In this document: positions 1-64,000 of the stretch, piece by piece
Position numbering within the stretch: position 1 is the first letter of the stretch
Layout: each line of letters opens with the position of its first letter
Assembly (NCBI GenBank): GCA_905147135.1
Contig: LR990054.1
Location: 13,429,001-13,493,000, forward strand
DNA: 64,000 nucleotides
From: Blastobasis lacticolella
Lineage: Eukaryota > Arthropoda > Insecta > Lepidoptera > Blastobasidae
Direction of reading: 5' to 3'
Made by a program: the position numbers and the translations under genes
The notes under the pieces: generated by a model
Database searches by the model: none
Told to the model about the DNA's origin: nothing
What the model saw: the letters and a program-made list of their open reading frames with translations, nothing else

Positions 1-164
1 GTGTTTATGGCTTTTAGGGGTCGATCACATCTGATCCTCCCACGTAGCCATCGCTAAAAATTGTTGTTTACTCGGTGCATATGGTAATATGTTCTCATTC
101 TATTACCTATAGTATTTAGTGATGAATTGTTCATTATTATGTAGGCACTAGTGGCTCGCCACTT

Positions 165-320
165 TACAGATTATACACATAAACCTTCCTCAAACCACCA
201 CCAACCACCAACTGTGTCTATTGGTAAAGACCGCATGAAAATACATTTAGTACTTTTTGAGTTTATCGCGAACTGACAGACAGACGCGGTGTGGGTTTGT
301 TTTGTAATATGTTGTGATAA
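165..320 (+). repeat. AAACCTTCCTC-type repeat fragment (Helitron-like family)
   Basis: It has the order ATAAACCTTCCTC, CCGCATGAAAAT, TTGAGTTTATCGCGAAC, CAGACAGACGCGG and a final TTTGTTTTGTAATATG. The same order recurs at 5239, 8900, 10175, 11930 and 60508. This sequence type is dispersed widely in Lepidoptera and I associate it, with caution, with non-autonomous Helitrons. Confidence 0.6.
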
Positions 321-1022
321 ACAATTTAATATTTGTTCCTTTCCTTACCTAAGAGCACAGATAATATATTACTAAGAGGTAACACATACTAAAAAATCAG
401 GATTATGGTGCAATATGTTTTTTCTCTACATTAAATTTCAATCAAATTCTAATTTTTTTATAAAAAGACTCGAGAAATCAGAAACCCTAGTGTGTATGAA
501 TTTGTGCTGATTTAGGTCGTGTTTGAACTCAGTATAGGTACTCCGTACCTATGCGGAGACACGTGAAATTTCAGTATAACGTAATTCTATGCACGACGCA
601 CCATGAACCATGAAACATAATATCGCCGAAGTCTTTATAGTAAGAACGCACCTGCGGTCTGCATTTTGTTACACGAACCCTAAGTACACGAATCGTCGGT
701 GTTATGGACGACCGACAGTTAACCACAGTTTACAATGCCACTAACTTATTTGACCCGGTAACGGCGTCGCTGTTGTTGACAACAAAATGACATTTCAAAA
801 TGGGGATACGTAGTTCCAGTTACGGCCACCGGTTAAGATAAGTTGTTGCACTGTACCACATTTCATGACGCAGTTAGCTCGTTTGTCACTGAAACTTTTT
901 TATTCTGCTGAGATGGCTAACGAGCATACAGCTTACCTGATGGTAAACACATTGTAAGGGTATGTTCCGGGTTTCCTACCGCGTACCTATGTTGACAAGT
1001 AGCCTGATATTTCGACACAGTA

Positions 1023-1083
1023 GCATGCATCATGGTCACGGGACGACATCAGACGTCAGTCGTCCCGTGACCATGATGCATGC
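1023..1083. repeat. Perfect 25-bp inverted repeat with 11-base loop
   Basis: Arms 1023-1047 and 1059-1083 are exact reverse complements (outer end GCATGCATCATGG, inner end GGGACGAC). The 11-base loop holds the palindrome GACGTC. It would form a 61-nt hairpin with no mismatch. It is not part of any repeat family recognised here. Confidence 0.8.
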
Positions 1084-1699
1084 AACTGAGTCCCTTAAAA
1101 TGTGTAATAATAACCGCGATAGTTTAAAACATTATGATAGTGAGCAGTCACCGCAGTCTATGGACGTTTACAATACCAGGGCTATCACTCCCGTGTTGCC
1201 GATCCCGTATAAACCTTTTCACCCTTTTCTTGTAAAACTCCACGTTGTACCTACTCTCCAGGGAAAATTTCACCAGGGTGTTCATTCTACAACCTTACTG
1301 AGCGTTGTACAATAATCAATACTAATAACCTAACCGTCAAAAAAATGATGCAAAATCCATGATCAAGTATACTTATAATCAAATATTTCATAAACTACTT
1401 TACGGATTTTAATATAACAAACCGATTTGGATTAAACTGGCTCTCAAATAAAGAAAACCGCGTCGAAATCGGCTACGATGCCACAGATGATCTGTTCAAA
1501 CTGACTTGTCTTTTTTGATGAACAAACAATGCCCAAAATCACGACTTGCGGTATCAATCACGCCACGTATATTGTATATAAATGTCTTGAATTATGCAAG
1601 AAATACATAGAATGTGAATTTCAACCAATATTGCTGCACATTATCCATTTAAATACATAATTTCCTGAACCAAACCGGACAAGTCAGTTTAAACAGATT

Positions 1700-1976
1700 A
1701 TATAGATACCTGCCGTGTGGTGTCCGGCAGAGTAGAATAGCACCAACCCATTACACTCATGGGTGTCGTACAAGGCGACTAATGTTTTCGAGGCAAAAGA
1801 TAAAGAGTCTCCGTAGTCTGGAAAATGGGTAGCAGCATTTTCCATTGTTATATTTAAACACTGCGATCTCCAACCCGCCTGCCAGGCGTGGAGATTGGCA
1901 ATAACCTCCCCTTTCGCGGGAGAGGCCCAAACTCCTGCAGTGGACTGTTACGGGCTGTGATGGTGGATATAGATAC
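1700..1976 (+). mobile_element. Short GAT-tailed retroposon, copy 1, with 10-bp target duplication
   Basis: The element (about 1710-1966) begins TGCCGTGTGGTGTCCGGCAG and ends near CTGTTACGGGCTGTGATGG. It is flanked by the exact 10-bp direct repeat ATATAGATAC (1700-1709 and 1967-1976). Other copies lie at 4127, 8177, 9321, 12850, 42868 and 60714. No RNA polymerase III boxes or protein frame were recognised. Confidence 0.75.
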
Positions 1977-2042
1977 ACACGTCAAACTTATATGAAATGA
2001 AATGAAATTTTTAATATCTTAAAATTAGGTTAGTAACAATTA

Positions 2043-2160
2043 TTTTTAAAATGTCATAATAATTTAGTAGGTATGTCATATTTCGCATAAATTGAGACAC
2101 AATTGAGTTTTAAAATGTCATAATAATTTAGTAGGTATGTCATATTTCGCATAAATCATT
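2043..2160. repeat. Two-copy tandem repeat, 65-bp period
   Basis: A block beginning TTTTAAAATGTCATAATAAT starts at 2043 and again at 2108 and is near-identical over about 52 bases, ending TTTCGCATAAAT. It is a short local duplication. Confidence 0.75.
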
Positions 2161-2518
2161 TTTCCATCCACGTTTAGTGACGTGAATCAAACAACAATGG
2201 CTTACATATAGGCTGTCTAGCCTGTTCGCTGACATGGCCAGGGTGCTGTTGGAGCTGGCCCTCACTCTTCGCACAAGTGAAACTTCGCACAAGTATAACA
2301 CCCCTTCTTTTTTTGTCGGGGGTTAAAAAGAATGCAGTCTTTATTGTTTATGTAGATGCTTCATCGTGATCGGCAGATTATAATTCCAACCCCATACTTT
2401 GGGAGCCCTACAGATGTACTAGATTTCTGTATGATTTGTCCCAAACATTTATGCAATTTTGGTGTCTATACTAGTGACAGAAAGCTCATTTTATCTTTTG
2501 TAAACAGTCATGCAGCAC

Positions 2519-2690
2519 CCGCATAGTCACCGCACAGTCGTCGTGCCGCATCCGCAGTCACCGCGTCGTGAGCGCGCCAATAGGGTAGACTACACGTTTT
2601 TTGTCCGGTTGATACGCGGTGACTATGCGAGCACGATGCGTACGCGATTACTGTCCGGTTTGTAAGCGGCGATTGTACAGGACCTAATGG
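2519..2690. repeat. GC-rich segment with 14-bp inverted repeat
   Basis: CGCATAGTCACCGC (about 2520-2533) recurs inverted as GCGGTGACTATGCG (about 2617-2630). The block also repeats GTCCGGTT. It contrasts in composition with its neighbours and may be the remnant of a hairpin-type element. The overlapping 67-residue frame is not convincing. Confidence 0.4.
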
Positions 2691-2784
2691 GTGCCGTAAA
2701 GGGGGCTTCATGTATCAGAAATCCACTGGATTAACAGTCTCGGGAATTGATTGGTAGTTGGCACCCCTTGACGGTAATAGTAAT

Positions 2785-3142
2785 AAAAATCATCTTAGCG
2801 TTAAAGTCCCGATTGTGCTATCGCGCACGAGGGCCAGGGCTCAGCCTTGACGCTGATCCAGGATTTGGCAGATCAGATAATTACAGTAGAGCGACTGCCA
2901 TCTGACCTCCGTGACCCTTCTATCAGGGAAACCTGAGCAGATTGGATCATGGTTACATATTCAGTCGACTGAATGTGCAGGTTTCATCACGATGTTTTCC
3001 CTCACCATAAGAGCATCGGTTAGCACTAAACTAATGTACATAACTTAAAAAAAAGTCATTGGTACATGGCCGTAGCGGGGTTCGTACCCGGTACCTATCG
3101 CTTACGAGTCGGTCTCCGTAACCATTATCCCTGCGACGCTCC
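2785..3142 (-). mobile_element. tRNA-derived SINE (family A), near full length
   Basis: Read on the minus strand it has a tRNA-like head (near 3142-3065) with a mutated B box, a body with TGATGAAACCTGCACATTCA and CCAAATCCTGGATCA, and a tail ACGCTAAGATGATT. It belongs to the family of the complete copy at 5745-6088. Confidence 0.75.
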
Positions 3143-3309
3143 TTTTTTCCTAAATATATTCCTCCTATAAATAATAAGTCAAAATTACTGTATGTGTAAC
3201 ACAGAAACAGTTAACAAAATTAAATAAAAATAATGTTTAACATTTATAGATTTTTTGTTGTTAGCTTATTATGACAATAACATTTAACTTTAAAATATCA
3301 TTTCACTAG

Positions 3310-3495
3310 CTAATGCTGTCTGTATGTGCCAACAGAGTGTGACTATAGGTGCCAACAGAGTTTCATTTGCTCGGTTTGTGAGGCTTTCCGTGCCACCTAT
3401 ATTGTGCCAGGCTGTTGCTGAGGCCGTGCCACTGCCAACATAAGATATTCGCGGCCCCTGCCACTCGGACCGTCTCCCGCGCCAACACACCTCTT
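3310..3495. other. Unique patch rich in GTGCCA motifs
   Basis: TGCCA-type motifs recur about nine times; GTGCCAACAGAGT occurs exactly twice, near 3326 and 3350. The patch is more GC-rich than its flanks. No family was recognised and the open frame across it is probably chance. Confidence 0.35.
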
Positions 3496-3545
3496 ATTCG
3501 AGAAAATGAGAAAATTTAAAATTCATTTACATTATTAAGTATAAA

Positions 3546-3815
3546 GTTTTATCTTAAGATATAATATTAATTTTGCATTTGGTTTTTAAACTGTGATGCT
3601 GTTAAGTTGTTGTAATGCTGTACAATAAATAAATATTTCTTTATTCCATAAACTTAAGATTAAATTGTATTTTGTGTCACTATTATAGTTTTATCTTAAG
3701 ATACAATATTAATTTTACAGTGCATTCGATTTTTAATCTGTAATGCTGTAAAGTTGCTGAAATGCAGTAAAGATATTGAATCAATAAATTTTTACTTAAT
3801 CCATTAACTTTACAG
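3546..3815. repeat. Imperfect direct repeat, 143-bp period
   Basis: GTTTTATCTTAAGATA...AATATTAATTTT begins at 3546 and again at 3689. It is followed in both by similar blocks (TGTAATGCTGTA-like, AATAAAT, then a CCATTAACTT/CCATAAACTT end). This is an old tandem duplication of AT-rich DNA. Confidence 0.6.
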
Positions 3816-4126
3816 CATTATAACTTTAAAGCATCGCAGTTGGTTGCAAAGCATGTAAGTTGCAGATTCCGCCATTCTCGCTATGCAAAACGTATTCCCT
3901 GCTGGCAAGTGGTTTGGATTTTTTAGGTCTCCGGAGAGACGTTGCCATTGGCTGGTGATTTTCTTTACCGTCTGTACTACAAGGAATATTTGGAGGGACT
4001 GTTAGTTAGGTGTCGCCGTAATTTTTGAACCACCGCAGCCTCCGACAATAGGATAGCTCTCATCTACATCATCTAGTTGCCTGGCATCCAACTAACGCAC
4101 GAGTATCGCGAGCTTTCTTAACGCGC

Positions 4127-4407
4127 ACGTGCAAGATGGGCCGTGTGGTGTCCGGCAGAGTAGAATAGCACCAACCCCTTACACTCATGGGTATCGTACA
4201 AGGCGACTAATGTTTTCGAGGCATAAGATCAAGAGTCTCCGTAGTCTGGAAAATGGGCAGCAGCATTTTCCATTGTTATATTTAAACACTGCGATCACCA
4301 ACCCGCCTGCCAAGCGTGGAGATTATTACAATAACCTTCCCTTTCGTGGGAGAGGCCCTAAGTCCTGCAGTGGACTGTTACGGGCTGTGATGATGACGTG
4401 CAAGATG
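4127..4407 (+). mobile_element. Short GAT-tailed retroposon, copy 2, with 12-bp target duplication
   Basis: The element (4139-4395) starts GGCCGTGTGGTGTCCGGCAG and ends GGGCTGTGATGATG. It is flanked by the exact direct repeat ACGTGCAAGATG (4127-4138 and 4396-4407). It is highly similar to copies 1, 3 and 7, so a fairly recent insertion. Confidence 0.8.
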
Positions 4408-4884
4408 TGGAATTAGTCTATCCTTTGCATTACTTGTGGATTTTCAAGAATGTCTACAGGTGCCTATGTACATCGAAGGCCAGCACGGCATTCGCTCCCG
4501 TTGGTTGCTCGTGTCCTGATGGTAGCAATAAAAAACGACAATTTCATATTTAAACAATAATTGACATTTCATTACTGCTACGGAAACTTTTCTATGTATG
4601 TATAGCTGGGCGCTGGTAGTAACTATATCTACCATCCATTTAGTGACGCCGGCGCTAAGTATTTAAAAGATGAAAAATTACATTTGAATTCAATATGGGG
4701 GTAAAAAATTAAGATGATTATTACTACGATTTATATAAATACCTAAGTAGGTATTATTGAGGTTGTTTGACCAAGGACTTCGTCTGGGGACACTGACACT
4801 GACACTTGAACGTCTCGGGAGCCGAATGAATAGAAAATGGACTGTTTAAATATAAATTAATACACTATTCTTTGGCCTTTTCTA

Positions 4885-5000
4885 AAAGAGCAAACGCAGC
4901 AAACGAGCAAGCGGGTCATCTGATGTTGAGTGATCACCGCCGCCCATGGACATCCGGAACACCAGCATGGCACGGACGCGTTGTTGTTTCTTGAAGGGTG
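4885..5000 (+). repeat. GCAAGCGGGTCATCTGATG interspersed repeat fragment
   Basis: It shares the order GCAAACGAGCAAGCGGGTC, CTGATG, CACCGCCGCCCATGGACAT with 16394-16545, 35450-35560 and, inverted, with 39395-39465 and 41645-41762. This sequence type is common in Lepidoptera; its class is not assigned here. Confidence 0.5.
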
Positions 5001-5238
5001 CAATGTCGTACTGGCTCGGGAATACCGCTACGGGAAGAGTCTAATTTGCCAAATATTTCCGACGACGACGCGACAGCGATTTTGTGAAAACAAACTTATG
5101 AAATCGTAGGACGGTGGCTGAACTGGCGCAGTATATAAATATGTTCTAATAGCACTACTTAAATCACCATCGCGTCACATTCGCCGTAGCAATGCGGCTT
5201 CGGCTTAGTTTTTCTCCCGGTTTCGAACGGATAGTAAT

Positions 5239-5378
5239 ACCTTAATAAATTATTCACCTAAACCTTCCTCGTAAATTGCTGTTCTGTCGATTGGTGAAAA
5301 GCGCATGAAAATCTGGTTAGCGGTTTTTGAGTTTATCGCGAACAGACGCGGCGTGGGACTTTGTTTTATAATGTAGTG
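5239..5378 (+). repeat. AAACCTTCCTC-type repeat fragment (Helitron-like family)
   Basis: It has the same block order as 165-320: CTAAACCTTCCTCG, GCGCATGAAAATC, TTGAGTTTATCGCGAACAG, GGCGTGGGACTTTGTTTTAT. Confidence 0.6.
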
Positions 5379-5725
5379 ATGAGATGTATTTCTTTGATCA
5401 CTTTGGTTTGGTGTATTCTGTGTTCCATATCCGATCAATACCTCGAGCCTACGGCGAGAATTTCACCATAAAGCAGCGTACCGTCGACGGATGATGAGCT
5501 GGTTGGAGTTTGGGAGGATGAAAAATGAAAAACAAAACAGAAAAAGCTTGCAAGAATTTTTTTGGTTAACGCATTTCCTACTAATCTACGAGTGGATGCG
5601 TCGCGTCATCTTTAGGGAAGGGGTCCATTCCTATGAATGTAAATAAATTATATAAATAAACCTTTATTACAATTTTTTTTACAAAATGATAAAATTTTTC
5701 TGACTCTTAAACTAAGTCAGGAAAT

Positions 5726-6107
5726 AAGCAATTAATATAAGTAAATAATCATCTTGGCGTTAATGTCCCACTTGTGCTCTCGCACACGAGGGCCCGGGGC
5801 TTGTTTTGATAGATCAGGTAATTAAAGTGGAGCGGCTGCCATCTGACCTCCGTGACCCTGCTACCAGAGGAATCTGACCAGTTTTGATCATGGTTACACA
5901 TTGAGTCGCCTGAACGTGCAGGTTTTATCAAGATGTTTTCCCTCACCGCAAGAGTATCGATTAGTGATCAATTAATGTAAAAAACTCAAAAAAGAGTCAT
6001 TGGTATATGGCGGCAGTGGGATTCGAACCCGGTAGATACATCTCGCTCGCAAGTCGGATATCTTTACCACTACGCAACTGACGCTCCTAAGCAATGAATA
6101 CAAGTAA
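5726..6107 (-). mobile_element. Full-length tRNA-derived SINE (family A) with 19-bp target duplication
   Basis: The element spans 5745-6088, sense on the minus strand. The head carries an A box (TGCGTAGTGG, complement of 6067-6076) and a perfect B box GGTTCGAATCC (complement of 6019-6029), so it derives from a tRNA gene. Flanks 5726-5744 and 6089-6107 match at 17 of 19 positions. The intact promoter boxes make it the reference copy for the family in this window. Confidence 0.85.
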
Positions 6108-6119
6108 TAACTAATAAAT

Positions 6120-8175
6120 AAGGAGCTCAAGCTCATGGCCATGTTTATTGCACAGTCCCGTTACCATAATCTTGTGGTTTCGACAGATAATAGGAACAAA
6201 TGCAGAACAATGCTTGTTCAACAGTGTGCATTGAACAGTTTCTGCGTGTCACACAAACACTTCAAAGATGTTTAGCGTCAACCCGATGGCTGTACAATGG
6301 GGTCTTATCCGTTATCTCGTACGCACTGTTGCGGCTTAGGGCGGCCCTTCAAAGTACGTTTCCAACTGAGATAACAAAGATAAAGGTAAAAACCCGGGGA
6401 GTTTAGCCAAAACTCGCCACATTGTTTTAGATTAGCATCTGCCAACACCGCAAACCTCAATGAATAACTGTACCTGCTCACCTATTGAATACACTGTGGA
6501 CCGAGGTAACAATACTTGCTAATCCGGTAAAGTAGCCGACTCTAAATAATTTCTGGTGGTTTACAATGGCGAGCAGAGTATTGGGTTTTCCATTATCTGT
6601 CGATTACAATCGTTTTATGGGGGTAGAAACAGTTGTGGGAGGATGTAACTGTATTTGCCAATTGCCAACATGATTACTGTGGTTTATGACTAGAGGTTTG
6701 TCGTTTGCTGTTTTGTGAGAGTGACAATGACTACAAATCATCAGGGCTATTTAAATTTGGATGAAAATAAATTAGTACGGTACCGTTTTGTCGGAAAATA
6801 TCAAAGCCAGAAACTGTCAAAGGGTTTATTATTACTTCGGCGAAAAATACGGGCGTAGTACGTATAGTCTTTTACAGTTATCAGTGGGCCGCCTACGAGT
6901 TGAAACAAACTTTAATTTTAGTGCCCCCACTTACTGAGGGAAAATTGATAAAAAATTAACCAAAATTAAATTCACCTACAACCCTAATCTAAAAATCTAT
7001 AGGTATGTACAAATATCCTCTAGACAGTTGCCACTGTTGGGATGATACTGGTAAGAGCCGGACATGTTATGTCATTCAGGCAGGCGGGGCGGGATAGACG
7101 GCAATTTTACAGCATGAGAGCCCGTGGTGCCCTGAACTATCCACCGCTACGCCGCAGTGGCAGCGATGGGGTTCGACTAAATTAGCCCAGACGTAGCCCA
7201 ACTGCCAACCTAAAACTATTGATATCTAAAAGGTTTCCATAGTTAACGGATATGCCTCTAGACTCCCTTTCCGAGATTGCAAGTAACCTAGCCCTCTCGG
7301 TCGATGGCAGGCAGCTCTCGGAAAAGTGTTCGACGGCCGATGGGTTTGTCCTAAATCCTTTGGCACCCCTGATTGGAAGGAGGAACTTTGATAAGGCAAG
7401 CGATCTTCCAGACTTCTTCGACTTCGGTCAAGTATGGTACCTCGAAATCACTAAATGATGGGTTTAGAATTTTACCAACGAGGATAACGTACTGTGAACC
7501 GAAGCACAAAAAGCCGCGGGAGCTACGCACGAGACTTAGCGGATGCGGAGCCAGCCATGTTAGGCCAAAAGGAAACTCCTGTCGAGTTTAACATTAGTAA
7601 TTTTTAACAATAGAACCGAAGGGAAATTAAAAAAAATTGAATTATTGCCAGTCATATATTGACGTTTGTGAATTTTATTCTCACTTACTTGCTCACTCAC
7701 TTTATTAAAAAGTTTCACATGTCAGAACACTCGTTGTCCGCATGTGCCACCTCCAATATTGACGACTGTTGCAAATTTTGTCACCTTTCTAAGGGAAGCT
7801 TGCAGTTTAGCTGCAGCTAACTCCAATTGGGATTGCGACCCTTTCCATCCCCTAGAGAATAAAAAAGGAGACCGAAAGGCGTGATGCAGTATTTAAAATT
7901 AAATGGCATTAAACCGACTTGCAAACGGCCTAACGCTTCTGTATATGAAACACAAAGCGTCTAGTGATGCAAACACATTACATTTGGTGATAGTTATTTG
8001 TGAATAGATTCCCTTATATCCGGATATGCTTTCACAATTTCTTTCAAATAGGATTACTGAAGACACCTATACGGCGTGGTATGAATCAATTATGTTGGGC
8101 AAATTACACCCAAAATTAAGACATATTCAGTTACATTCGAAAATATACATGATAAGTATCTAATTTTACGTGTAG
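6120..8175. other. Non-coding stretch; one unclassified block
   Basis: No gene is recognised. The segment 7237-7580 is more GC-rich and carries a 68-codon ATG frame (7252-7458, starting MPLDSLSEIAS) that resembles no family I know. It may be a remnant of a mobile element or chance. The rest is AT-rich unique sequence. Confidence 0.4.
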
Positions 8176-8176
8176 T

Positions 8177-8455
8177 AATTACTTGGCCGTGTGGTGTCCG
8201 GCAGAGTAGGATAGCACCAACCCCTTACACTAATGGGTGTCGTACAAAGCGACTAATGTTTTCGAGGCAAAAGATCAAGAGTCTCCGTAGTCTGGAAAAT
8301 GGGCAGCAGCATTTTCAATTGTTATATTTAAACACTGCGATTTCCAACCCGCCTGCCAAGCGTGGAGATTATGGCGATCACCTCTCCTAGGAGAGGCCCT
8401 AAGTCCTGCAGTGGACTGTTACGGGCTGTGATGATGATGATGATGATGAATTACT
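8177..8455 (+). mobile_element. Short GAT-tailed retroposon, copy 3, with 7-bp target duplication
   Basis: The element (8184-8448) starts TGGCCGTGTGGTGTCCGGC and ends in a seven-unit ATG/GAT microsatellite. It is flanked by AATTACT at 8177-8183 and 8449-8455. This copy shows the GAT tail best. Confidence 0.75.
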
Positions 8456-8899
8456 CTAGTGTGGATTATGTGGTACACCTATACTAGCGACTACTGATTT
8501 ATTTATCTATCCGAGGGCTGAGTGTAAGTTTTTCTTTGATTATACTTTACTATTGCTTTTGCGTTTACGTGAAAATCAGTATAAAAAACGTATAGCGCAT
8601 CTTGTGGTACGTAAAATCGAAACAAAACTTACAAACAAATGTGTGGGTGTTGGACCACACCTAGAAGAACTTGCACTTCTACCACTCATGCAGGCCTTGG
8701 TTAGTTAGATACCTATTTAAATATTTAAGTTAGACATAACAATAAATATGACAAACCAATTAGATCAGGCACTTATCTATTAAAGATTTGTAATATGCCA
8801 ACCTACTACATTGTTATACTTTATAAGCAAAAGTAAGAGTACAAACGCTAAATATAATTGGTGACCTGTACCAGGATAGCAAGTATTGAAATACTAGAG

Positions 8900-9110
8900 G
8901 ACCCGGCGCGACTTCGATCTATGACACCTACTCTACCCGTACCTACGTTCTCTTGCTTATAAACCTTCCTCTTGAATCACTCTATCTATTGTTGAAAATG
9001 CACAATAAAATTCGTTTATTAGTTTTAAAGATCTATGCGTACATAGATATATTCATAAATACATAGGGTCAGACGGCGGAAAGCTGGCACACCTTACCAG
9101 TGGCGAGCTC
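8900..9110 (+). repeat. Longer copy of the AAACCTTCCTC-type repeat
   Basis: It begins GACCCGGCGCGACTTCG and continues through CACCTACTCTACC, TATAAACCTTCCTCTTGAA, TCACTCTATCTATTG, AAAGATCTATGCG and CAGACGGCGGAAAGC. It is the most complete member of the family outside the duplication. Confidence 0.65.
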
Positions 9111-9320
9111 GTAGCGGTGCTAAAGAGCCTAAGTATGATTAATTTTTTTGTCATATAATGTACCTATGTATTTCCTGTGCACAATAAACAGTTAAATAAA
9201 TAAATGAATCGGACATCCATCCGGTTCCCGGCATCGTCGGGCCTAAACATCGGGGATTTCGCCATAAGCGTCTACATCTATTAAGGTAATCTGATATAAT
9301 CATAATCTAATAAAAATATC

Positions 9321-9493
9321 TAAGAGTCTCCTTAGGCTGGAAAATGGGCAGTAGCGTTTTCCATTGTTATATTTATAACACTGCGATCTCCAAATCACCT
9401 GCCAAGCGTGGATATTATGGGAAAAACCTCCCCTTTCGTGGGAGAGGCCCTAAATCTTGCAGTGGACTGTTATGGGCGGTGATGATGTGATGA
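9321..9493 (+). repeat. GAT-tailed retroposon, 5'-truncated copy 4
   Basis: It lacks the first ~95 bases; it starts at AAGAGTCTCCTTAGGCTGG and runs to GGACTGTTATGGGCGGTGAT with a short GATG tail. Confidence 0.7.
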
Positions 9494-9891
9494 TTTAATT
9501 AATTTACATGCAAGTTATTTATTAAAATACGGATACTTTCATAAATCATATAGGTATACCTAGGTATTGGAAAGCTGGGCAAGTAATAAATGTCAATGGC
9601 GTTAAGGGCTAGCGATGTAGTCTAGACATATTCAAAACAAAATTCAATAACATGGTCATATCTTTGTGACCATTTTTGTAAATAAATAAATAATATCATG
9701 TCAATAAGATATGAAAAGTACTTGAATTAAGTAAAGGGTAAGTCCCGGATGGATAACACGCACCTTGAAATGTCACTCGAATAGCACTCTATGTAGAAAA
9801 TGAAGTATCTATATTTTACTCTACCGGCTATCATGAGGCAATAATAAACCATCATCCTTATTTAAGTAAATAAGTAAGTAGTTAATAAGTA

Positions 9892-10155
9892 ATCCTCATC
9901 TTGACGACGTCAATACTCCTCGCCAGCCACCTGTACTTCCGCTGAATACCTGAGGTCCACCTTGACCATGATCCAGAATTTGGTAGATCAGCTAATTACA
10001 GTGTACCGACTGCTTTATGACCTCCGTGATCATTAACTTCAAAGTAACCTGTACTAGATTGGATAATGGTTACACATTTAGTAGCCTGAATGTGCAGGTT
10101 TCTTCACAATGTTCCCTCAGCGTAACAGTATCGGTTAGTGTTCAACTAATGCACG
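9892..10155 (-). repeat. SINE A, head-less copy inside duplication copy 1
   Basis: It shows the body motifs TGATCCAGAATTTGGTAGATC and AATGTGCAGGTTTCTTCAC, ending GGTTAGTGTTCAACTAATGC. The tRNA head is missing. The matching copy is at 11630-11897. Confidence 0.65.
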
Positions 10156-10174
10156 TTTATTTATTTATTTAAAA

Positions 10175-10395
10175 AGTAGTGGACCCAGTGCGACTTCGTT
10201 CGCGTACACCTACTTTACAACTACCTACCCTTTTTTTCTTGCAAATAAACCTTCCTCTTGAATCACTCTATCTATTGTTGAAAACCGCATTAAAATCCGT
10301 TGAGTAGTTTAAAAGATCTAAGTGTACATAAATATTTACATATATACCTACTTAGCGACTGACGGCGGGCAGCGACTTTGTTTAAATACTATGTG
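10175..10395 (+). repeat. AAACCTTCCTC-type repeat inside duplication copy 1
   Basis: It starts GGACCCAGTGCGACTTCG and runs through AAACCTTCCTCTTGAATCAC to GACGGCGGGCAGCGACTTTG. Its duplicate is at 11930-12120. Confidence 0.65.
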
Positions 10396-11098
10396 GGGTT
10401 GCCATATGAGTCTGAATATTATAGTTCGACAACAAATGTCCTATTTTATTTTTGTACTTGATCGGGGAGTCCTAAGTCCAAATCACTTATAAAAAAATAA
10501 AAATATCGCTGTACTGCAACTTTTGCATAGTTTTTTAACAATCAATTTCATTTCTGTAGGAATGTTTATTTTCGTAAGTTATGAAAAATATTATTAAATA
10601 ATGGGCAAAACAATTAAAAATGAAGTGCGGGTGATAAATTTTAGCAATATTAATAATGTACACAAACTAAAAGTACAAGTGCAAGCCAAATAACTGAATG
10701 TTTACAAGAAGGCCTGACAAGGGCAGATTATCCCCAGATTACTGCCATATCCACATTTTATCATTTTTCAGTCAATACCGACTTATCTTGGTCCTATTAT
10801 ATCAATAATCTAGCTTCATGACGAGATCGTTATAGGTATGCGACAGACGAGGCACAAGTAGTGTTTGTGCCTAGATTAGTTCTACAATAAGCTATATGGA
10901 ATAACGCCCGAGGTGTACGAGGTAATCTTGAAGGGACGCTTATGGAAAAAGGCGAGTTTATTAAGCTGTCAAATAACTTTGTATAGGAAGGATATATTAA
11001 GAACTATAATCTTCTACAGAAATGATACGGCGGTACTGGGGTTAGAACTCAGTGCCTCTCGCTAATGAGCCAGACCGCAAGCCATTAGACTACTAATC

Positions 11099-11128
11099 AT
11101 CATCATCACAGCCCATAACAGTCCACAG
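11099..11128 (-). repeat. Tail fragment of the GAT-tailed retroposon, inverted
   Basis: CATCATCACAGCCCATAACA followed by GTCCAC is the reverse complement of the 3' end of that family. It sits in the spacer between the two duplication copies. Confidence 0.6.
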
Positions 11129-11141
11129 ACTATAAATGAAA

Positions 11142-11350
11142 AATTAAAAAAATAATCATGGACAAATTTACACAGCGCTATCTAGCCCCAAACTAAGCAA
11201 AGCTTGTGCTATGGGTCCTAGCTAACTGGTATACTACATATATACTTTTTTTTAAATACATTCTTATTATACATAGAACACCCAGACCCGTAACAGAAAT
11301 TAAAATTCATCATTTAAATTTCTGCCTGGCCGGGAATCGAACCCGGGACC
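11142..11350 (-). mobile_element. tRNA-derived SINE (family B) in the duplication spacer
   Basis: On the minus strand it contains the B box GGTTCGATTCC in a CCCGGGTTCGATTCCCGGCC context, then CAGAAATTTAAATG, GTTACGGGTCTGGGTG and a GCTTTGCTTAGTTTGGGGC end. It shares these with copies at 37060-37212 and 62090-62502. Its head is truncated exactly where the second duplication copy starts. Confidence 0.75.
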
Positions 11351-11629
11351 CGATGTCGTCTAGACATATTCAAAACAAAATTCAATAACATGGTCATATC
11401 TTTATGACAATTTTTGTAAATAAATAAATAATATAATGTCGATAAGATATGAAAAGTACTTCAATTAAGTAAAGGGTAAGTCCCGGATGGATAACACGCA
11501 CCTTGAAATGTCACTCGAATAGCACTCTATGTAGAAAATTAAGTATCTATATTTTACTCTACCGGCCATCCTGAGGCAATAATAAATCGTCATCCCTATT
11601 TAAGTAAGTAAGTAAGTAGATAAGTAAGT

Positions 11630-11897
11630 CATCCTCATCTTGACGACGTCAATACTCCTCGCCAGCCACCGGCTGTACTCCCGCTAAATACCTGAGGTCC
11701 ACCTTGGCCATGATCCAGAATTTGGTAGATCAGCTAATTACAGTGTAGCGACTGCTATATGACCTCCGTGATCATTAACTTCAAAGGAACCTGTACTAGA
11801 TTGTATAATGGTTACACATTTAGTAGCCTGAATGTGCAGGTTTCTTCACAATGTTCCCTCAGCGTAACAGCATCGGTTAGTGTTCAACTAATGCACG
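11630..11897 (-). repeat. SINE A, head-less copy inside duplication copy 2
   Basis: This is the duplicate of 9892-10155. Its body motifs are retained and the tRNA head is absent. Confidence 0.65.
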
Positions 11898-11929
11898 TTT
11901 ATTTATTTATTTAAAAAGTAGTGGACCCA

Positions 11930-12120
11930 GTGCGACTTCGTTCGCGTACACCTACTTTACAACTATCTACCCTTTTTTCTTGCTTATAAACCTTCCTCTT
12001 GAATCACTCTATCTATTGTTGAAAACCGCATTAAAATCCGTTGTGTAGTTTAAAAGATCTAAGTGTACATAAATATTTACATATAACTACTTCGCGACAG
12101 ACGGCGGACAGCGACTTTGT
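11930..12120 (+). repeat. AAACCTTCCTC-type repeat inside duplication copy 2
   Basis: It is the duplicate of 10175-10395 and differs from it by a few substitutions. Confidence 0.65.
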
Positions 12121-12849
12121 TTAAATACTATGTGGGGTTGCCATATGAGTCTGAATATTATATAGTTCGACAACAGATGTCTTATTTTATTTTTGTACTT
12201 GATCGGGGAGTCCTAAGTCCAAATCACTTATAAAAAAAATAAAAATATCGCTGTACTGCAACTTTTGCAAAGTTTTTTAACAATCAATTTCATTTCTGCA
12301 GGATTGTTTATTTTCGTAAGTTATGAAAAATATTAATAAATAATGGGCTAAACAATAAAAAATGAAGTGCGGGTGATAACTTTTAGCATAATAATTTAGA
12401 CAAAATAAAAGTACAAGTGCAAGCCAAATAACTTAATGTTCACAAGTAGGCCTGACAAGGACAGATTATCCCCAGATTATTGCCCCCACATTTTATCATT
12501 TTTACTACTGTCAGTCAATACCGACTTATCGTGGTCCAATTATATCAATAATCTAGCTTCATAACGAGATCGTTATAGGTATGCGACAGGCGAGGCACAA
12601 GTAGTGTTTGCCTAGATTAGTTCTACAATAAGCTATATGGAATAACGCCCGAGGTGTACGAGGTAATCTTGAAAGGACGCTTATGGAAAAAGGCGAGTTT
12701 ATTAAGCTGTTAAATAACTTTGTTTAGGTAGGACATATTAAGAACTATTATCTTCTACAGAAATGATACGGCGGTACTGGGGTTAGAACTCAGTATCTCT
12801 CGCTAATGAACTGGACCGCAAGCCATTAGACTACTAATATTACCTATAA

Positions 12850-13109
12850 CTGTGTGTTGTCCAACAGAGAAGAACAGCACCGACCCCTTTCACTCGTGGG
12901 TGTCGTGTCGTACAAGGCGGCTAATGTTTTCAAATGACAAATGACAAATGATCTAAGTCTCCGTAGGCTGGAAAATGGGCAGCAGCTTTTTCCATTGTTA
13001 TATTCATGACACCGCGATCTCCACCCCGCCGGTCAAGCATGGAGATTATGGCGATTTTCGTGGGAGAGGCTCTAAGTCCTGCAGTGGACTGGTGTGGGCT
13101 GTGATGATA
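12850..13109 (+). repeat. GAT-tailed retroposon, diverged copy 5
   Basis: It starts GTGTGTTGTCCAACAGAGAAG (equivalent to GTGTGGTGTCCGGCAGAGTA) and ends GGTGTGGGCTGTGATGATAA. It carries a small insertion near 12905 and no clear target duplication. Confidence 0.7.
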
Positions 13110-13112
13110 ATA

Positions 13113-13354
13113 ATAAAATAATCTTCGCGTTAATGTCCTGGTTATGCTCTCGCGCCGAGGCCCCCTTGACCATGATCCAGGATTTGGCAGATCACATAAT
13201 TGCAGTGGAGCGACTGCCATCAGACCATCGGGCATCGGTTAGTGTTCAACTAATGTACATAACTCAGAAAAGGGTCATTGGTACATGGCCGCAGCAGGAT
13301 TCGAACCCGGTACCTCTCGCTTACGAGTCGGAAACGCTCGGCCACTGAGGCTCT
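13113..13354 (-). mobile_element. SINE A with internal deletion
   Basis: Minus-strand sense. The head keeps an intact B box (complement of GGATTCGAACC near 13297). About 100 bases of the body between the CTGCCATC region and GCATCGGTTAGTG are missing. It directly adjoins the preceding GAT-tailed copy. Confidence 0.7.
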
Positions 13355-13359
13355 GATTG

Positions 13360-16060
13360 ATGCTGTGTGCGGTGATGTGTGACACTGTGATGCTAATTAC
13401 CTATAACTAGGTAGCAGCATTCCATTCGCGAAGTTGGTAACGCCATATCCATGGGAACCGTACCCATGCTCTCGTGGCCGAATATTCGAATACGCGATCG
13501 ATATCTCGCCGCCCGCGCAGTTATCGAATGGGACGTGAAAAATGATGGCGCAGCAAAGGGCGCCGCCGCTTAGGGTACAGTCGGGAGCGGTGATTCGGTG
13601 ACCTTGGTTTTACGATCTGTACTAGGTGTACTATTGTTTTAAATAAGAGAAATTATTGGTAGTTTTGTATGTAATGGATAAACTCAATAACGATAGGACC
13701 CATTTTAAAAATTATTTCACTAACAGAAAGCTACGATGTCAGACGCCATTCGTTAATTGTGTCTTCTAATGCCATCGGAGAAGCGAGGTTTACTTACGTG
13801 TTCCGCTGGGGACCCTGGGACTGGTTGAGGCTGTGTATGGATAAAATAAGACCGGTAAATTGGACATAGAGGTATCCAATATTTTTGCCACATACAGACA
13901 CACAGAGTGACAGAGCGACAGAGCGACAGATACACACGTCAAACGACAGAGACGTCGCTTTACGAAGCCGATGTGCTTTGTTAACCGCCTAAATCTGTGT
14001 GTCTGTTTTGAAAACCGAATATGATAAAATATGGCGTCTGCGAACAGTCGCAGACGAGGTACAGACCTCGCCTCGCTGAGATACTGTTTTGACAAGAGCG
14101 AGTGGCTGGGTGACATGTTAGTGTACGCTTCGCTTGTCTATCTGTCCGTATATCTGATAACTCCTTCTAACCCAAGTAACAGATTTGATGCAGTTTTCAC
14201 TATAATTTAACAGAATTTCTTTCAGAAGTATAATGGAGTGTAATGCATGCATTTGATGCATAATAACATTGTAATTGAAAAGAACCCGAGAACACCCGTG
14301 CGTATCCGGATAGATAGCTAATAATATAGACGTCCCAACATTATTACCCAACTACACAAATTCAATTCTCCCAACCCTACAGAACCGCCGACGGAAATTG
14401 CGTATAAAGATTTGGTATTATTTAAACCAAAATGGAAGGCATATTTAAGTGTTCAAAGGCGGTCGGTGTGATGTGACAGGAGCGATTCTACACCTCACGG
14501 TGAGGTCCTAGCCACGGGGGGTCATTCAGACCCGTTTCGCTCCGACGTCTCCTAACAACCCACGCTTTATTACCCATCCTTCACACCTGCGATTTTCTCT
14601 ACATGCCGCCTTTACAATACGCGCTAAACTTTGCACCACAAATGAAGAATTGCACGAAACCAGCAATGGATATAGGAAGCTGTAATGACACGGTATTAAC
14701 GCGTGTAATGTAATTAATTTATTACGATTTGCAACTGTGACGATGACACCTGGTACAGTATGCCACCAGAACGGCTTTTTTGTCGCAACTCGAATGTTTC
14801 AAAGAGATAATGTGCGAAGGGAATAAATAGCTGTGTCGGTATATTGTACCATAACAGGGCGGTGTGTTTGGCCGAATGTTGGCTGTAGGTCGATTCCTAA
14901 AATTGAGACATTAGCGGCAACGTTTGTGCCCGGCGAAATTAAGGCGGCGCTTTTAAGTGTCATGCGTTGAGAATTTAGTGCCGCGGACAATATTGCAGAA
15001 TTTATTGTGGAGTGTCCATCTAAATATTGGGTGATAAAATTATACGCCCATAAGTTAATCAGGCAGGAAATCTTACCTTAGAATTGCGGCTAATTAATTT
15101 GTTTAAATTAGTGCAAGTCTAAAATAATAATTTCAACCATATTTCCTTTGTTAAACGTTTCCGATTACGCATAAAATATGAAACGATTTTGACGAGAACG
15201 AAAGCAAGTTTTACCTCCAAAATTATTACCCCAAAAGCCATCAACGCAACGACAAGCATTGCGCAAAAATAAAATATCACCGCAGAACCCAAGAGCTAAG
15301 CGGTCACAAAGCTAAAACTAAATCTCAAGTTATGATCCTACAAGACATGAAACTCTTCAATATGAAAGGCTTACTAATTCACAATTTCATACTTTAGTGC
15401 CAATAAAACGGACGCTGTGAGAATATACGCTTCATAAATAAGCTTGTGCGTTTATAAAATAGATCGACGCGAATTCCGAACGGTGTGTTTCGGTTTATGT
15501 GAAAGGGGCAGAGGGATTGGGCGTATCCGATTAAGGCCTGCCTACATTGTAGAAGGTTTGGTAACCACTTGTCGGAGCCACCGGAGTCTGGGGGAGTGAG
15601 GAACCGCATTCGGGTTTGATAAGATGGTTTTAAATATTTGTGGTTGATTGTAATCATGTTAATTATATTGCACTCAAGATTGACATTAGTATTTCGCTCT
15701 TGAACAGTTTCTTGATCCGATTATCATCCTGTGACAGACGGGTTTCTATATTACCTACTTACTTATATTGCTTTATACTCATATTATGTTGGCAACCATT
15801 TTTCGGAGCCTTGGGGAGTGAGATATCTACCGCATGTGGTTTCGGTGGAGTTGGTTTAGATATGTTTGGTTTTTGTACTCGTAATTGCTTTTCGACAGAG
15901 TGTAAAATTGAATAATTAATTATATAGTACTTGTACCAAAGTGATTCGCTTGGGAGCCGGAGATTGGTTGTACTTCTCGGGAATCGATTTGCACCTTGTC
16001 ACGGTATATTGTATTTATTTTGCAAATATTATTCTAAATCTCATGAAGCTTCAATACCAT
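13360..16060. other. Repeat-poor non-coding DNA
   Basis: No gene or known repeat is visible. GC-richer patches (about 13430-13620 and 14460-14640) and ATTA-rich stretches alternate. A weak imperfect duplication relates 15550-15620 to 15790-15850 (GTAACCACTTGTCGGAGCC versus GCAACCATTTTTCGGAGCC). CAGAGCGA-type units recur near 13905-13935. Confidence 0.4.
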
Positions 16061-16066
16061 ACATAC

Positions 16067-16190
16067 ATACATAAAGCTCACGCCTGTCTCACAGGTGGGG
16101 TAGGCAGAGACTATGGATCGCCGCTTTGCTCTATCCTGACACAACTCCCTAGCCTCGCATATATCCGCAAACTGTCTAATACAACTAATT
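16067..16190 (+). repeat. GGTAGGCAGAGACTATGG interspersed repeat
   Basis: CACGCCTGTCTCACAGGTG, GGGTAGGCAGAGACTATGG, GCTCTATCCTGACACA and CCCTAGCCTCGCATATATCC is a block order common in moth genomes. It is preceded by a CATA microsatellite. The ends are not defined. Confidence 0.5.
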
Positions 16191-16393
16191 GCTATAATTG
16201 ATAAGTTTATTATATAATAGGTCCGCTATTAAAACTATTTTATCCACTTCAAATAGAAATAGCTTTATTTTTTCCCGTTATTCTTCCTTACAGCATTCCC
16301 AGTCATACCTTTCCTGTGGGAAATCCCTAAAATTCCTTGTTGTAGGAAGGAAGGAAGTTGCTTATTTTATTTTTAATTAATAAATTACGTCAA

Positions 16394-16545
16394 TCGGCAT
16401 AAAAACAGGCAATCGTACCACCTGATGGAAAGTGGTTACCGCTGCGTATCGATATAAGCAACACTAGGGGTATCATCAATATCAGAACACTTTGGCAGGC
16501 CTCGCCACTGTCACAGCCATGGTTCCCATGAATCACTGGAAACCT
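16394..16545 (+). repeat. ACAGGCAATCGTACCACCTGATGG interspersed repeat
   Basis: It is related to 4885-5000 and 35450-35640. The block order is ACAGGCAATCG, CACCTGATGGAAAGTGG, ACCGCTGCG, CAACACTAGGGG, then GAACACTTTGGCAGGCCTCG. Confidence 0.5.
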
Positions 16546-16549
16546 AAAC

Positions 16550-19500
16550 CTTATATGCAAAAGTCAAGTTTCTTAGGGCAATCATTTCCTCTTTTAGTGT
16601 CATAATTATTAATTAATCAATATATGGTACCTATTGTAGTAGTAGAGCAGATTCCTGACAGAAATCGAACATTGTTTGAAAGCCACGTTATTATCCCTAA
16701 AAGTGGTTGTATTCTATCGAATTAACCGCAAACAAATCGGACTCAAATCACCGTATCATAGTTGTACCTCCGCCAAAACCCACAAAACCTAAGGCGCCAT
16801 CACACAATGAATCGGACCGAATCGGACGCTACTCGTCTAATTAACCGTACAAATTTGACGTAACTGGTTGGACAAATCTCAAAGGAATTCCAGACAGGCG
16901 CGGGCCGCGCGATGCGTATCGCCGTGATAAATGGGTCGCGTCAGAATTTATTGTCCAACCCGGCTTACTATTGTCTCAATGAATAGTTTTTTACCCCCAC
17001 GTCATATTATAAAGACTGTCGTTTGACAAGTGGCGTTTAGGATTATGATGCATTTTCTCAAATGGCCACCTCTGTTATGACCGCCCGAGTCATTCCGTGG
17101 CCGATCGTAAATTGATTTTGATGTCTTTTTTATGGTGAAAACGAATCGATTTTTGATCTTTATTGGCGATATGTTTTCATATGTTAATGTATTAGATTAT
17201 GTGTCTGATTGAGTGTGTGCCGAGGATATGAGAATTCCGATTTTAGTGCTTTGCACGAATAAGCGCGCGGTAGGCAGTTAGCGGGCTTATTCTTAGCATC
17301 CTCCGGCGCGACTTACAAATTATAAAGTGGTGTGTCCCTAATTTATGGAAGGCGATCTTTATAACGTGTTTAATACGTGACATGGCCTCTAACAGGCCGC
17401 AAGCTTTATATATTTTTTTCAACAAAAGAAGTTAAAATGACGAACATAATCTTTTTATAGCCCGGACATCGGTGGAATACAAATGCCGTGTTCCGATTGT
17501 GCTATATTACGTTTGTATTGGCTTTATGATACTAAATATTTGGACAGGGGTTTTATTGGTACAGTAACATGATATTTTTGGTCGAGATGCGCTTTTGTTT
17601 AGGCTTTTTACGATTATTAGATTATGCGTAAAGACTGCTAAAGTGTGGGATTGTGTTCATTTTTATGTTGTGTGATTTAAGTGATACGGCATCGGTTGTT
17701 TTATGGCTTTATTTGTACTAAGCCACTACGGATACACGTAAAATATATTGTTATTCAGTAAGACGGTTAACTAGTAAGTAATGGATTATACAATTTGTGT
17801 CTACCTTTAGGTAGGTAGTTAATTTTCTATACCTACATTATATTATAATACATGAATTGAAAATGGCAAAATAAGTAATTCCTCTATGAAAAATCTTCGA
17901 CTTAGTCACAAATCAATTCGTTAATTCACTCTCTTATCTGGATTTATAATGGATCAGTTTACAGAGAAATTTCCGTGGATTTTCGGTACAGCATTTACTA
18001 AAAATAAAATATATCTTTTTAAATTATCATTCAAGTGAACGAGTGATATTAAGGTATGAACTGGATTCTCTTGGCACATAGGCTTATTTTAAGAAATTTC
18101 AAAGTGCTGCCGAAGTGGCCCTTGACCACCGGCGCGTCTGCTTGAAGTATTTTTCTGTCCTACGGGACAGGTCATTCAATCATTCATTTGTGTATTCAAT
18201 CTCTGGGCCTAGACTACGTACCTCGGTCAAACTTTGCATAAGGTATGTCCAGGAGCATATCTAACGATGTATCGAAGCAGCTGACGGTCTAGTTACAAAT
18301 TGACTGTCTTTCAAAAGCCTCTCCGCCTGGACCCTGATCTGAAGAAATTTGAATACCATAACGGTAACTTAGGGTACTACCAACAATGATGCCAAGCAGA
18401 CGGTACTACCACAGTCAGTCAGTCAACCACTATGGAGCGCTCCTCCTTACCCGGCCCGGTATCCGAAGCTGGAACCAAATGTCGCCAGTTTGAAATGTCA
18501 TGTCAATTTCAACAACAGCGACGCTGTCACGGGATCAGGAAAGTTTGTTGCACTATAAAAATGTTCGGCCTCGCAACACGACATTTTACGACAGTTGTCA
18601 ATTTATGTGGTTGGTGCTTCTTCATTTCTCTTTGATCCACCGGCCACCACATGTTTTTCGAACACTAATTCGAAACAGCCTATCTCAAAATCCATATGAC
18701 GACAGAGTTTGCGTCGGCTCCTTACAACACCTTTATCTTCAATACATTTTTTCTGCAACGCATTTAAATCCTTGCTGCGGTCGACGCATGCGCAGGGCAG
18801 CTGCACATCATGGGCAGTGACAGGTGTTGCAGTAACCGCGATTTACTTTATCACCGGCAAGCACGCGACTGTAACACGAGACTGTTTGAAACTAAAGTGT
18901 ATGTATAATTTCAAAAATACAAATGTTTCAAATGTCATTTTCGGAGGGTGAGATTGCGGATTCGGGGTGGATTTTGGTGGTCAGTTTGTTTGTCTTAAAT
19001 CAACTAACTAATCGATACGGCACAGCAATCTAGGTACATCATTTTTCAAGGTCATGTATTGGTGAATTCTTGTAAAAACCTCGTGAAAATCGTACTTTTT
19101 GAGCGCGTTAACACGCATTTCGTAGGTAGGACTCACAGAATCTTACGTTGCAAATAGATGTTTCAGTCAAATATGTTTATAAAGTACCTAATGTTTGACA
19201 TCCTGGATACAAAAACTTACAACTTACATTTACATACCTATTTTATCTGGACTCAAAGAAATACGTAACTAGTGGTGATAATTTAGCCTAATAAATAACC
19301 TTTCACACAACTGGTGGTGACAATTCAGATAGAACCTTTCACACCTGTCTGGCTGGGCACATGCCTTGCAGCTGTGGCCAGATTTTGGAGATTCGAAAAA
19401 AAATCTCCAAATGCAAGATCAAATCGCCACAAATGCTTCTATTTCGTGGCCTTACAATGTATTTATTTGCGGCACTTTTGTGCTAAGCTTATTAGGGCTT

Positions 19501-22330
19501 TCGAATGTTACTTCTTTTTGGACACTAAACGTTTTTTTTAATATTTGTAAATTTAGTATAGAGAGTATCTACATTTTACATAATAATAATTATAAAAACC
19601 AAACGTATATTTATTATTTCCATAAGAAAATAGTACATACAACCTCGTAGGCGGCAAGAAATAAACGACCCCGTTGATGTCTTTCCTTTGGCGGCGTGGA
19701 CGCTACGCCGTTCAAGTTACGAAGCTCGGTTTTTAAGCAATTTCAGTTTTCCTGCCTAAAATTGGCGCAAACACGAAAGTAGTGCCCCAACAGGCACCCT
19801 AGGGAGTCACTGAACGGAAATGCCACCTTCAAGCCACCGTGAGCCTTCAAAGTCGCCGCGAATTCCTTCGCACAATACGCGATGCGCTGCCAAAGTCATA
19901 AATAACCCGAAAATGATCGAGCCGTCACCCCAGCTGAGCGCAAAAAGTCACCTATTTGACATCTAAATTATTGCGAGCCGCCCCCGCCCCCGCCACCCCA
20001 ACAAACCGCCCCCAGGCAGATGAACCGCGCGAAACTAACAAAGTGAACACCAAATACATCAGATAAAAGAATTTTGAAAACAAACTCAAAATACTAAAGC
20101 GTTTGACACGAGCATCCGCTCGGCCACAAAAAGGCAGTATTATACCGACATTAAAGCAACATGCACCCTAATTTAACGCATCAAGATTGAAATCGCCATA
20201 CCCGCGTAATCGCTTTGATCCCGCGATATATCTCAATAGCGGGTGATTAAAGGCGCCTGTGATTTTACTTCAATACGTTTTTTTTTCGCCCGGTGCTGCC
20301 TTCATCGGCTATACAAAACGGCACACTACTGTAAAAGAATATACAATTATTGGGCTTTGAATGGTTACAGCGGGGGTGAAGTGCTCATAAATTGTTTTTT
20401 TTTCCGCTCGCACCCGAGAGGTTCGACGTTCGAATCTTTTAAAAATCATAAACGGCATTTTGTTCGATGGATTTATTGTCCGCGTTTGTGAGAGGAGGTG
20501 TTGGGGTGTGACGTTTGTTACCGAACTGCCAATTTACTAATTATACGCTCGGATATGCTGGATTCCATTGAGCTTTTGTACTTTAGGTGACACTTGTATT
20601 TGATTTTGCGCTTTGTAGGTGGAATTTCACGGTGATTTTGACATCGTTAAATGTAAATACAGTTAGTCACGGATTCGAGTATTGACGAGAATGTAATAGA
20701 TCGTACTCCGATTCTACACAATTGCCATTTCTACTTCAATCGTCTTTAACTCTTGTCCGCATTACATCTCTTTGTCATTCAGTATATTTTGTCATTAAGA
20801 GTCTATTAGCCTAGAGAGTGAGAGTATACAACTATCGTAATAAACAATTAAGCAATATAGGCAAATAAAATATTTCTTTTGTATTCCATATGTATTATAT
20901 ATTTTTTCATTATTGTAAGGCACGCAGCGATTTGAATGTCACATTCGCCAATGTACTCAGTTCCTCTCGAGGATGAATTAGGCCTTCAATAAATTTTACA
21001 CCTGTACGAAGCAATGGAAGGCAGTATGTAAGCAAACCTCTCCCATGCACTACAGTTCCTGCCACCCCATCCATTTGTCTCCCGATCGCAATTACTGTCG
21101 TCTAGTTGCGCGTCCATTGACGCTGAAGTGTTAATAGCTGCGCTGACGCTCATTATGTGGCCGGCAGTAAATTCGGTCTCAAGGCCAACCAACAAAGGGC
21201 CGGAGAGGCTCGGGACGGCGAGAGCTCAGCGCGTGTGGGCTCCTGCTCGCGACAGACTAACCTGGATGCGGTGGCGGCTCTGGGGAAATGGAATTTTGAT
21301 GTGGGTCTAGGGCTTAATCGGTGTATCAAAGTAAGGGGACCCTAAAGGAAGTTTAAATAAGAACGAAGGTGGTGTTTTAGAATTGTAACTGGTTTTTGAT
21401 TTTGCTATAAGTATGCGTGGCTAACTCATCACGATACTCGCGTTTTGAAGTATCGGTCTAAGATGGAGTATGCCTCTCTTGAAACAGCCTACCACTTATT
21501 TGACAAAGTCCTGCTTAGCAGTTTCGTGGAATTTTTTTGCTTATACTCGTAGAGGTCACTTTGATAATATTTTAATGCTGTTCAGAAAATGTAAGTAATG
21601 ATTAAATAAAATAAGTGAGACAAAGCATTTATTTTTTCTCGTAAGTGGGCTAGACTAGATTCATTTACTCTCTACTGTCGACGAGACTGAATGTTTGATG
21701 ATGCTTGTGTAATGAGTGTGTCTATATTTGTTGTAGTTTATGGCTTTTGCAATTGCGTAAAAATAGCAAATTAAAAACAAAAAAGAATGATGAATCAGTT
21801 AAACCTTTTTTCTCATTGTTAACCACTGTTGCGCTTACTCAAAATTCCAATAATTTATGACTGACAAATAGCCCACATTATGCGGGAATATCAACAGGCA
21901 TATCCACACTAGTGCTGACGGGCGAGATCTCAATAGGTCACCAATGTCCTCATGAATGGGTGGCATCGTCGGGTGCTCTTTACAACGCCCGTTTTGTACG
22001 GAATGTCGTAACAAAAAAGCCTTAGTTACACACCACGATTATGTTACCCTCATCGCTAGTGCTGCAATAAATAGGTATCGACATACTGAAACAGTTGAGG
22101 CACTGGTTCTTCTTTTGTTTTAAAGCGGCAATAAAAAATCGTTAACTACGGAGATAGCTTCTTAGACGGAGGTGTTAAAATGCGCTTGTATGTGTACAGT
22201 CTGGCAAGAACTTAGTGAAAGGAACTACAGCTCTTAGAGCAATGCATTTCTATGAAACTGACTGTCATTCTTCTGTCAAACTTATATCAAATAAACTATT
22301 TCTACTGTTAACTGGCGTCCTCAACATTTT
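16550..22330. other. Repeat-poor gene desert
   Basis: No exon with credible coding character was found. GC-rich patches (about 16790-16960, 19660-20060, 21130-21290) with CpG-rich or C-rich runs are candidate regulatory elements. The frames here, such as 18500-18820, lack splice-consistent continuation or recognisable motifs. Confidence 0.4.
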
Positions 22331-22339
22331 CACGACTTT

Positions 22340-22505
22340 CTTCATCATATCAGCCAGAAGACGCCCACTGCTGGGCATAGGCCTCCCCCAGAGATCTCCA
22401 CAAAGGCCGGTCCTGTGCCTTCAGCATCCAGCTGGTACCTGCGATCCTTACCAGGTCGTCGATCCACCTTGTGGCCTACCCACGATTTTCTTACCAGACT
22501 ACAAA
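22340..22505 (-). pseudogene. RTE-like LINE reverse transcriptase, 3'-terminal fragment
   Basis: On the minus strand the frame reads VDRRPGKDRRYQLDAEGTGP in one frame. It is equivalent to the WTDDLVRIAGTSWM...AQDR ending of RTE-type polyproteins seen at 38224-38595. It ends in the (ATG)n-type tail CATCATAT. It is a 5'-truncated, frameshifted remnant. Confidence 0.65.
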
Positions 22506-22509
22506 TGCG

Positions 22510-23540
22510 ACTGTAATAATGCACTTTCACATTATTATATTATTCTTAGTTCGGTATGGCGAAGTGATTACTAGCTTGTTTGTCTTATTTGTACTGGGAT
22601 TTCAACTTCAAGAGCGCAATAATATCTACATTGATTTGATTTCCGCGCGTACAGAACAATAAATTATCAGTTTTGTTATATGTGGACACCTAGTCATTTG
22701 TAGGCTTGTAAAAACATGTGTCAACGAAAACACTAATTTTTGCATAATTCATATCTAATATTTCACCCATGATACTATCTAATCTCTGCAATAGCTAAAG
22801 CTAAACATTTCAATTGCGACTTAATTTCCCGACACAAATTAATGACACATTTCATCGATAAAACTACCGACACTCCGCCATCCCTACTCCGCGGTTACCG
22901 CCCAAACTTACACCTTATCACTAAAGACATAGCGTGGACACGACCCAACACTCAAACATTTGTATTCTTTCATACGAAAATAAGAAAAAAAAACCTATCT
23001 CGGTCGGGAGTCGGAGTTTTAGATGCTTTATTAATTATGGCCAATTAATTTTGGGCCTGACGCATCGAGTCGCGAATTTGTTGCGGCTTATCGTAGTTTT
23101 ATTCGTCAATGATGTGTTTATTAATGAAATTCCGTGTTTATTACCGATTATTGTGATGCCGATACATTTAATTTGCTCGTTGGATTTAAACGTTTGTTTT
23201 TTACGGTTTAATCACCCGGATTTTGATTGGAACGGTTTGGGCGTGGTGTTTACGGGGTTGTGGTTTGTGAATCTCGTTTGTAAATTGTAAGAAGGCGCCT
23301 AGATAGAAAATTGTTAGAGTATTTTATTTATTTATGGTTTATCGCATGTTTTTGAGTAACACAACATATGCATTCTATTTTATATTTTTTCAGAAATACA
23401 CTGTATTTAGCGCGATGTATTAAATGGCGCCTTCCCCTCTTACCAAGATTTTTGGAATTAAGCTGACGATGCTTATAAGTTTTATCCAAAGTTTTATAGA
23501 CTATAAACGTGAATTAATGAAGATCTTCATGGAACACAAG
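22510..23540. other. Non-coding, AT-rich
   Basis: Nothing recognisable beyond short ATTA-rich and TTTAT-rich stretches. The 118-codon frame at 22934-23290 has a hydrophobic tail but no family resemblance. Confidence 0.4.
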
Positions 23541-23548
23541 CTGATGCC

Positions 23549-23785
23549 CACCGATGACCAAGGTAGTCAAGGTCCGACTCGTACCTACCCCGAGATACCG
23601 GGTTCGAACCCCGGTGCCACTGTGTACGTAATTAGTTGAACACAATGCACATTCAGGCGACTAAATGTGTAGATAACCATGATCCAACCCGGCCAGGTTC
23701 CCCTGTTAATAAGGTCACAGAGGTCAGATAGCAGTCGCTGCACTCAATAACCTGATCTGCCAAATCCTGAATCATGGTCAACTTG
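23549..23785 (+). mobile_element. SINE A in plus orientation, diverged
   Basis: The B box GGTTCGAACCC lies near 23601-23611, followed by GCACATTCAGGCGACTAAATG, AACCATGATCCAACC, GGTCAGATAGCAGTCGCTG and ATCTGCCAAATCCTGAATCA. It is the only plus-strand member of the family here and is clearly older than 5745-6088. Confidence 0.7.
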
Positions 23786-23965
23786 CGTTGCCGACGCAAT
23801 TTGCGTCGGCGCTCGCATTGGAAATTCACACAATTTTGAGATGACAGCATAACGCAACCTGCCTCATCGACGCTTGATATAAACTAACGCCATGATAACA
23901 TAAAACAAGGTAATAATTGCCATCAATATATTATGTCTGACTTGATTTACAAGCAGGATACCTAA

Positions 23966-23993
23966 GTACGGCGTAACGTAAGTTACGCCGTAC
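23966..23993. repeat. 12-bp perfect hairpin with GTAA loop
   Basis: GTACGGCGTAAC (23966-23977) and GTTACGCCGTAC (23982-23993) are exact reverse complements around a four-base loop. Confidence 0.7.
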
Positions 23994-23999
23994 GCTAAG

Positions 24000-26900
24000 T
24001 AAGTACCGTTCTCATTTTTAGAAAAATACAATTTAATTTTCTATACAAAAAACACGACAAACATTTATTAAGGCGGCATTGAAATTCATCAAACATCCCA
24101 ATCGATCATCGGTATAAATCTCACTGGTCGAGTGGATGAACACTAATAGAATTAACAATTATAAGCCACCAATTTTCCACCGCAGTTCATTCATAAAGTA
24201 AACCTGCGCACACGCAACCTCTGTAACCTTAGCCGGGTCTTATAGACAGATCATTAGAACGTCATTACGTATTTAGCTTAACAATGAATGTGTACCGTTT
24301 ATAGTATCGAATTCCCGCCATCATTCTTCAGTCGGTCAACAGTTTTATAGTCTCTCACAAATTGGTTTTGGCAACTTACTGTTTTGTAATTCCTTTGCGT
24401 AATTCGGCGCAAGCTTCCACTGCCTACTTACTACATGTTTAATGTGATAGGTATGTAATATCTCTTTGATTTTAGATTTATTGACCGACTTTACGAAGAC
24501 GGACAAATTTGTTCACACAAATAATATTATCGCTGCCAAATTGTGAAAGTATGTATGACTTGAGTACCCTTTTTAAACAAGTATGCGGTTTTCCTTATGG
24601 TTACCTATATCACAAGAAAAAATGCCTACATTAGTTCGGTACAAGTGTAAATGTGAAGTTCGATAAAAAATATTTCAAGAGCGATACAAAACGAATTAAA
24701 CAACGAAACAAAATGTCTTGACCTCAAAAAACTGACAACTGAACCTCTTAAAAAAGTAAATGGCAGATTTGTCTTTCCTTCACATCGAAACGGAACATCC
24801 TATTGACATAATTTTTGGCACAGGGATAATTAATTGGTTGATGGTAAAGCAAATAGGGACCTAAATAATATCCCACTTACAGTCAAAAGCGAGGATTAAA
24901 GCTAGTTACGAATTAAAATTATGACAACTATATTGCCGTAATTTATGAACCTCGTGGACCATAAAAGTTGCCCTGAGCCATTCATAGCGTCATCACAGAC
25001 CCCGCTCGTTTCACGCTCCAGCATGGCTCCTCGATCGCTATCTAAAACGTATAAATATAAACAAATATGAACCGAAAAAGGTCTCCCTTCAAACATGAGC
25101 TGCCGCAAAACACAAAAATTCCAACCGGGAATGCCGTGTCGTCGTATAGGTCAAATAAAAGGATCCACGGGTCTCTAACAATAACATAATCGACGAGAAT
25201 GCGCCGGCGCCGGCCCGCCGCCACCATTGTCCCGCGGAAATATTAAACACGGATACCTACGAACGTGTGAAATCGGGAATGACACCGCCACCCCCGAAAA
25301 AAACAAACCGTTATGTTTGTTCAAAATTCGAATCGGTTTTGGGTGCGCGGGCGCAAGCATTGCGCTGTTTCTTTATCGGACGACGCTGCTTCCACGCTTG
25401 AAGGTCCATTGGTACTAATTGATACAACTAGTTTGTTATTCTAATAATTTGATTATTCATTTAACATCTGCCTCAAACAACGCCGTTAATAATATCCAAC
25501 TGGCGTCGGCGTAGGTTGCTCATTTTGTGTAACCAAACATCAATCGCATGCGTCCGAAATTCCAATACCTTTGCCAACAGAATTGTGAGCAAAAGAAATG
25601 AATGAACAGGCATAAAGCAGGACCACCTCACTGAAGTGGCAAATGGTGGCAAACAATAGAGCGCGCCAAGCCCCGGCAGCCTAACAAAACAAGCAGAGGA
25701 TCAGTAACGCTGTCAAACCATAGACAAATAGAATTTGGACAAAAAATAACAAGGCATTCACACGAGCACAGATTATGTATCAATTAACGCGGCCAGAGCA
25801 AACTCGGACTATGGGAAAGTGTCCTCGGAATTTATTTATTTAAAGCGCTCGGCTCGAGACGGCACGAACGACCTCGCGCTGCCGTCCTTTTATTGTATTG
25901 GTTACAACAAGGGTTAAACGACTATTTGTTTCTATATGGCACAGTTTAGTTTAACATCATGTTTTAAATGATCGCAGTTATTATCACACATTTAAAGTAC
26001 AGGGTAGGAAACCCGGAACATAGCCTTAAAAAAGTTTTGTTTTTCATGGTACTTACCGAACCAAAAATGTAGAAAATACTCTGTACTATAGATTGTATGA
26101 TTTACGTGAACTTGTTTCGCAAACATCGTTTCTTCATTAACCTGTTGGTTAAAGTTTTGTACCGCGTAACTTGGGTTTTGAGTTGCCTGATATAGTGACG
26201 TAATTGTACATGGCTCAAGGTCATATGAATGACCTATGAAACTATGTCTTTAAATACAGGTAAAGACAGAACGGGATCAAAACGACGAAAATGTCTATCG
26301 CCCAGAAAACTAAATACTATTAATTGATTTGATTTATCAGTCTACTCCGAAACATGCAAAAAAGATGCAAAATCGAGTAACCCATTATAAATAATCTCAA
26401 CAAGAAAAATAAAGATATCCTATCGACCCAATCCTTAACACCCACAAAAGATGTCCAACAAGTTGTATTTGATAATGGCAGCTCTTTATCTAAAACTACT
26501 ACTGATCGTAAAACTTTTTTATTTTATGTCTCTATTCCCCTCAGGTAAAAAAGGTGGCAAATTCTTATCGCTGATAGAAAATTATCTGTTGTGAAGTGAC
26601 AGAGTTATCTCTAAACACTTTCAAATTACAAGCAAGGCTTCTGATGTTTTTTTTTCTATTTCTGTGCAGCTTATGGTCATTTTGGGTATCTGATTGTTTT
26701 AGTTTTTATTATACGTTAACTCTTAACTTTTAAACTTAACATGGATCAACTGGGTTTAAGTGATTTGGTTTTGGGTTTAGTTGCTATATTTTTAACTAGC
26801 TTTTCCCCCCGATTTTTGTAAGTAGTTAAGTCTTTGCTTATATCCTATTTCTTGACGTTTTATCTTTACATAATGAACCTACATTTAATAATAATAACAG

Positions 26901-28430
26901 GTAATAATTATTGTGTGACTGGCAGACAATCATCCCACGAATAGCTCCTTAATCTACAAACTTATATTAACAACTTTATAAGGATTCTAAAAAGTCGAGA
27001 TGTTGATAATCAATAATCATGTAGAGCGGCCCTCGCAGTTTAATAACACATATAAACGGCATATCATCAAAACAAAACTACACAAACGAAAATAAAGTTA
27101 TCCTAAAGTATTAAAGTTGCCAAATTAGTATTCGATGAACAATTTCGTAACAGCCTGTCTGACTACGACAAGGTTTTATATTACTGGTGGCGTAAAAAAA
27201 TACTAAGGCCGCTGTGAAGGGATGTCGACGGTTTGCTATGCAAGCAGCGCCCCCATTTGTTCTTCGTATATAATCTCACTGCAGTACACGCTTGCTCGTA
27301 CATAAATTATTCACGCGTGGCGTCCGTCCATTCACAAAGACATCAATGAAATGTATTTGCATAGACTGAATCACCTGCACCGTTACACTGAGAGCGCTTT
27401 TTTAAATGGTCACCGGTCAAGCAAAGGAACTTTGGCATCCACTACGGTTCTGCATTTCTGCTACTCGCTTAGATGGGCTTGTGATGTGTAAATATTTATG
27501 GAAGTATCTCTGTATCTCAGTATCTCTGTTCGATTCGATGGGTTCTATATAAAGATGTCAACGGTTCGAAGGATACAGATTGACAGCCATACAGACAGAG
27601 GGTGAAAGCCTAGTACAAGGATTCTCTGAGAATCCTTTCTGAGTGGCAGACGATATGAAAGTGGCTTAAAACCCCTGTCTCACTGAACTTATATTGTAGT
27701 AAATTGATCTCATCAATGGAACTATCCATTGCTATACTAATTCGGAGCCTTCCCAAGATAGTTTGTTAGACTTGAAAGTCCATCATTCTACGATTCGCTC
27801 GTAGCTTAAGATAAAATTCAAACGAGGAAAGTGAAAATACGACACTCGACGATTGAAGTCCGGGATTTTATCTAGTTACCAAGTTCAATGAGACTTGCAC
27901 AAGAAGCGGTCAGGTGAATCTTTGTACGGTGAGTCATAGTCCATAATGAATATGTAAATCATGATTCACCACCATGGGAAGCATTCGTCGCGAATTTCGT
28001 ATCATTGTCGAGATATGCCCTATTGTACGCAGTATTGCACTGTACTATTGAGGATTTCTGGTAGTTGATATTGATTGTCCTGATACCGGATGACACTGAT
28101 TGTTAAAACTCGATTTTTCAAGTAACTTCGTCAGCGATTTCCATGAAATTAATTTAGCTATTGCTCTAGTGAAGTTGGATTGTAAAAATGTAATGAACCA
28201 AAGAGAGTATTCCTATTTTGCCTAAGAGTGCTTGGACCAGCTTTTCAAAAATATTGCAGTTGCTTTCAAACCAAAGCCAATGAATATGTGATATCTGTCG
28301 CAAATTATTTTATAGAAGTATTCCAATCTATAAATAATAAGCAAACGCGAGCCTATGCATGTTTCAAGGACAAATAATCCTCATCACTAATTTTATTATT
28401 GGATTACTAAGAAGAAGTAGATATAATTTG
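24000..28430. other. Repeat-poor gene desert with GC-rich patches
   Basis: No gene or repeat was recognised. GC-rich patches at about 25000-25400 and 25640-25880 stand out and resemble non-coding regulatory DNA. Direct repeats such as CAGTATCTCTG near 27510 are very short. Confidence 0.4.
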
Positions 28431-28739
28431 GATAATATCTATAATTGTACACTAGAGTTCATTCCCATTACGCTTGAATCCGGTTGTATTCAAACTAGTT
28501 CCGTTTTTTTGGCACAAGCCCATGTATGAATCACTTTCGTTTGAGCACACCGACGACCTTGGCGATCGGAACTGTAAATCGGAAATTGGAATTGAGAGCA
28601 CAAATATTACGAATTCCCTGAGAATGACTGTCGCGAAGCTTCAATATCTGCAGCACGACTTTTTCCTCTGGAGTTTTGTTTTTGCTAATGAGCGCTTTGG
28701 TCGGAATTCCTGATAGAAATGTCTACTCACAGCTGTCGT

Positions 28740-28870
28740 TCTCGACGATCTTTTCTCATTATTATCCTCAGCTTGTACCAGTCCTTTGCTAGTCACAGGC
28801 TTCCCCTAAGTGTGTCCTATCCTCTTGAAATATACTGGTTTTTCCTGTGGTCTTTCAGAGATCAGCTCTC
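28740..28870 (-). pseudogene. Possible decayed RTE-like LINE 3' end
   Basis: One minus-strand frame reads RTHLGEACD-stop-QRTGTS, resembling the LGEAYVQQWT-type terminus of RTE polyproteins. It has stops and no further support, so this is a weak call. Confidence 0.25.
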
Positions 28871-29199
28871 CACAGCTGAACTACGACAGGTGACAAAGTC
28901 GCGTGCTATACTCAAGAACTCATTTAACCCTACTTAAATAGAATCTTCGCTAGTTACAGTGACTGCTACTTGTAAAATGATGATGGTGGTAAAGAATACG
29001 AATGTAATAATTTTGAAAAAAAGAATCGTACACAACGGTGAATCCGCGAGGTCCACGGCGGGCATCAACATTTACAAGGTTCGACATGTAGTAACTTGTA
29101 TGATTCATTTCGCAGAACCACCTAGTTTTTGCCGAGAATTCCGCCTTCGATTCCAGGATATGACATCCGAACAACCGTGTTAGGGTAACCGGGTAATTA

Positions 29200-30400
29200 T
29201 CGAACGATTACCCAATCTGAGATTGCGTATGTGCGGTAACCGTTACGGCATTGTGAATCAACATTTTTTCCTTATGATCGGAGTTAATAAAAACGTGTGG
29301 ATCATAGCTCACTGGTTAATTTTGGGCAAAGTGAATAATGTAGGTTTTATTTCGTGGCTGATTCATAAGTCAAAACATATAATAACTTAATATGTATTAT
29401 CTAGTATGTTAGTAGTAGTAGTAGTGTTAGTGTTGTAGTTATAGGAAGTGTCAAGTCAATCAATGGTATTGTATACGTCAATAATACAGATAGTAAATAT
29501 TGTTAAGGTAAGGATAAGGTAAGGGTCGTTGCACCTTATGATACGACGCCTTATGTTATTACGTCAATCTAGATTGACTTTATCACAGAAATATGCAAGG
29601 TCACCTAATGTGTACATTAAACATTATTATGAATCCAGACTTGTGTGCGTCAGAGATCGATTATAGCTTCAAACAAAAGCTTGCACCTAATTTGTTAGAA
29701 TTCAATATTTGCCCACTGGTCAGTGGGCAGGACTTTGCGATTCTAAAATCTATTGTTAGGAAAACCTCGTTGTCATCTAGTTAGCTTTCGTATTCGAATA
29801 ACTTGTGCTTGGTGTGTGTCATTATTTTCATTGTCGTTTGATAGCAAATCGTGAGAATAAGCATAAGTAAGCCCCGCCAAGTATTTGTGTCTTTCCGGTG
29901 CGATGTTGACCTGAATTGGTCCTGTCGTCATTTGTGAGTACAGTTGGTGTATGTTGACCTTTCTCTTTGCATGCAATCCTTGCAATCTCGCCATGCCATC
30001 TATTATACTTGCCCACCTACGAGCTGGGAGTTAAAGCCCCTTCTTAAAACCGCGAAGGACTTGGGAAATAACTTTATTAGTGTTACCTACTTAGAAACAA
30101 GTAGAAATGACCGGTTCTTGAGTTGGCCTCGCAAACGAAGGGTTCCATACTATTCGAGAAATAATATTAACACACGTAACCAATAGATAATATTTGATGC
30201 TAGACCTACGTGCGATCGCAAAATTGTATTGAATTCTAAACCGCGATACGTTAACAAAATAACAAATTTAAAATTAGGCTTATACGTCGGAAAAGCTGTT
30301 CTCCCCGTGAAAAAAAAAGCTTTTTTGGTGTTTAAGGTAGCTTAGGTAATTTACAACTTTTTTAATTTTTAGTTTTAAATATAGTGTAAAAACAAGTTTT
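29200..30400. other. Non-coding, AT-rich
   Basis: It holds a TAG microsatellite near 29405-29440 and GGTAAGG repeats near 29508-29528. No gene is recognised. Confidence 0.4.
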
Positions 30401-30409
30401 ACCTACCAA

Positions 30410-30630
30410 CTTCCTACGGTCGGCCAGTGGCGGCACCGTGTTTCGGATTCCGCTGCCCTCCGAAGACAGGCATCCGGTACGGGAGTGGTGAGCAGCAGAA
30501 AAAATGGTTACGCATAGCGACCACAACTGTCCAGACCCATCCTCCTGGAGGGCTACTACTACTAGGTATTGTACCGAAACACGGCTGGCCCGCATGGCGA
30601 CGCGTTCGCCTTTAGTGTGATAACCAGCCA
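30410..30630 (+). repeat. GC-rich segment upstream of the LINE fragment
   Basis: It is GC-richer than its flanks and directly precedes the LINE reading frame. It may be upstream sequence of the same or another element. No protein domain was recognised. Confidence 0.3.
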
Positions 30631-30639
30631 CGTCTTTTC

Positions 30640-31095
30640 ATCCTATCCTAGACGGGAGGCATGCTTCTCTTTGGGCGATCCTTCGAATTGTGCTGAAGCC
30701 GTTACCGCGGTTATACGGCAGGGTATGGAATATTTTATTCCGTATGGTGTCGTCCATGGTTCAGTGCTGAATGCATTCGCGCTAAAGCGCTGAAGCAGGC
30801 GGCATACTCTGCCTGGGCTGAGGTTCGAGCGCAAATGTCTCCGGATACTCGCAAACTGAAAAGAGCCTTTAACCTCGCCGCCGAGTCTTGCAAAAGGATC
30901 CTATGCGGGGCTCGATTCGACCCCATAAGCCGGATTGGCGCCAACCTGGCCTCTTACCCTCCTGGGAGTAAGGCGTTCAGGTCCTTGGCACAAACGGTCG
31001 AATCAAAATTCAGTCAGCCTTCGTTACTGCAATTGCTGAATCCTGACTGGACATTGACACATGTCTCTGAAGAGATTTCATTATTTCAATGCATT
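30640..31095 (+). pseudogene. Jockey/CR1-like LINE polyprotein fragment
   Basis: Two overlapping plus frames encode the end of the endonuclease and the linker to the reverse transcriptase. The first includes DPSNCAEAVTAVIRQGMEYF (about 30675-30740). After a frameshift near 30790 the second reads QAAYSAWAEVRAQ and then IGANLASYPPGSKAFRSLAQ (about 30930-30990). The order matches lepidopteran non-LTR elements. The frameshift and the absence of the catalytic reverse-transcriptase motifs show it is a dead fragment. Confidence 0.75.
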
Positions 31096-31099
31096 GTCT

Positions 31100-32269
31100 A
31101 CTCATATTGGGTATTATTCATAGTGACCGGGAATTATAAATAATTCCCTATTAATCAAATTGCCCATAACATATAATAATACAATAAAAATTCTATCAAG
31201 TATTCCTGTGTTTAGAGGACATTGATCTAAAACAAAACCGTTTTCTCAGGCCAAATATTGGATATGGTGTGTTGCGGTAATTGAAAGCGATAATAAAGTG
31301 AAGTGAATCATCGTCAGGGGTTGTCATTATTTTATTAAAGCGGACTTTAGTAATGTACAGTTTCATACTTTAATTTTGCAACATATTTAAATAAGGATCC
31401 GTATCTCAGGTTCTACTTGTACATGTTTTTATATAAATATGAGATACCTAGGAATACTTACAAGGCACAAATATTTTAATCCACAGACCTTTTTAAGTAT
31501 TTTATTATTTTTGTAAATTCTAAATAAATACAAATATTTGCCCCAAACCATTTACAGTGAAAACTTTAACAAAGTTTTCTAGTTTTTAAACCAGTAGCTT
31601 TTTCGAAGTTTGCTTCTACAATGCTTTCGTATTCCTTTAAATACTTTACCAATAATAAACCACATCACTTAACCATTCTAGTTCACCACAGAAAAATCGA
31701 TCGGAAAAACATTTTCCTCAACTGAAACACAGAAAACTGCGGCCAGCGTTTGACAACACCTGTTAAAAGGTATGCGTCGAACTTCCGGTCATAGTTTCGA
31801 GAGCACGAGCGAGACGAGAGAAGCAAAACGACGTATGTCCTTTACTGGAACATGGCGCTTACGTCTTTTAACCCTTTAGTCACTTCGAGGCCGTAAGCGG
31901 AACGTATGTGACCTTAGGAGACGAAAAGATAATTACTCGCAAGTCGCAATCACTTGTCTCCAATCCCGTCTGGGTTTTTATTCAATCTGTTATATATCCT
32001 GCTAACTGGTTAAATGGCGAATTGGGAGGACATTCAACCCTGTAGGATATTTGCTGAGTAATAGCACGCGATAATATGTTAATTGTACCTTCTACAAAGA
32101 GTTGTGAGGAATTTGTTGACAGTTTTTATCCGCTCACCTTAATTACTAGGGAATGTTTTTAATTTGTCTACGTATCGATATTTCCAGTAATTTGTGGCTT
32201 AATCGATAAAATGACCGATGGAAAATTGTTACGATCTCCTATCTCCCGATCACTTAGTAAACGTTTGTT
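31100..32269. other. Non-coding, AT-rich
   Basis: No gene, repeat or structured element was recognised. Confidence 0.4.
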
Positions 32270-32437
32270 AATATGAAAAGGTAGTAAAAAATTATCTGGG
32301 CGTTAATGTCCCGGTTATGCACTCGCGCAAGAGGGCCCGGGGTCCGCCTTGACCATGATCCAGGATTTGGCAGATCGGGTAATTACAGTGGAGCGACTGC
32401 CATCTGACCTCCGTGACCCTAATACGAAAAGGTAGTA
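32270..32437 (-). mobile_element. 5'-truncated SINE A with 17-bp target duplication
   Basis: The element (32287-32420) holds only the 3' half of SINE A, from the GGTCACGGAGGTCAGATGGC region to its tail. The flanks AATATGAAAAGGTAGTA (32270-32286) and AATACGAAAAGGTAGTA (32421-32437) differ at one position. This is a textbook truncated retroposition. Confidence 0.85.
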
Positions 32438-32439
32438 TC

Positions 32440-33650
32440 GAAGGCCAAATAATATGTCACAAACGCTCTACCTGCGCGCAAATTCTCTCAGGGGTGTTGA
32501 TTGAAAAAAAAAGAAGGACAACTAATTACTTATTTGCATTTCAAATTTGCCGTAACATGTCTGGTGCTTTATAGTGTTTGTTCTGAGGGCCTACACGCCG
32601 GTGACGGCAAACAGTATGTCATTGTTGGTAATGACGGGCGTCTTTGCCTTTTTGCGTTTGCCGTGTCTACTCGGTCACGGCGGACCTGTGGTTTCGCGTA
32701 GGTCAAGAAGGAACTAATAGGCATTGTGTATCTGAATGCTTATAAGGTCTCAGTCTCTCAGTGCTTCTCCGAATTCTGGGCTTGAGTAGGGCTAGGTGTT
32801 ATGGTAATGGAGGTGGGTAACTGTAAAGGGATTGAATTATGGTATTTTATTATTTATGACTGTAGAAATATAGGTTCTTATCCCAGCCATGTAATGAATC
32901 CCTAGTTAATATTACTTACTAAAAAATTGTAGTATACTCCTTGATTTCTGTTGCCTGAGTACCATACTTTAAGGCTTTGTCGCTTCGCTCGCCGCTAAAA
33001 ATTCTGGCGAAAGGAGTCTGCAGCGGTGTGATTGCGTGCAGATACAATATAATTTATAGATATATTCGATTTATAAAGGTACATTCAATATTTAAATAAT
33101 TTCAATACCGACAAAGCGGTAAAATTTTAGTCATATTCAGAAAACAAAATTGCTCTGAAAATTTCTTTAATAAAGTTCCCGTTATAAGACCGCTGTGAAC
33201 CATTACGGAGTACGTACTCCAACACGAACTTTATAAAAAAGAACACCCACAAAAGTTCACCAACCGATTACTCATTACACCTAACCCAATAACCAACCAG
33301 CAGGAAGCAGCCACCCGAACCGTTTTGGCGACAAAACGAGGACCCACAATCACGTCCGACATTAACATAGCATGTTTTTTCGTCCCAGATTCGTGACACG
33401 CCGTGTGTGTGCCCCGCGGTAAATAATAAATCTTTCTAATAAATAAAACAAGGGGACGTGTGCGAGATAAAGGGCGCTCGGTGCGCCCGCGCCGCTACAA
33501 TGGCCTGCGCGGGCGGTCGTTAAGCGACATATTGTGGTAATATTTCCACATTTTAGGGCCCAATGGGAGTTGACAGGGTTACTAAATGCTAAGGGTCTAA
33601 ATGGGGAGCGGTGTGCTATAAGGTTAAGGTAGGAACGTAAATTGCGGCAA
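32440..33650. other. Non-coding; GC-rich patch near 33360-33540
   Basis: No gene was recognised. 33360-33540 is CpG-rich and repeat-free (for example CGGTGCGCCCGCGCCGC), resembling the regulatory-looking blocks further right. Confidence 0.4.
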
Positions 33651-33972
33651 TTTGACTATCGGCATAATCATCATCTTGGCGTTAATGTCCCGATTGTGCT
33701 CTCGCGCACGAGGGCCCGGGGTTCGCCTTGACCATGATCCAGGATTTGGCAGGTCAGGTTATTACAGTGGAGCGACTGCCATCTGACCTTCATGACCCTG
33801 CTACCAGGGGAACCTGACCAGATTGTATCATAGTTATACATCCAGCCACCTGAATGTGCAGGTTTCATCACGATGTTTTCCCTCACCGTAAGAGCATCGG
33901 TTAGTATTCAACTAATGTACATAACTCAGAAAACAGTCATTGGTACATGGCCGGACTTTGACTATCGGCATA
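33651..33972 (-). mobile_element. 5'-truncated SINE A with perfect 16-bp target duplication
   Basis: The element (33667-33956) lacks the tRNA head and begins at GGCCATGTACCAATGAC on the minus strand. Both flanks read TTTGACTATCGGCATA (33651-33666 and 33957-33972). The perfect duplication points to a young insertion. Confidence 0.9.
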
Positions 33973-34075
33973 TGCCGGAAAAATAACCTCGACCAATCCA
34001 CATGAATAGCCAAACGTTTAGACCAGTTTAAATCAATTTCTTTGAATTAGACTAGCCAGATTTTTTACCGCTACC

Positions 34076-34365
34076 TCACTTGGTGATAAGTGACGATACG
34101 GCATAAGATGGAGCATATCTGTCTAAGAACAGCCTATTCGCTCCAGCCTTGAAGGCGTCCTGATTATAATTATCAGTGAACGTACTCGCAGGCAACGTGT
34201 TCCATTCATTAGCCGTACGCATTATAAAAGTTGAACCAAAGCAGCTCGTGCCATCCATGACATAAGGATGAAGCGTTCACCCGGATCGCGTTTCCCGTTG
34301 GCAGAAAGGGGCTGGTGGAATGAGGTCGTGCAACTGCTTCGCACACTTCACGCTGATGTTCACGT
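34076..34365 (-). pseudogene. Jockey-like LINE polyprotein, C-terminal fragment
   Basis: The minus strand encodes CAKQLHDLIPPAPFCQRETR (about 34345-34286). A frameshift follows, then FIMRTANEWNTLPASTFTDN (about 34225-34165) and FKAGANRLFLDRYAP. This is the characteristic C-terminus of lepidopteran Jockey-type elements. It is broken by the frameshift; the upstream domains are absent. Confidence 0.75.
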
Positions 34366-34369
34366 ACAT

Positions 34370-35440
34370 AGTCATGGAGAGGATCACGTCCACGTCTAAA
34401 TTCTTCGAATCACGAATCCGAAACACAGAGCTGCGACATGGCTCCTCATCACCAAATGCCAAGGCTGAAAATGAAGGCTCTGGTAACTTTCTTGTTGACC
34501 TAAGCTACAGAGAATTTCATTAAAAATCATTAAGCTAGTTTATACTGTAATAGCGATACACAACTTTCTGAAGGACTCCACAATGAAAATGCAAATGACA
34601 GTCTCGCAAATTAAAAAGCAACAGAGAGTTCTATTTCCGAATTACGTCATTGCCTTTTTATTTTATTTTTATTGTAAGTGGCCAGTTCCAGACACTTTCA
34701 GTATGCCCCCCACCTGTGGCGGATAGCTAGACTAGACATCTAAATTAAACCTCTTGTTCGTAAATCATATTTTTACGATTACTTCTGCTGCCTCTGTCAT
34801 CGTTTTCTCCCGAAGGCTTCCACGGAACCGTTTTCGCTGAGTTGCCACGCAAACACACAACAAAATTATCACCGATCTCGGCTCTCTCTGATGCACCCGC
34901 CAACCTCCCACTGTGCTTCTGGTGACAAATAATACTTGTGCCCATCACTAAGATATAGAACAAATATGTCGGCCGCCCTGCGACAAACCCTTTTGTGATC
35001 AGTAGCTCGGTTTAAATCACAACTATAAATCTACGTTTTTTATTAATCTAACGCCAAGCAAAAATGCGCTATCGAGGTTGTAGTTTAAAGTTCATTTTCG
35101 TATTTTGAGGGTTTTGACTTAATTTTTTCTTGTTCCCAATGCGCTGCCGCCGCTCTAATTTGTCGAGGCGACCGCGTCGACAATGCAAACGGTCGCGTCG
35201 TGAATATGTTGTGTAAAGACGAAATTGTTTCCAGGGCCAGGTCCATGGGAACGGGTGACGCAGCAGGTCCTGGCCGATTCGTGTTGTACAAGAGAATTTA
35301 CAACGTTATTTAACGACTTGACGAGAGACGTTCGTTCTGTAGTTATTGGGTAGGTACTCAATAATTCTATCGATATCATGAAATACGCAGGAGAGTTAGA
35401 ATTGAATCCTTATCAAATAGATGGATGGATTTGGAGCGGA
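34370..35440. other. Non-coding
   Basis: The part next to the LINE fragment (to about 34500) may be its diverged upstream extension. The remainder is unique sequence with a GC-richer patch near 35140-35290. No gene was recognised. Confidence 0.35.
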
Positions 35441-35449
35441 AGCATGTTT

Positions 35450-35640
35450 TTTTTTTCATGTTATACGGCAAACAAACAGGCAAGCGGGTCACCTGATGGA
35501 AAATGGCCACCACCTCCTATGGACATTAGCAACGTTAGGGACGCTCTTAAGAGACGTCTAATATACCTCTTGAATGATCTCATGTCATAGTCCAAAGAAA
35601 ACACTGGCTGGGAGCTCATCAGATTGAGACGAGCGGTTCG
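35450..35640 (+). repeat. ACAGGCAAGCGGGTCACCTGATGG interspersed repeat
   Basis: The block order CAAACAGGCAAGCGGGTCAC, CTGATGGAAAATGG, CCTATGGACATTAGCAACG, then CTGGGAGCTCATCAGATTGAG is shared with the fragments near 4885 and 16394. Confidence 0.6.
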
Positions 35641-37050
35641 TCACCAACCAACCTCGGTTTCGAACTTATTATATATGCGTATGGAATTTTATTTTATTTT
35701 TCACCTCTCCAGGACTAAAAGCGGCTTTTCCGTACCTACTGAAGAAGGTTAAAAAGTTGTAGGTATTTTTCAGATAAGAGCAATAGTTTTATGTCTCGCG
35801 CCTTTAAATCTCTTACTGTGGGTTTACGCCCTCTATGCTGCGGGTCAATGAGTTTAAGTAAACACTTGCAGCAAAAATAATTTATTGAATACGAGTTGAA
35901 TTTAACGGTGTAATTCTGGTTATACACAATGTTAACTGATTTTTTTACAATTTATTTCACCGCAGGCGCTCACAACCGTTTACTGCTGGAATCCAGCTTC
36001 ACTCTCTCAATCTCCACATCTACCATTGCCAGAATCTGCCGTTTATAGGTGTTATGACTTTCGTGGTTATTCACTACACTTGGGACCATGACGCATGCCA
36101 CTGCGTCAAAATATCAAGGTAAAAACTGGAAACGAAGTAACCGTGGTAAGAAACCCAATAATATGTGCGGTGAAAGTGCTATTTCCTGAATCCGCCTTTC
36201 ACTGAAAAAAAATCTTAGCAGATGGGTTAAAGTTCGCATAGTTAAAATACCCACAGAAAACGTTGCTATTGTTTTGTATAGATTTGATATATACCTACAT
36301 CGATGCGGATTTCTGCATTTGAAAATAATTAAAATCGGTTGTGTAGTTCAGGAAATATTTAAGTATTTGCGTAGGTAGGCGGTTTTCCGTCGTTTCCCTG
36401 GCCTTCCCAACTTACTTGTACTAAAGCGGTGTGAGGGGAGGCCACACTACAAAAGCACCCATTGAAGTCTAATATGGACGTTAAGTACGTTATGTCTAAG
36501 TACCAGTCTTCTATTGCTCTAATTTTAGAGCAGAATATATGTATGGTAGGAAGGAAAGGAATGGTCGGAAGGGGAAGACCGCGACGTAATATCAAAGGCG
36601 GAAGGAGCGTTAATGTGCGAGAAGGTTGTTCTAAAATAAATTGTATGGAAGTTCTCTTGGTAGGGGTTGTCCGACAGAAAACGTCGCCCCTCTTTCGGAC
36701 TTTTTGTGTAGCAATAGACAGATACATAAAGCAACAAATACATACGTCAAACTAATAATACCCCTCTTTTATTGTCGGGGGTTAAAAAGGGGATGTTTCG
36801 CATAAAATTCGGCCTCATCAATGCAACACCACAAATGAACACGCTGCGGGAGTGTCGCCCGTATCATATGCTTACGATTAACCGCTCTAAGGTATGAGAT
36901 CGAATTAAAGATCAAAAATGTAAACAAATGGGTTGCTACCATAAAAAAATAACCCAAAAGGTGGATTATTTAAAATCATTGAAATATTTATTAAAATTAT
37001 CACATTCAAAATGAAATAAAATCATATGAATATTTTAAAATATTTTACTG
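35641..37050. other. Non-coding; possible small repeat at 36745-36795
   Basis: TTTTATTGTCGGGGGTTAAAAAG (36766-36788) also occurs near 2308-2330 as TTTTTGTCGGGGGTTAAAAAG, so it marks a short interspersed repeat. The open frames at 36359-36755 on both strands overlap each other and show no clear family. Confidence 0.35.
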
Positions 37051-37221
37051 AATTAAATAAAAAGATAAAAAATATTCGTGGACAAATTCACACAGCGCCA
37101 TCAAGCCCCAAACTAAGCAAAGCTTGTACTGCCCGGCCGGGAATCGAACCCGGGGACCTCTTGCGTGGCAGACCGTTGACCATGTTGACCATTGAACCAC
37201 TCAGGTCATCAAAATTAAATA
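37051..37221 (-). mobile_element. Short SINE B copy with intact tRNA promoter boxes
   Basis: Minus-strand sense. The head has a GTGGTTCAATGG A-box region and a perfect B box GGTTCGATTCC, and ends with GCTTTGCTTAGTTTGGGGC and GGCGCTGTGTGAATTTG. The flanks share AATTAAATA (37051-37059 and 37213-37221). An internal block present in the copies at 11142 and 62090 is missing. Confidence 0.75.
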
Positions 37222-37274
37222 GGGAACTATGTTTTTTGTTACATATTTGTGCTATTTTAATAAAATATGGGTGC

Positions 37275-37540
37275 TTTTCATTTATGCCACTAGTAATGGA
37301 AAGAAATTCTAAACCTTTGGTTCGGTAGTTTTCATTTATGCCACTAGTAATGGTAAGAAATTCTAAACATTTGGTTCGGTAGTTTTCATTTATGCCACTA
37401 GTAATGGTAAGAAATTCTAAACATTTGGTTCGGTAGTTTTCATTTATGCCACTAGTAATGGTAAGAAATTCTAAACCTTTGGTTCGGTAGTTTTCATTTA
37501 TGCCACTAGTAATGGTAAGAAATTCTAAACCCTTGGTTCG
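37275..37540. repeat. Minisatellite: five tandem 54-bp units
   Basis: Units start at 37275, 37329, 37383, 37437 and 37491. Each begins TTTTCATTTATGCCACTAGT and ends near TTTGGTTCGGTAG. Units 2-4 are almost identical; units 1 and 5 carry a few changes, and unit 5 lacks the last bases. Confidence 0.95.
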
Positions 37541-37544
37541 TTGT

Positions 37545-37965
37545 TACAGTACATTATTGCAGAGGTTTGGAAAGTAAGGGAATGACCGACGCCGAGACAT
37601 ATTTAATTATTTTCTCAAATAATGATACGTAAAATAATATAAGATTCAAAATGGCGGCTACATCTTTTTGATATTGGACTTTTCTAACTAGTGTTCTTGA
37701 ATTAATAGGTTCCGAGTTACTTATTGCGCTTTTATCAATTGAATAAATGGGGGTAAATCGATTTGTTTCGTTTCGAAAGTTTACCAGCCATTGTAAAGCA
37801 CACTAAAAATTATGCATGATGCATAACCATTTGGTTATGCAAACCAAAGGTTTTATACCACTGGATAGTCTTTTTGATCACAAGTCATGACACGACATTT
37901 AAATAACTTTTTTTTTATTCATAGCAAGCTTTTATCGCGTGCTCTATTCGAATGAAAAAATGAAA
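37545..37965. other. Non-coding, AT-rich
   Basis: No feature was recognised between the minisatellite and the following SINE. Confidence 0.4.
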
Positions 37966-38222
37966 AATAATCATCTCGACGTTAATGTCCCGGTTGTGTT
38001 CTCGCGCACGAGGGCCCGGGGTTCGTCTTGCCCATGATCCAGGATTTGGCAGATCAGGTAACTACAGTGGAGCAACTGCTCCCTGACCTCCATGACCCTA
38101 ACATCAGGGGAACGTTACCAGATTGGATCATGGTTATTCAGTCACCTGAATGAGCAGGATTCATCATAATGTTTTCCCTCACCGTAAGAGCATCGGTTAG
38201 TATTCAACTATTGTACATAACT
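37966..38222 (-). mobile_element. 5'-truncated SINE A
   Basis: It runs from the tail TTAACGTCGAGATGATT to the GAGTTATGTACAATAGTTG region on the minus strand; the tRNA head is absent. It abuts the RTE-like LINE end at 38224. Confidence 0.7.
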
Positions 38223-38223
38223 C

Positions 38224-38595
38224 ATGATTATCATCATCATATCAGTCAGAAGACGCCTACTGCTGGGCAGAGATGTCCACAAAGGCCGGTCCTGTGCTTT
38301 CCGCATCCAGCTGGTACCTGCGATCCTTACCAGGTCGTCGGTCCACCTTGTAGGTATAGAGGGTAGGCCACCCACGCTGTCTTCCTGTACGTGGTCGCCA
38401 CTCGAGAACTTTACTGCCCCATCGGTCATCTGTTCTTCGAGCTATGTGCCCTGCCCACTGCCACTTCAGTCTGGCAATTGTTAGAGCTATGTCGGTGACC
38501 TTGGTTCGCGGATCTCCTCATTTCTGGTTCGATCGCGCAAAGAAACTCCGAGCATAGGTCTTTCCATTGCCCTTTGGGTAACCGTGAGCTTTCTT
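38224..38595 (-). pseudogene. RTE-like LINE reverse transcriptase, C-terminal fragment
   Basis: On the minus strand the order is SLRDRTRNEEIREPR, VTDIALTIARLKWQWAGHIA, RRTDDRWGSKVLEWRPRTGR, then after a frameshift RWTDDLVRIAGTSWMRKAQD. This is the conserved C-terminus of RTE-type elements of Lepidoptera. It ends with an ATGATG-type tail at 38224-38245. Frameshifts make it inactive. It is a longer sibling of 22340-22505. Confidence 0.8.
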
Positions 38596-38599
38596 ATAA

Positions 38600-39010
38600 G
38601 GCCCACAGTGAGCCGTCACGTTTCAGCGAGAGTTCAACCGACTCTATATTTTGTACTTCAGTACATGTTACTGAGCGGGGTGTAAGGTGCAATCCTGTGC
38701 ACTATGCCGACTCTCGAAGAAGGCTGTGGTGCAGGCTTTCTCTTAGTGGTCGGGAGGTCTGATGGCAGTAGCCAAACTAAGCTACTTCACACACAAGGTC
38801 AAACCGACTGCGTCGCTGAGAAACGACGCGCAGAAGGACTCACTTAACGCAATACCTAGGATGTAAGTGTGATCATAAACTTTAAGTTTAAGAGTGTGAG
38901 TAGTGTGTGGTGACATCTATAGCCACAAATGTGAAGCTTGAACAAGTTCAATTCAAGTTGGTGAACGTTACACACAGATGGCGCCACCAAAGTCTATATC
39001 GAGCAATCAA
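38600..39010. other. Non-coding
   Basis: No clear gene; it separates the LINE end from the foldback element. Part may belong to the foldback element's outer left flank. Confidence 0.35.
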
Positions 39011-39011
39011 A

Positions 39012-39606
39012 GTACGGCTAGCAGAAGTGTGCCCGCGATACAGCTCGTGCCGCAAGAGAGCGTTGGTTTCTTTCTCTCAATACTAAGGTGAAAGAGGTAG
39101 CAGCATCTATGTCGCGCCTTTCATCGCTTATCGCGCGCGAGAGCACACTTGTGCTAGCCATCCTGAACGCTAGTACAGGGTGCTTACCATGAGCTCTTAT
39201 AGCAGGACCTAAACAGAACTGTCCTGCTTAGAACGAGACAAACTTGTGTGATACGTATAGCGCTGTCTCGTTTTTAGCAAGGCAATTCTGTTTAGGTCCT
39301 GCTATAAGAACTCATGGTAAGCCTACAGTAGGCCTAGCACAAGTTGCGATACTCTTGGTGTTGCCTATAGGCAAGTTGCCTTGGTAATGTCTATAGGCAG
39401 TGGTGATTACTTTCCATCAGGTGGCCCGCTTGCCTGTTTGCCTATCGTACATCATAAAAAAAAAAGTTGCTCTCGCGCGCGATAAGCGAGAAAAAGCGCG
39501 ACGTAGGTATTGCTATCTCTTTCGTCTTAGTATTAAGAGTAAGAGACAAACGCTCTCTCGCGGCGTGAGCTTTGTCACGGACACACTTGTCCTAGGGCCA
39601 CAGTAC
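39012..39606. mobile_element. Foldback element, ~0.6 kb, with interrupted right arm
   Basis: The left arm (39012 to about 39240) and right arm (about 39262-39606) are inverted copies. The inner part, ACCATGAGCTCTTATAGCAG and following, is nearly exact; the outer parts (CGCTTATCGCGCGCGAGAGC and the AGAGAGCGTT region) are roughly 75-80% similar. About 130 bases in the right arm (39332-39465) have no partner. They include an inverted copy of the CACCTGATGG-type repeat, so that insertion came later. No transposase was seen. Confidence 0.75.
39395..39465 (-). repeat. Inverted CACCTGATGG-type repeat inserted in the foldback arm
   Basis: GGTGATTACTTTCCATCAGG, CCCGCTTGCCTGTTTGCC and a poly-A run match the reverse complement of the family at 35450-35640. 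Confidence 0.6.
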
Positions 39607-39609
39607 AGC

Positions 39610-40299
39610 TTCACACTGCTATTATATAGGTTTCAAAGGCCACGCCGCTCCGCTGAAGCGCCGCACAGGCCTCTTTAGTATTTTTACTTACGTTTTTTAC
39701 GTAAAGTCCACACACCCACTCCGAATTGAGATTATTTAGTCATAATTTTGTTTCTCTATGAGAAAGTCGTGAAAATTAATTAATTACTGTCAAACTGAGT
39801 AATTTAGCTGTCAAATGGCGGCATCAAATTTTTCACGACTTTCTTGCCAAACTGTAGGTTCCCACCTAAACTGTGTCAAAGCGTGCCTCAACAGAATGAG
39901 AATCTGTCGTACCTAATCAGTAAATCTAGCTTCTTTTTACTCAGATTCGGACTTGCTTAGCCCAGGCCTGTCTTATATCGCTGAGTTCGGGTTAATATAG
40001 GTCGATGATTATGATATGGTCCCTATGTGCCGTACGCAATAAAATATACCAAACCTACAGGTTATCGGTATATTAAATTGTAATAGTAGATAAAATTATG
40101 ACGAATTTTGTTCTACTTTCACTTCTTGTAACTCACGGGTATGGAGGAGGAATCAGCACATTGCTGTCTTTCTGCTTCGAAGAGCTCGTTCAAGGTAGGG
40201 TTGCCGTTACGGCAATCATTCTTTTCTGTCAAACATTTTATCTAATCCAAGGACTTTTTATCCCACCCGCCCCATAGATTCAAACATTTAATTTAATTT
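39610..40299. other. Non-coding, AT-rich
   Basis: No recognisable gene lies between the foldback element and the presumed 3' end of the cytokine-like gene. Short matches link 39758-39775 and 39825-39845 (opposing TTCACGACTTTCTT/AGAAAGTCGTGAAAA), a small inverted repeat. Confidence 0.35.
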
Positions 40300-41145
40300 T
40301 GTCAAGGATTTTTTATTTGTAGATCACACTTATTATTTCTATGGATTTCGTACAATTTTTGACAGAAAAAATTGACCTTAAATAAAAAGGGTGACATTAA
40401 AAGCAATATTTTAAATGCAATAATTTAATTTAATAAACATAGAAACTATGTTTGTCACCAGTTATAAATACTATTTGAACTATACAAATAATGATTAAGT
40501 TATTAAATACACTGGTTTTGTGGTTTACTTTACAATAATATAATTAACAGCGCTATTAAAGCTAGTCGCATTTCATTGGATTAATTATGTAACAGTTATA
40601 TAAATAGTTAACAAAGAATCAAGTTACATAATACTAGCGTTAGGAAAAAGTGCAAGAAGCTTCGCTTGCATTGCACGGTATAAACCGTAACAGGACCAAT
40701 CGTCAGTCGTCGCGATCAAGTCATAGCGATCCAGGCTCTGAGTCGTGTAAAGTACTAACTAATTTAACAAAAAAGGATCATCACCTTTAATACAAGCTCG
40801 CCGGAATGTACGGACAGTAAACGATTCAAAGCGTGTAACGTTAAAACTAGGGGTCATGAATGACTAGGTTAGCGGAAAATTTCGTTGGAGGATGATGCAG
40901 ATCAAAATAAATATTAAATTCGATGCTATTTACATTACGAGGAACTAATTCATTCTATACCGAAATGGCAATGACATGGCAAATACAATAAGTTAATCGC
41001 TATACGAACAGCCTATTAATAGCTTCGCTGGTATTGCTGCAGCGTTTCTCTGGCTGTCGTATGGGGCGCGGTGCTATTTGCAACATGGCAGTCACCGCTC
41101 CCTGTGAGTGAGACAGGGCCGTGGGTCCGGCTCAGATGCCTACGC
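40300..41145 (-). other. Probable 3' untranslated region of the cytokine-like gene
   Basis: Below the TAG at 41146 the minus strand has no AATAAA until about 40313 (TTTATT on plus). ATTAAA variants lie at 40424-40434. The interval is AT-rich and holds several ATTTA pentamers on the transcript strand, for example at 40908-40912 and 40915-40919. These occur in unstable cytokine mRNAs but are also expected in AT-rich DNA. The poly(A) site is uncertain. Confidence 0.35.
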
Positions 41146-44100
41146 CTACTGGTTCGTCGTCTCGGACATTGCCTGCATGATCTGCTTCAAGTATTTCAGG
41201 TAGTCCAGCGTGTCCCTGAACACCAGCGTGGAGACCTCCACACTGTTCCTGTGAGAGAGGTTAGGCAGTTCGGTGTTGTACAGTGGCAAGATTTCCAGAT
41301 TGCGAGCCGCCATCAGTACCTGTAACAAATAAGAGATACGGTTAGAACATTGTTGGGAAGTGCCTATTTTATTTGCTACCGGATATAAAACAATTAATAT
41401 TGAGATGGTTTCGGTAGATTATGAAGTTAATTATTTTGTTAAAAGTCGAAATAGATGGATATCTCGTCGAATCGGATGCCAGAGACGACGGCTTCCGACG
41501 CAAGGATGCTAAAGACCAGGCGATGAGTAAGTAGAAAAGAGTAGGAAAGCAGAACTGGTGGAAGCATGGATGGACCGTTCGGATGATGATGATGACTTAG
41601 TCGAACTTCAGAGAACAAGCTCGTTCCTCATTAGGTATATATTTTACAGGGGCGGCAACGCGTGGGTGATGCCCCTGGTATTGCAAACGTCCATAAGCTG
41701 CGGTGACTGCTTACCATCAGGCAGGCCGCAAGCTTATTTGCCACCATTGTGGTACAAAAAAAATCCTAATACCGTTTGCTAAGCAAGGTTGACCAGTCTT
41801 CCGCTGGGGATCTGGAAACTGGTCTAACAGTTCAGGGTGCCATGATGATATTTTTAAACATATACTTACACTAAATTCACACAGGACGAGCTTGATTTTG
41901 GTCTTGATGCTCAGCACCTTGTCCAACAGGTCCGTGGACCGGGGCCCGCTCACAGGCAGTTGCTGACTCATCATATTAATGGCCGCCAGCGTCACCTTCA
42001 GAGCCTTGAACATACTCGGCATGACATCGTTCAATTTTGTTGTCTGTAACAAAACGAAGAAGACATTTAGTTCTAAATATTCTCATATCTTCCAAGACTG
42101 TGAAGCTTAACTTCACAACCCTGGAACCTTGATTTCGAGCAAGAGACGGCTTCTATCTCAGTCGCCCAGTAGCACGATTGCGAAATGATAATGTTCTCAC
42201 GTAAGCTACCTACAGTCGGGCCGAAAACAATGAGTGCCACCGTCGAAGGCAATTCGGCGAAAACGATTGAAAAACACATGAGGATGCACGTTTTCGGCGT
42301 CAGCGCATTTGACGCCCTTCGGTACACTATTGTTTCCGACGCGGTGGATGATAATGAAGGAAGCAACTTTGTAAGCAGATCTTGCATTGGAGCAATGAAT
42401 ACGCAGATTATTGACCATTTAGGTATATCTACTTATGTCTTATGTACTATTATTATAAGTAAGGGGTATTCAACAAAACTACTGAAACTATTTCGAAAAT
42501 TCTTTCACTACTAGGTACTTTATTCCTAATTGACATGGGTACTTTAAGCCGGGATCTACTTACGAAAGAGGGAAGAAAAAAGAAATATAATCAACCTAAG
42601 GGAAGTTAATCTGGTTCATTTCATTAATATTTGTACTCACCACGACTAAATCGACGACGTCTGTGCCCGCATTTCTGGGGGACACCTCTGACTTATACCA
42701 GGCGGAGTCCACAAAGTCCTCCATCCACTCGTATCTGATCCAGTCCTGCATGACCTGGTCGTAGTTCCTTGCGTTGCCGTGTAGTTCACACGTCTGAAAC
42801 AAGCAACATCATAACTTGAATAAAGAGTGATATGGTACCTTTTTGCTTGACTGGTATCGTAGAAGGTGTCTAATGTCATAGAGGTCACCTATTAGTCCGT
42901 AACATCGAAAATGGACAGCAGAACTTTTTGTTGAGTACGTATTTTCATATTTCCATCCTCAACACGCCTGCCTAATTGCCAAGCGCGGAGATTATGCCTT
43001 CCAACAATGTGAAGGATGCTCAAGTCGAGCAGTTGACTGTTGACTATGATGATCTTACTTGTATATCAGGATACAGCGAAACGAATATAAGACAAAAAGT
43101 TTGTTACCAACATCGCTGAGTCAGAAGAAAATTTGTATAACGGAATTAGGAAAACTTCGGACGTAATTTTGACATGTATTAGGTGGCAGTGATTCATTTT
43201 TGCCAACGAATACAAAATGAAGTACAAAAAAAATCAATTATTCTAGGTCTATTATTATTCTGATGTGCGGTATTACCACAACTCAGTTTGTGCGGTGTGA
43301 GTCAACCGTTTCATTTGTTCTTCGGAGATGAAAACAGTTTTACTAGTTAAAGCGGCGGGTGATTGATTTTCACGGAACGCGAGATTGAAACGGAAGGTTT
43401 AACTGTAGTGGAAAATGACAAGTTTCCTTTGCGATTTACTATCCGCCTGTATAAAACGTGAGGGGAGCTCAGTACGATGCAGTGATTGTCTAGATCTAGT
43501 GCTTCCATGATAATCTACTCCTAGGTTTGGTGAGTGATCTTTTGTACCAAACATTCATGTAGAAAATAACAATAAGTCACAAATTCTAATTGTAAAAAGA
43601 TACTAATTGATATAGCAGTTAAAGCAATATTTACTTATTTAATAACTCAAGAATGCTCTACATTGCACTCCAATGTTTTGTTTGGAAAAAGTGATGATCG
43701 GAAGATGTTAAACTTTGTAAAAACGATTGCAAACTGCGTCGTAAAATTGCATATTATAACTCATAAACCAATATCTTTTGAGCTAGTCGTTAAGAGTTGA
43801 CAGTTAAAAATACGGGGTCAGGTAAAATTGTTCGCTACGCTGCTCGCTATCTTTCCCAGAGATCCTTCAATTAGATAAACGGTCCGCCTGTGCGCAATAG
43901 CTAACTATCAAATTAGTCTATTAATAGGTACTGTTTTCTAGAATTATACTACCCTGCATAGGAATTAAACAATTTGAGACAAATAGTGTACCTATAGACA
44001 TTGAATTTCGATACAGGATAGGCAATATCGAAACAGGAGGCCCGCTGCAGCCGTAGCTCGCAACACAATCGTCGCGATATAAAATTGGACACGAAACATG

Positions 44101-47100
44101 ACACGTACGTGACATAAGGCGAATAGCCGAAAACTGTGTTTAATTTACGACGCAGAAAGTTCAAAAACCTCTGGCACGCGCGCGCCACCGGCAGATGCAA
44201 CGCCGCGCCGCGCTCCTCCATTCCGTCCGAATCGATTGTCGCCCAACATAATAAATATTGAACTCAACAATACGTGACTAATTAAACTCGGTTTAGCTAA
44301 TTTCCAACTGCGAAGATAAAGGTATTGTTGTGGACAATGTTTCGCGCGTGCCAATTGAAAAACGAATGTCGAACCTACTGTATTAATTGGCCATTCTTGT
44401 TCACCCTAACTGTTACGCGGGTAAGTGCCGATTTTAGCTAGATAAAATTTTACGTAATTTTCGACACGATGTCTGATGGTGACGAATCCTCGACGTGTGA
44501 CATAGATAGCCATGTAACGTTAGCCAGAAGCGGAATGCGCCGTGTAGTCAATAGTCACAGGTGTTCGTCCGGCATAACACGCCACATCCGAAACACTTAA
44601 CGATATCACATTTACAATGGTCATGTAATACGACTACATTGAATTTTTGGCTCACGAAATGCGAATACGATGATATCACGGATGATAAAGCGGCGAGAGA
44701 TCGCTGTTTAGGCACCTGCCTTCCGGGTAAAAAAGAGAACAAGTAAAATATATCTTTTGTTGATCCAGTCAGAAGTCAAAACAAAGACCTTTCGAACCTA
44801 ATTAGTTGAAACAGCCAATGCCAAAACACTCTTTCATTAGGCAGCAAAATCGATCAACAAAGTGGGTGAGAAAGCCCGTGAGAAGGTCCACCTGCACTGG
44901 CCGCCCGACCGTGGGTGGCCGCCGGGTCCCGTGCGAAATCCGACGACGTAGCATCCGAATGCCTAGGCGCGGGTATCATCGGAAGCTTATCAAATAAACA
45001 GTGCCCACACGGTCGCGGCGCATAGGTACGGCACACGTGCGCGCGCCGGCAGACAGCTTGTCGCCCGCACTTGTCACGTACCTACAGGTATATCGAGTGA
45101 TGCCTCCAATCCACTTGTTCGTGTATTGAACGACACGGTCCCTTGTAAGAGTGCGAGCGACTATTTTCCCTAAACCACGTGATAAGCATTTTCTCGTTGC
45201 AACATTTTATCCGCCTTTGCGTCTTTAATGTCTAAATATTCGGGCAATTTTAAGTTACCGTTCAGATAGCAACTTGTAGGTATAGGTACGGTAAAACGAG
45301 CGCTGTGGCGGAGCCATGAAGCGGACACAAATATGTGATAATATGACACCGGTAGTCAAAAATCTCGAGACATTCACACGGTTAGCGCGAGTCACACACC
45401 ACCAGCCAGGGTTCGTTGAATTTGTTATTGCGTTCTTAGTACGGCACGATGTGACCAGTTATTATTTTTTACACATTAAGTGGCCCGCCGACGTAATGTT
45501 ATTGTCCCGAACCCGAGATTCTATCTTTGTAGGATGAAATAAAACATTTCACGGTTTAGTGTCCGCTATTTTAGATGCCGCTCGAGCGGGGAGGATGCGT
45601 GTCCGTCGGAGGCTCGATCGCGAGTCTACGGGACAAAACTTCTGCGAAACAATGGAGGATGTCACCGTCCTTGGGAGATCTCGACAATGGCGGTTCGTTG
45701 GCTCCGGTGCGGTCTAAATCGTAATAAATATGATACATTAGTGACGAATGACCGACATTAAGGGTAGACGCAGTGAAAAAACCAAGGCTGGTAGATGCGG
45801 CGTGCAATATTAATGCGGAATCAGTATTCGAGGCGCACGCGCACCGTCCTGTAGTTCGTTCCGGCTGGTGTGCGTCGATAATGTTTTACGACGGGGAGAC
45901 ACCGGCGGTGGACAGGACGTCGTTACGGCCGCCGCCTCGCCCGACGTACACACGCACCCGCCCCGCACACAGACACACAATCGCACTCAACAAATCAATC
46001 ACTACACAACAGCTCAATATACACTGAGCGCTCGTCCTCACTCCCCCATTCGTGTCACAAACAGAAACGGCAATGTAAACCTCCCGCCTTACGATACGAC
46101 ATCGATTTATTTACAACACGACGATACAATGGTGGAGAGGATGTCGACGCGTACTGGGCCCGATCCGCCTTACTTCCGATTCGGAAACATTCCTAGGATT
46201 GGAATGAATGAATAGACCGAGACGGTCATCATTAATTGAATATGTTAAGCAATTGTTTCTGACAATATTCGTGAGTTATATCCAAATTGGCTTCGAAATG
46301 ATTTTACGACAACGTTTCTTGTCACTAGCGTCACTATTGGCCGAATATGATTAATGTTATCTAATTTAGTCGTCTATCACCATTTCAAAACGAATAAGTG
46401 ACCACAAATCTCAACATATACATTCACAGTGCACTGGCATGGTGGCATCGCATCGCATTGCTTACCATTCATTTTCAAAGCAGTCGCAGTACGAAATTAC
46501 AATTAAAAGGGAGGAAACGGCGGCGGCGGCGGCGCCTGCACGATGCGATCTGCGATACTCGCGCAGCTGACAGACGGCGCTAAATAACCCGAACGGAATC
46601 CGTAATAAAAATGACTAACCGCATCACTGTGTTCGCAATGTAAATGTACTATGTAGAGTGAAAGCAAAGCCTAAACATTCATCTCCGCGTCAGAAATATC
46701 AAACGCCCGAATCTCGAGCAAAACAATATAGTCAACTTTTAAATAAAACGCTTCTTAGTCAGTTCAAGAGGCTCATATTAGCTTAATAACTCACAGACGA
46801 CAATTTCTTGAACCGATAATGTTCCAGCACAGTTTGACCCGAGATCTTTGGCTTGAGGTCGCCACATGCCTCCTAACACAAACTAACTTGAGGTACAAAG
46901 TCAGTTCCGACTCCTAACATTTCGGTCGAAGTGAGCCTTAAGGCTGTCTGCACGCAGCTTGCCGCGTATTGGTATTGGCGAGCCGCGGTCTCCGTCCGTT
47001 CATTTGGTGCGACACGCCGCGAATACAGATTGCGAACGGCGAATGGGCTTCGCGATCGTCCCGGCGATTCGATGATACATTGCGTTACGACACTACAGAC

Positions 47101-48208
47101 TCAGCGAGAGGTTGGTAACACTTCCCTGGGATACTAGAGTACCAACTTAATATAAATTAAAAAAGGAATACTTACAAATTCATTCTTGAACGACTCGATG
47201 TACGTTATCGTGTTGGTAATCGCCCATTTAATCTTCGACGGCATTTTACTCGTATATTCTACTTTTACATCCTCCTGTAAACAAACATTCGAGTTATTTA
47301 CCTGGAGACAGAACTAAATCTATTAAGAGACCAGATTACTCGAAAAAATTAAGGACAATCGTAACTTGAGCTCTACTTACAACAGTCTCTCCAATGTCGC
47401 AGGGGTTCCCCCACAGCTGGTCCTCCTGTTCCTCAGTGGCTACCCTGTCCATGGCTCGGCTCCTGTACGGCGCCGCCGAGGACTGTGGGGACAAGGCGCT
47501 GATGATCAGCAGTAGGCTCACGGCCGCCCAAACGTTGATGTATTCTGAGGGAAAAGAGAAACATTGCTTGATGAGTATTTGAGGGGATTCAGTGGAGGAA
47601 TTGTTGACCTTTACGGCATAGATGGGAACGACCCGAAAATTATTAAGAAACTCTAGATTATAACCAACCTCCCCAAAGTTGGCGAAGGGTTGTACATCAT
47701 GCTTAATATTATGTTTTTTATCGGTATATCCACAGGATGAGGTATGGTGTAATATTTTGCTACAATTTCATTGTTGATTTAATCAGGTGTCGGCTCAGAG
47801 TTATTTTGGTACATAAGCAGGGAGTAAAGGGATGTCTTTTTTGTCGATAATTTGGTAAACGGACGTCTCCTTGCATCTCGACGATCGTATTCGAGAGAGT
47901 CGCAAGTAGTTGGTAATGCGGCACGCGCGATGCTATCGATTATGGTAATCGGGGGACATCCGATGAATAAATACACCGCGCCCGAGGTGGACAGCCTTTG
48001 CTAATTGTCCACTGAACCTGAGACGCGATAATTTAACGGTGGCGACCGGACATTCTTCCGACATATCGATATCTATGAGCTCGCTTTTACATCACTACGT
48101 AATTAACGTCTTAGTTCATTATCAAAATAGAGACTCTTTCCCTCGATTTCTCTAGTGCGCAAGATAATTCGGATAATATTACCAAAGTATTTAATTACCT
48201 GAAGTCAT
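41146..48208 (-). CDS. Secreted four-helix cytokine-like protein, six coding exons (257 aa)
   Basis: Joining exons 48199-48208, 47381-47544, 47176-47274, 42641-42793, 41870-42043 and 41146-41319 gives 774 nt, a 257-residue protein plus TAG. All five introns are GT-AG; donors are GTAATT, GTAAGT, GTAAGT, GTGAGT and GTAAGT, and every acceptor is CAG. Residues 1-27 form a signal peptide (hydrophobic core VWAAVSLLLIISAL, likely cleavage near SSA/AP). An acidic linker follows (VATEEQEDQLW), then one predicted amphipathic helix in each of exons 3-6: around IKWAITNTITYIESF, MQDWIRYEWMEDFV, MFKALKVTLAAINMM plus LLDKVLSIKTKIKLVL, and VFRDTLDYLKYLKQIMQAM. Cysteines are at 52, 93 and 197; one N-glycosylation site (NLS) is at 220. 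The phases 1-0-0-0-0 and tiny exon 1 match class-I helical cytokine genes. I infer an extracellular signalling protein, possibly an Unpaired-like ligand. The exon model is firm; the function is an inference from architecture. Confidence 0.85.
41645..41762 (-). repeat. Inverted CACCTGATGG-type repeat in intron 5
   Basis: AGGGGCGGCAACGCGTGGG, GCGGTGACTGCTTACCATCA, GGCCGCAAGC and an A-run are the reverse complement of a diverged member of the family at 35450. It lies in intron 5 of the cytokine-like gene. Confidence 0.5.
42868..43052 (+). repeat. Degenerate GAT-tailed retroposon in intron 3
   Basis: An old copy: GAAAATGGACAGCAGAACTTT, CAACACGCCTGCC, CCAAGCGCGGAGATTATG and TTGACTATGATGATC follow the family order with many changes. 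Confidence 0.55.
44150..46600. promoter_or_regulatory. CpG-rich, repeat-poor block inside intron 3
   Basis: Long CpG-dense stretches (for example 44165-44240, 44880-45065, 45830-45970, 46510-46570) contrast with AT-rich flanks, and no interspersed repeat is recognisable. Open frames here are short and lack coding character. It may be an intronic enhancer or an internal promoter; this is inferred from composition only. Confidence 0.3.
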
Positions 48209-48226
48209 CTTGATGCTTAAATACTA

Positions 48227-48403
48227 ATATCACTTTGGAATATCACTTTATATCACTAACTATTACGGTCGAATACTTTGTGTAGTACTATTCGATATTA
48301 ATTTTTTTAATACTATTTATTGTTTAATTTATATTTTAGCTGTTTATATCACTTATTCGACTAGAGAATATTTCGTGTGGTTGCTTGGTATAAGCAATAT
48401 CAC
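48227..48403 (-). promoter_or_regulatory. Five ATATCAC (GTGATAT) motifs in the presumed 5' leader
   Basis: Exact ATATCAC on the plus strand (GTGATAT in the transcript) occurs at 48227-48233, 48240-48246, 48250-48256, 48346-48352 and 48397-48403. All lie between the presumed transcription start and the ATG of the cytokine-like gene, three of them within 30 bases. They could be transcription-factor sites or RNA elements in the leader; no factor is assigned. Confidence 0.4.
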
Positions 48404-48450
48404 ACTGAAATATACAATGAACTCCATGGCGGTAACCACACAGTTTTATA
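48404..48450 (-). promoter_or_regulatory. Core promoter of the cytokine-like gene (TATA box and initiator)
   Basis: On the minus strand TATAAAA occupies 48450-48444. An initiator-like TTCATTG lies about 32 bases downstream, near 48418, and a TCAGT arthropod-type initiator lies at 48408-48404, 42-46 bases downstream. Either would give a 5' leader of roughly 200 bases before the ATG at 48208. A TATA box suits an inducible gene, but the start site is not proven. Confidence 0.5.
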
Positions 48451-48634
48451 CCAGGATGCTGGTAGGTATTTACCTTATCACACATTGCTAATTAATCCCT
48501 GAAATCCAGTGTTTAGGATACAGCCGCTTTAATTTAATTATAATTATCGTAACAAGAGGTTCTGTATGTTTGAAGTTAAATAATGTAAAACTGCCGATTT
48601 CAGTAAGGACTGGTTGGAAAGGAAAGTTGAATAT

Positions 48635-48643
48635 TTCTTAGAA
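48635..48643. promoter_or_regulatory. STAT-type palindrome TTCTTAGAA
   Basis: TTCTTAGAA is a perfect match to the TTCNNNGAA core bound by insect STAT proteins. It lies about 185 bases upstream of the TATA box of the cytokine-like gene. A single site of this length can occur by chance; its position is what makes it notable. Confidence 0.35.
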
Positions 48644-48699
48644 ATTGATAGAATAAGGTTTAAGTCCGTCTTTCTCCTAATCGTAACGCTTTCATTTTT

Positions 48700-51140
48700 G
48701 GACGAATCTATTGCAAGATTCTAGATTACCTCACAATATTAAATCAAATTCGTGTGATGTTGGGTAAAAATTGTAAAAACCCTTATTACCTACGGGCCGT
48801 ACGGATGTATCTTTTGTCAATCTTCGTGGACCGTCTTAAGAGAAAATTGACTTCCCTTTAATTATGAGCTCGGCTTTAATATTAGCAAAGAGAAATACGA
48901 CGAGAATATAAATATTCAATATTTAATACCTACCACGGGCGTAGCCGGGTTTTGATTTAGGGGGGTGTAAGATCAAAACATATAAATATCGATCCGTATC
49001 CCGCCCCCCTTCAAAAATGGGGTAATCGTAATAAAAGTAACTGAAAATGATTTTTTTCCATTTTGGCTCAATTGACTCGGGGTAAACAAGATACCTAAAT
49101 ATAACAAAAACTAATAACGGCTCGGACTTTTTCGTATACCTACATATTGGCTCTTTAAATCCGAATTAAGTAGGGTTTGAACCCCCTGAACCCCCCCTCC
49201 CTCGCTACGCCTATGATACCTACTGATAAAGTTTCTCCTAATCCAAGCCAAGTCGCGAGCGGAGGATATTCGCAGAAGCGTAGGTATTATAATTAATTAA
49301 ATTAAATTTCAGTAGCCTACATAAATTTATCCGGCTTTTATCAATGACGTAGGCATAGTTTGACGTAATAACCAACGGTAAAGTAAGGGATTTAAGCGGA
49401 AAACGTAAAAACCTTTACCATAATTAGATTACCTATTGTAATTACGAAGTTTTCTCGCCTAACTACAACAATGTTAAAGCAGGATAAAGTTCTTGGTAAA
49501 TATTGCTTATGTTACTAAGGGGTTTGAATTATGTTAGACTTAACCAATTTCGGTTCTTTCACAGGCTGGAAGCTGACCAATGTGAATGTATGACCAATGG
49601 TACTTTTGATTTTTTTAAGAGAAGCTCCTCATACTATCCCAAAATGTAATAGGCTATTTTGTGTAAGTTCCCTCCTCTGTTGAACAGATGCAATTTTTTT
49701 TGGAAAAATGTACAATCTCCTTTCATTAAGAGCGGGAAAACAAAAATCGTTGCACAACTTTTGCCAATGGTGACTGATTAATATTTAATAAGCCAAAATA
49801 TTGGAATTTACGAGATTAATTTAGAAATAGCAATACCCATGATAAGGATGAATGTGTTTAATTATTGAATAGGTGCGTGTTTTTCAGGGACCGTGTTTTT
49901 ATAACTTTATTATTGAATTAGGTTAATTTGTGCAGTTTTCACTGTGTGTGGCAAAACCGCTTTACTTTTCTAACATCTTGTAGCTGGGTGGATCCTACCT
50001 ACGTTTTCTTTGTAGGTAGTACTTATGTGGTAGTTTTAAAAATATCTTAAATTATATTTCTTTCAAAATCTCTATTTGAATACGGTGATTTGAAACCGGA
50101 ACTATATCAAGCGCTTGGCACGCGCCCATATCACATTCATATAAAGTCTAGCCCAAATTCCGTTAATATGTTCTTCATTGACATCGTAATTTCCAAACGA
50201 TATTATTAATTGGATGAGAACATCGAACTATGGTCTGTACCACATTTATGTATTTTATCATAAAGACGTTTGGTAAGTATTTTATGCTTATTATTATAAC
50301 ATGCTTTATTTCAGACATACTTTCTGAGTCATGGGCTTAATTAAACCTATGGTGTCCGCTTGGCTGGGTACTGTATGTTATAGGAGTTACATGACCCTTT
50401 TTCTTGTGTGATCACGTGTAGCGGAGTCAGCTGTCTGCTATAACCGTGTTTATTTATTTATTTTATTTTATAATCGTCTTATCTATTTCTGCTGCTAAGC
50501 AACAGCGTTGACGTTTTGTGTTTTGGCTTCAACGATGCTAGCTTGCGCAATTCAATGCGGTTTTGTATTTATGTTACGAAATATTTACGTGCAAGCATAA
50601 CAAAGCTTAACCTTAAATTTTTAGGGAGTTTTATCTTATTGAGAAAATTAGATCCTGGTATGTTTAATTGACGCAGGGGCGGAGGTATTCGGTGTTACTC
50701 ATGGGTGTGTGTAGATTTTCTCTGTTTTGACTCAAAGTGTGATTCACATGTGTTATGTCTCGTAGGCAACGCGATGACTAACGCACTATAATAATGTTTT
50801 TTTTCAGATTTTTTACGCGATAGCGTATTTTAACGGATTTCTGTTCGTATAATATTTTGTCGCGTGCTGCGGGTAATGCATTATGTAAGGACAGAATATA
50901 ATAGGGAAAACCTAAAACATAAACTTAGCGCAGAATTTTACCTTTTGCGGTCCGCATGTGTATCGGTTATCCCGTTACTATTATTATTTTCCCAGTTATC
51001 ATACGAAATACGGAAATCAGCTTGAGTTACCGTCAAGGTTCTGTTGCGTCCGATTCCGGTCGCATGTAATTAGGCTAACATCGCAACGCGAAGGTACCTG
51101 CCTACCTACATTTGTGAGAAGTCGTGTGGGAACCGATCGG
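48700..51140. other. AT-rich intergenic DNA upstream of the cytokine-like gene
   Basis: No gene was found. It lies directly upstream of the minus-strand promoter. A C-rich repeat-like patch occurs near 48945-49215 (CCCCCCTCCC, GGGGGGTG), resembling the ends of an unclassified interspersed repeat. Confidence 0.4.
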
Positions 51141-51149
51141 AGGTAGGGC

Positions 51150-53300
51150 GAGTCAAGTCGGAGCCATCAATACACTCGCACGATTAGCGGGGCTGTGCGC
51201 GTGAGTGCTTTTTTTGCCCCCTCGTTAGCCGGACGCGGTTTCGCCGCCTCGCCCGCGGCCCGCGGTCAAATAAAACAAAATTATAGTTATAGGGCGCCGC
51301 GCCGCTTATTATTTAACTAGGGCCCGTGGACCGATCCCGATCATCACGCCCCCAAGACCGACGGAGACGGGGCTATGTCGCCGTCTCTGTCCGAATGCCG
51401 GCACACAATTCGCTGTGCGGATGCCGGCGCTGGCGAAGGGTTGACCGGCATCGGAAACAAAAGACGATCGAGTGTTGCGCGCGCGCAAGCCCCTATTGAA
51501 TACGCGAATCCATTACGCACTCGACAACTAGCGGAGGGCGTCGATGCGCAAGAGAGCCGGCAATATCAGCGCAATCGTATCGCGGCGAAGCGCAGGCAAT
51601 TGACACAGTAATAATGTTGTTACCGCCGCGCCGACCGCAGGAGGTGGTGCCGCCCAATAAGGGCCACGTCAAAAGGGAGGCCCGACGTAACAACGCGCGT
51701 TAAACTGCGATCATAACATTTTATTAGTGCGCCCGCGAGACGGTCAAAAGCAACCGCGCGACCGCCGTCATAAGTTCAACCAACAGAGAGAAAAAAATAA
51801 CAGGTCAGCTCGTAAAAGATGTGGAGTCACTCTGTGGGACAAATATTTTCCTGAGAAAACGCGAGATACGTATCTAATTGGCCGGCGACATGGAACAATG
51901 GTATCAGGTAACGCGTTATGACCGGGCCGATGACAATTTTAGTTAGCTCATAAATTATACTAAAGTATATTTTAAGTATCGCTCGACGTGAACTAGGACT
52001 AGCTTAAAGTTGACTCAAATAAAACAAACTGTTAATTACATCGGCTGCGGTTGACAAAAGAATTGAAATATTACGGGTCTCTACAACGAGGACGAAATCG
52101 GAGAGGCATCAACTTAATTGAATATTTAAATTAACTGTAACATCACGAACAATGTAGAGGCTCGATCGCATTCCTTAGCCATTGAAGAACTGACCGGGCG
52201 ACCATAAAAAGTCGTAGATACCTACACGTAGGTAATACACAGGTTATAAGGGGACATAAAAAAGTAGGGACCGCGTCGGAGGTCGGGCCGACTACCCGAG
52301 AAACAAAGATTTCGTTTATTTTTTAACAGCTCGCCCGTACACAAAGGAGGCACGAAAAACGACTCAAACGAGAGGAGCTTGTTAACCTTTTTAAAAAGAA
52401 ATCGCGCGACCGCTAACTAGAATTTCGGCTCGAAAACCGAGAAAAGTCGCGCCGCTGGATGCGCGCGCGTCGCCCGCGCCGGCGCCTCGCCGTCGTTATG
52501 CTAATCGTCATCCGCGGCCCTTGCCGAATCGCCGCCGCCGCCGCGCCGGACCGCCGACCGCCGGACGGCCGCTCATTAACGGTACACACGACCTGATATC
52601 CATCCGCGTGACATTAAATAGAAAAAGCGCCATGTTCAGCCATCATAATAGAGGTTTAATTTGAGTCGGTTCATCATTTCGTTAGTAGCGGCTAACAGCC
52701 GATGCGCTCGTAAAATTTGACTGCACATAATAAGGGCGATTATCGCGCGGAGACGCGGCCCCTATCACGGCCGCGGCGGCCGGTGATACTCTTCATTAAC
52801 TGAAAACCGCTCTAAATGGTAATAGCGCCGCGATCGATCGGCCCGGCCGCCGCGCGCGCACCATTTTGCGAATTAAAACCGCCGCAAATTTAATAAGGTA
52901 CCGATTCGCACTCGCTTGCGCGTGATTGCTTTTTAAGACCGTCTCATTTGGGCGCGGCGATTTTCGTGGGTCGTTATTTCGCGTAATTTGCGCACAAATT
53001 TGCGCTCACTTACAGACGATTACGGGGTTGAATGGGATCTAAGCCGGGATAGATATGTCTCGGTGGCCGTGCTGGCTAAATACTGTAATTACGTGTGGTC
53101 TCAGTGAAATAACTGTATTTAATTGAGAGTGCATGCGCGGGCGCAGGGGCCAGCGAACAGCGCTTTTATGTGAAAATGTTGCTAATGAGTGCGCGCCGTA
53201 ATGACGCGGACGCCGCGCCGCCCTGCCGCAATCTCCCCGCCTGCATACAACAGCACAGCTTTTATGTCATCCTGATCACTTATAATTTTCCCTTTTACCG
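51150..53300. promoter_or_regulatory. CpG-rich, repeat-free regulatory-looking block
   Basis: About 2 kb of CpG-dense DNA alternates with ATTA/TAAT homeodomain-core motifs, for example around 52470-52610 and 52740-52990. No interspersed repeat and no credible open frame was found. Its style resembles conserved non-coding DNA near developmental genes. It lies between the cytokine-like gene and the Cys-rich first exon. Function is inferred from composition alone. Confidence 0.3.
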
Positions 53301-55760
53301 CCAATGAGCTACTCGATAATGCGTGCAGTGATTAAGGCCTCCAAAATCATAATTAGAATAAAGAAATTATCTTGTTTTTCACAGAATTTCGGCACAAAAT
53401 TTATACAAAAATAAAACATTCTCAACGACGAAATCTTGAACATTTTTACGGCGCTTAAAGTGCGCGTGCGCATTTCTCTAACCTCGAACACAATACCCGT
53501 ATACCACTATAAAGGCCGGCCTAACCCAACAAGTCGAACTATTCATTGGGCATGCGTAAATTTGCATGAACACTGCAACACTCCACCTGGCCCGAGGGCC
53601 GTGACGTTGCGTTGCTTGCCATTACGTGAACTGTTCCAACTTCCGGGAAAAACTGTGCTCAAAATGTTTACAAGTCCGTAGTACAAGTATGTAATAGTTT
53701 TTCCCGCTCGCTCTGAGGTTTAGTTCGTGCATTCGTATGCGTTTAACGTAATTGCTATATAATTGTTCCGATAGCGTTGCGGTCACGATGAGTCCCGGTG
53801 TTGACATACGGAAGCGATCGAATACAGGCAAGGAGAGCATATTAAGTTATTCATATTATTTACGAGTTTTAATGCACACTTGACACGCGATAATGAAATG
53901 AAATGAAATGAAAATATTTATTTGCTTTGCATAAAAATTAACAATGTGGAAATAGATCAGATAACTTCCCAAGCAAGACGCCAATAAGTAAGAAGAGGGT
54001 CAGAAGTAAGGTGAGGGGTCATCGTCTGTGTTTTAATAACAAGTGCACAAAATTCTTAGTAGTACCTTATTTTGAGAGAACAACTGAGAGTAGCGAATAT
54101 ATGTGCCGTATTCACGCAATAGTTTTTGTTTTGATAGATAACTTAATCGCTTTACAACAAGGAAACCCAATGAATCATTGTTTATGTTGTTTTGTTTGTT
54201 TCCGATAGTAAAATTTATTGATTGGTCTGGGATTTGTAGTTTTCTCAGTTGAGACTACGTAATAGTATAAATCAACTTACTTTTGAATATTGCGCGATAG
54301 TTTTCGTATTTAAGCTGAGGTGGAAAATAAGTTTATAGTTCGTCCGCCCAGGTAAGCAATTTCATTTATCAGTTTTCATATTTTAGTGATTCCCGCCTAA
54401 ACAATCCTTTCATTTAAATTTTTATTTATCAAGACTTTTCGTCCCCACAATCCGCATACTAGATGCAAGAAAGCGTCACGTGGAACCGACGCAGCGATCC
54501 ATCAAGCTGCGCGCGCGCCTCGCCCGAGAAAAAGGCACCGGGCCCGCCGATCGCCGGCTAATATCCGTTCAAGCGTTTTTCCCGCGCGACACTTAAATCA
54601 TTTCTCAGCCTTAAATAGAGAACGCGATATGCACCAACTAATTGCGAAAGGCCCGCGCGTATGTAACTGTACGCCTGTTAAAGGATAGAAACATTTAGTC
54701 AGATATGTCATAGCGGTAACAGCGAGGGGGTAATTACTGGGCCCGAGCCTAGTTAGTGGGCCGATCTTCGTGTCTGACATTGTAGGGAGACCGAGCTCGG
54801 TTTTTTGCTTGTAATGAAATTGTAGCGATCACCAGAGGTTCCGTCTCCGGGCGCAGGCTTGGGAGCCGGCGGAGTTGGGATTGTACCTCTATTTCAATAT
54901 ACCTGACAATAAAATTGTTCCCATTTGTTCCTATACGTGAAAGATTAAAAGCGAAACTGGTCTATAGTATAAGTGGGCTTGCGAGACCGATAACTAAGGG
55001 GAAGCAACGTTCGCAGAGTCCGGAAACTGGATGGGTAACCGTTTCGTACTTTGAGGCTAGTCGAACTTTCGGCACCGCAAGCTCGCCAATAGTTGTGCAT
55101 CCTAGTCTGAAAGAGAAACTAACTAAGCACAAGAACGATTGCCTGAAACCTAGATATAAACAAAAATATTTAAGGTCCACACATGCAACCTCATCAACTA
55201 CCTGTAAACGTGTACTGCTGCACATAACCTCCATCTATACTGTAATCTTGCCAGGCATTTTGAAAATGACACCTAATGTAGGTTTGAAGTTTGTTTATAA
55301 ACTTTTGTTTATTACAGAAATATCAAGTTGAACAGCGGCATTAACTAGGTCTCTACTATATCTACATTATTCTATATAAAGAGCTTTCGACTTCATTAAG
55401 TTTTGTTAATATTCTTATTTTTATGTAGAAAAAACTCTCTGAAACCTATGTGCCATTTAACATTGTAAAAGTATCATTTAAAAAACATAACCTAACCCAG
55501 TTTACCATTCAAATGAATGAATGAGTTCTCAATGTATCTCTTCAGAACCATTAATCTATTAAAGTCTGTCTGACCACTATCACGTAGACTACACCACATA
55601 TTAATTTGATGACGCCCTAAAACAATCTTACGCGGAATTATTTTACGTCACACACGCACTAACAAATAAAATTGACATAGATAACAAAAATAAACTAAAT
55701 TTAGTTTATTTTTGGAAATGATTCATAATTGAATTATTTAATTTATTGTAAATAAAAAAT
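53300..55760. other. Mixed non-coding DNA
   Basis: It includes an ATGAA microsatellite at about 53892-53915 and a CpG-rich patch at 54480-54590. The longest plus frame of the window (54915-55331) starts at a TTG and has no family resemblance, so I treat it as chance. Confidence 0.4.
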
Positions 55761-55877
55761 AATATTGGCGTTAATGTCCCGAACGCGTACGAAGGCCCGG
55801 GGTCCGCCTTGACCATGATCCGGGATTTGGCAAATCAGGTAATTACAGGTGGCAGCTGCCACCTCACATCCGTAATC
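55761..55877 (-). repeat. Short SINE A fragment
   Basis: GGCGTTAATGTCCCGAACG, GGCCCGGGGTCCGCCTTGAC, CATGATCCGGGATTTGGC and CAGGTAATTACAG are the 3' portion of SINE A, antisense to the plus strand. Confidence 0.65.
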
Positions 55878-55879
55878 AG

Positions 55880-56680
55880 CCATTTGATTTCATTTATTCT
55901 AAATAATTATTATATTATTATATTTTATTATTTATTTAATAACTGACTGTTTGAAAAAAATTAAGTCTTCTCTGAATTATGCACAATTTTCTCATTTCAC
56001 TGCATAATTATTTTTACCAGTTAGGTATTTTTAAAGTATGTCAATATATTATCCACTACTTCATCCGCAAGTAAATATAAAGCCTTGTATCAAAAATGTA
56101 TACAAGTATCTATTATTATAATTAACTATTAATCATAGCTAACAACAATATAAACAAAATGTAGAGACGAAATTAATACAAATAAATCTACCGTAATATA
56201 TTTCTCCAAAGATATCTATAATTGATAAAAACTTTATAGGTACTTCAATAACAGTTTTGGATAAATTTGTCTAATAACGATGCATTAGTAATTAATGGTA
56301 TCGCGTTAGTTCTCTAATTATAACACCCAGTGTCTAAACTACATACTTATTAATGGAGCTAGCAACCGGATGTCAACGGATAAATAAATACTGCCCACAG
56401 AGGCTGTAAGTAGCTTAATGGCTTTGATAAGAGACCACTTCAAACTTTAAGACACCTAAGCTATCTATTAGGATTAAACTCAATTATAATTGAGGATACA
56501 TTTTTTAAATATTACAATCTATTCAATTCGTCATTTCAATACAATTAAAAACTAAAGCAGGGCAAGAGAAAACATAACCCAATAAAAATGAAAGTCAAAA
56601 TCAATGACATAAAATTAATAGGTCCCGGCGCAAACTTGCCGAAACAAAATAATTAAAAGAGTGAAACTAAAAATGCTTAC
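55880..56680. other. AT-rich; probable intron of the gene starting at 56954
   Basis: It is very AT-rich, with no second exon recognised. It begins immediately after the GTAAGC donor at 56680. Confidence 0.35.
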
Positions 56681-56954
56681 TACTTCTGGCGGCTCTTGTT
56701 CTGTAGGTTCGACATATATCCACTATCGTGTCACTATCACAGTCACTGTTTTGGCTATTTGTTCTTGTCCTGGGACATTGGTCACATGACGTGGGTTCTG
56801 GTAGGGGCTCGCCGCAGGTGCAGCTGAGCTCTTGTCTGCTGCTTCTGCATCGGTGGTGGTCCTCGGCCATGTACAGCTGGGTCAGTCTTATGGGCATGGT
56901 GGTAGCTTCTCCAAGGCGAAGGTTCGCGCACGACGGCATGGTACTACAATCCAT
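56681..56954 (-). CDS. First coding exon of an unidentified Cys-rich protein (91 codons, partial)
   Basis: An open frame starts at the ATG ending at 56954. The context is favourable (A at -3, G at +4) and an in-frame TGA lies six codons upstream, so this is the probable start. The frame runs to a good donor (AGAAGTA then GTAAGC) at 56681/56680, leaving phase 1, and closes shortly after inside the intron. The product is polar and Cys-rich, with a CxC...CxxC spacing in CTCGEPLPEPTSCDQC, an acidic stretch (NSDCDSDTIVD) and Arg-rich ends. A CpG-rich promoter-like region lies directly upstream. I do not recognise the family. Its downstream exons should lie below 56680, possibly beyond the window or across a large intron that also spans the cytokine-like gene. 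Confidence 0.5.
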
Positions 56955-56989
56955 CGTATACGATCTGTCTCATGCCAATGCCAAAATTG

Positions 56990-57240
56990 GAGCGCGGTGT
57001 CGCACGCGTCGCGTCGGAAGATCGACTAAATCACGCCGTGCGAGGTGCGAAGATAAAAGCCCGGTGTAAGCGGGCCACGTGCGAGGGGCGCGTGGGGGGC
57101 GAAGGCGCGGGGCTCTCCAGACGGCCGCGGACCAATGGCGGCGCGGAGCCCTGGGGGCGGGCCCGGCCTCCCACGGCGCTATGTACCGGGCCCCGCTTGC
57201 ATCGGACCCTAGGGGTTGCATGCGCTACGTCACGATGCCA
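56990..57240 (-). promoter_or_regulatory. CpG-rich promoter of the gene starting at 56954
   Basis: This segment is far richer in G+C and CpG than its surroundings. It carries a CCAAT box (57132-57136), a GC box (57153-57161) and a CACGTG E-box (57076-57081), and ends just upstream of the Cys-rich first exon. No TATA box at a suitable distance is obvious. It could also drive transcription toward the plus strand. Confidence 0.5.
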
Positions 57241-57724
57241 TTGCCTTTCACATACACGTATTCATTCATTATTTTATTACGTTACAGGAAGTAGGGCTTC
57301 GGATTCTACATAGTTAGATAAGGAGCAATTACGATAACGGTATTCTGTTGGCATTTTCCTGCTTTCCACCGTTTATGTAGCGTCTACCCAGTGTTTCCCA
57401 TAATGATTAAGGTTACTTGTAAAAAAAAGAAAAATTCGCCGAACCGCCGTGATGAGTAACGCAACACGTAGCCACGTGTGTAATCAATGGAGTATCTATC
57501 TGCTAGTTCGGTCACGGCTTTGATGTAATCAACCGTGACTGTTGTAATCATTATTGTGATTCAAATTTACTCATACAGGTGAAAATGATCTTTCACAATG
57601 TTATGCATTATTTTGGGGGTAGACTGTAAAGCTTTACGAAAGAGCGCCTCAACATACGGCGCTAGGTCGGTAGTTCATCTAATCGCGTTTTCCACTCCAA
57701 TCATGTTTTCCTCATGTTCGTAAT

Positions 57725-58078
57725 TTACAAATTTCCATAAGCTTGATTGGAAATGAGGGTATGACGTCGGCGATGACGCAGCGCTATGCCTGCAGCTAAC
57801 TCATTCAATATCTTAAATCTCCATGGAGCATCTAACACATCCAGGGGCGTAATTCTCGCATTGTGACATCTCGAATTTGACATTTTTTCTTGGAACACAT
57901 CTTCATTAATAATAACATTGAAATGTCTATTGCAGCGAACCAATATTTTCTTTTTTCCCAGGAGCGTCATTAAATATTGCAAGACGCACATACTCTGATG
58001 AGATAAGAGTCCCTTCCCTTTACACAACGGACCGGATTCACTGAAAGCGGAATTAATAAATTGTGCCGTATGCGCCAT
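57725..58078 (-). CDS. Unclassified open reading frame (117 codons)
   Basis: The frame begins MAHTAQFINSAFSESGPLCK and ends SNQAYGNL followed by TAA. It stays open a further 13 codons upstream, to a TGA near 58120. Composition is protein-like, with internal Cys/His residues and a basic HRRRH cluster, but no domain is recognised and codon choice is not diagnostic. The ATG context is poor (C at -3). It could be a terminal exon, a remnant of a mobile element or chance. Confidence 0.2.
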   Translation of the reverse strand: MAHTAQFINSAFSESGPLCKGKGLLSHQSMCVLQYLMTLLGKKKILVRCNRHFNVIINEDVFQEKMSNSRCHNARITPLDVLDAPWRFKILNELAAGIALRHRRRHTLISNQAYGNL

Positions 58079-58119
58079 AGGTACTGTGTAGTTTTCCTCT
58101 TCATAGATTGTGATTACTA

Positions 58120-59580
58120 ATCAGGATGTTGCACTGATAGTAATGCATTTCTACGACGACTAATGACTTCATATGTAAGAATTTATAGTATTTGAGTTGT
58201 ATGCAGTGCCAGACGAGGAAGGTAACAAAATCATCAGAGAAATAGATTTTAAGTCATAATATTGAATATCCAGTTCCGTGTACGTACACGAATAAATGTC
58301 AATTTATTACAGTAATTTAGTTATCTTGTTGTCAGTAGTAAATAATGGTTAGGCAATAATTGCAGCATACGATAACAAAAATATGTGATCTAGGCTCCGT
58401 GGATAATTGAGAGTAAAGCTTTATTTAAATTTATTGTAATCGCAAACCACGCATAAACACAAACAGGCGCGTCGATAGAATTATTGTTGAGCTTCGGTGA
58501 TTTTTTCTGTCCTACATTGTAAACGAGAGCTAAGTAACAAGCTATAAATCTTAATTGAATTGATATCAATGTATTACGTACTGTTATCCAACACTATTCT
58601 TATAAACCAATATGTTTTGTTGATTGTTCATACATAGGTTGCCTTGACGAAATCGCTATAAGCCCTGTGCTTACATACCTAAATAGAGACAGACAGCGGA
58701 AAGCTGGAAAATGATTTATACATTTTTATATATAAATATTATTTTTATGTATTGTTTGTTTTTTTGACAAATAGTAGATTTATTAACAAACCCGACTGTT
58801 AACCTTAAATCCTGATAGATTGGAAGTAGTACACCAGTACTTCAGTAGTTAAAATCCAGTACATAGCAGATGACTGGATGACGTCTGGGTGTATCCATCT
58901 CCCAGTCAGACATCTGGCCGTGACGTCACGACTCTCCGGACACGGGCCTAATTGATTCAGCGTTATCAAGAATCAAGAGCATTAACCGTGACAATGAAAC
59001 ACGCTGAATGAGTAACAGGGCTTCCCCACATGTTGTAACAACCAAAAAATGAAAGTCGTTCAGTGTGGACAATTGAAATACATAATCGTGACTACATTAT
59101 TATAAAACAAAGTCCCCGCTCCCCGTCTGCCTATCTAAACGCAATCAAATCAAATACTTTAGGTTTTCACAAATACTTATAAACGTCATACAATACATAT
59201 AACAAGAATGAATGCTAGGCACCACGGCATCATCGAGCGGACATTTCTTGGCCAGTATGTAAAGCCATATAAAAAAAAGCGCGGCCAAAGATTTTATTCT
59301 TGGTCCGCAAGGGACGCAAGCACCGCCAGCCGGCCACTTGTCACTGTGACATTGACAGACACATAATGTCATCAACTCTGAAACTACTGACCCGATTTTG
59401 AAAATTCGTTAAATCTGTATATACATATTTTATAGAAATTCTATAATAGAATATATTCTTCCCAAGTTTCAAACAACAGACGGAAATAAAACCGCACGAG
59501 CCGCTGGTTTTAATAAAGTAAATAGATAAAAAATGTATTGCATTTGTCCTCAAGAGAGGCCTACTCGTGTATTTTATGGT
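58120..59580. other. Non-coding, AT-rich
   Basis: A weak AAACCTTCCTC-family relic may occupy 58600-58715 (TATAAACCAATATG, CATACATAGG, GACAGACAGCGGAAAGCTGG). Otherwise unique sequence. Confidence 0.35.
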
Positions 59581-59583
59581 CAA

Positions 59584-59628
59584 CTTGGCGTTAATGTCCC
59601 GGTTGTGCTCACACACTCGAGGGCCCGT
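59584..59628 (-). repeat. Tail-only SINE A fragment
   Basis: ACTTGGCGTTAATGTCCCGG, TTGTGCTC and GAGGGCCCG are the 3' terminal bases of SINE A, a severely 5'-truncated insertion. Confidence 0.6.
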
Positions 59629-60132
59629 AATATATCTAGATAAAACAAATAACTGTGAAAAAGACACTAATTAAAAACCAAACAACTATCGTAATCAGAA
59701 TCTGATAATCAGATCAAAATTAACACACACACAGCGCAAAAGCTACTTAAGTTAAAAATCTACTCTATTTGTGTACATTAGGAATAATATGAAATGTAGA
59801 CTACGTGAAGTGTAGGCAGGAACCTATTTGTCCATGCTTTGAAGGATAAGGTAGACGCAACGTAAATTCGAAGACGATTGGCAATTTATTTACGCTCCAG
59901 TTATTATTTCTTTAGTGCGACGAACGAGCAGAATGCCCAAGGGCCCAAGAAGGGCATTCTTGCCCTGCCCACAAGTGGTAACTGTAGTACATAACATCAT
60001 TCATGCATTTATGTGTTAAAGTTTATCCATGTTGATGTACAAGTTTGTTGGATTAACAGCCAAGTTTGACAGACGAAAATTTAGATCAAATCTAACTATT
60101 TGTCATATTAAAAACGTATATATTCTGGCATA

Positions 60133-60350
60133 ATGATGGAAAATTCCTCCATTGATGTGATATGGGTTCATTCTATAACAAACTCTACGAAATATGAAGC
60201 AAAATCTACAAAATCTATTTTGATGAAATATTACGGTGCTAGCGGAGCTATAACGGAGCTTAAACACATGGGAATCCCGATAACATTTCAATGGGGTTCC
60301 CACAGCATTTCAGTATTTTTCGCGAATGAAGTCGCGGGCAAGAGCTAGTC
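60133..60350 (+). repeat. Repeat fragment ending in CTAG
   Basis: It ends GAATGAAGTCGCGGGCAAGA then GCTAG, the terminal signature of a lepidopteran repeat family whose reverse form begins the fragment at 62952. The CTAG end suits Helitrons; the 5' end is unknown. The 71-codon frame here is probably incidental. Confidence 0.35.
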
Positions 60351-60507
60351 GTTTATTTGAGCTTTATATTAATTTATTTTAACATGAATACAGGCAAATG
60401 TCATAATTTTTTAATTATTATTACTTAGGCTAAGCACCCTGTGTAAGCATTACCAATTCTTAAAATAATGTTACATCAGAAATTAAATTACTATTAAATA
60501 TATTATG

Positions 60508-60700
60508 TTGCTGGCCCGGCGCGACTTCGTTTTCTTGATGTCCTACCCCTACCCATCTCTGCTCCTACTTTACACCTACCAGGGTAGGTAGTTTTTTCTT
60601 GCATATAAACCACTCCTGTATATTTTTTGTTCACGCAAATAGAAAAAAAAATCAAATCGGTCAAGCCGTTCTGGAGTTTCAGCGAGACTAACGGACAGCA
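60508..60700 (+). repeat. AAACCTTCCTC-type repeat, diverged copy
   Basis: It starts GGCCCGGCGCGACTTCG and continues with CCTACTTTACACCTACC, CATATAAACCACTCCTG and AAATCGGTCAAGCCG. It is directly followed by the GAT-tailed retroposon at 60714. Confidence 0.55.
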
Positions 60701-60713
60701 GTTGAATTTTATT

Positions 60714-60995
60714 ATATATATACAGTGGCCGTGTGGTGTCCGGCAGAGTAGAATAGCACCAACCCCTTACACTCATGGGTGGCGTACAAGGCGACTTATG
60801 TTTTCGAGGCAAAAGATCAAGAGTCTCCATAGTCTGGAAAATGGGCAGCAGCATTTTCCATTGTCATATTTAAACACTGCGATCTCCAACCCGCCTGCCA
60901 AGCGTGGAGATTATGGCAATAACCTCCCCTTTCGTGGATGAGGCCCTAAGTCCTGCAGTGGGCTGTTACGGGCTGTGATGATGATATATATACAG
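60714..60995 (+). mobile_element. Short GAT-tailed retroposon, copy 7, with 12-bp target duplication
   Basis: The element (60726-60983) starts TGGCCGTGTGGTGTCCGGC and ends GGGCTGTGATGATG. It is flanked by the exact direct repeat ATATATATACAG (60714-60725 and 60984-60995). The flank is low-complexity, so the duplication is slightly less certain than at copies 1 and 2. Confidence 0.8.
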
Positions 60996-60999
60996 AAGA

Positions 61000-62085
61000 A
61001 GATAGATAAGTGCCAACTATAGAAAACAATACAATAGTAAATATTATATATCACTGAATCACGATAATGTACACATCACATGTTAGCGTATTAAATGCAA
61101 TGATTCATATTACTGAAGCCGTTTAATTCCGTCATATTAGCTGTTTGAACAGAAGGTAGGAGTTTTCAGTTGGCGTATGTTCAGTTTTCTTCAGTTTCTG
61201 ACTCACAATTATGCACAGTTAGTCATGAAACCTCTCTATCCAGGTTAGACAAGCAACTGTAAATACCATGCGGCATTCTTTACTTTATTTAATCTTCTAA
61301 TTAGCTTCTTACGTCCTGTCATTTCAAAATATTCGGCCATTATTACGATATACTTTATGTTATTGCACTATCCAATCAATACGGTTCGATATCCTTATTA
61401 AATAAATATAAAACCTATTATTAACTTCTCATTATCAGCCATTTACATTTTGTTACATGCAAATTGTTACAATATAATATTATAATGACATAATTAATTA
61501 GGTATAGCTAATTGCATAATACTTTAATATTTTTAAATATTTTTTATGTATTGTTTATTTATCAATGTATTTACTTTTATAATTATTGTTTAGTCCTAAT
61601 TTAACTATCAATGTCTTATTATTCAAATGAGAGCCTGATATCCCGAGACTTCTCTCGAGAGTTTGTATGTCCGCTAACTCCTCCAAACCCACGCGACGTA
61701 TTTCATGGAAGGTTCACATGTACCAAAGGCTAGAAAGTCCGTGCAAAGCCGGGGCGGGTCGCTTTTTGACTATAAACATTATCGCATCCACATATTCCAC
61801 ATTGTTCCACTCTACGATCCTGACTACTCCAGACAAACCTCTGTGGCTTCTTGCACATTACCAACCTTTTCATACATGCTCGTCGATAGTGACGTTATGT
61901 ATGTATGTGTCATCATCATCATCATCATCATATGTGTACCTTTGTACTTGCAGCTTTTCATATCTCTATGGCATAGACGTTTTCTTACAGTACCTACTAA
62001 TCAAAATAATCAAAATATTGGAAACACATTTAGCCGTGACTGCGAATTAATTTTTGTTTTCCATAAATAAAATTAACATTCATAT
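61000..62085. other. Non-coding, AT-rich
   Basis: It holds an ATC microsatellite at about 61911-61931. The 61640-61880 block is GC-richer and carries two overlapping frames (121 and 127 codons) without recognisable domains. Confidence 0.35.
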
Positions 62086-62089
62086 TTGA

Positions 62090-62502
62090 CGATCTGAGTG
62101 GTTTAGTTGGTTAAAATGCCGGTCTGCCACGCAGAGGTACCGGATTCGATTGCCGATCGGGCAGAAATTGAAATGATGAGTTTTAATTTCTGTTCTTCTT
62201 ATCGAGTCGATGGACTAAAACTCTCACTTATACTTTATTCGCCCAGTATTCGGTGACTTTTGAACTAGCCTTGAACAAGTCCTCCATGGTACAAGTTTTA
62301 GGGCACACCGAGCATGAAACGAGGTGGTCCATAGTTTGCGGAGATATGCCACAGTCGCATTTCTGTTACAGGTCTGGGTGTTATATGTATAATAAGTATG
62401 TATTTTAAAATATATAAGCTTATAGGCACCCATAACACAAGCTTTGCTGGCTTTGGGGCTAGATGGCGCTGTGTGAATTGTCCAAGCATATTTATTTTTA
62501 TC
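62090..62502 (+). mobile_element. SINE B interrupted by a LINE 3' end
   Basis: The tRNA-like head GATCTGAGTGGTTTAGTTGG (A-box region) and a diverged B box GGATTCGATTG are followed by CAGAAATTGAAATGATGAG. The element resumes at 62359 with TTTCTGTTACAGGTCTGGGTG and ends GCTTTGCTGGCTTTGGGGC, GATGGCGCTGTGTGAATTG. The interruption is flanked by ATTTCTGTT on both sides (62186-62194 and 62359-62367). Confidence 0.8.
62228..62361 (-). pseudogene. LINE polyprotein C-terminus nested in SINE B
   Basis: The minus strand encodes KCDCGISPQTMDHLVSCSVC and then PKTCTMEDLFKASSKVTEYW ANKV, ending in a TAA stop at 62228. The CxC...H...C...C pattern and the TMEDLxxA...YWA ending match the C-terminus of non-LTR polyproteins of Lepidoptera. 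Only the last ~44 codons are present, a 5'-truncated insertion. Confidence 0.75.
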
Positions 62503-62509
62503 AATGATA

Positions 62510-64000
62510 TGTCGTAGAAAAACAATGAAAACGCATGTAGTTAACAAGTGCTTTGGAACTCGGAAGAAAACCTTTTAACTTAATGATGCCACAACGGCAT
62601 TAAGCCTGACGGAGATTCATAAAAACTTGGTATTCCTTAATGACATTTAAGCTAAACAATTCTGTGAAACACCATGGTAAATTCAGTAGTTAAAGCTTAT
62701 TTTAATTGCATACCATTTTATAGGTCTTTATTATAATGTCATTACCAGGTTACTAAACATAAATAAGTTCTGTAGTTATAAATGCGGAATAATAGACAAT
62801 TAAGAAATAATGTTAATGAATAGATCCGTTATATGTATGTGGATAGATTTTAGCCTATGTGTTATTCTAAAAACCTTGTTAGTAAGTTTTCATGAAAGCG
62901 TAACAGACATCAACCCAAATATCCTTACAAACTTTCTCAATTATAATATTACTAGCTTTTGCCCGCGACTTCAGCCGCTCAAAATTCGGTTATTTACTAC
63001 CGGACCCGTTCCCGCGAGAAGCACCACAATACCTACTGCCAAATATCATCAAAATCAGTTCAGTATTTTTTGCAGGTAGTAAGGTAGATAATAGACATCC
63101 ATCCTTACAAACTTTCGCCGTGATAATATATTAAATGAGTAGAAAATAGGATAGGATTATGGTTTGGTATATCTTAACAGTACTATCCCCATACGAGGTG
63201 GTCAGAGAAGTCCAAAGTAGCATACATCCACGTGTTGCGTACTTGATCAGTCATTCACACTGGATGGCAAGCTTACCACCGTATTTTAATGTCCCATTCA
63301 TTCATTGGCGCCGCCCAAGGCGCCTCTAGGATTATGTCTCAGCGTAAAGGCAGAACCATCTAAACCACGAATAACTTTTGAGTTTTAGAGGACAAATGTC
63401 CAAATATTTACAAAACATTTTCCAACACGCTAAAGCTTTCCGGGAAGCATTACGTTATTATGTTCAAGTTTGAACAAAGCAAAGAAGGAGTTTGAAAGGA
63501 CTAAAGCAGACCACCTTGAAAGCACCTATAAACGCTGCTAATCCCTAAGAGCACTAAACGGCAATAATAGAATACATCATTAAATAATAATAACCGGTGG
63601 AGATGATAAAGAGATATTTGTTCAAACAATACAACAAAAGAACACAAACCTAATTCCATTTCATTCCATTTTGAAACCATCCTAAATTATGAACCTCCAT
63701 TGTCTGGAAACAATTGGAGGATTAGGACCCGGAAACTCTTTTAATTTATACTTTCTAACGGTTTTCAGCACTTTCTGCAATATTCATACTGCTTCGAGAG
63801 TCGTAAAACGATTCTGTGTTTAAAGGTTATTTTACCTATAGTCGTATTTGGGGCTCGGCTTAAGTAATTGTATGAGATCAAACGCATGCCGCGTCTCACA
63901 TCAACTTTTTACCTGCGTTCTAAAACCACAGACGGTCGAATAGAGCAGATGAGCCTGTTTTATTTATTTTATTTATTTATTTATTCATTTATTTCAGGCA
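62510..64000. other. Non-coding, AT-rich, with one repeat fragment
   Basis: The fragment 62952-63110 begins CTAGCTTTTGCCCGCGACTTC and continues with CCGCGAGAAGC, ATCATCAAAATCAGTTCAG, the reverse form of the CTAG-ended family. TTTAT units fill 63958-63995. No gene was recognised. Confidence 0.45.

Follow-up and report, generated by a model that had tools for sequence, protein, structure and literature searches.

A six-exon gene of Blastobasis lacticolella predicted to encode a secreted four-helix protein, possibly a class-I-type cytokine

The window used for this analysis, a stretch of 64,000 nucleotides from Blastobasis lacticolella (assembly GCA_905147135.1, contig LR990054.1, positions 13,429,001 to 13,493,000 of the forward strand), contains a minus-strand gene of six exons. 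The initial annotation had proposed six exons on this strand joined into an unbroken frame of 257 residues; this model was reproduced from position 48208 to 41146, with all introns of the GT-AG type. Joining of the exons gave 257 residues with no interruption, and the reading frame ends at a TAG stop codon. The exons are listed with their ranks among 1365 candidate internal exons from both strands; the helices and connections named are predicted ones.

48199 to 48208, minus strand: exon 1, 10 nt, ATG ACT TCA G, with donor GTAATT.
47381 to 47544, minus strand: exon 2, 164 nt, remainder of the predicted signal peptide and a linker with Cys52; donor GTAAGT; rank 1 of 1365.
47176 to 47274, minus strand: exon 3, 99 nt, with helix A inside residues 59-91; rank 160 of 1365.
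42641 to 42793, minus strand: exon 4, 153 nt, residues 92-142 including Cys93, short helices in the A-B connection; rank 3 of 1365; model confidence is low here.
41870 to 42043, minus strand: exon 5, 174 nt, residues 143-200 including Cys197, helix B and the larger part of helix C; rank 5 of 1365.
41146 to 41319, minus strand: exon 6, 174 nt including the TAG stop codon; residues 201-257 complete helix C and add the C-D loop and helix D.

Intron 1 (654 nt) is in phase 1, and introns 2 to 5 (106, 4382, 597 and 550 nt) are all in phase 0. The donors of four of the five introns are GTAAGT or GTGAGT, and the acceptors are pyrimidine-rich with the endings TCAG, ACAG, TCAG, ACAG and ACAG. Analysis of base composition revealed a G+C content of 0.73 at third codon positions and of 0.34-0.44 in the introns; exons 2, 4, 5 and 6 have a G+C content of 0.51-0.61, and exon 3 is intron-like at 0.37. 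Overall, the gene, known here from DNA sequence alone, is almost certainly real.

Exons were scored with a generic splice and codon score, for which the splice matrices and codon-position frequencies were generic values; for the null, the minus strand was shuffled 300 times with a third-order Markov model, and the best single exon of each shuffle was taken. Exons 2, 4, 5 and 6 were four of the five top non-overlapping exon candidates from both strands, exon 6 being fourth in that list in a version that ends at an internal donor (41150-41319). Exons 2, 4 and 6 scored 43.5, 40.7 and 39.6, each above the best exon of every shuffle (300 of 300; mean of the shuffle tops 25.2, largest 38.6), and exon 5 scored 36.4, below the largest shuffle top. 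Taken alone, exon 3 has a weak score (19.1), with an acceptor within the four best of the strand; the donors of exons 2, 3 and 5 are middling. For the first exon, two candidates were found in total (phase-1 ATG exons shorter than 200 nt whose donor scores 6 bits or more and lies between 47605 and 53000), and the chosen exon 1 is the nearer and better of the two (donor 9.0 versus 6.9 bits). A plus-strand candidate at 56916-57290 scored 41.5, second among all exon candidates; its translation is arginine-rich, and the frame that holds it is without a Pfam match. An exon-chain score was dropped: the real plus strand (190.5) and the real minus strand (227.6) both exceeded every shuffle (largest 119.3), so the score cannot discriminate, and single-exon scores alone were kept. 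In its first form this chain statistic penalised introns too lightly, and the resulting chains of 124 and 133 exons were meaningless.

Two candidate signals flank the coding exons.

48445 to 48450, minus strand: candidate TATA box TATAAA, lying 242 bases before the ATG.
40312 to 40317, minus strand: candidate poly(A) signal AATAAA, the sole AATAAA between the stop codon and position 40001.

The TATA motif is common, with nine occurrences on both strands in the 3 kb upstream against 8.4 expected, and it is a weak signal; an ATTAAA lies nearer to the stop codon, at 40791. AP-1-like sites, with palindromes counted once, numbered four in the 3 kb upstream plus intron 3 against about one expected from the window density, which is weak, and relaxed kappa-B matches in intron 1 numbered three, two of them overlapping, against 0.3 expected. 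Since these sites are above density but few, nothing was rested on them. The motif-count region labelled 'introns4-5' includes exon 5. Over the 796 bases that follow the stop codon, ATTTA pentamers occur at a density of 8.8 per kb versus 3.5 in the window; the A+T-flanked nonamer stands at 1.3 versus 1.0 there, and hence no mRNA-instability element is claimed.

No tRNA was found in the window, and no Rfam family reached its gathering score. Among the 568 frames of at least 45 codons in the window, 29 were scanned against Pfam (three with exons of the candidate gene and 26 others); none of these reached a family cut-off, and no other gene was recognised. A short minus-strand frame at 25995-26249 gave a sub-threshold match to the bacterial family HtrL_YibB (E 0.0021; 18.2 bits versus a cut-off of 24.1), probably by chance. 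Dispersed repeats are abundant in the window. A 54-base tandem repeat at 37275-37540 (4.9 copies, 98% match), its unit a multiple of three, sits inside a minus-strand repeat frame that is open from 37088 to 37543. About 1.5 kb is duplicated at 9613-11097 and 11351-12838, with a spacing of about 1.74 kb and matching pieces 87-97% identical. A dispersed repeat of about 290 bases occurs at 2783-3072, 5724-6013, 33664-33953 and 37964-38253, its copies being 60-88% identical to the reference copy, and a 75-base repeat family with nine copies overlaps it. A 20-base motif in intron 5 (41701-41720) has a second copy with three mismatches at 1134-1153; it gave no match in viral or bacterial collections and presumably belongs to an interspersed repeat that is common among Lepidoptera.

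Analysis of the protein by inspection and hydropathy agreed with the earlier prediction of a signal peptide, in that a hydrophobic N-terminus is followed by a cleavage region of small residues. The 18-residue windows from residues 1 to 10 have a mean hydrophobicity of 0.50-0.64, the highest of the protein among the windows listed, and by the signal-peptide cleavage rule SSA-A, which follows the hydrophobic stretch, is the putative cleavage region. The three cysteines counted previously are located at residues 52, 93 and 197, and there is one N-glycosylation sequon, at residue 220. The linker had been described as acidic; this is true of about residues 40-60, while its start is basic (RSRAMDR). 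From residue 27 onward, the K, R, D and E residues give a net charge of -7. Helix D is the most clearly amphipathic, as the helical moment of residues 226-253 was reached by 16 of 2000 shuffles; that of the helix A region was reached by 56 of 2000, though with a best angle of 180 degrees, and those of the other three segments are not notable (1055, 447 and 849 of 2000).

Two AlphaFold2 models, both of low confidence, were obtained for different lengths of the same protein and are for that reason not independent. The better model (pLDDT 50.4, pTM 0.48) has four main helices, and the earlier description of four helix-bearing exons fits both models.

47194 to 47238, minus strand: predicted helix A, residues 71-85, block pLDDT 61-65 in the better model; residues 71-89 in the other.
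41960 to 42040, minus strand: predicted helix B, residues 144-170, block pLDDT 42 at first and 67-74 further on; residues 135-170 in the other model.
41870 to 41944, minus strand: predicted helix C, residues 176-200, running into exon 6 to residue 207 in both models; block pLDDT 76, 67, 52.
41155 to 41232, minus strand: predicted helix D, residues 230-255; block pLDDT 48, 73, 51.

Comparison of the two models revealed a shared start of helix A (71), end of helix B (170), extent of helix C (176-207), end of helix D (255-256) and B-C connection of five residues. The A-B and C-D connections comprise 58 and 22 residues in the better model and 45 and 15 in the other, at a confidence that is low and lowest in the loops. 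The exon plan tracks this predicted structure, as exon 3 corresponds to helix A, exon 4 to the A-B connection, exon 5 to helix B and most of helix C, and exon 6 to the end of helix C, the C-D connection and helix D.

The protein and nucleotide collections searched are not known to include insect proteomes, and therefore misses in them do not prove an orphan gene. A protein search returned 328 candidates, none at E <= 1; a search with the exon-5 frame returned no candidate, and a further protein search returned 40 candidates, none at E <= 10. A six-pattern scan gave three stretches in viral contigs and 20 in bacterial and archaeal genomes, none of which was confirmed. Pfam has an Unpaired model; no Unpaired match at E <= 10 was found in the Pfam copy used, which may not contain that model. 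The PDB sequence set gave nothing significant, the best E values of 0.26 and 0.49 belonging to poly(A) ribonuclease. Within Pfam and the PDB sequence set, the statement of the initial annotation that no known family is recognised by sequence was upheld; a named lepidopteran orthologue may already be present in public annotation. No tandem paralogue was found in the 64-kb window, where the best tblastn match outside the exons had an E value of 1.8. The similarity between human IL-6 and the Drosophila IL-6-like ligand is described as falling under the BLASTp threshold (PMC8226699), and so sequence search alone could not settle kinship.

Our preferred reading, at a probability of roughly 40%, is that the gene encodes a fast-evolving secreted four-helix cytokine of class-I type, most plausibly one of the Unpaired type that acts as a ligand of Domeless in this insect. 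A cytokine had been suggested initially, and that suggestion is consistent with the predicted signal peptide, the number of helices, the lengths of the loops and the introns in phase 0; a significant match to Unpaired or any other family did not emerge from the collections searched, nor a reliable fold from the two models. The class-I cytokine-like features make membership of that family plausible and do not prove it. The phase pattern 1-0-0-0-0 gives the cytokine reading modest support, because introns are more often in phase 0 than in any other phase. An up-up-down-down bundle is described for both classes of cytokines (PMC7378365), and since such a bundle needs long loops, the long A-B and C-D connections of the low-confidence models would fit the reading. 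The Drosophila upd ligands are reported to be highly divergent, a possible reason why no orthologues have been identified in other insects (PMC7071726), and missing sequence relatives are therefore expected for ligands of this kind. Domeless is the obvious receptor because it is the gp130-like receptor of which Drosophila Upd3 is one ligand (PMC7378365) and is reported from three moths (PMC4490664, PMC4421797, PMC3895045).

In the proposed mechanism, the signal peptide would be cleaved, and the four main helices predicted by the models, with a long A-B, a short B-C and a long C-D connection, would pack up-up-down-down. The secreted protein would bring Domeless receptor chains together; the Hopscotch kinase would be activated, and STAT may then switch on immune, stress or growth genes in the receiving cells. 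More tentatively, the gene could represent the long-sought extracellular JAK/STAT ligand of the whole order, or a new insect class-I family, which has kept an exon plan like that of vertebrate IL-6-type genes, with a first intron in phase 1, all later ones in phase 0 and exons that correspond to helices, while its sequence changed beyond recognition.

The strongest rival, with a considerable chance of being correct, is that the protein is a secreted all-helical non-cytokine, such as a lineage-restricted haemolymph carrier or a structural helical bundle. Foldseek gave no significant match for either model among the matches listed, and in structural comparison the best alignments of both low-confidence models were to helical bundles other than cytokines, those of the better model extending along its length. 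Helix number and loop lengths in these models would be compatible with an up-up-down-down fold, the fold at issue. Several of the bundles aligned with the better model are, we assume, simple up-down-up-down bundles, in which long A-B and C-D connections with a five-residue B-C connection would be unusual. Helix content alone is common and no receptor-binding feature was identified in the protein, while introns 2 to 5, all in phase 0, count against this rival. Among known secreted proteins of these types, apolipophorin III is represented by structures, and the PDB sequence set gave no significant match and so none to it; odorant-binding proteins have six cysteines versus the three found here. 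A helical cytokine for a receptor other than Domeless, for example the orphan class-I receptor CRLF3, is unlikely: locust haemolymph is reported to contain a CRLF3 ligand for which conservation across insects is assumed (PMC8063046), but Drosophila is described as being without CRLF3 (PMC12409108) and Lepidoptera possess Domeless, as cited above. It is less likely still that the exon chain is partly wrong, with exon 1 or 3 most probably misassigned, or that the gene is decaying, since the poor rank and intron-like composition of exon 3 and the middling donors stand against an intact frame of 257 codons with its high third-position G+C and an exon 3 that is in phase 0 on both sides and provides predicted helix A.

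For the preferred reading as a Domeless ligand, the moth pathway is reported to include receptor, kinase and STAT (PMC4490664, PMC4421797). A paper on butterfly oogenesis marks outstretched/upd as 'N', which we read as not found, and hopscotch likewise (PMC3654919). In a 2025 silkworm review, BmVago-like is proposed to act as a JAK/STAT cytokine; the legend of a pathway figure there mentions Upd3, and the excerpted text names no silkworm upd gene (PMC12653786). No lepidopteran Unpaired gene was announced by title among the papers listed, subscription journals being mostly outside their scope. With a concrete gene, the missing lepidopteran ligand would become directly testable, and whether the cytokines of insects and vertebrates have a single origin could be judged in part from an exon plan common to both.

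Among known systems, the closest are the Drosophila Unpaired proteins (Upd1, Upd2 and Upd3), ligands of Domeless, for which Oldefest reportedly proposed a four-helix structure in 2013. They resemble the candidate protein as proposed four-helix ligands of an insect that are secreted (here by prediction) and differ in that the candidate gave no profile match to them. The IL-6-type long-chain class-I cytokines of vertebrates have, as the low-confidence models predict for the candidate protein, four main helices with a short B-C connection between long A-B and C-D ones; no significant sequence match to them was found in the PDB set. Their genes also have a first intron in phase 1 and the rest in phase 0; IL-6 itself has the phases 1-0-0-0, so that the candidate gene has one intron more. 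Interferons are class-II helical cytokines. The type I interferon genes of teleosts are described as having four phase-0 introns (PMC4929537), a feature that the candidate gene shares, with the addition of a phase-1 first intron.
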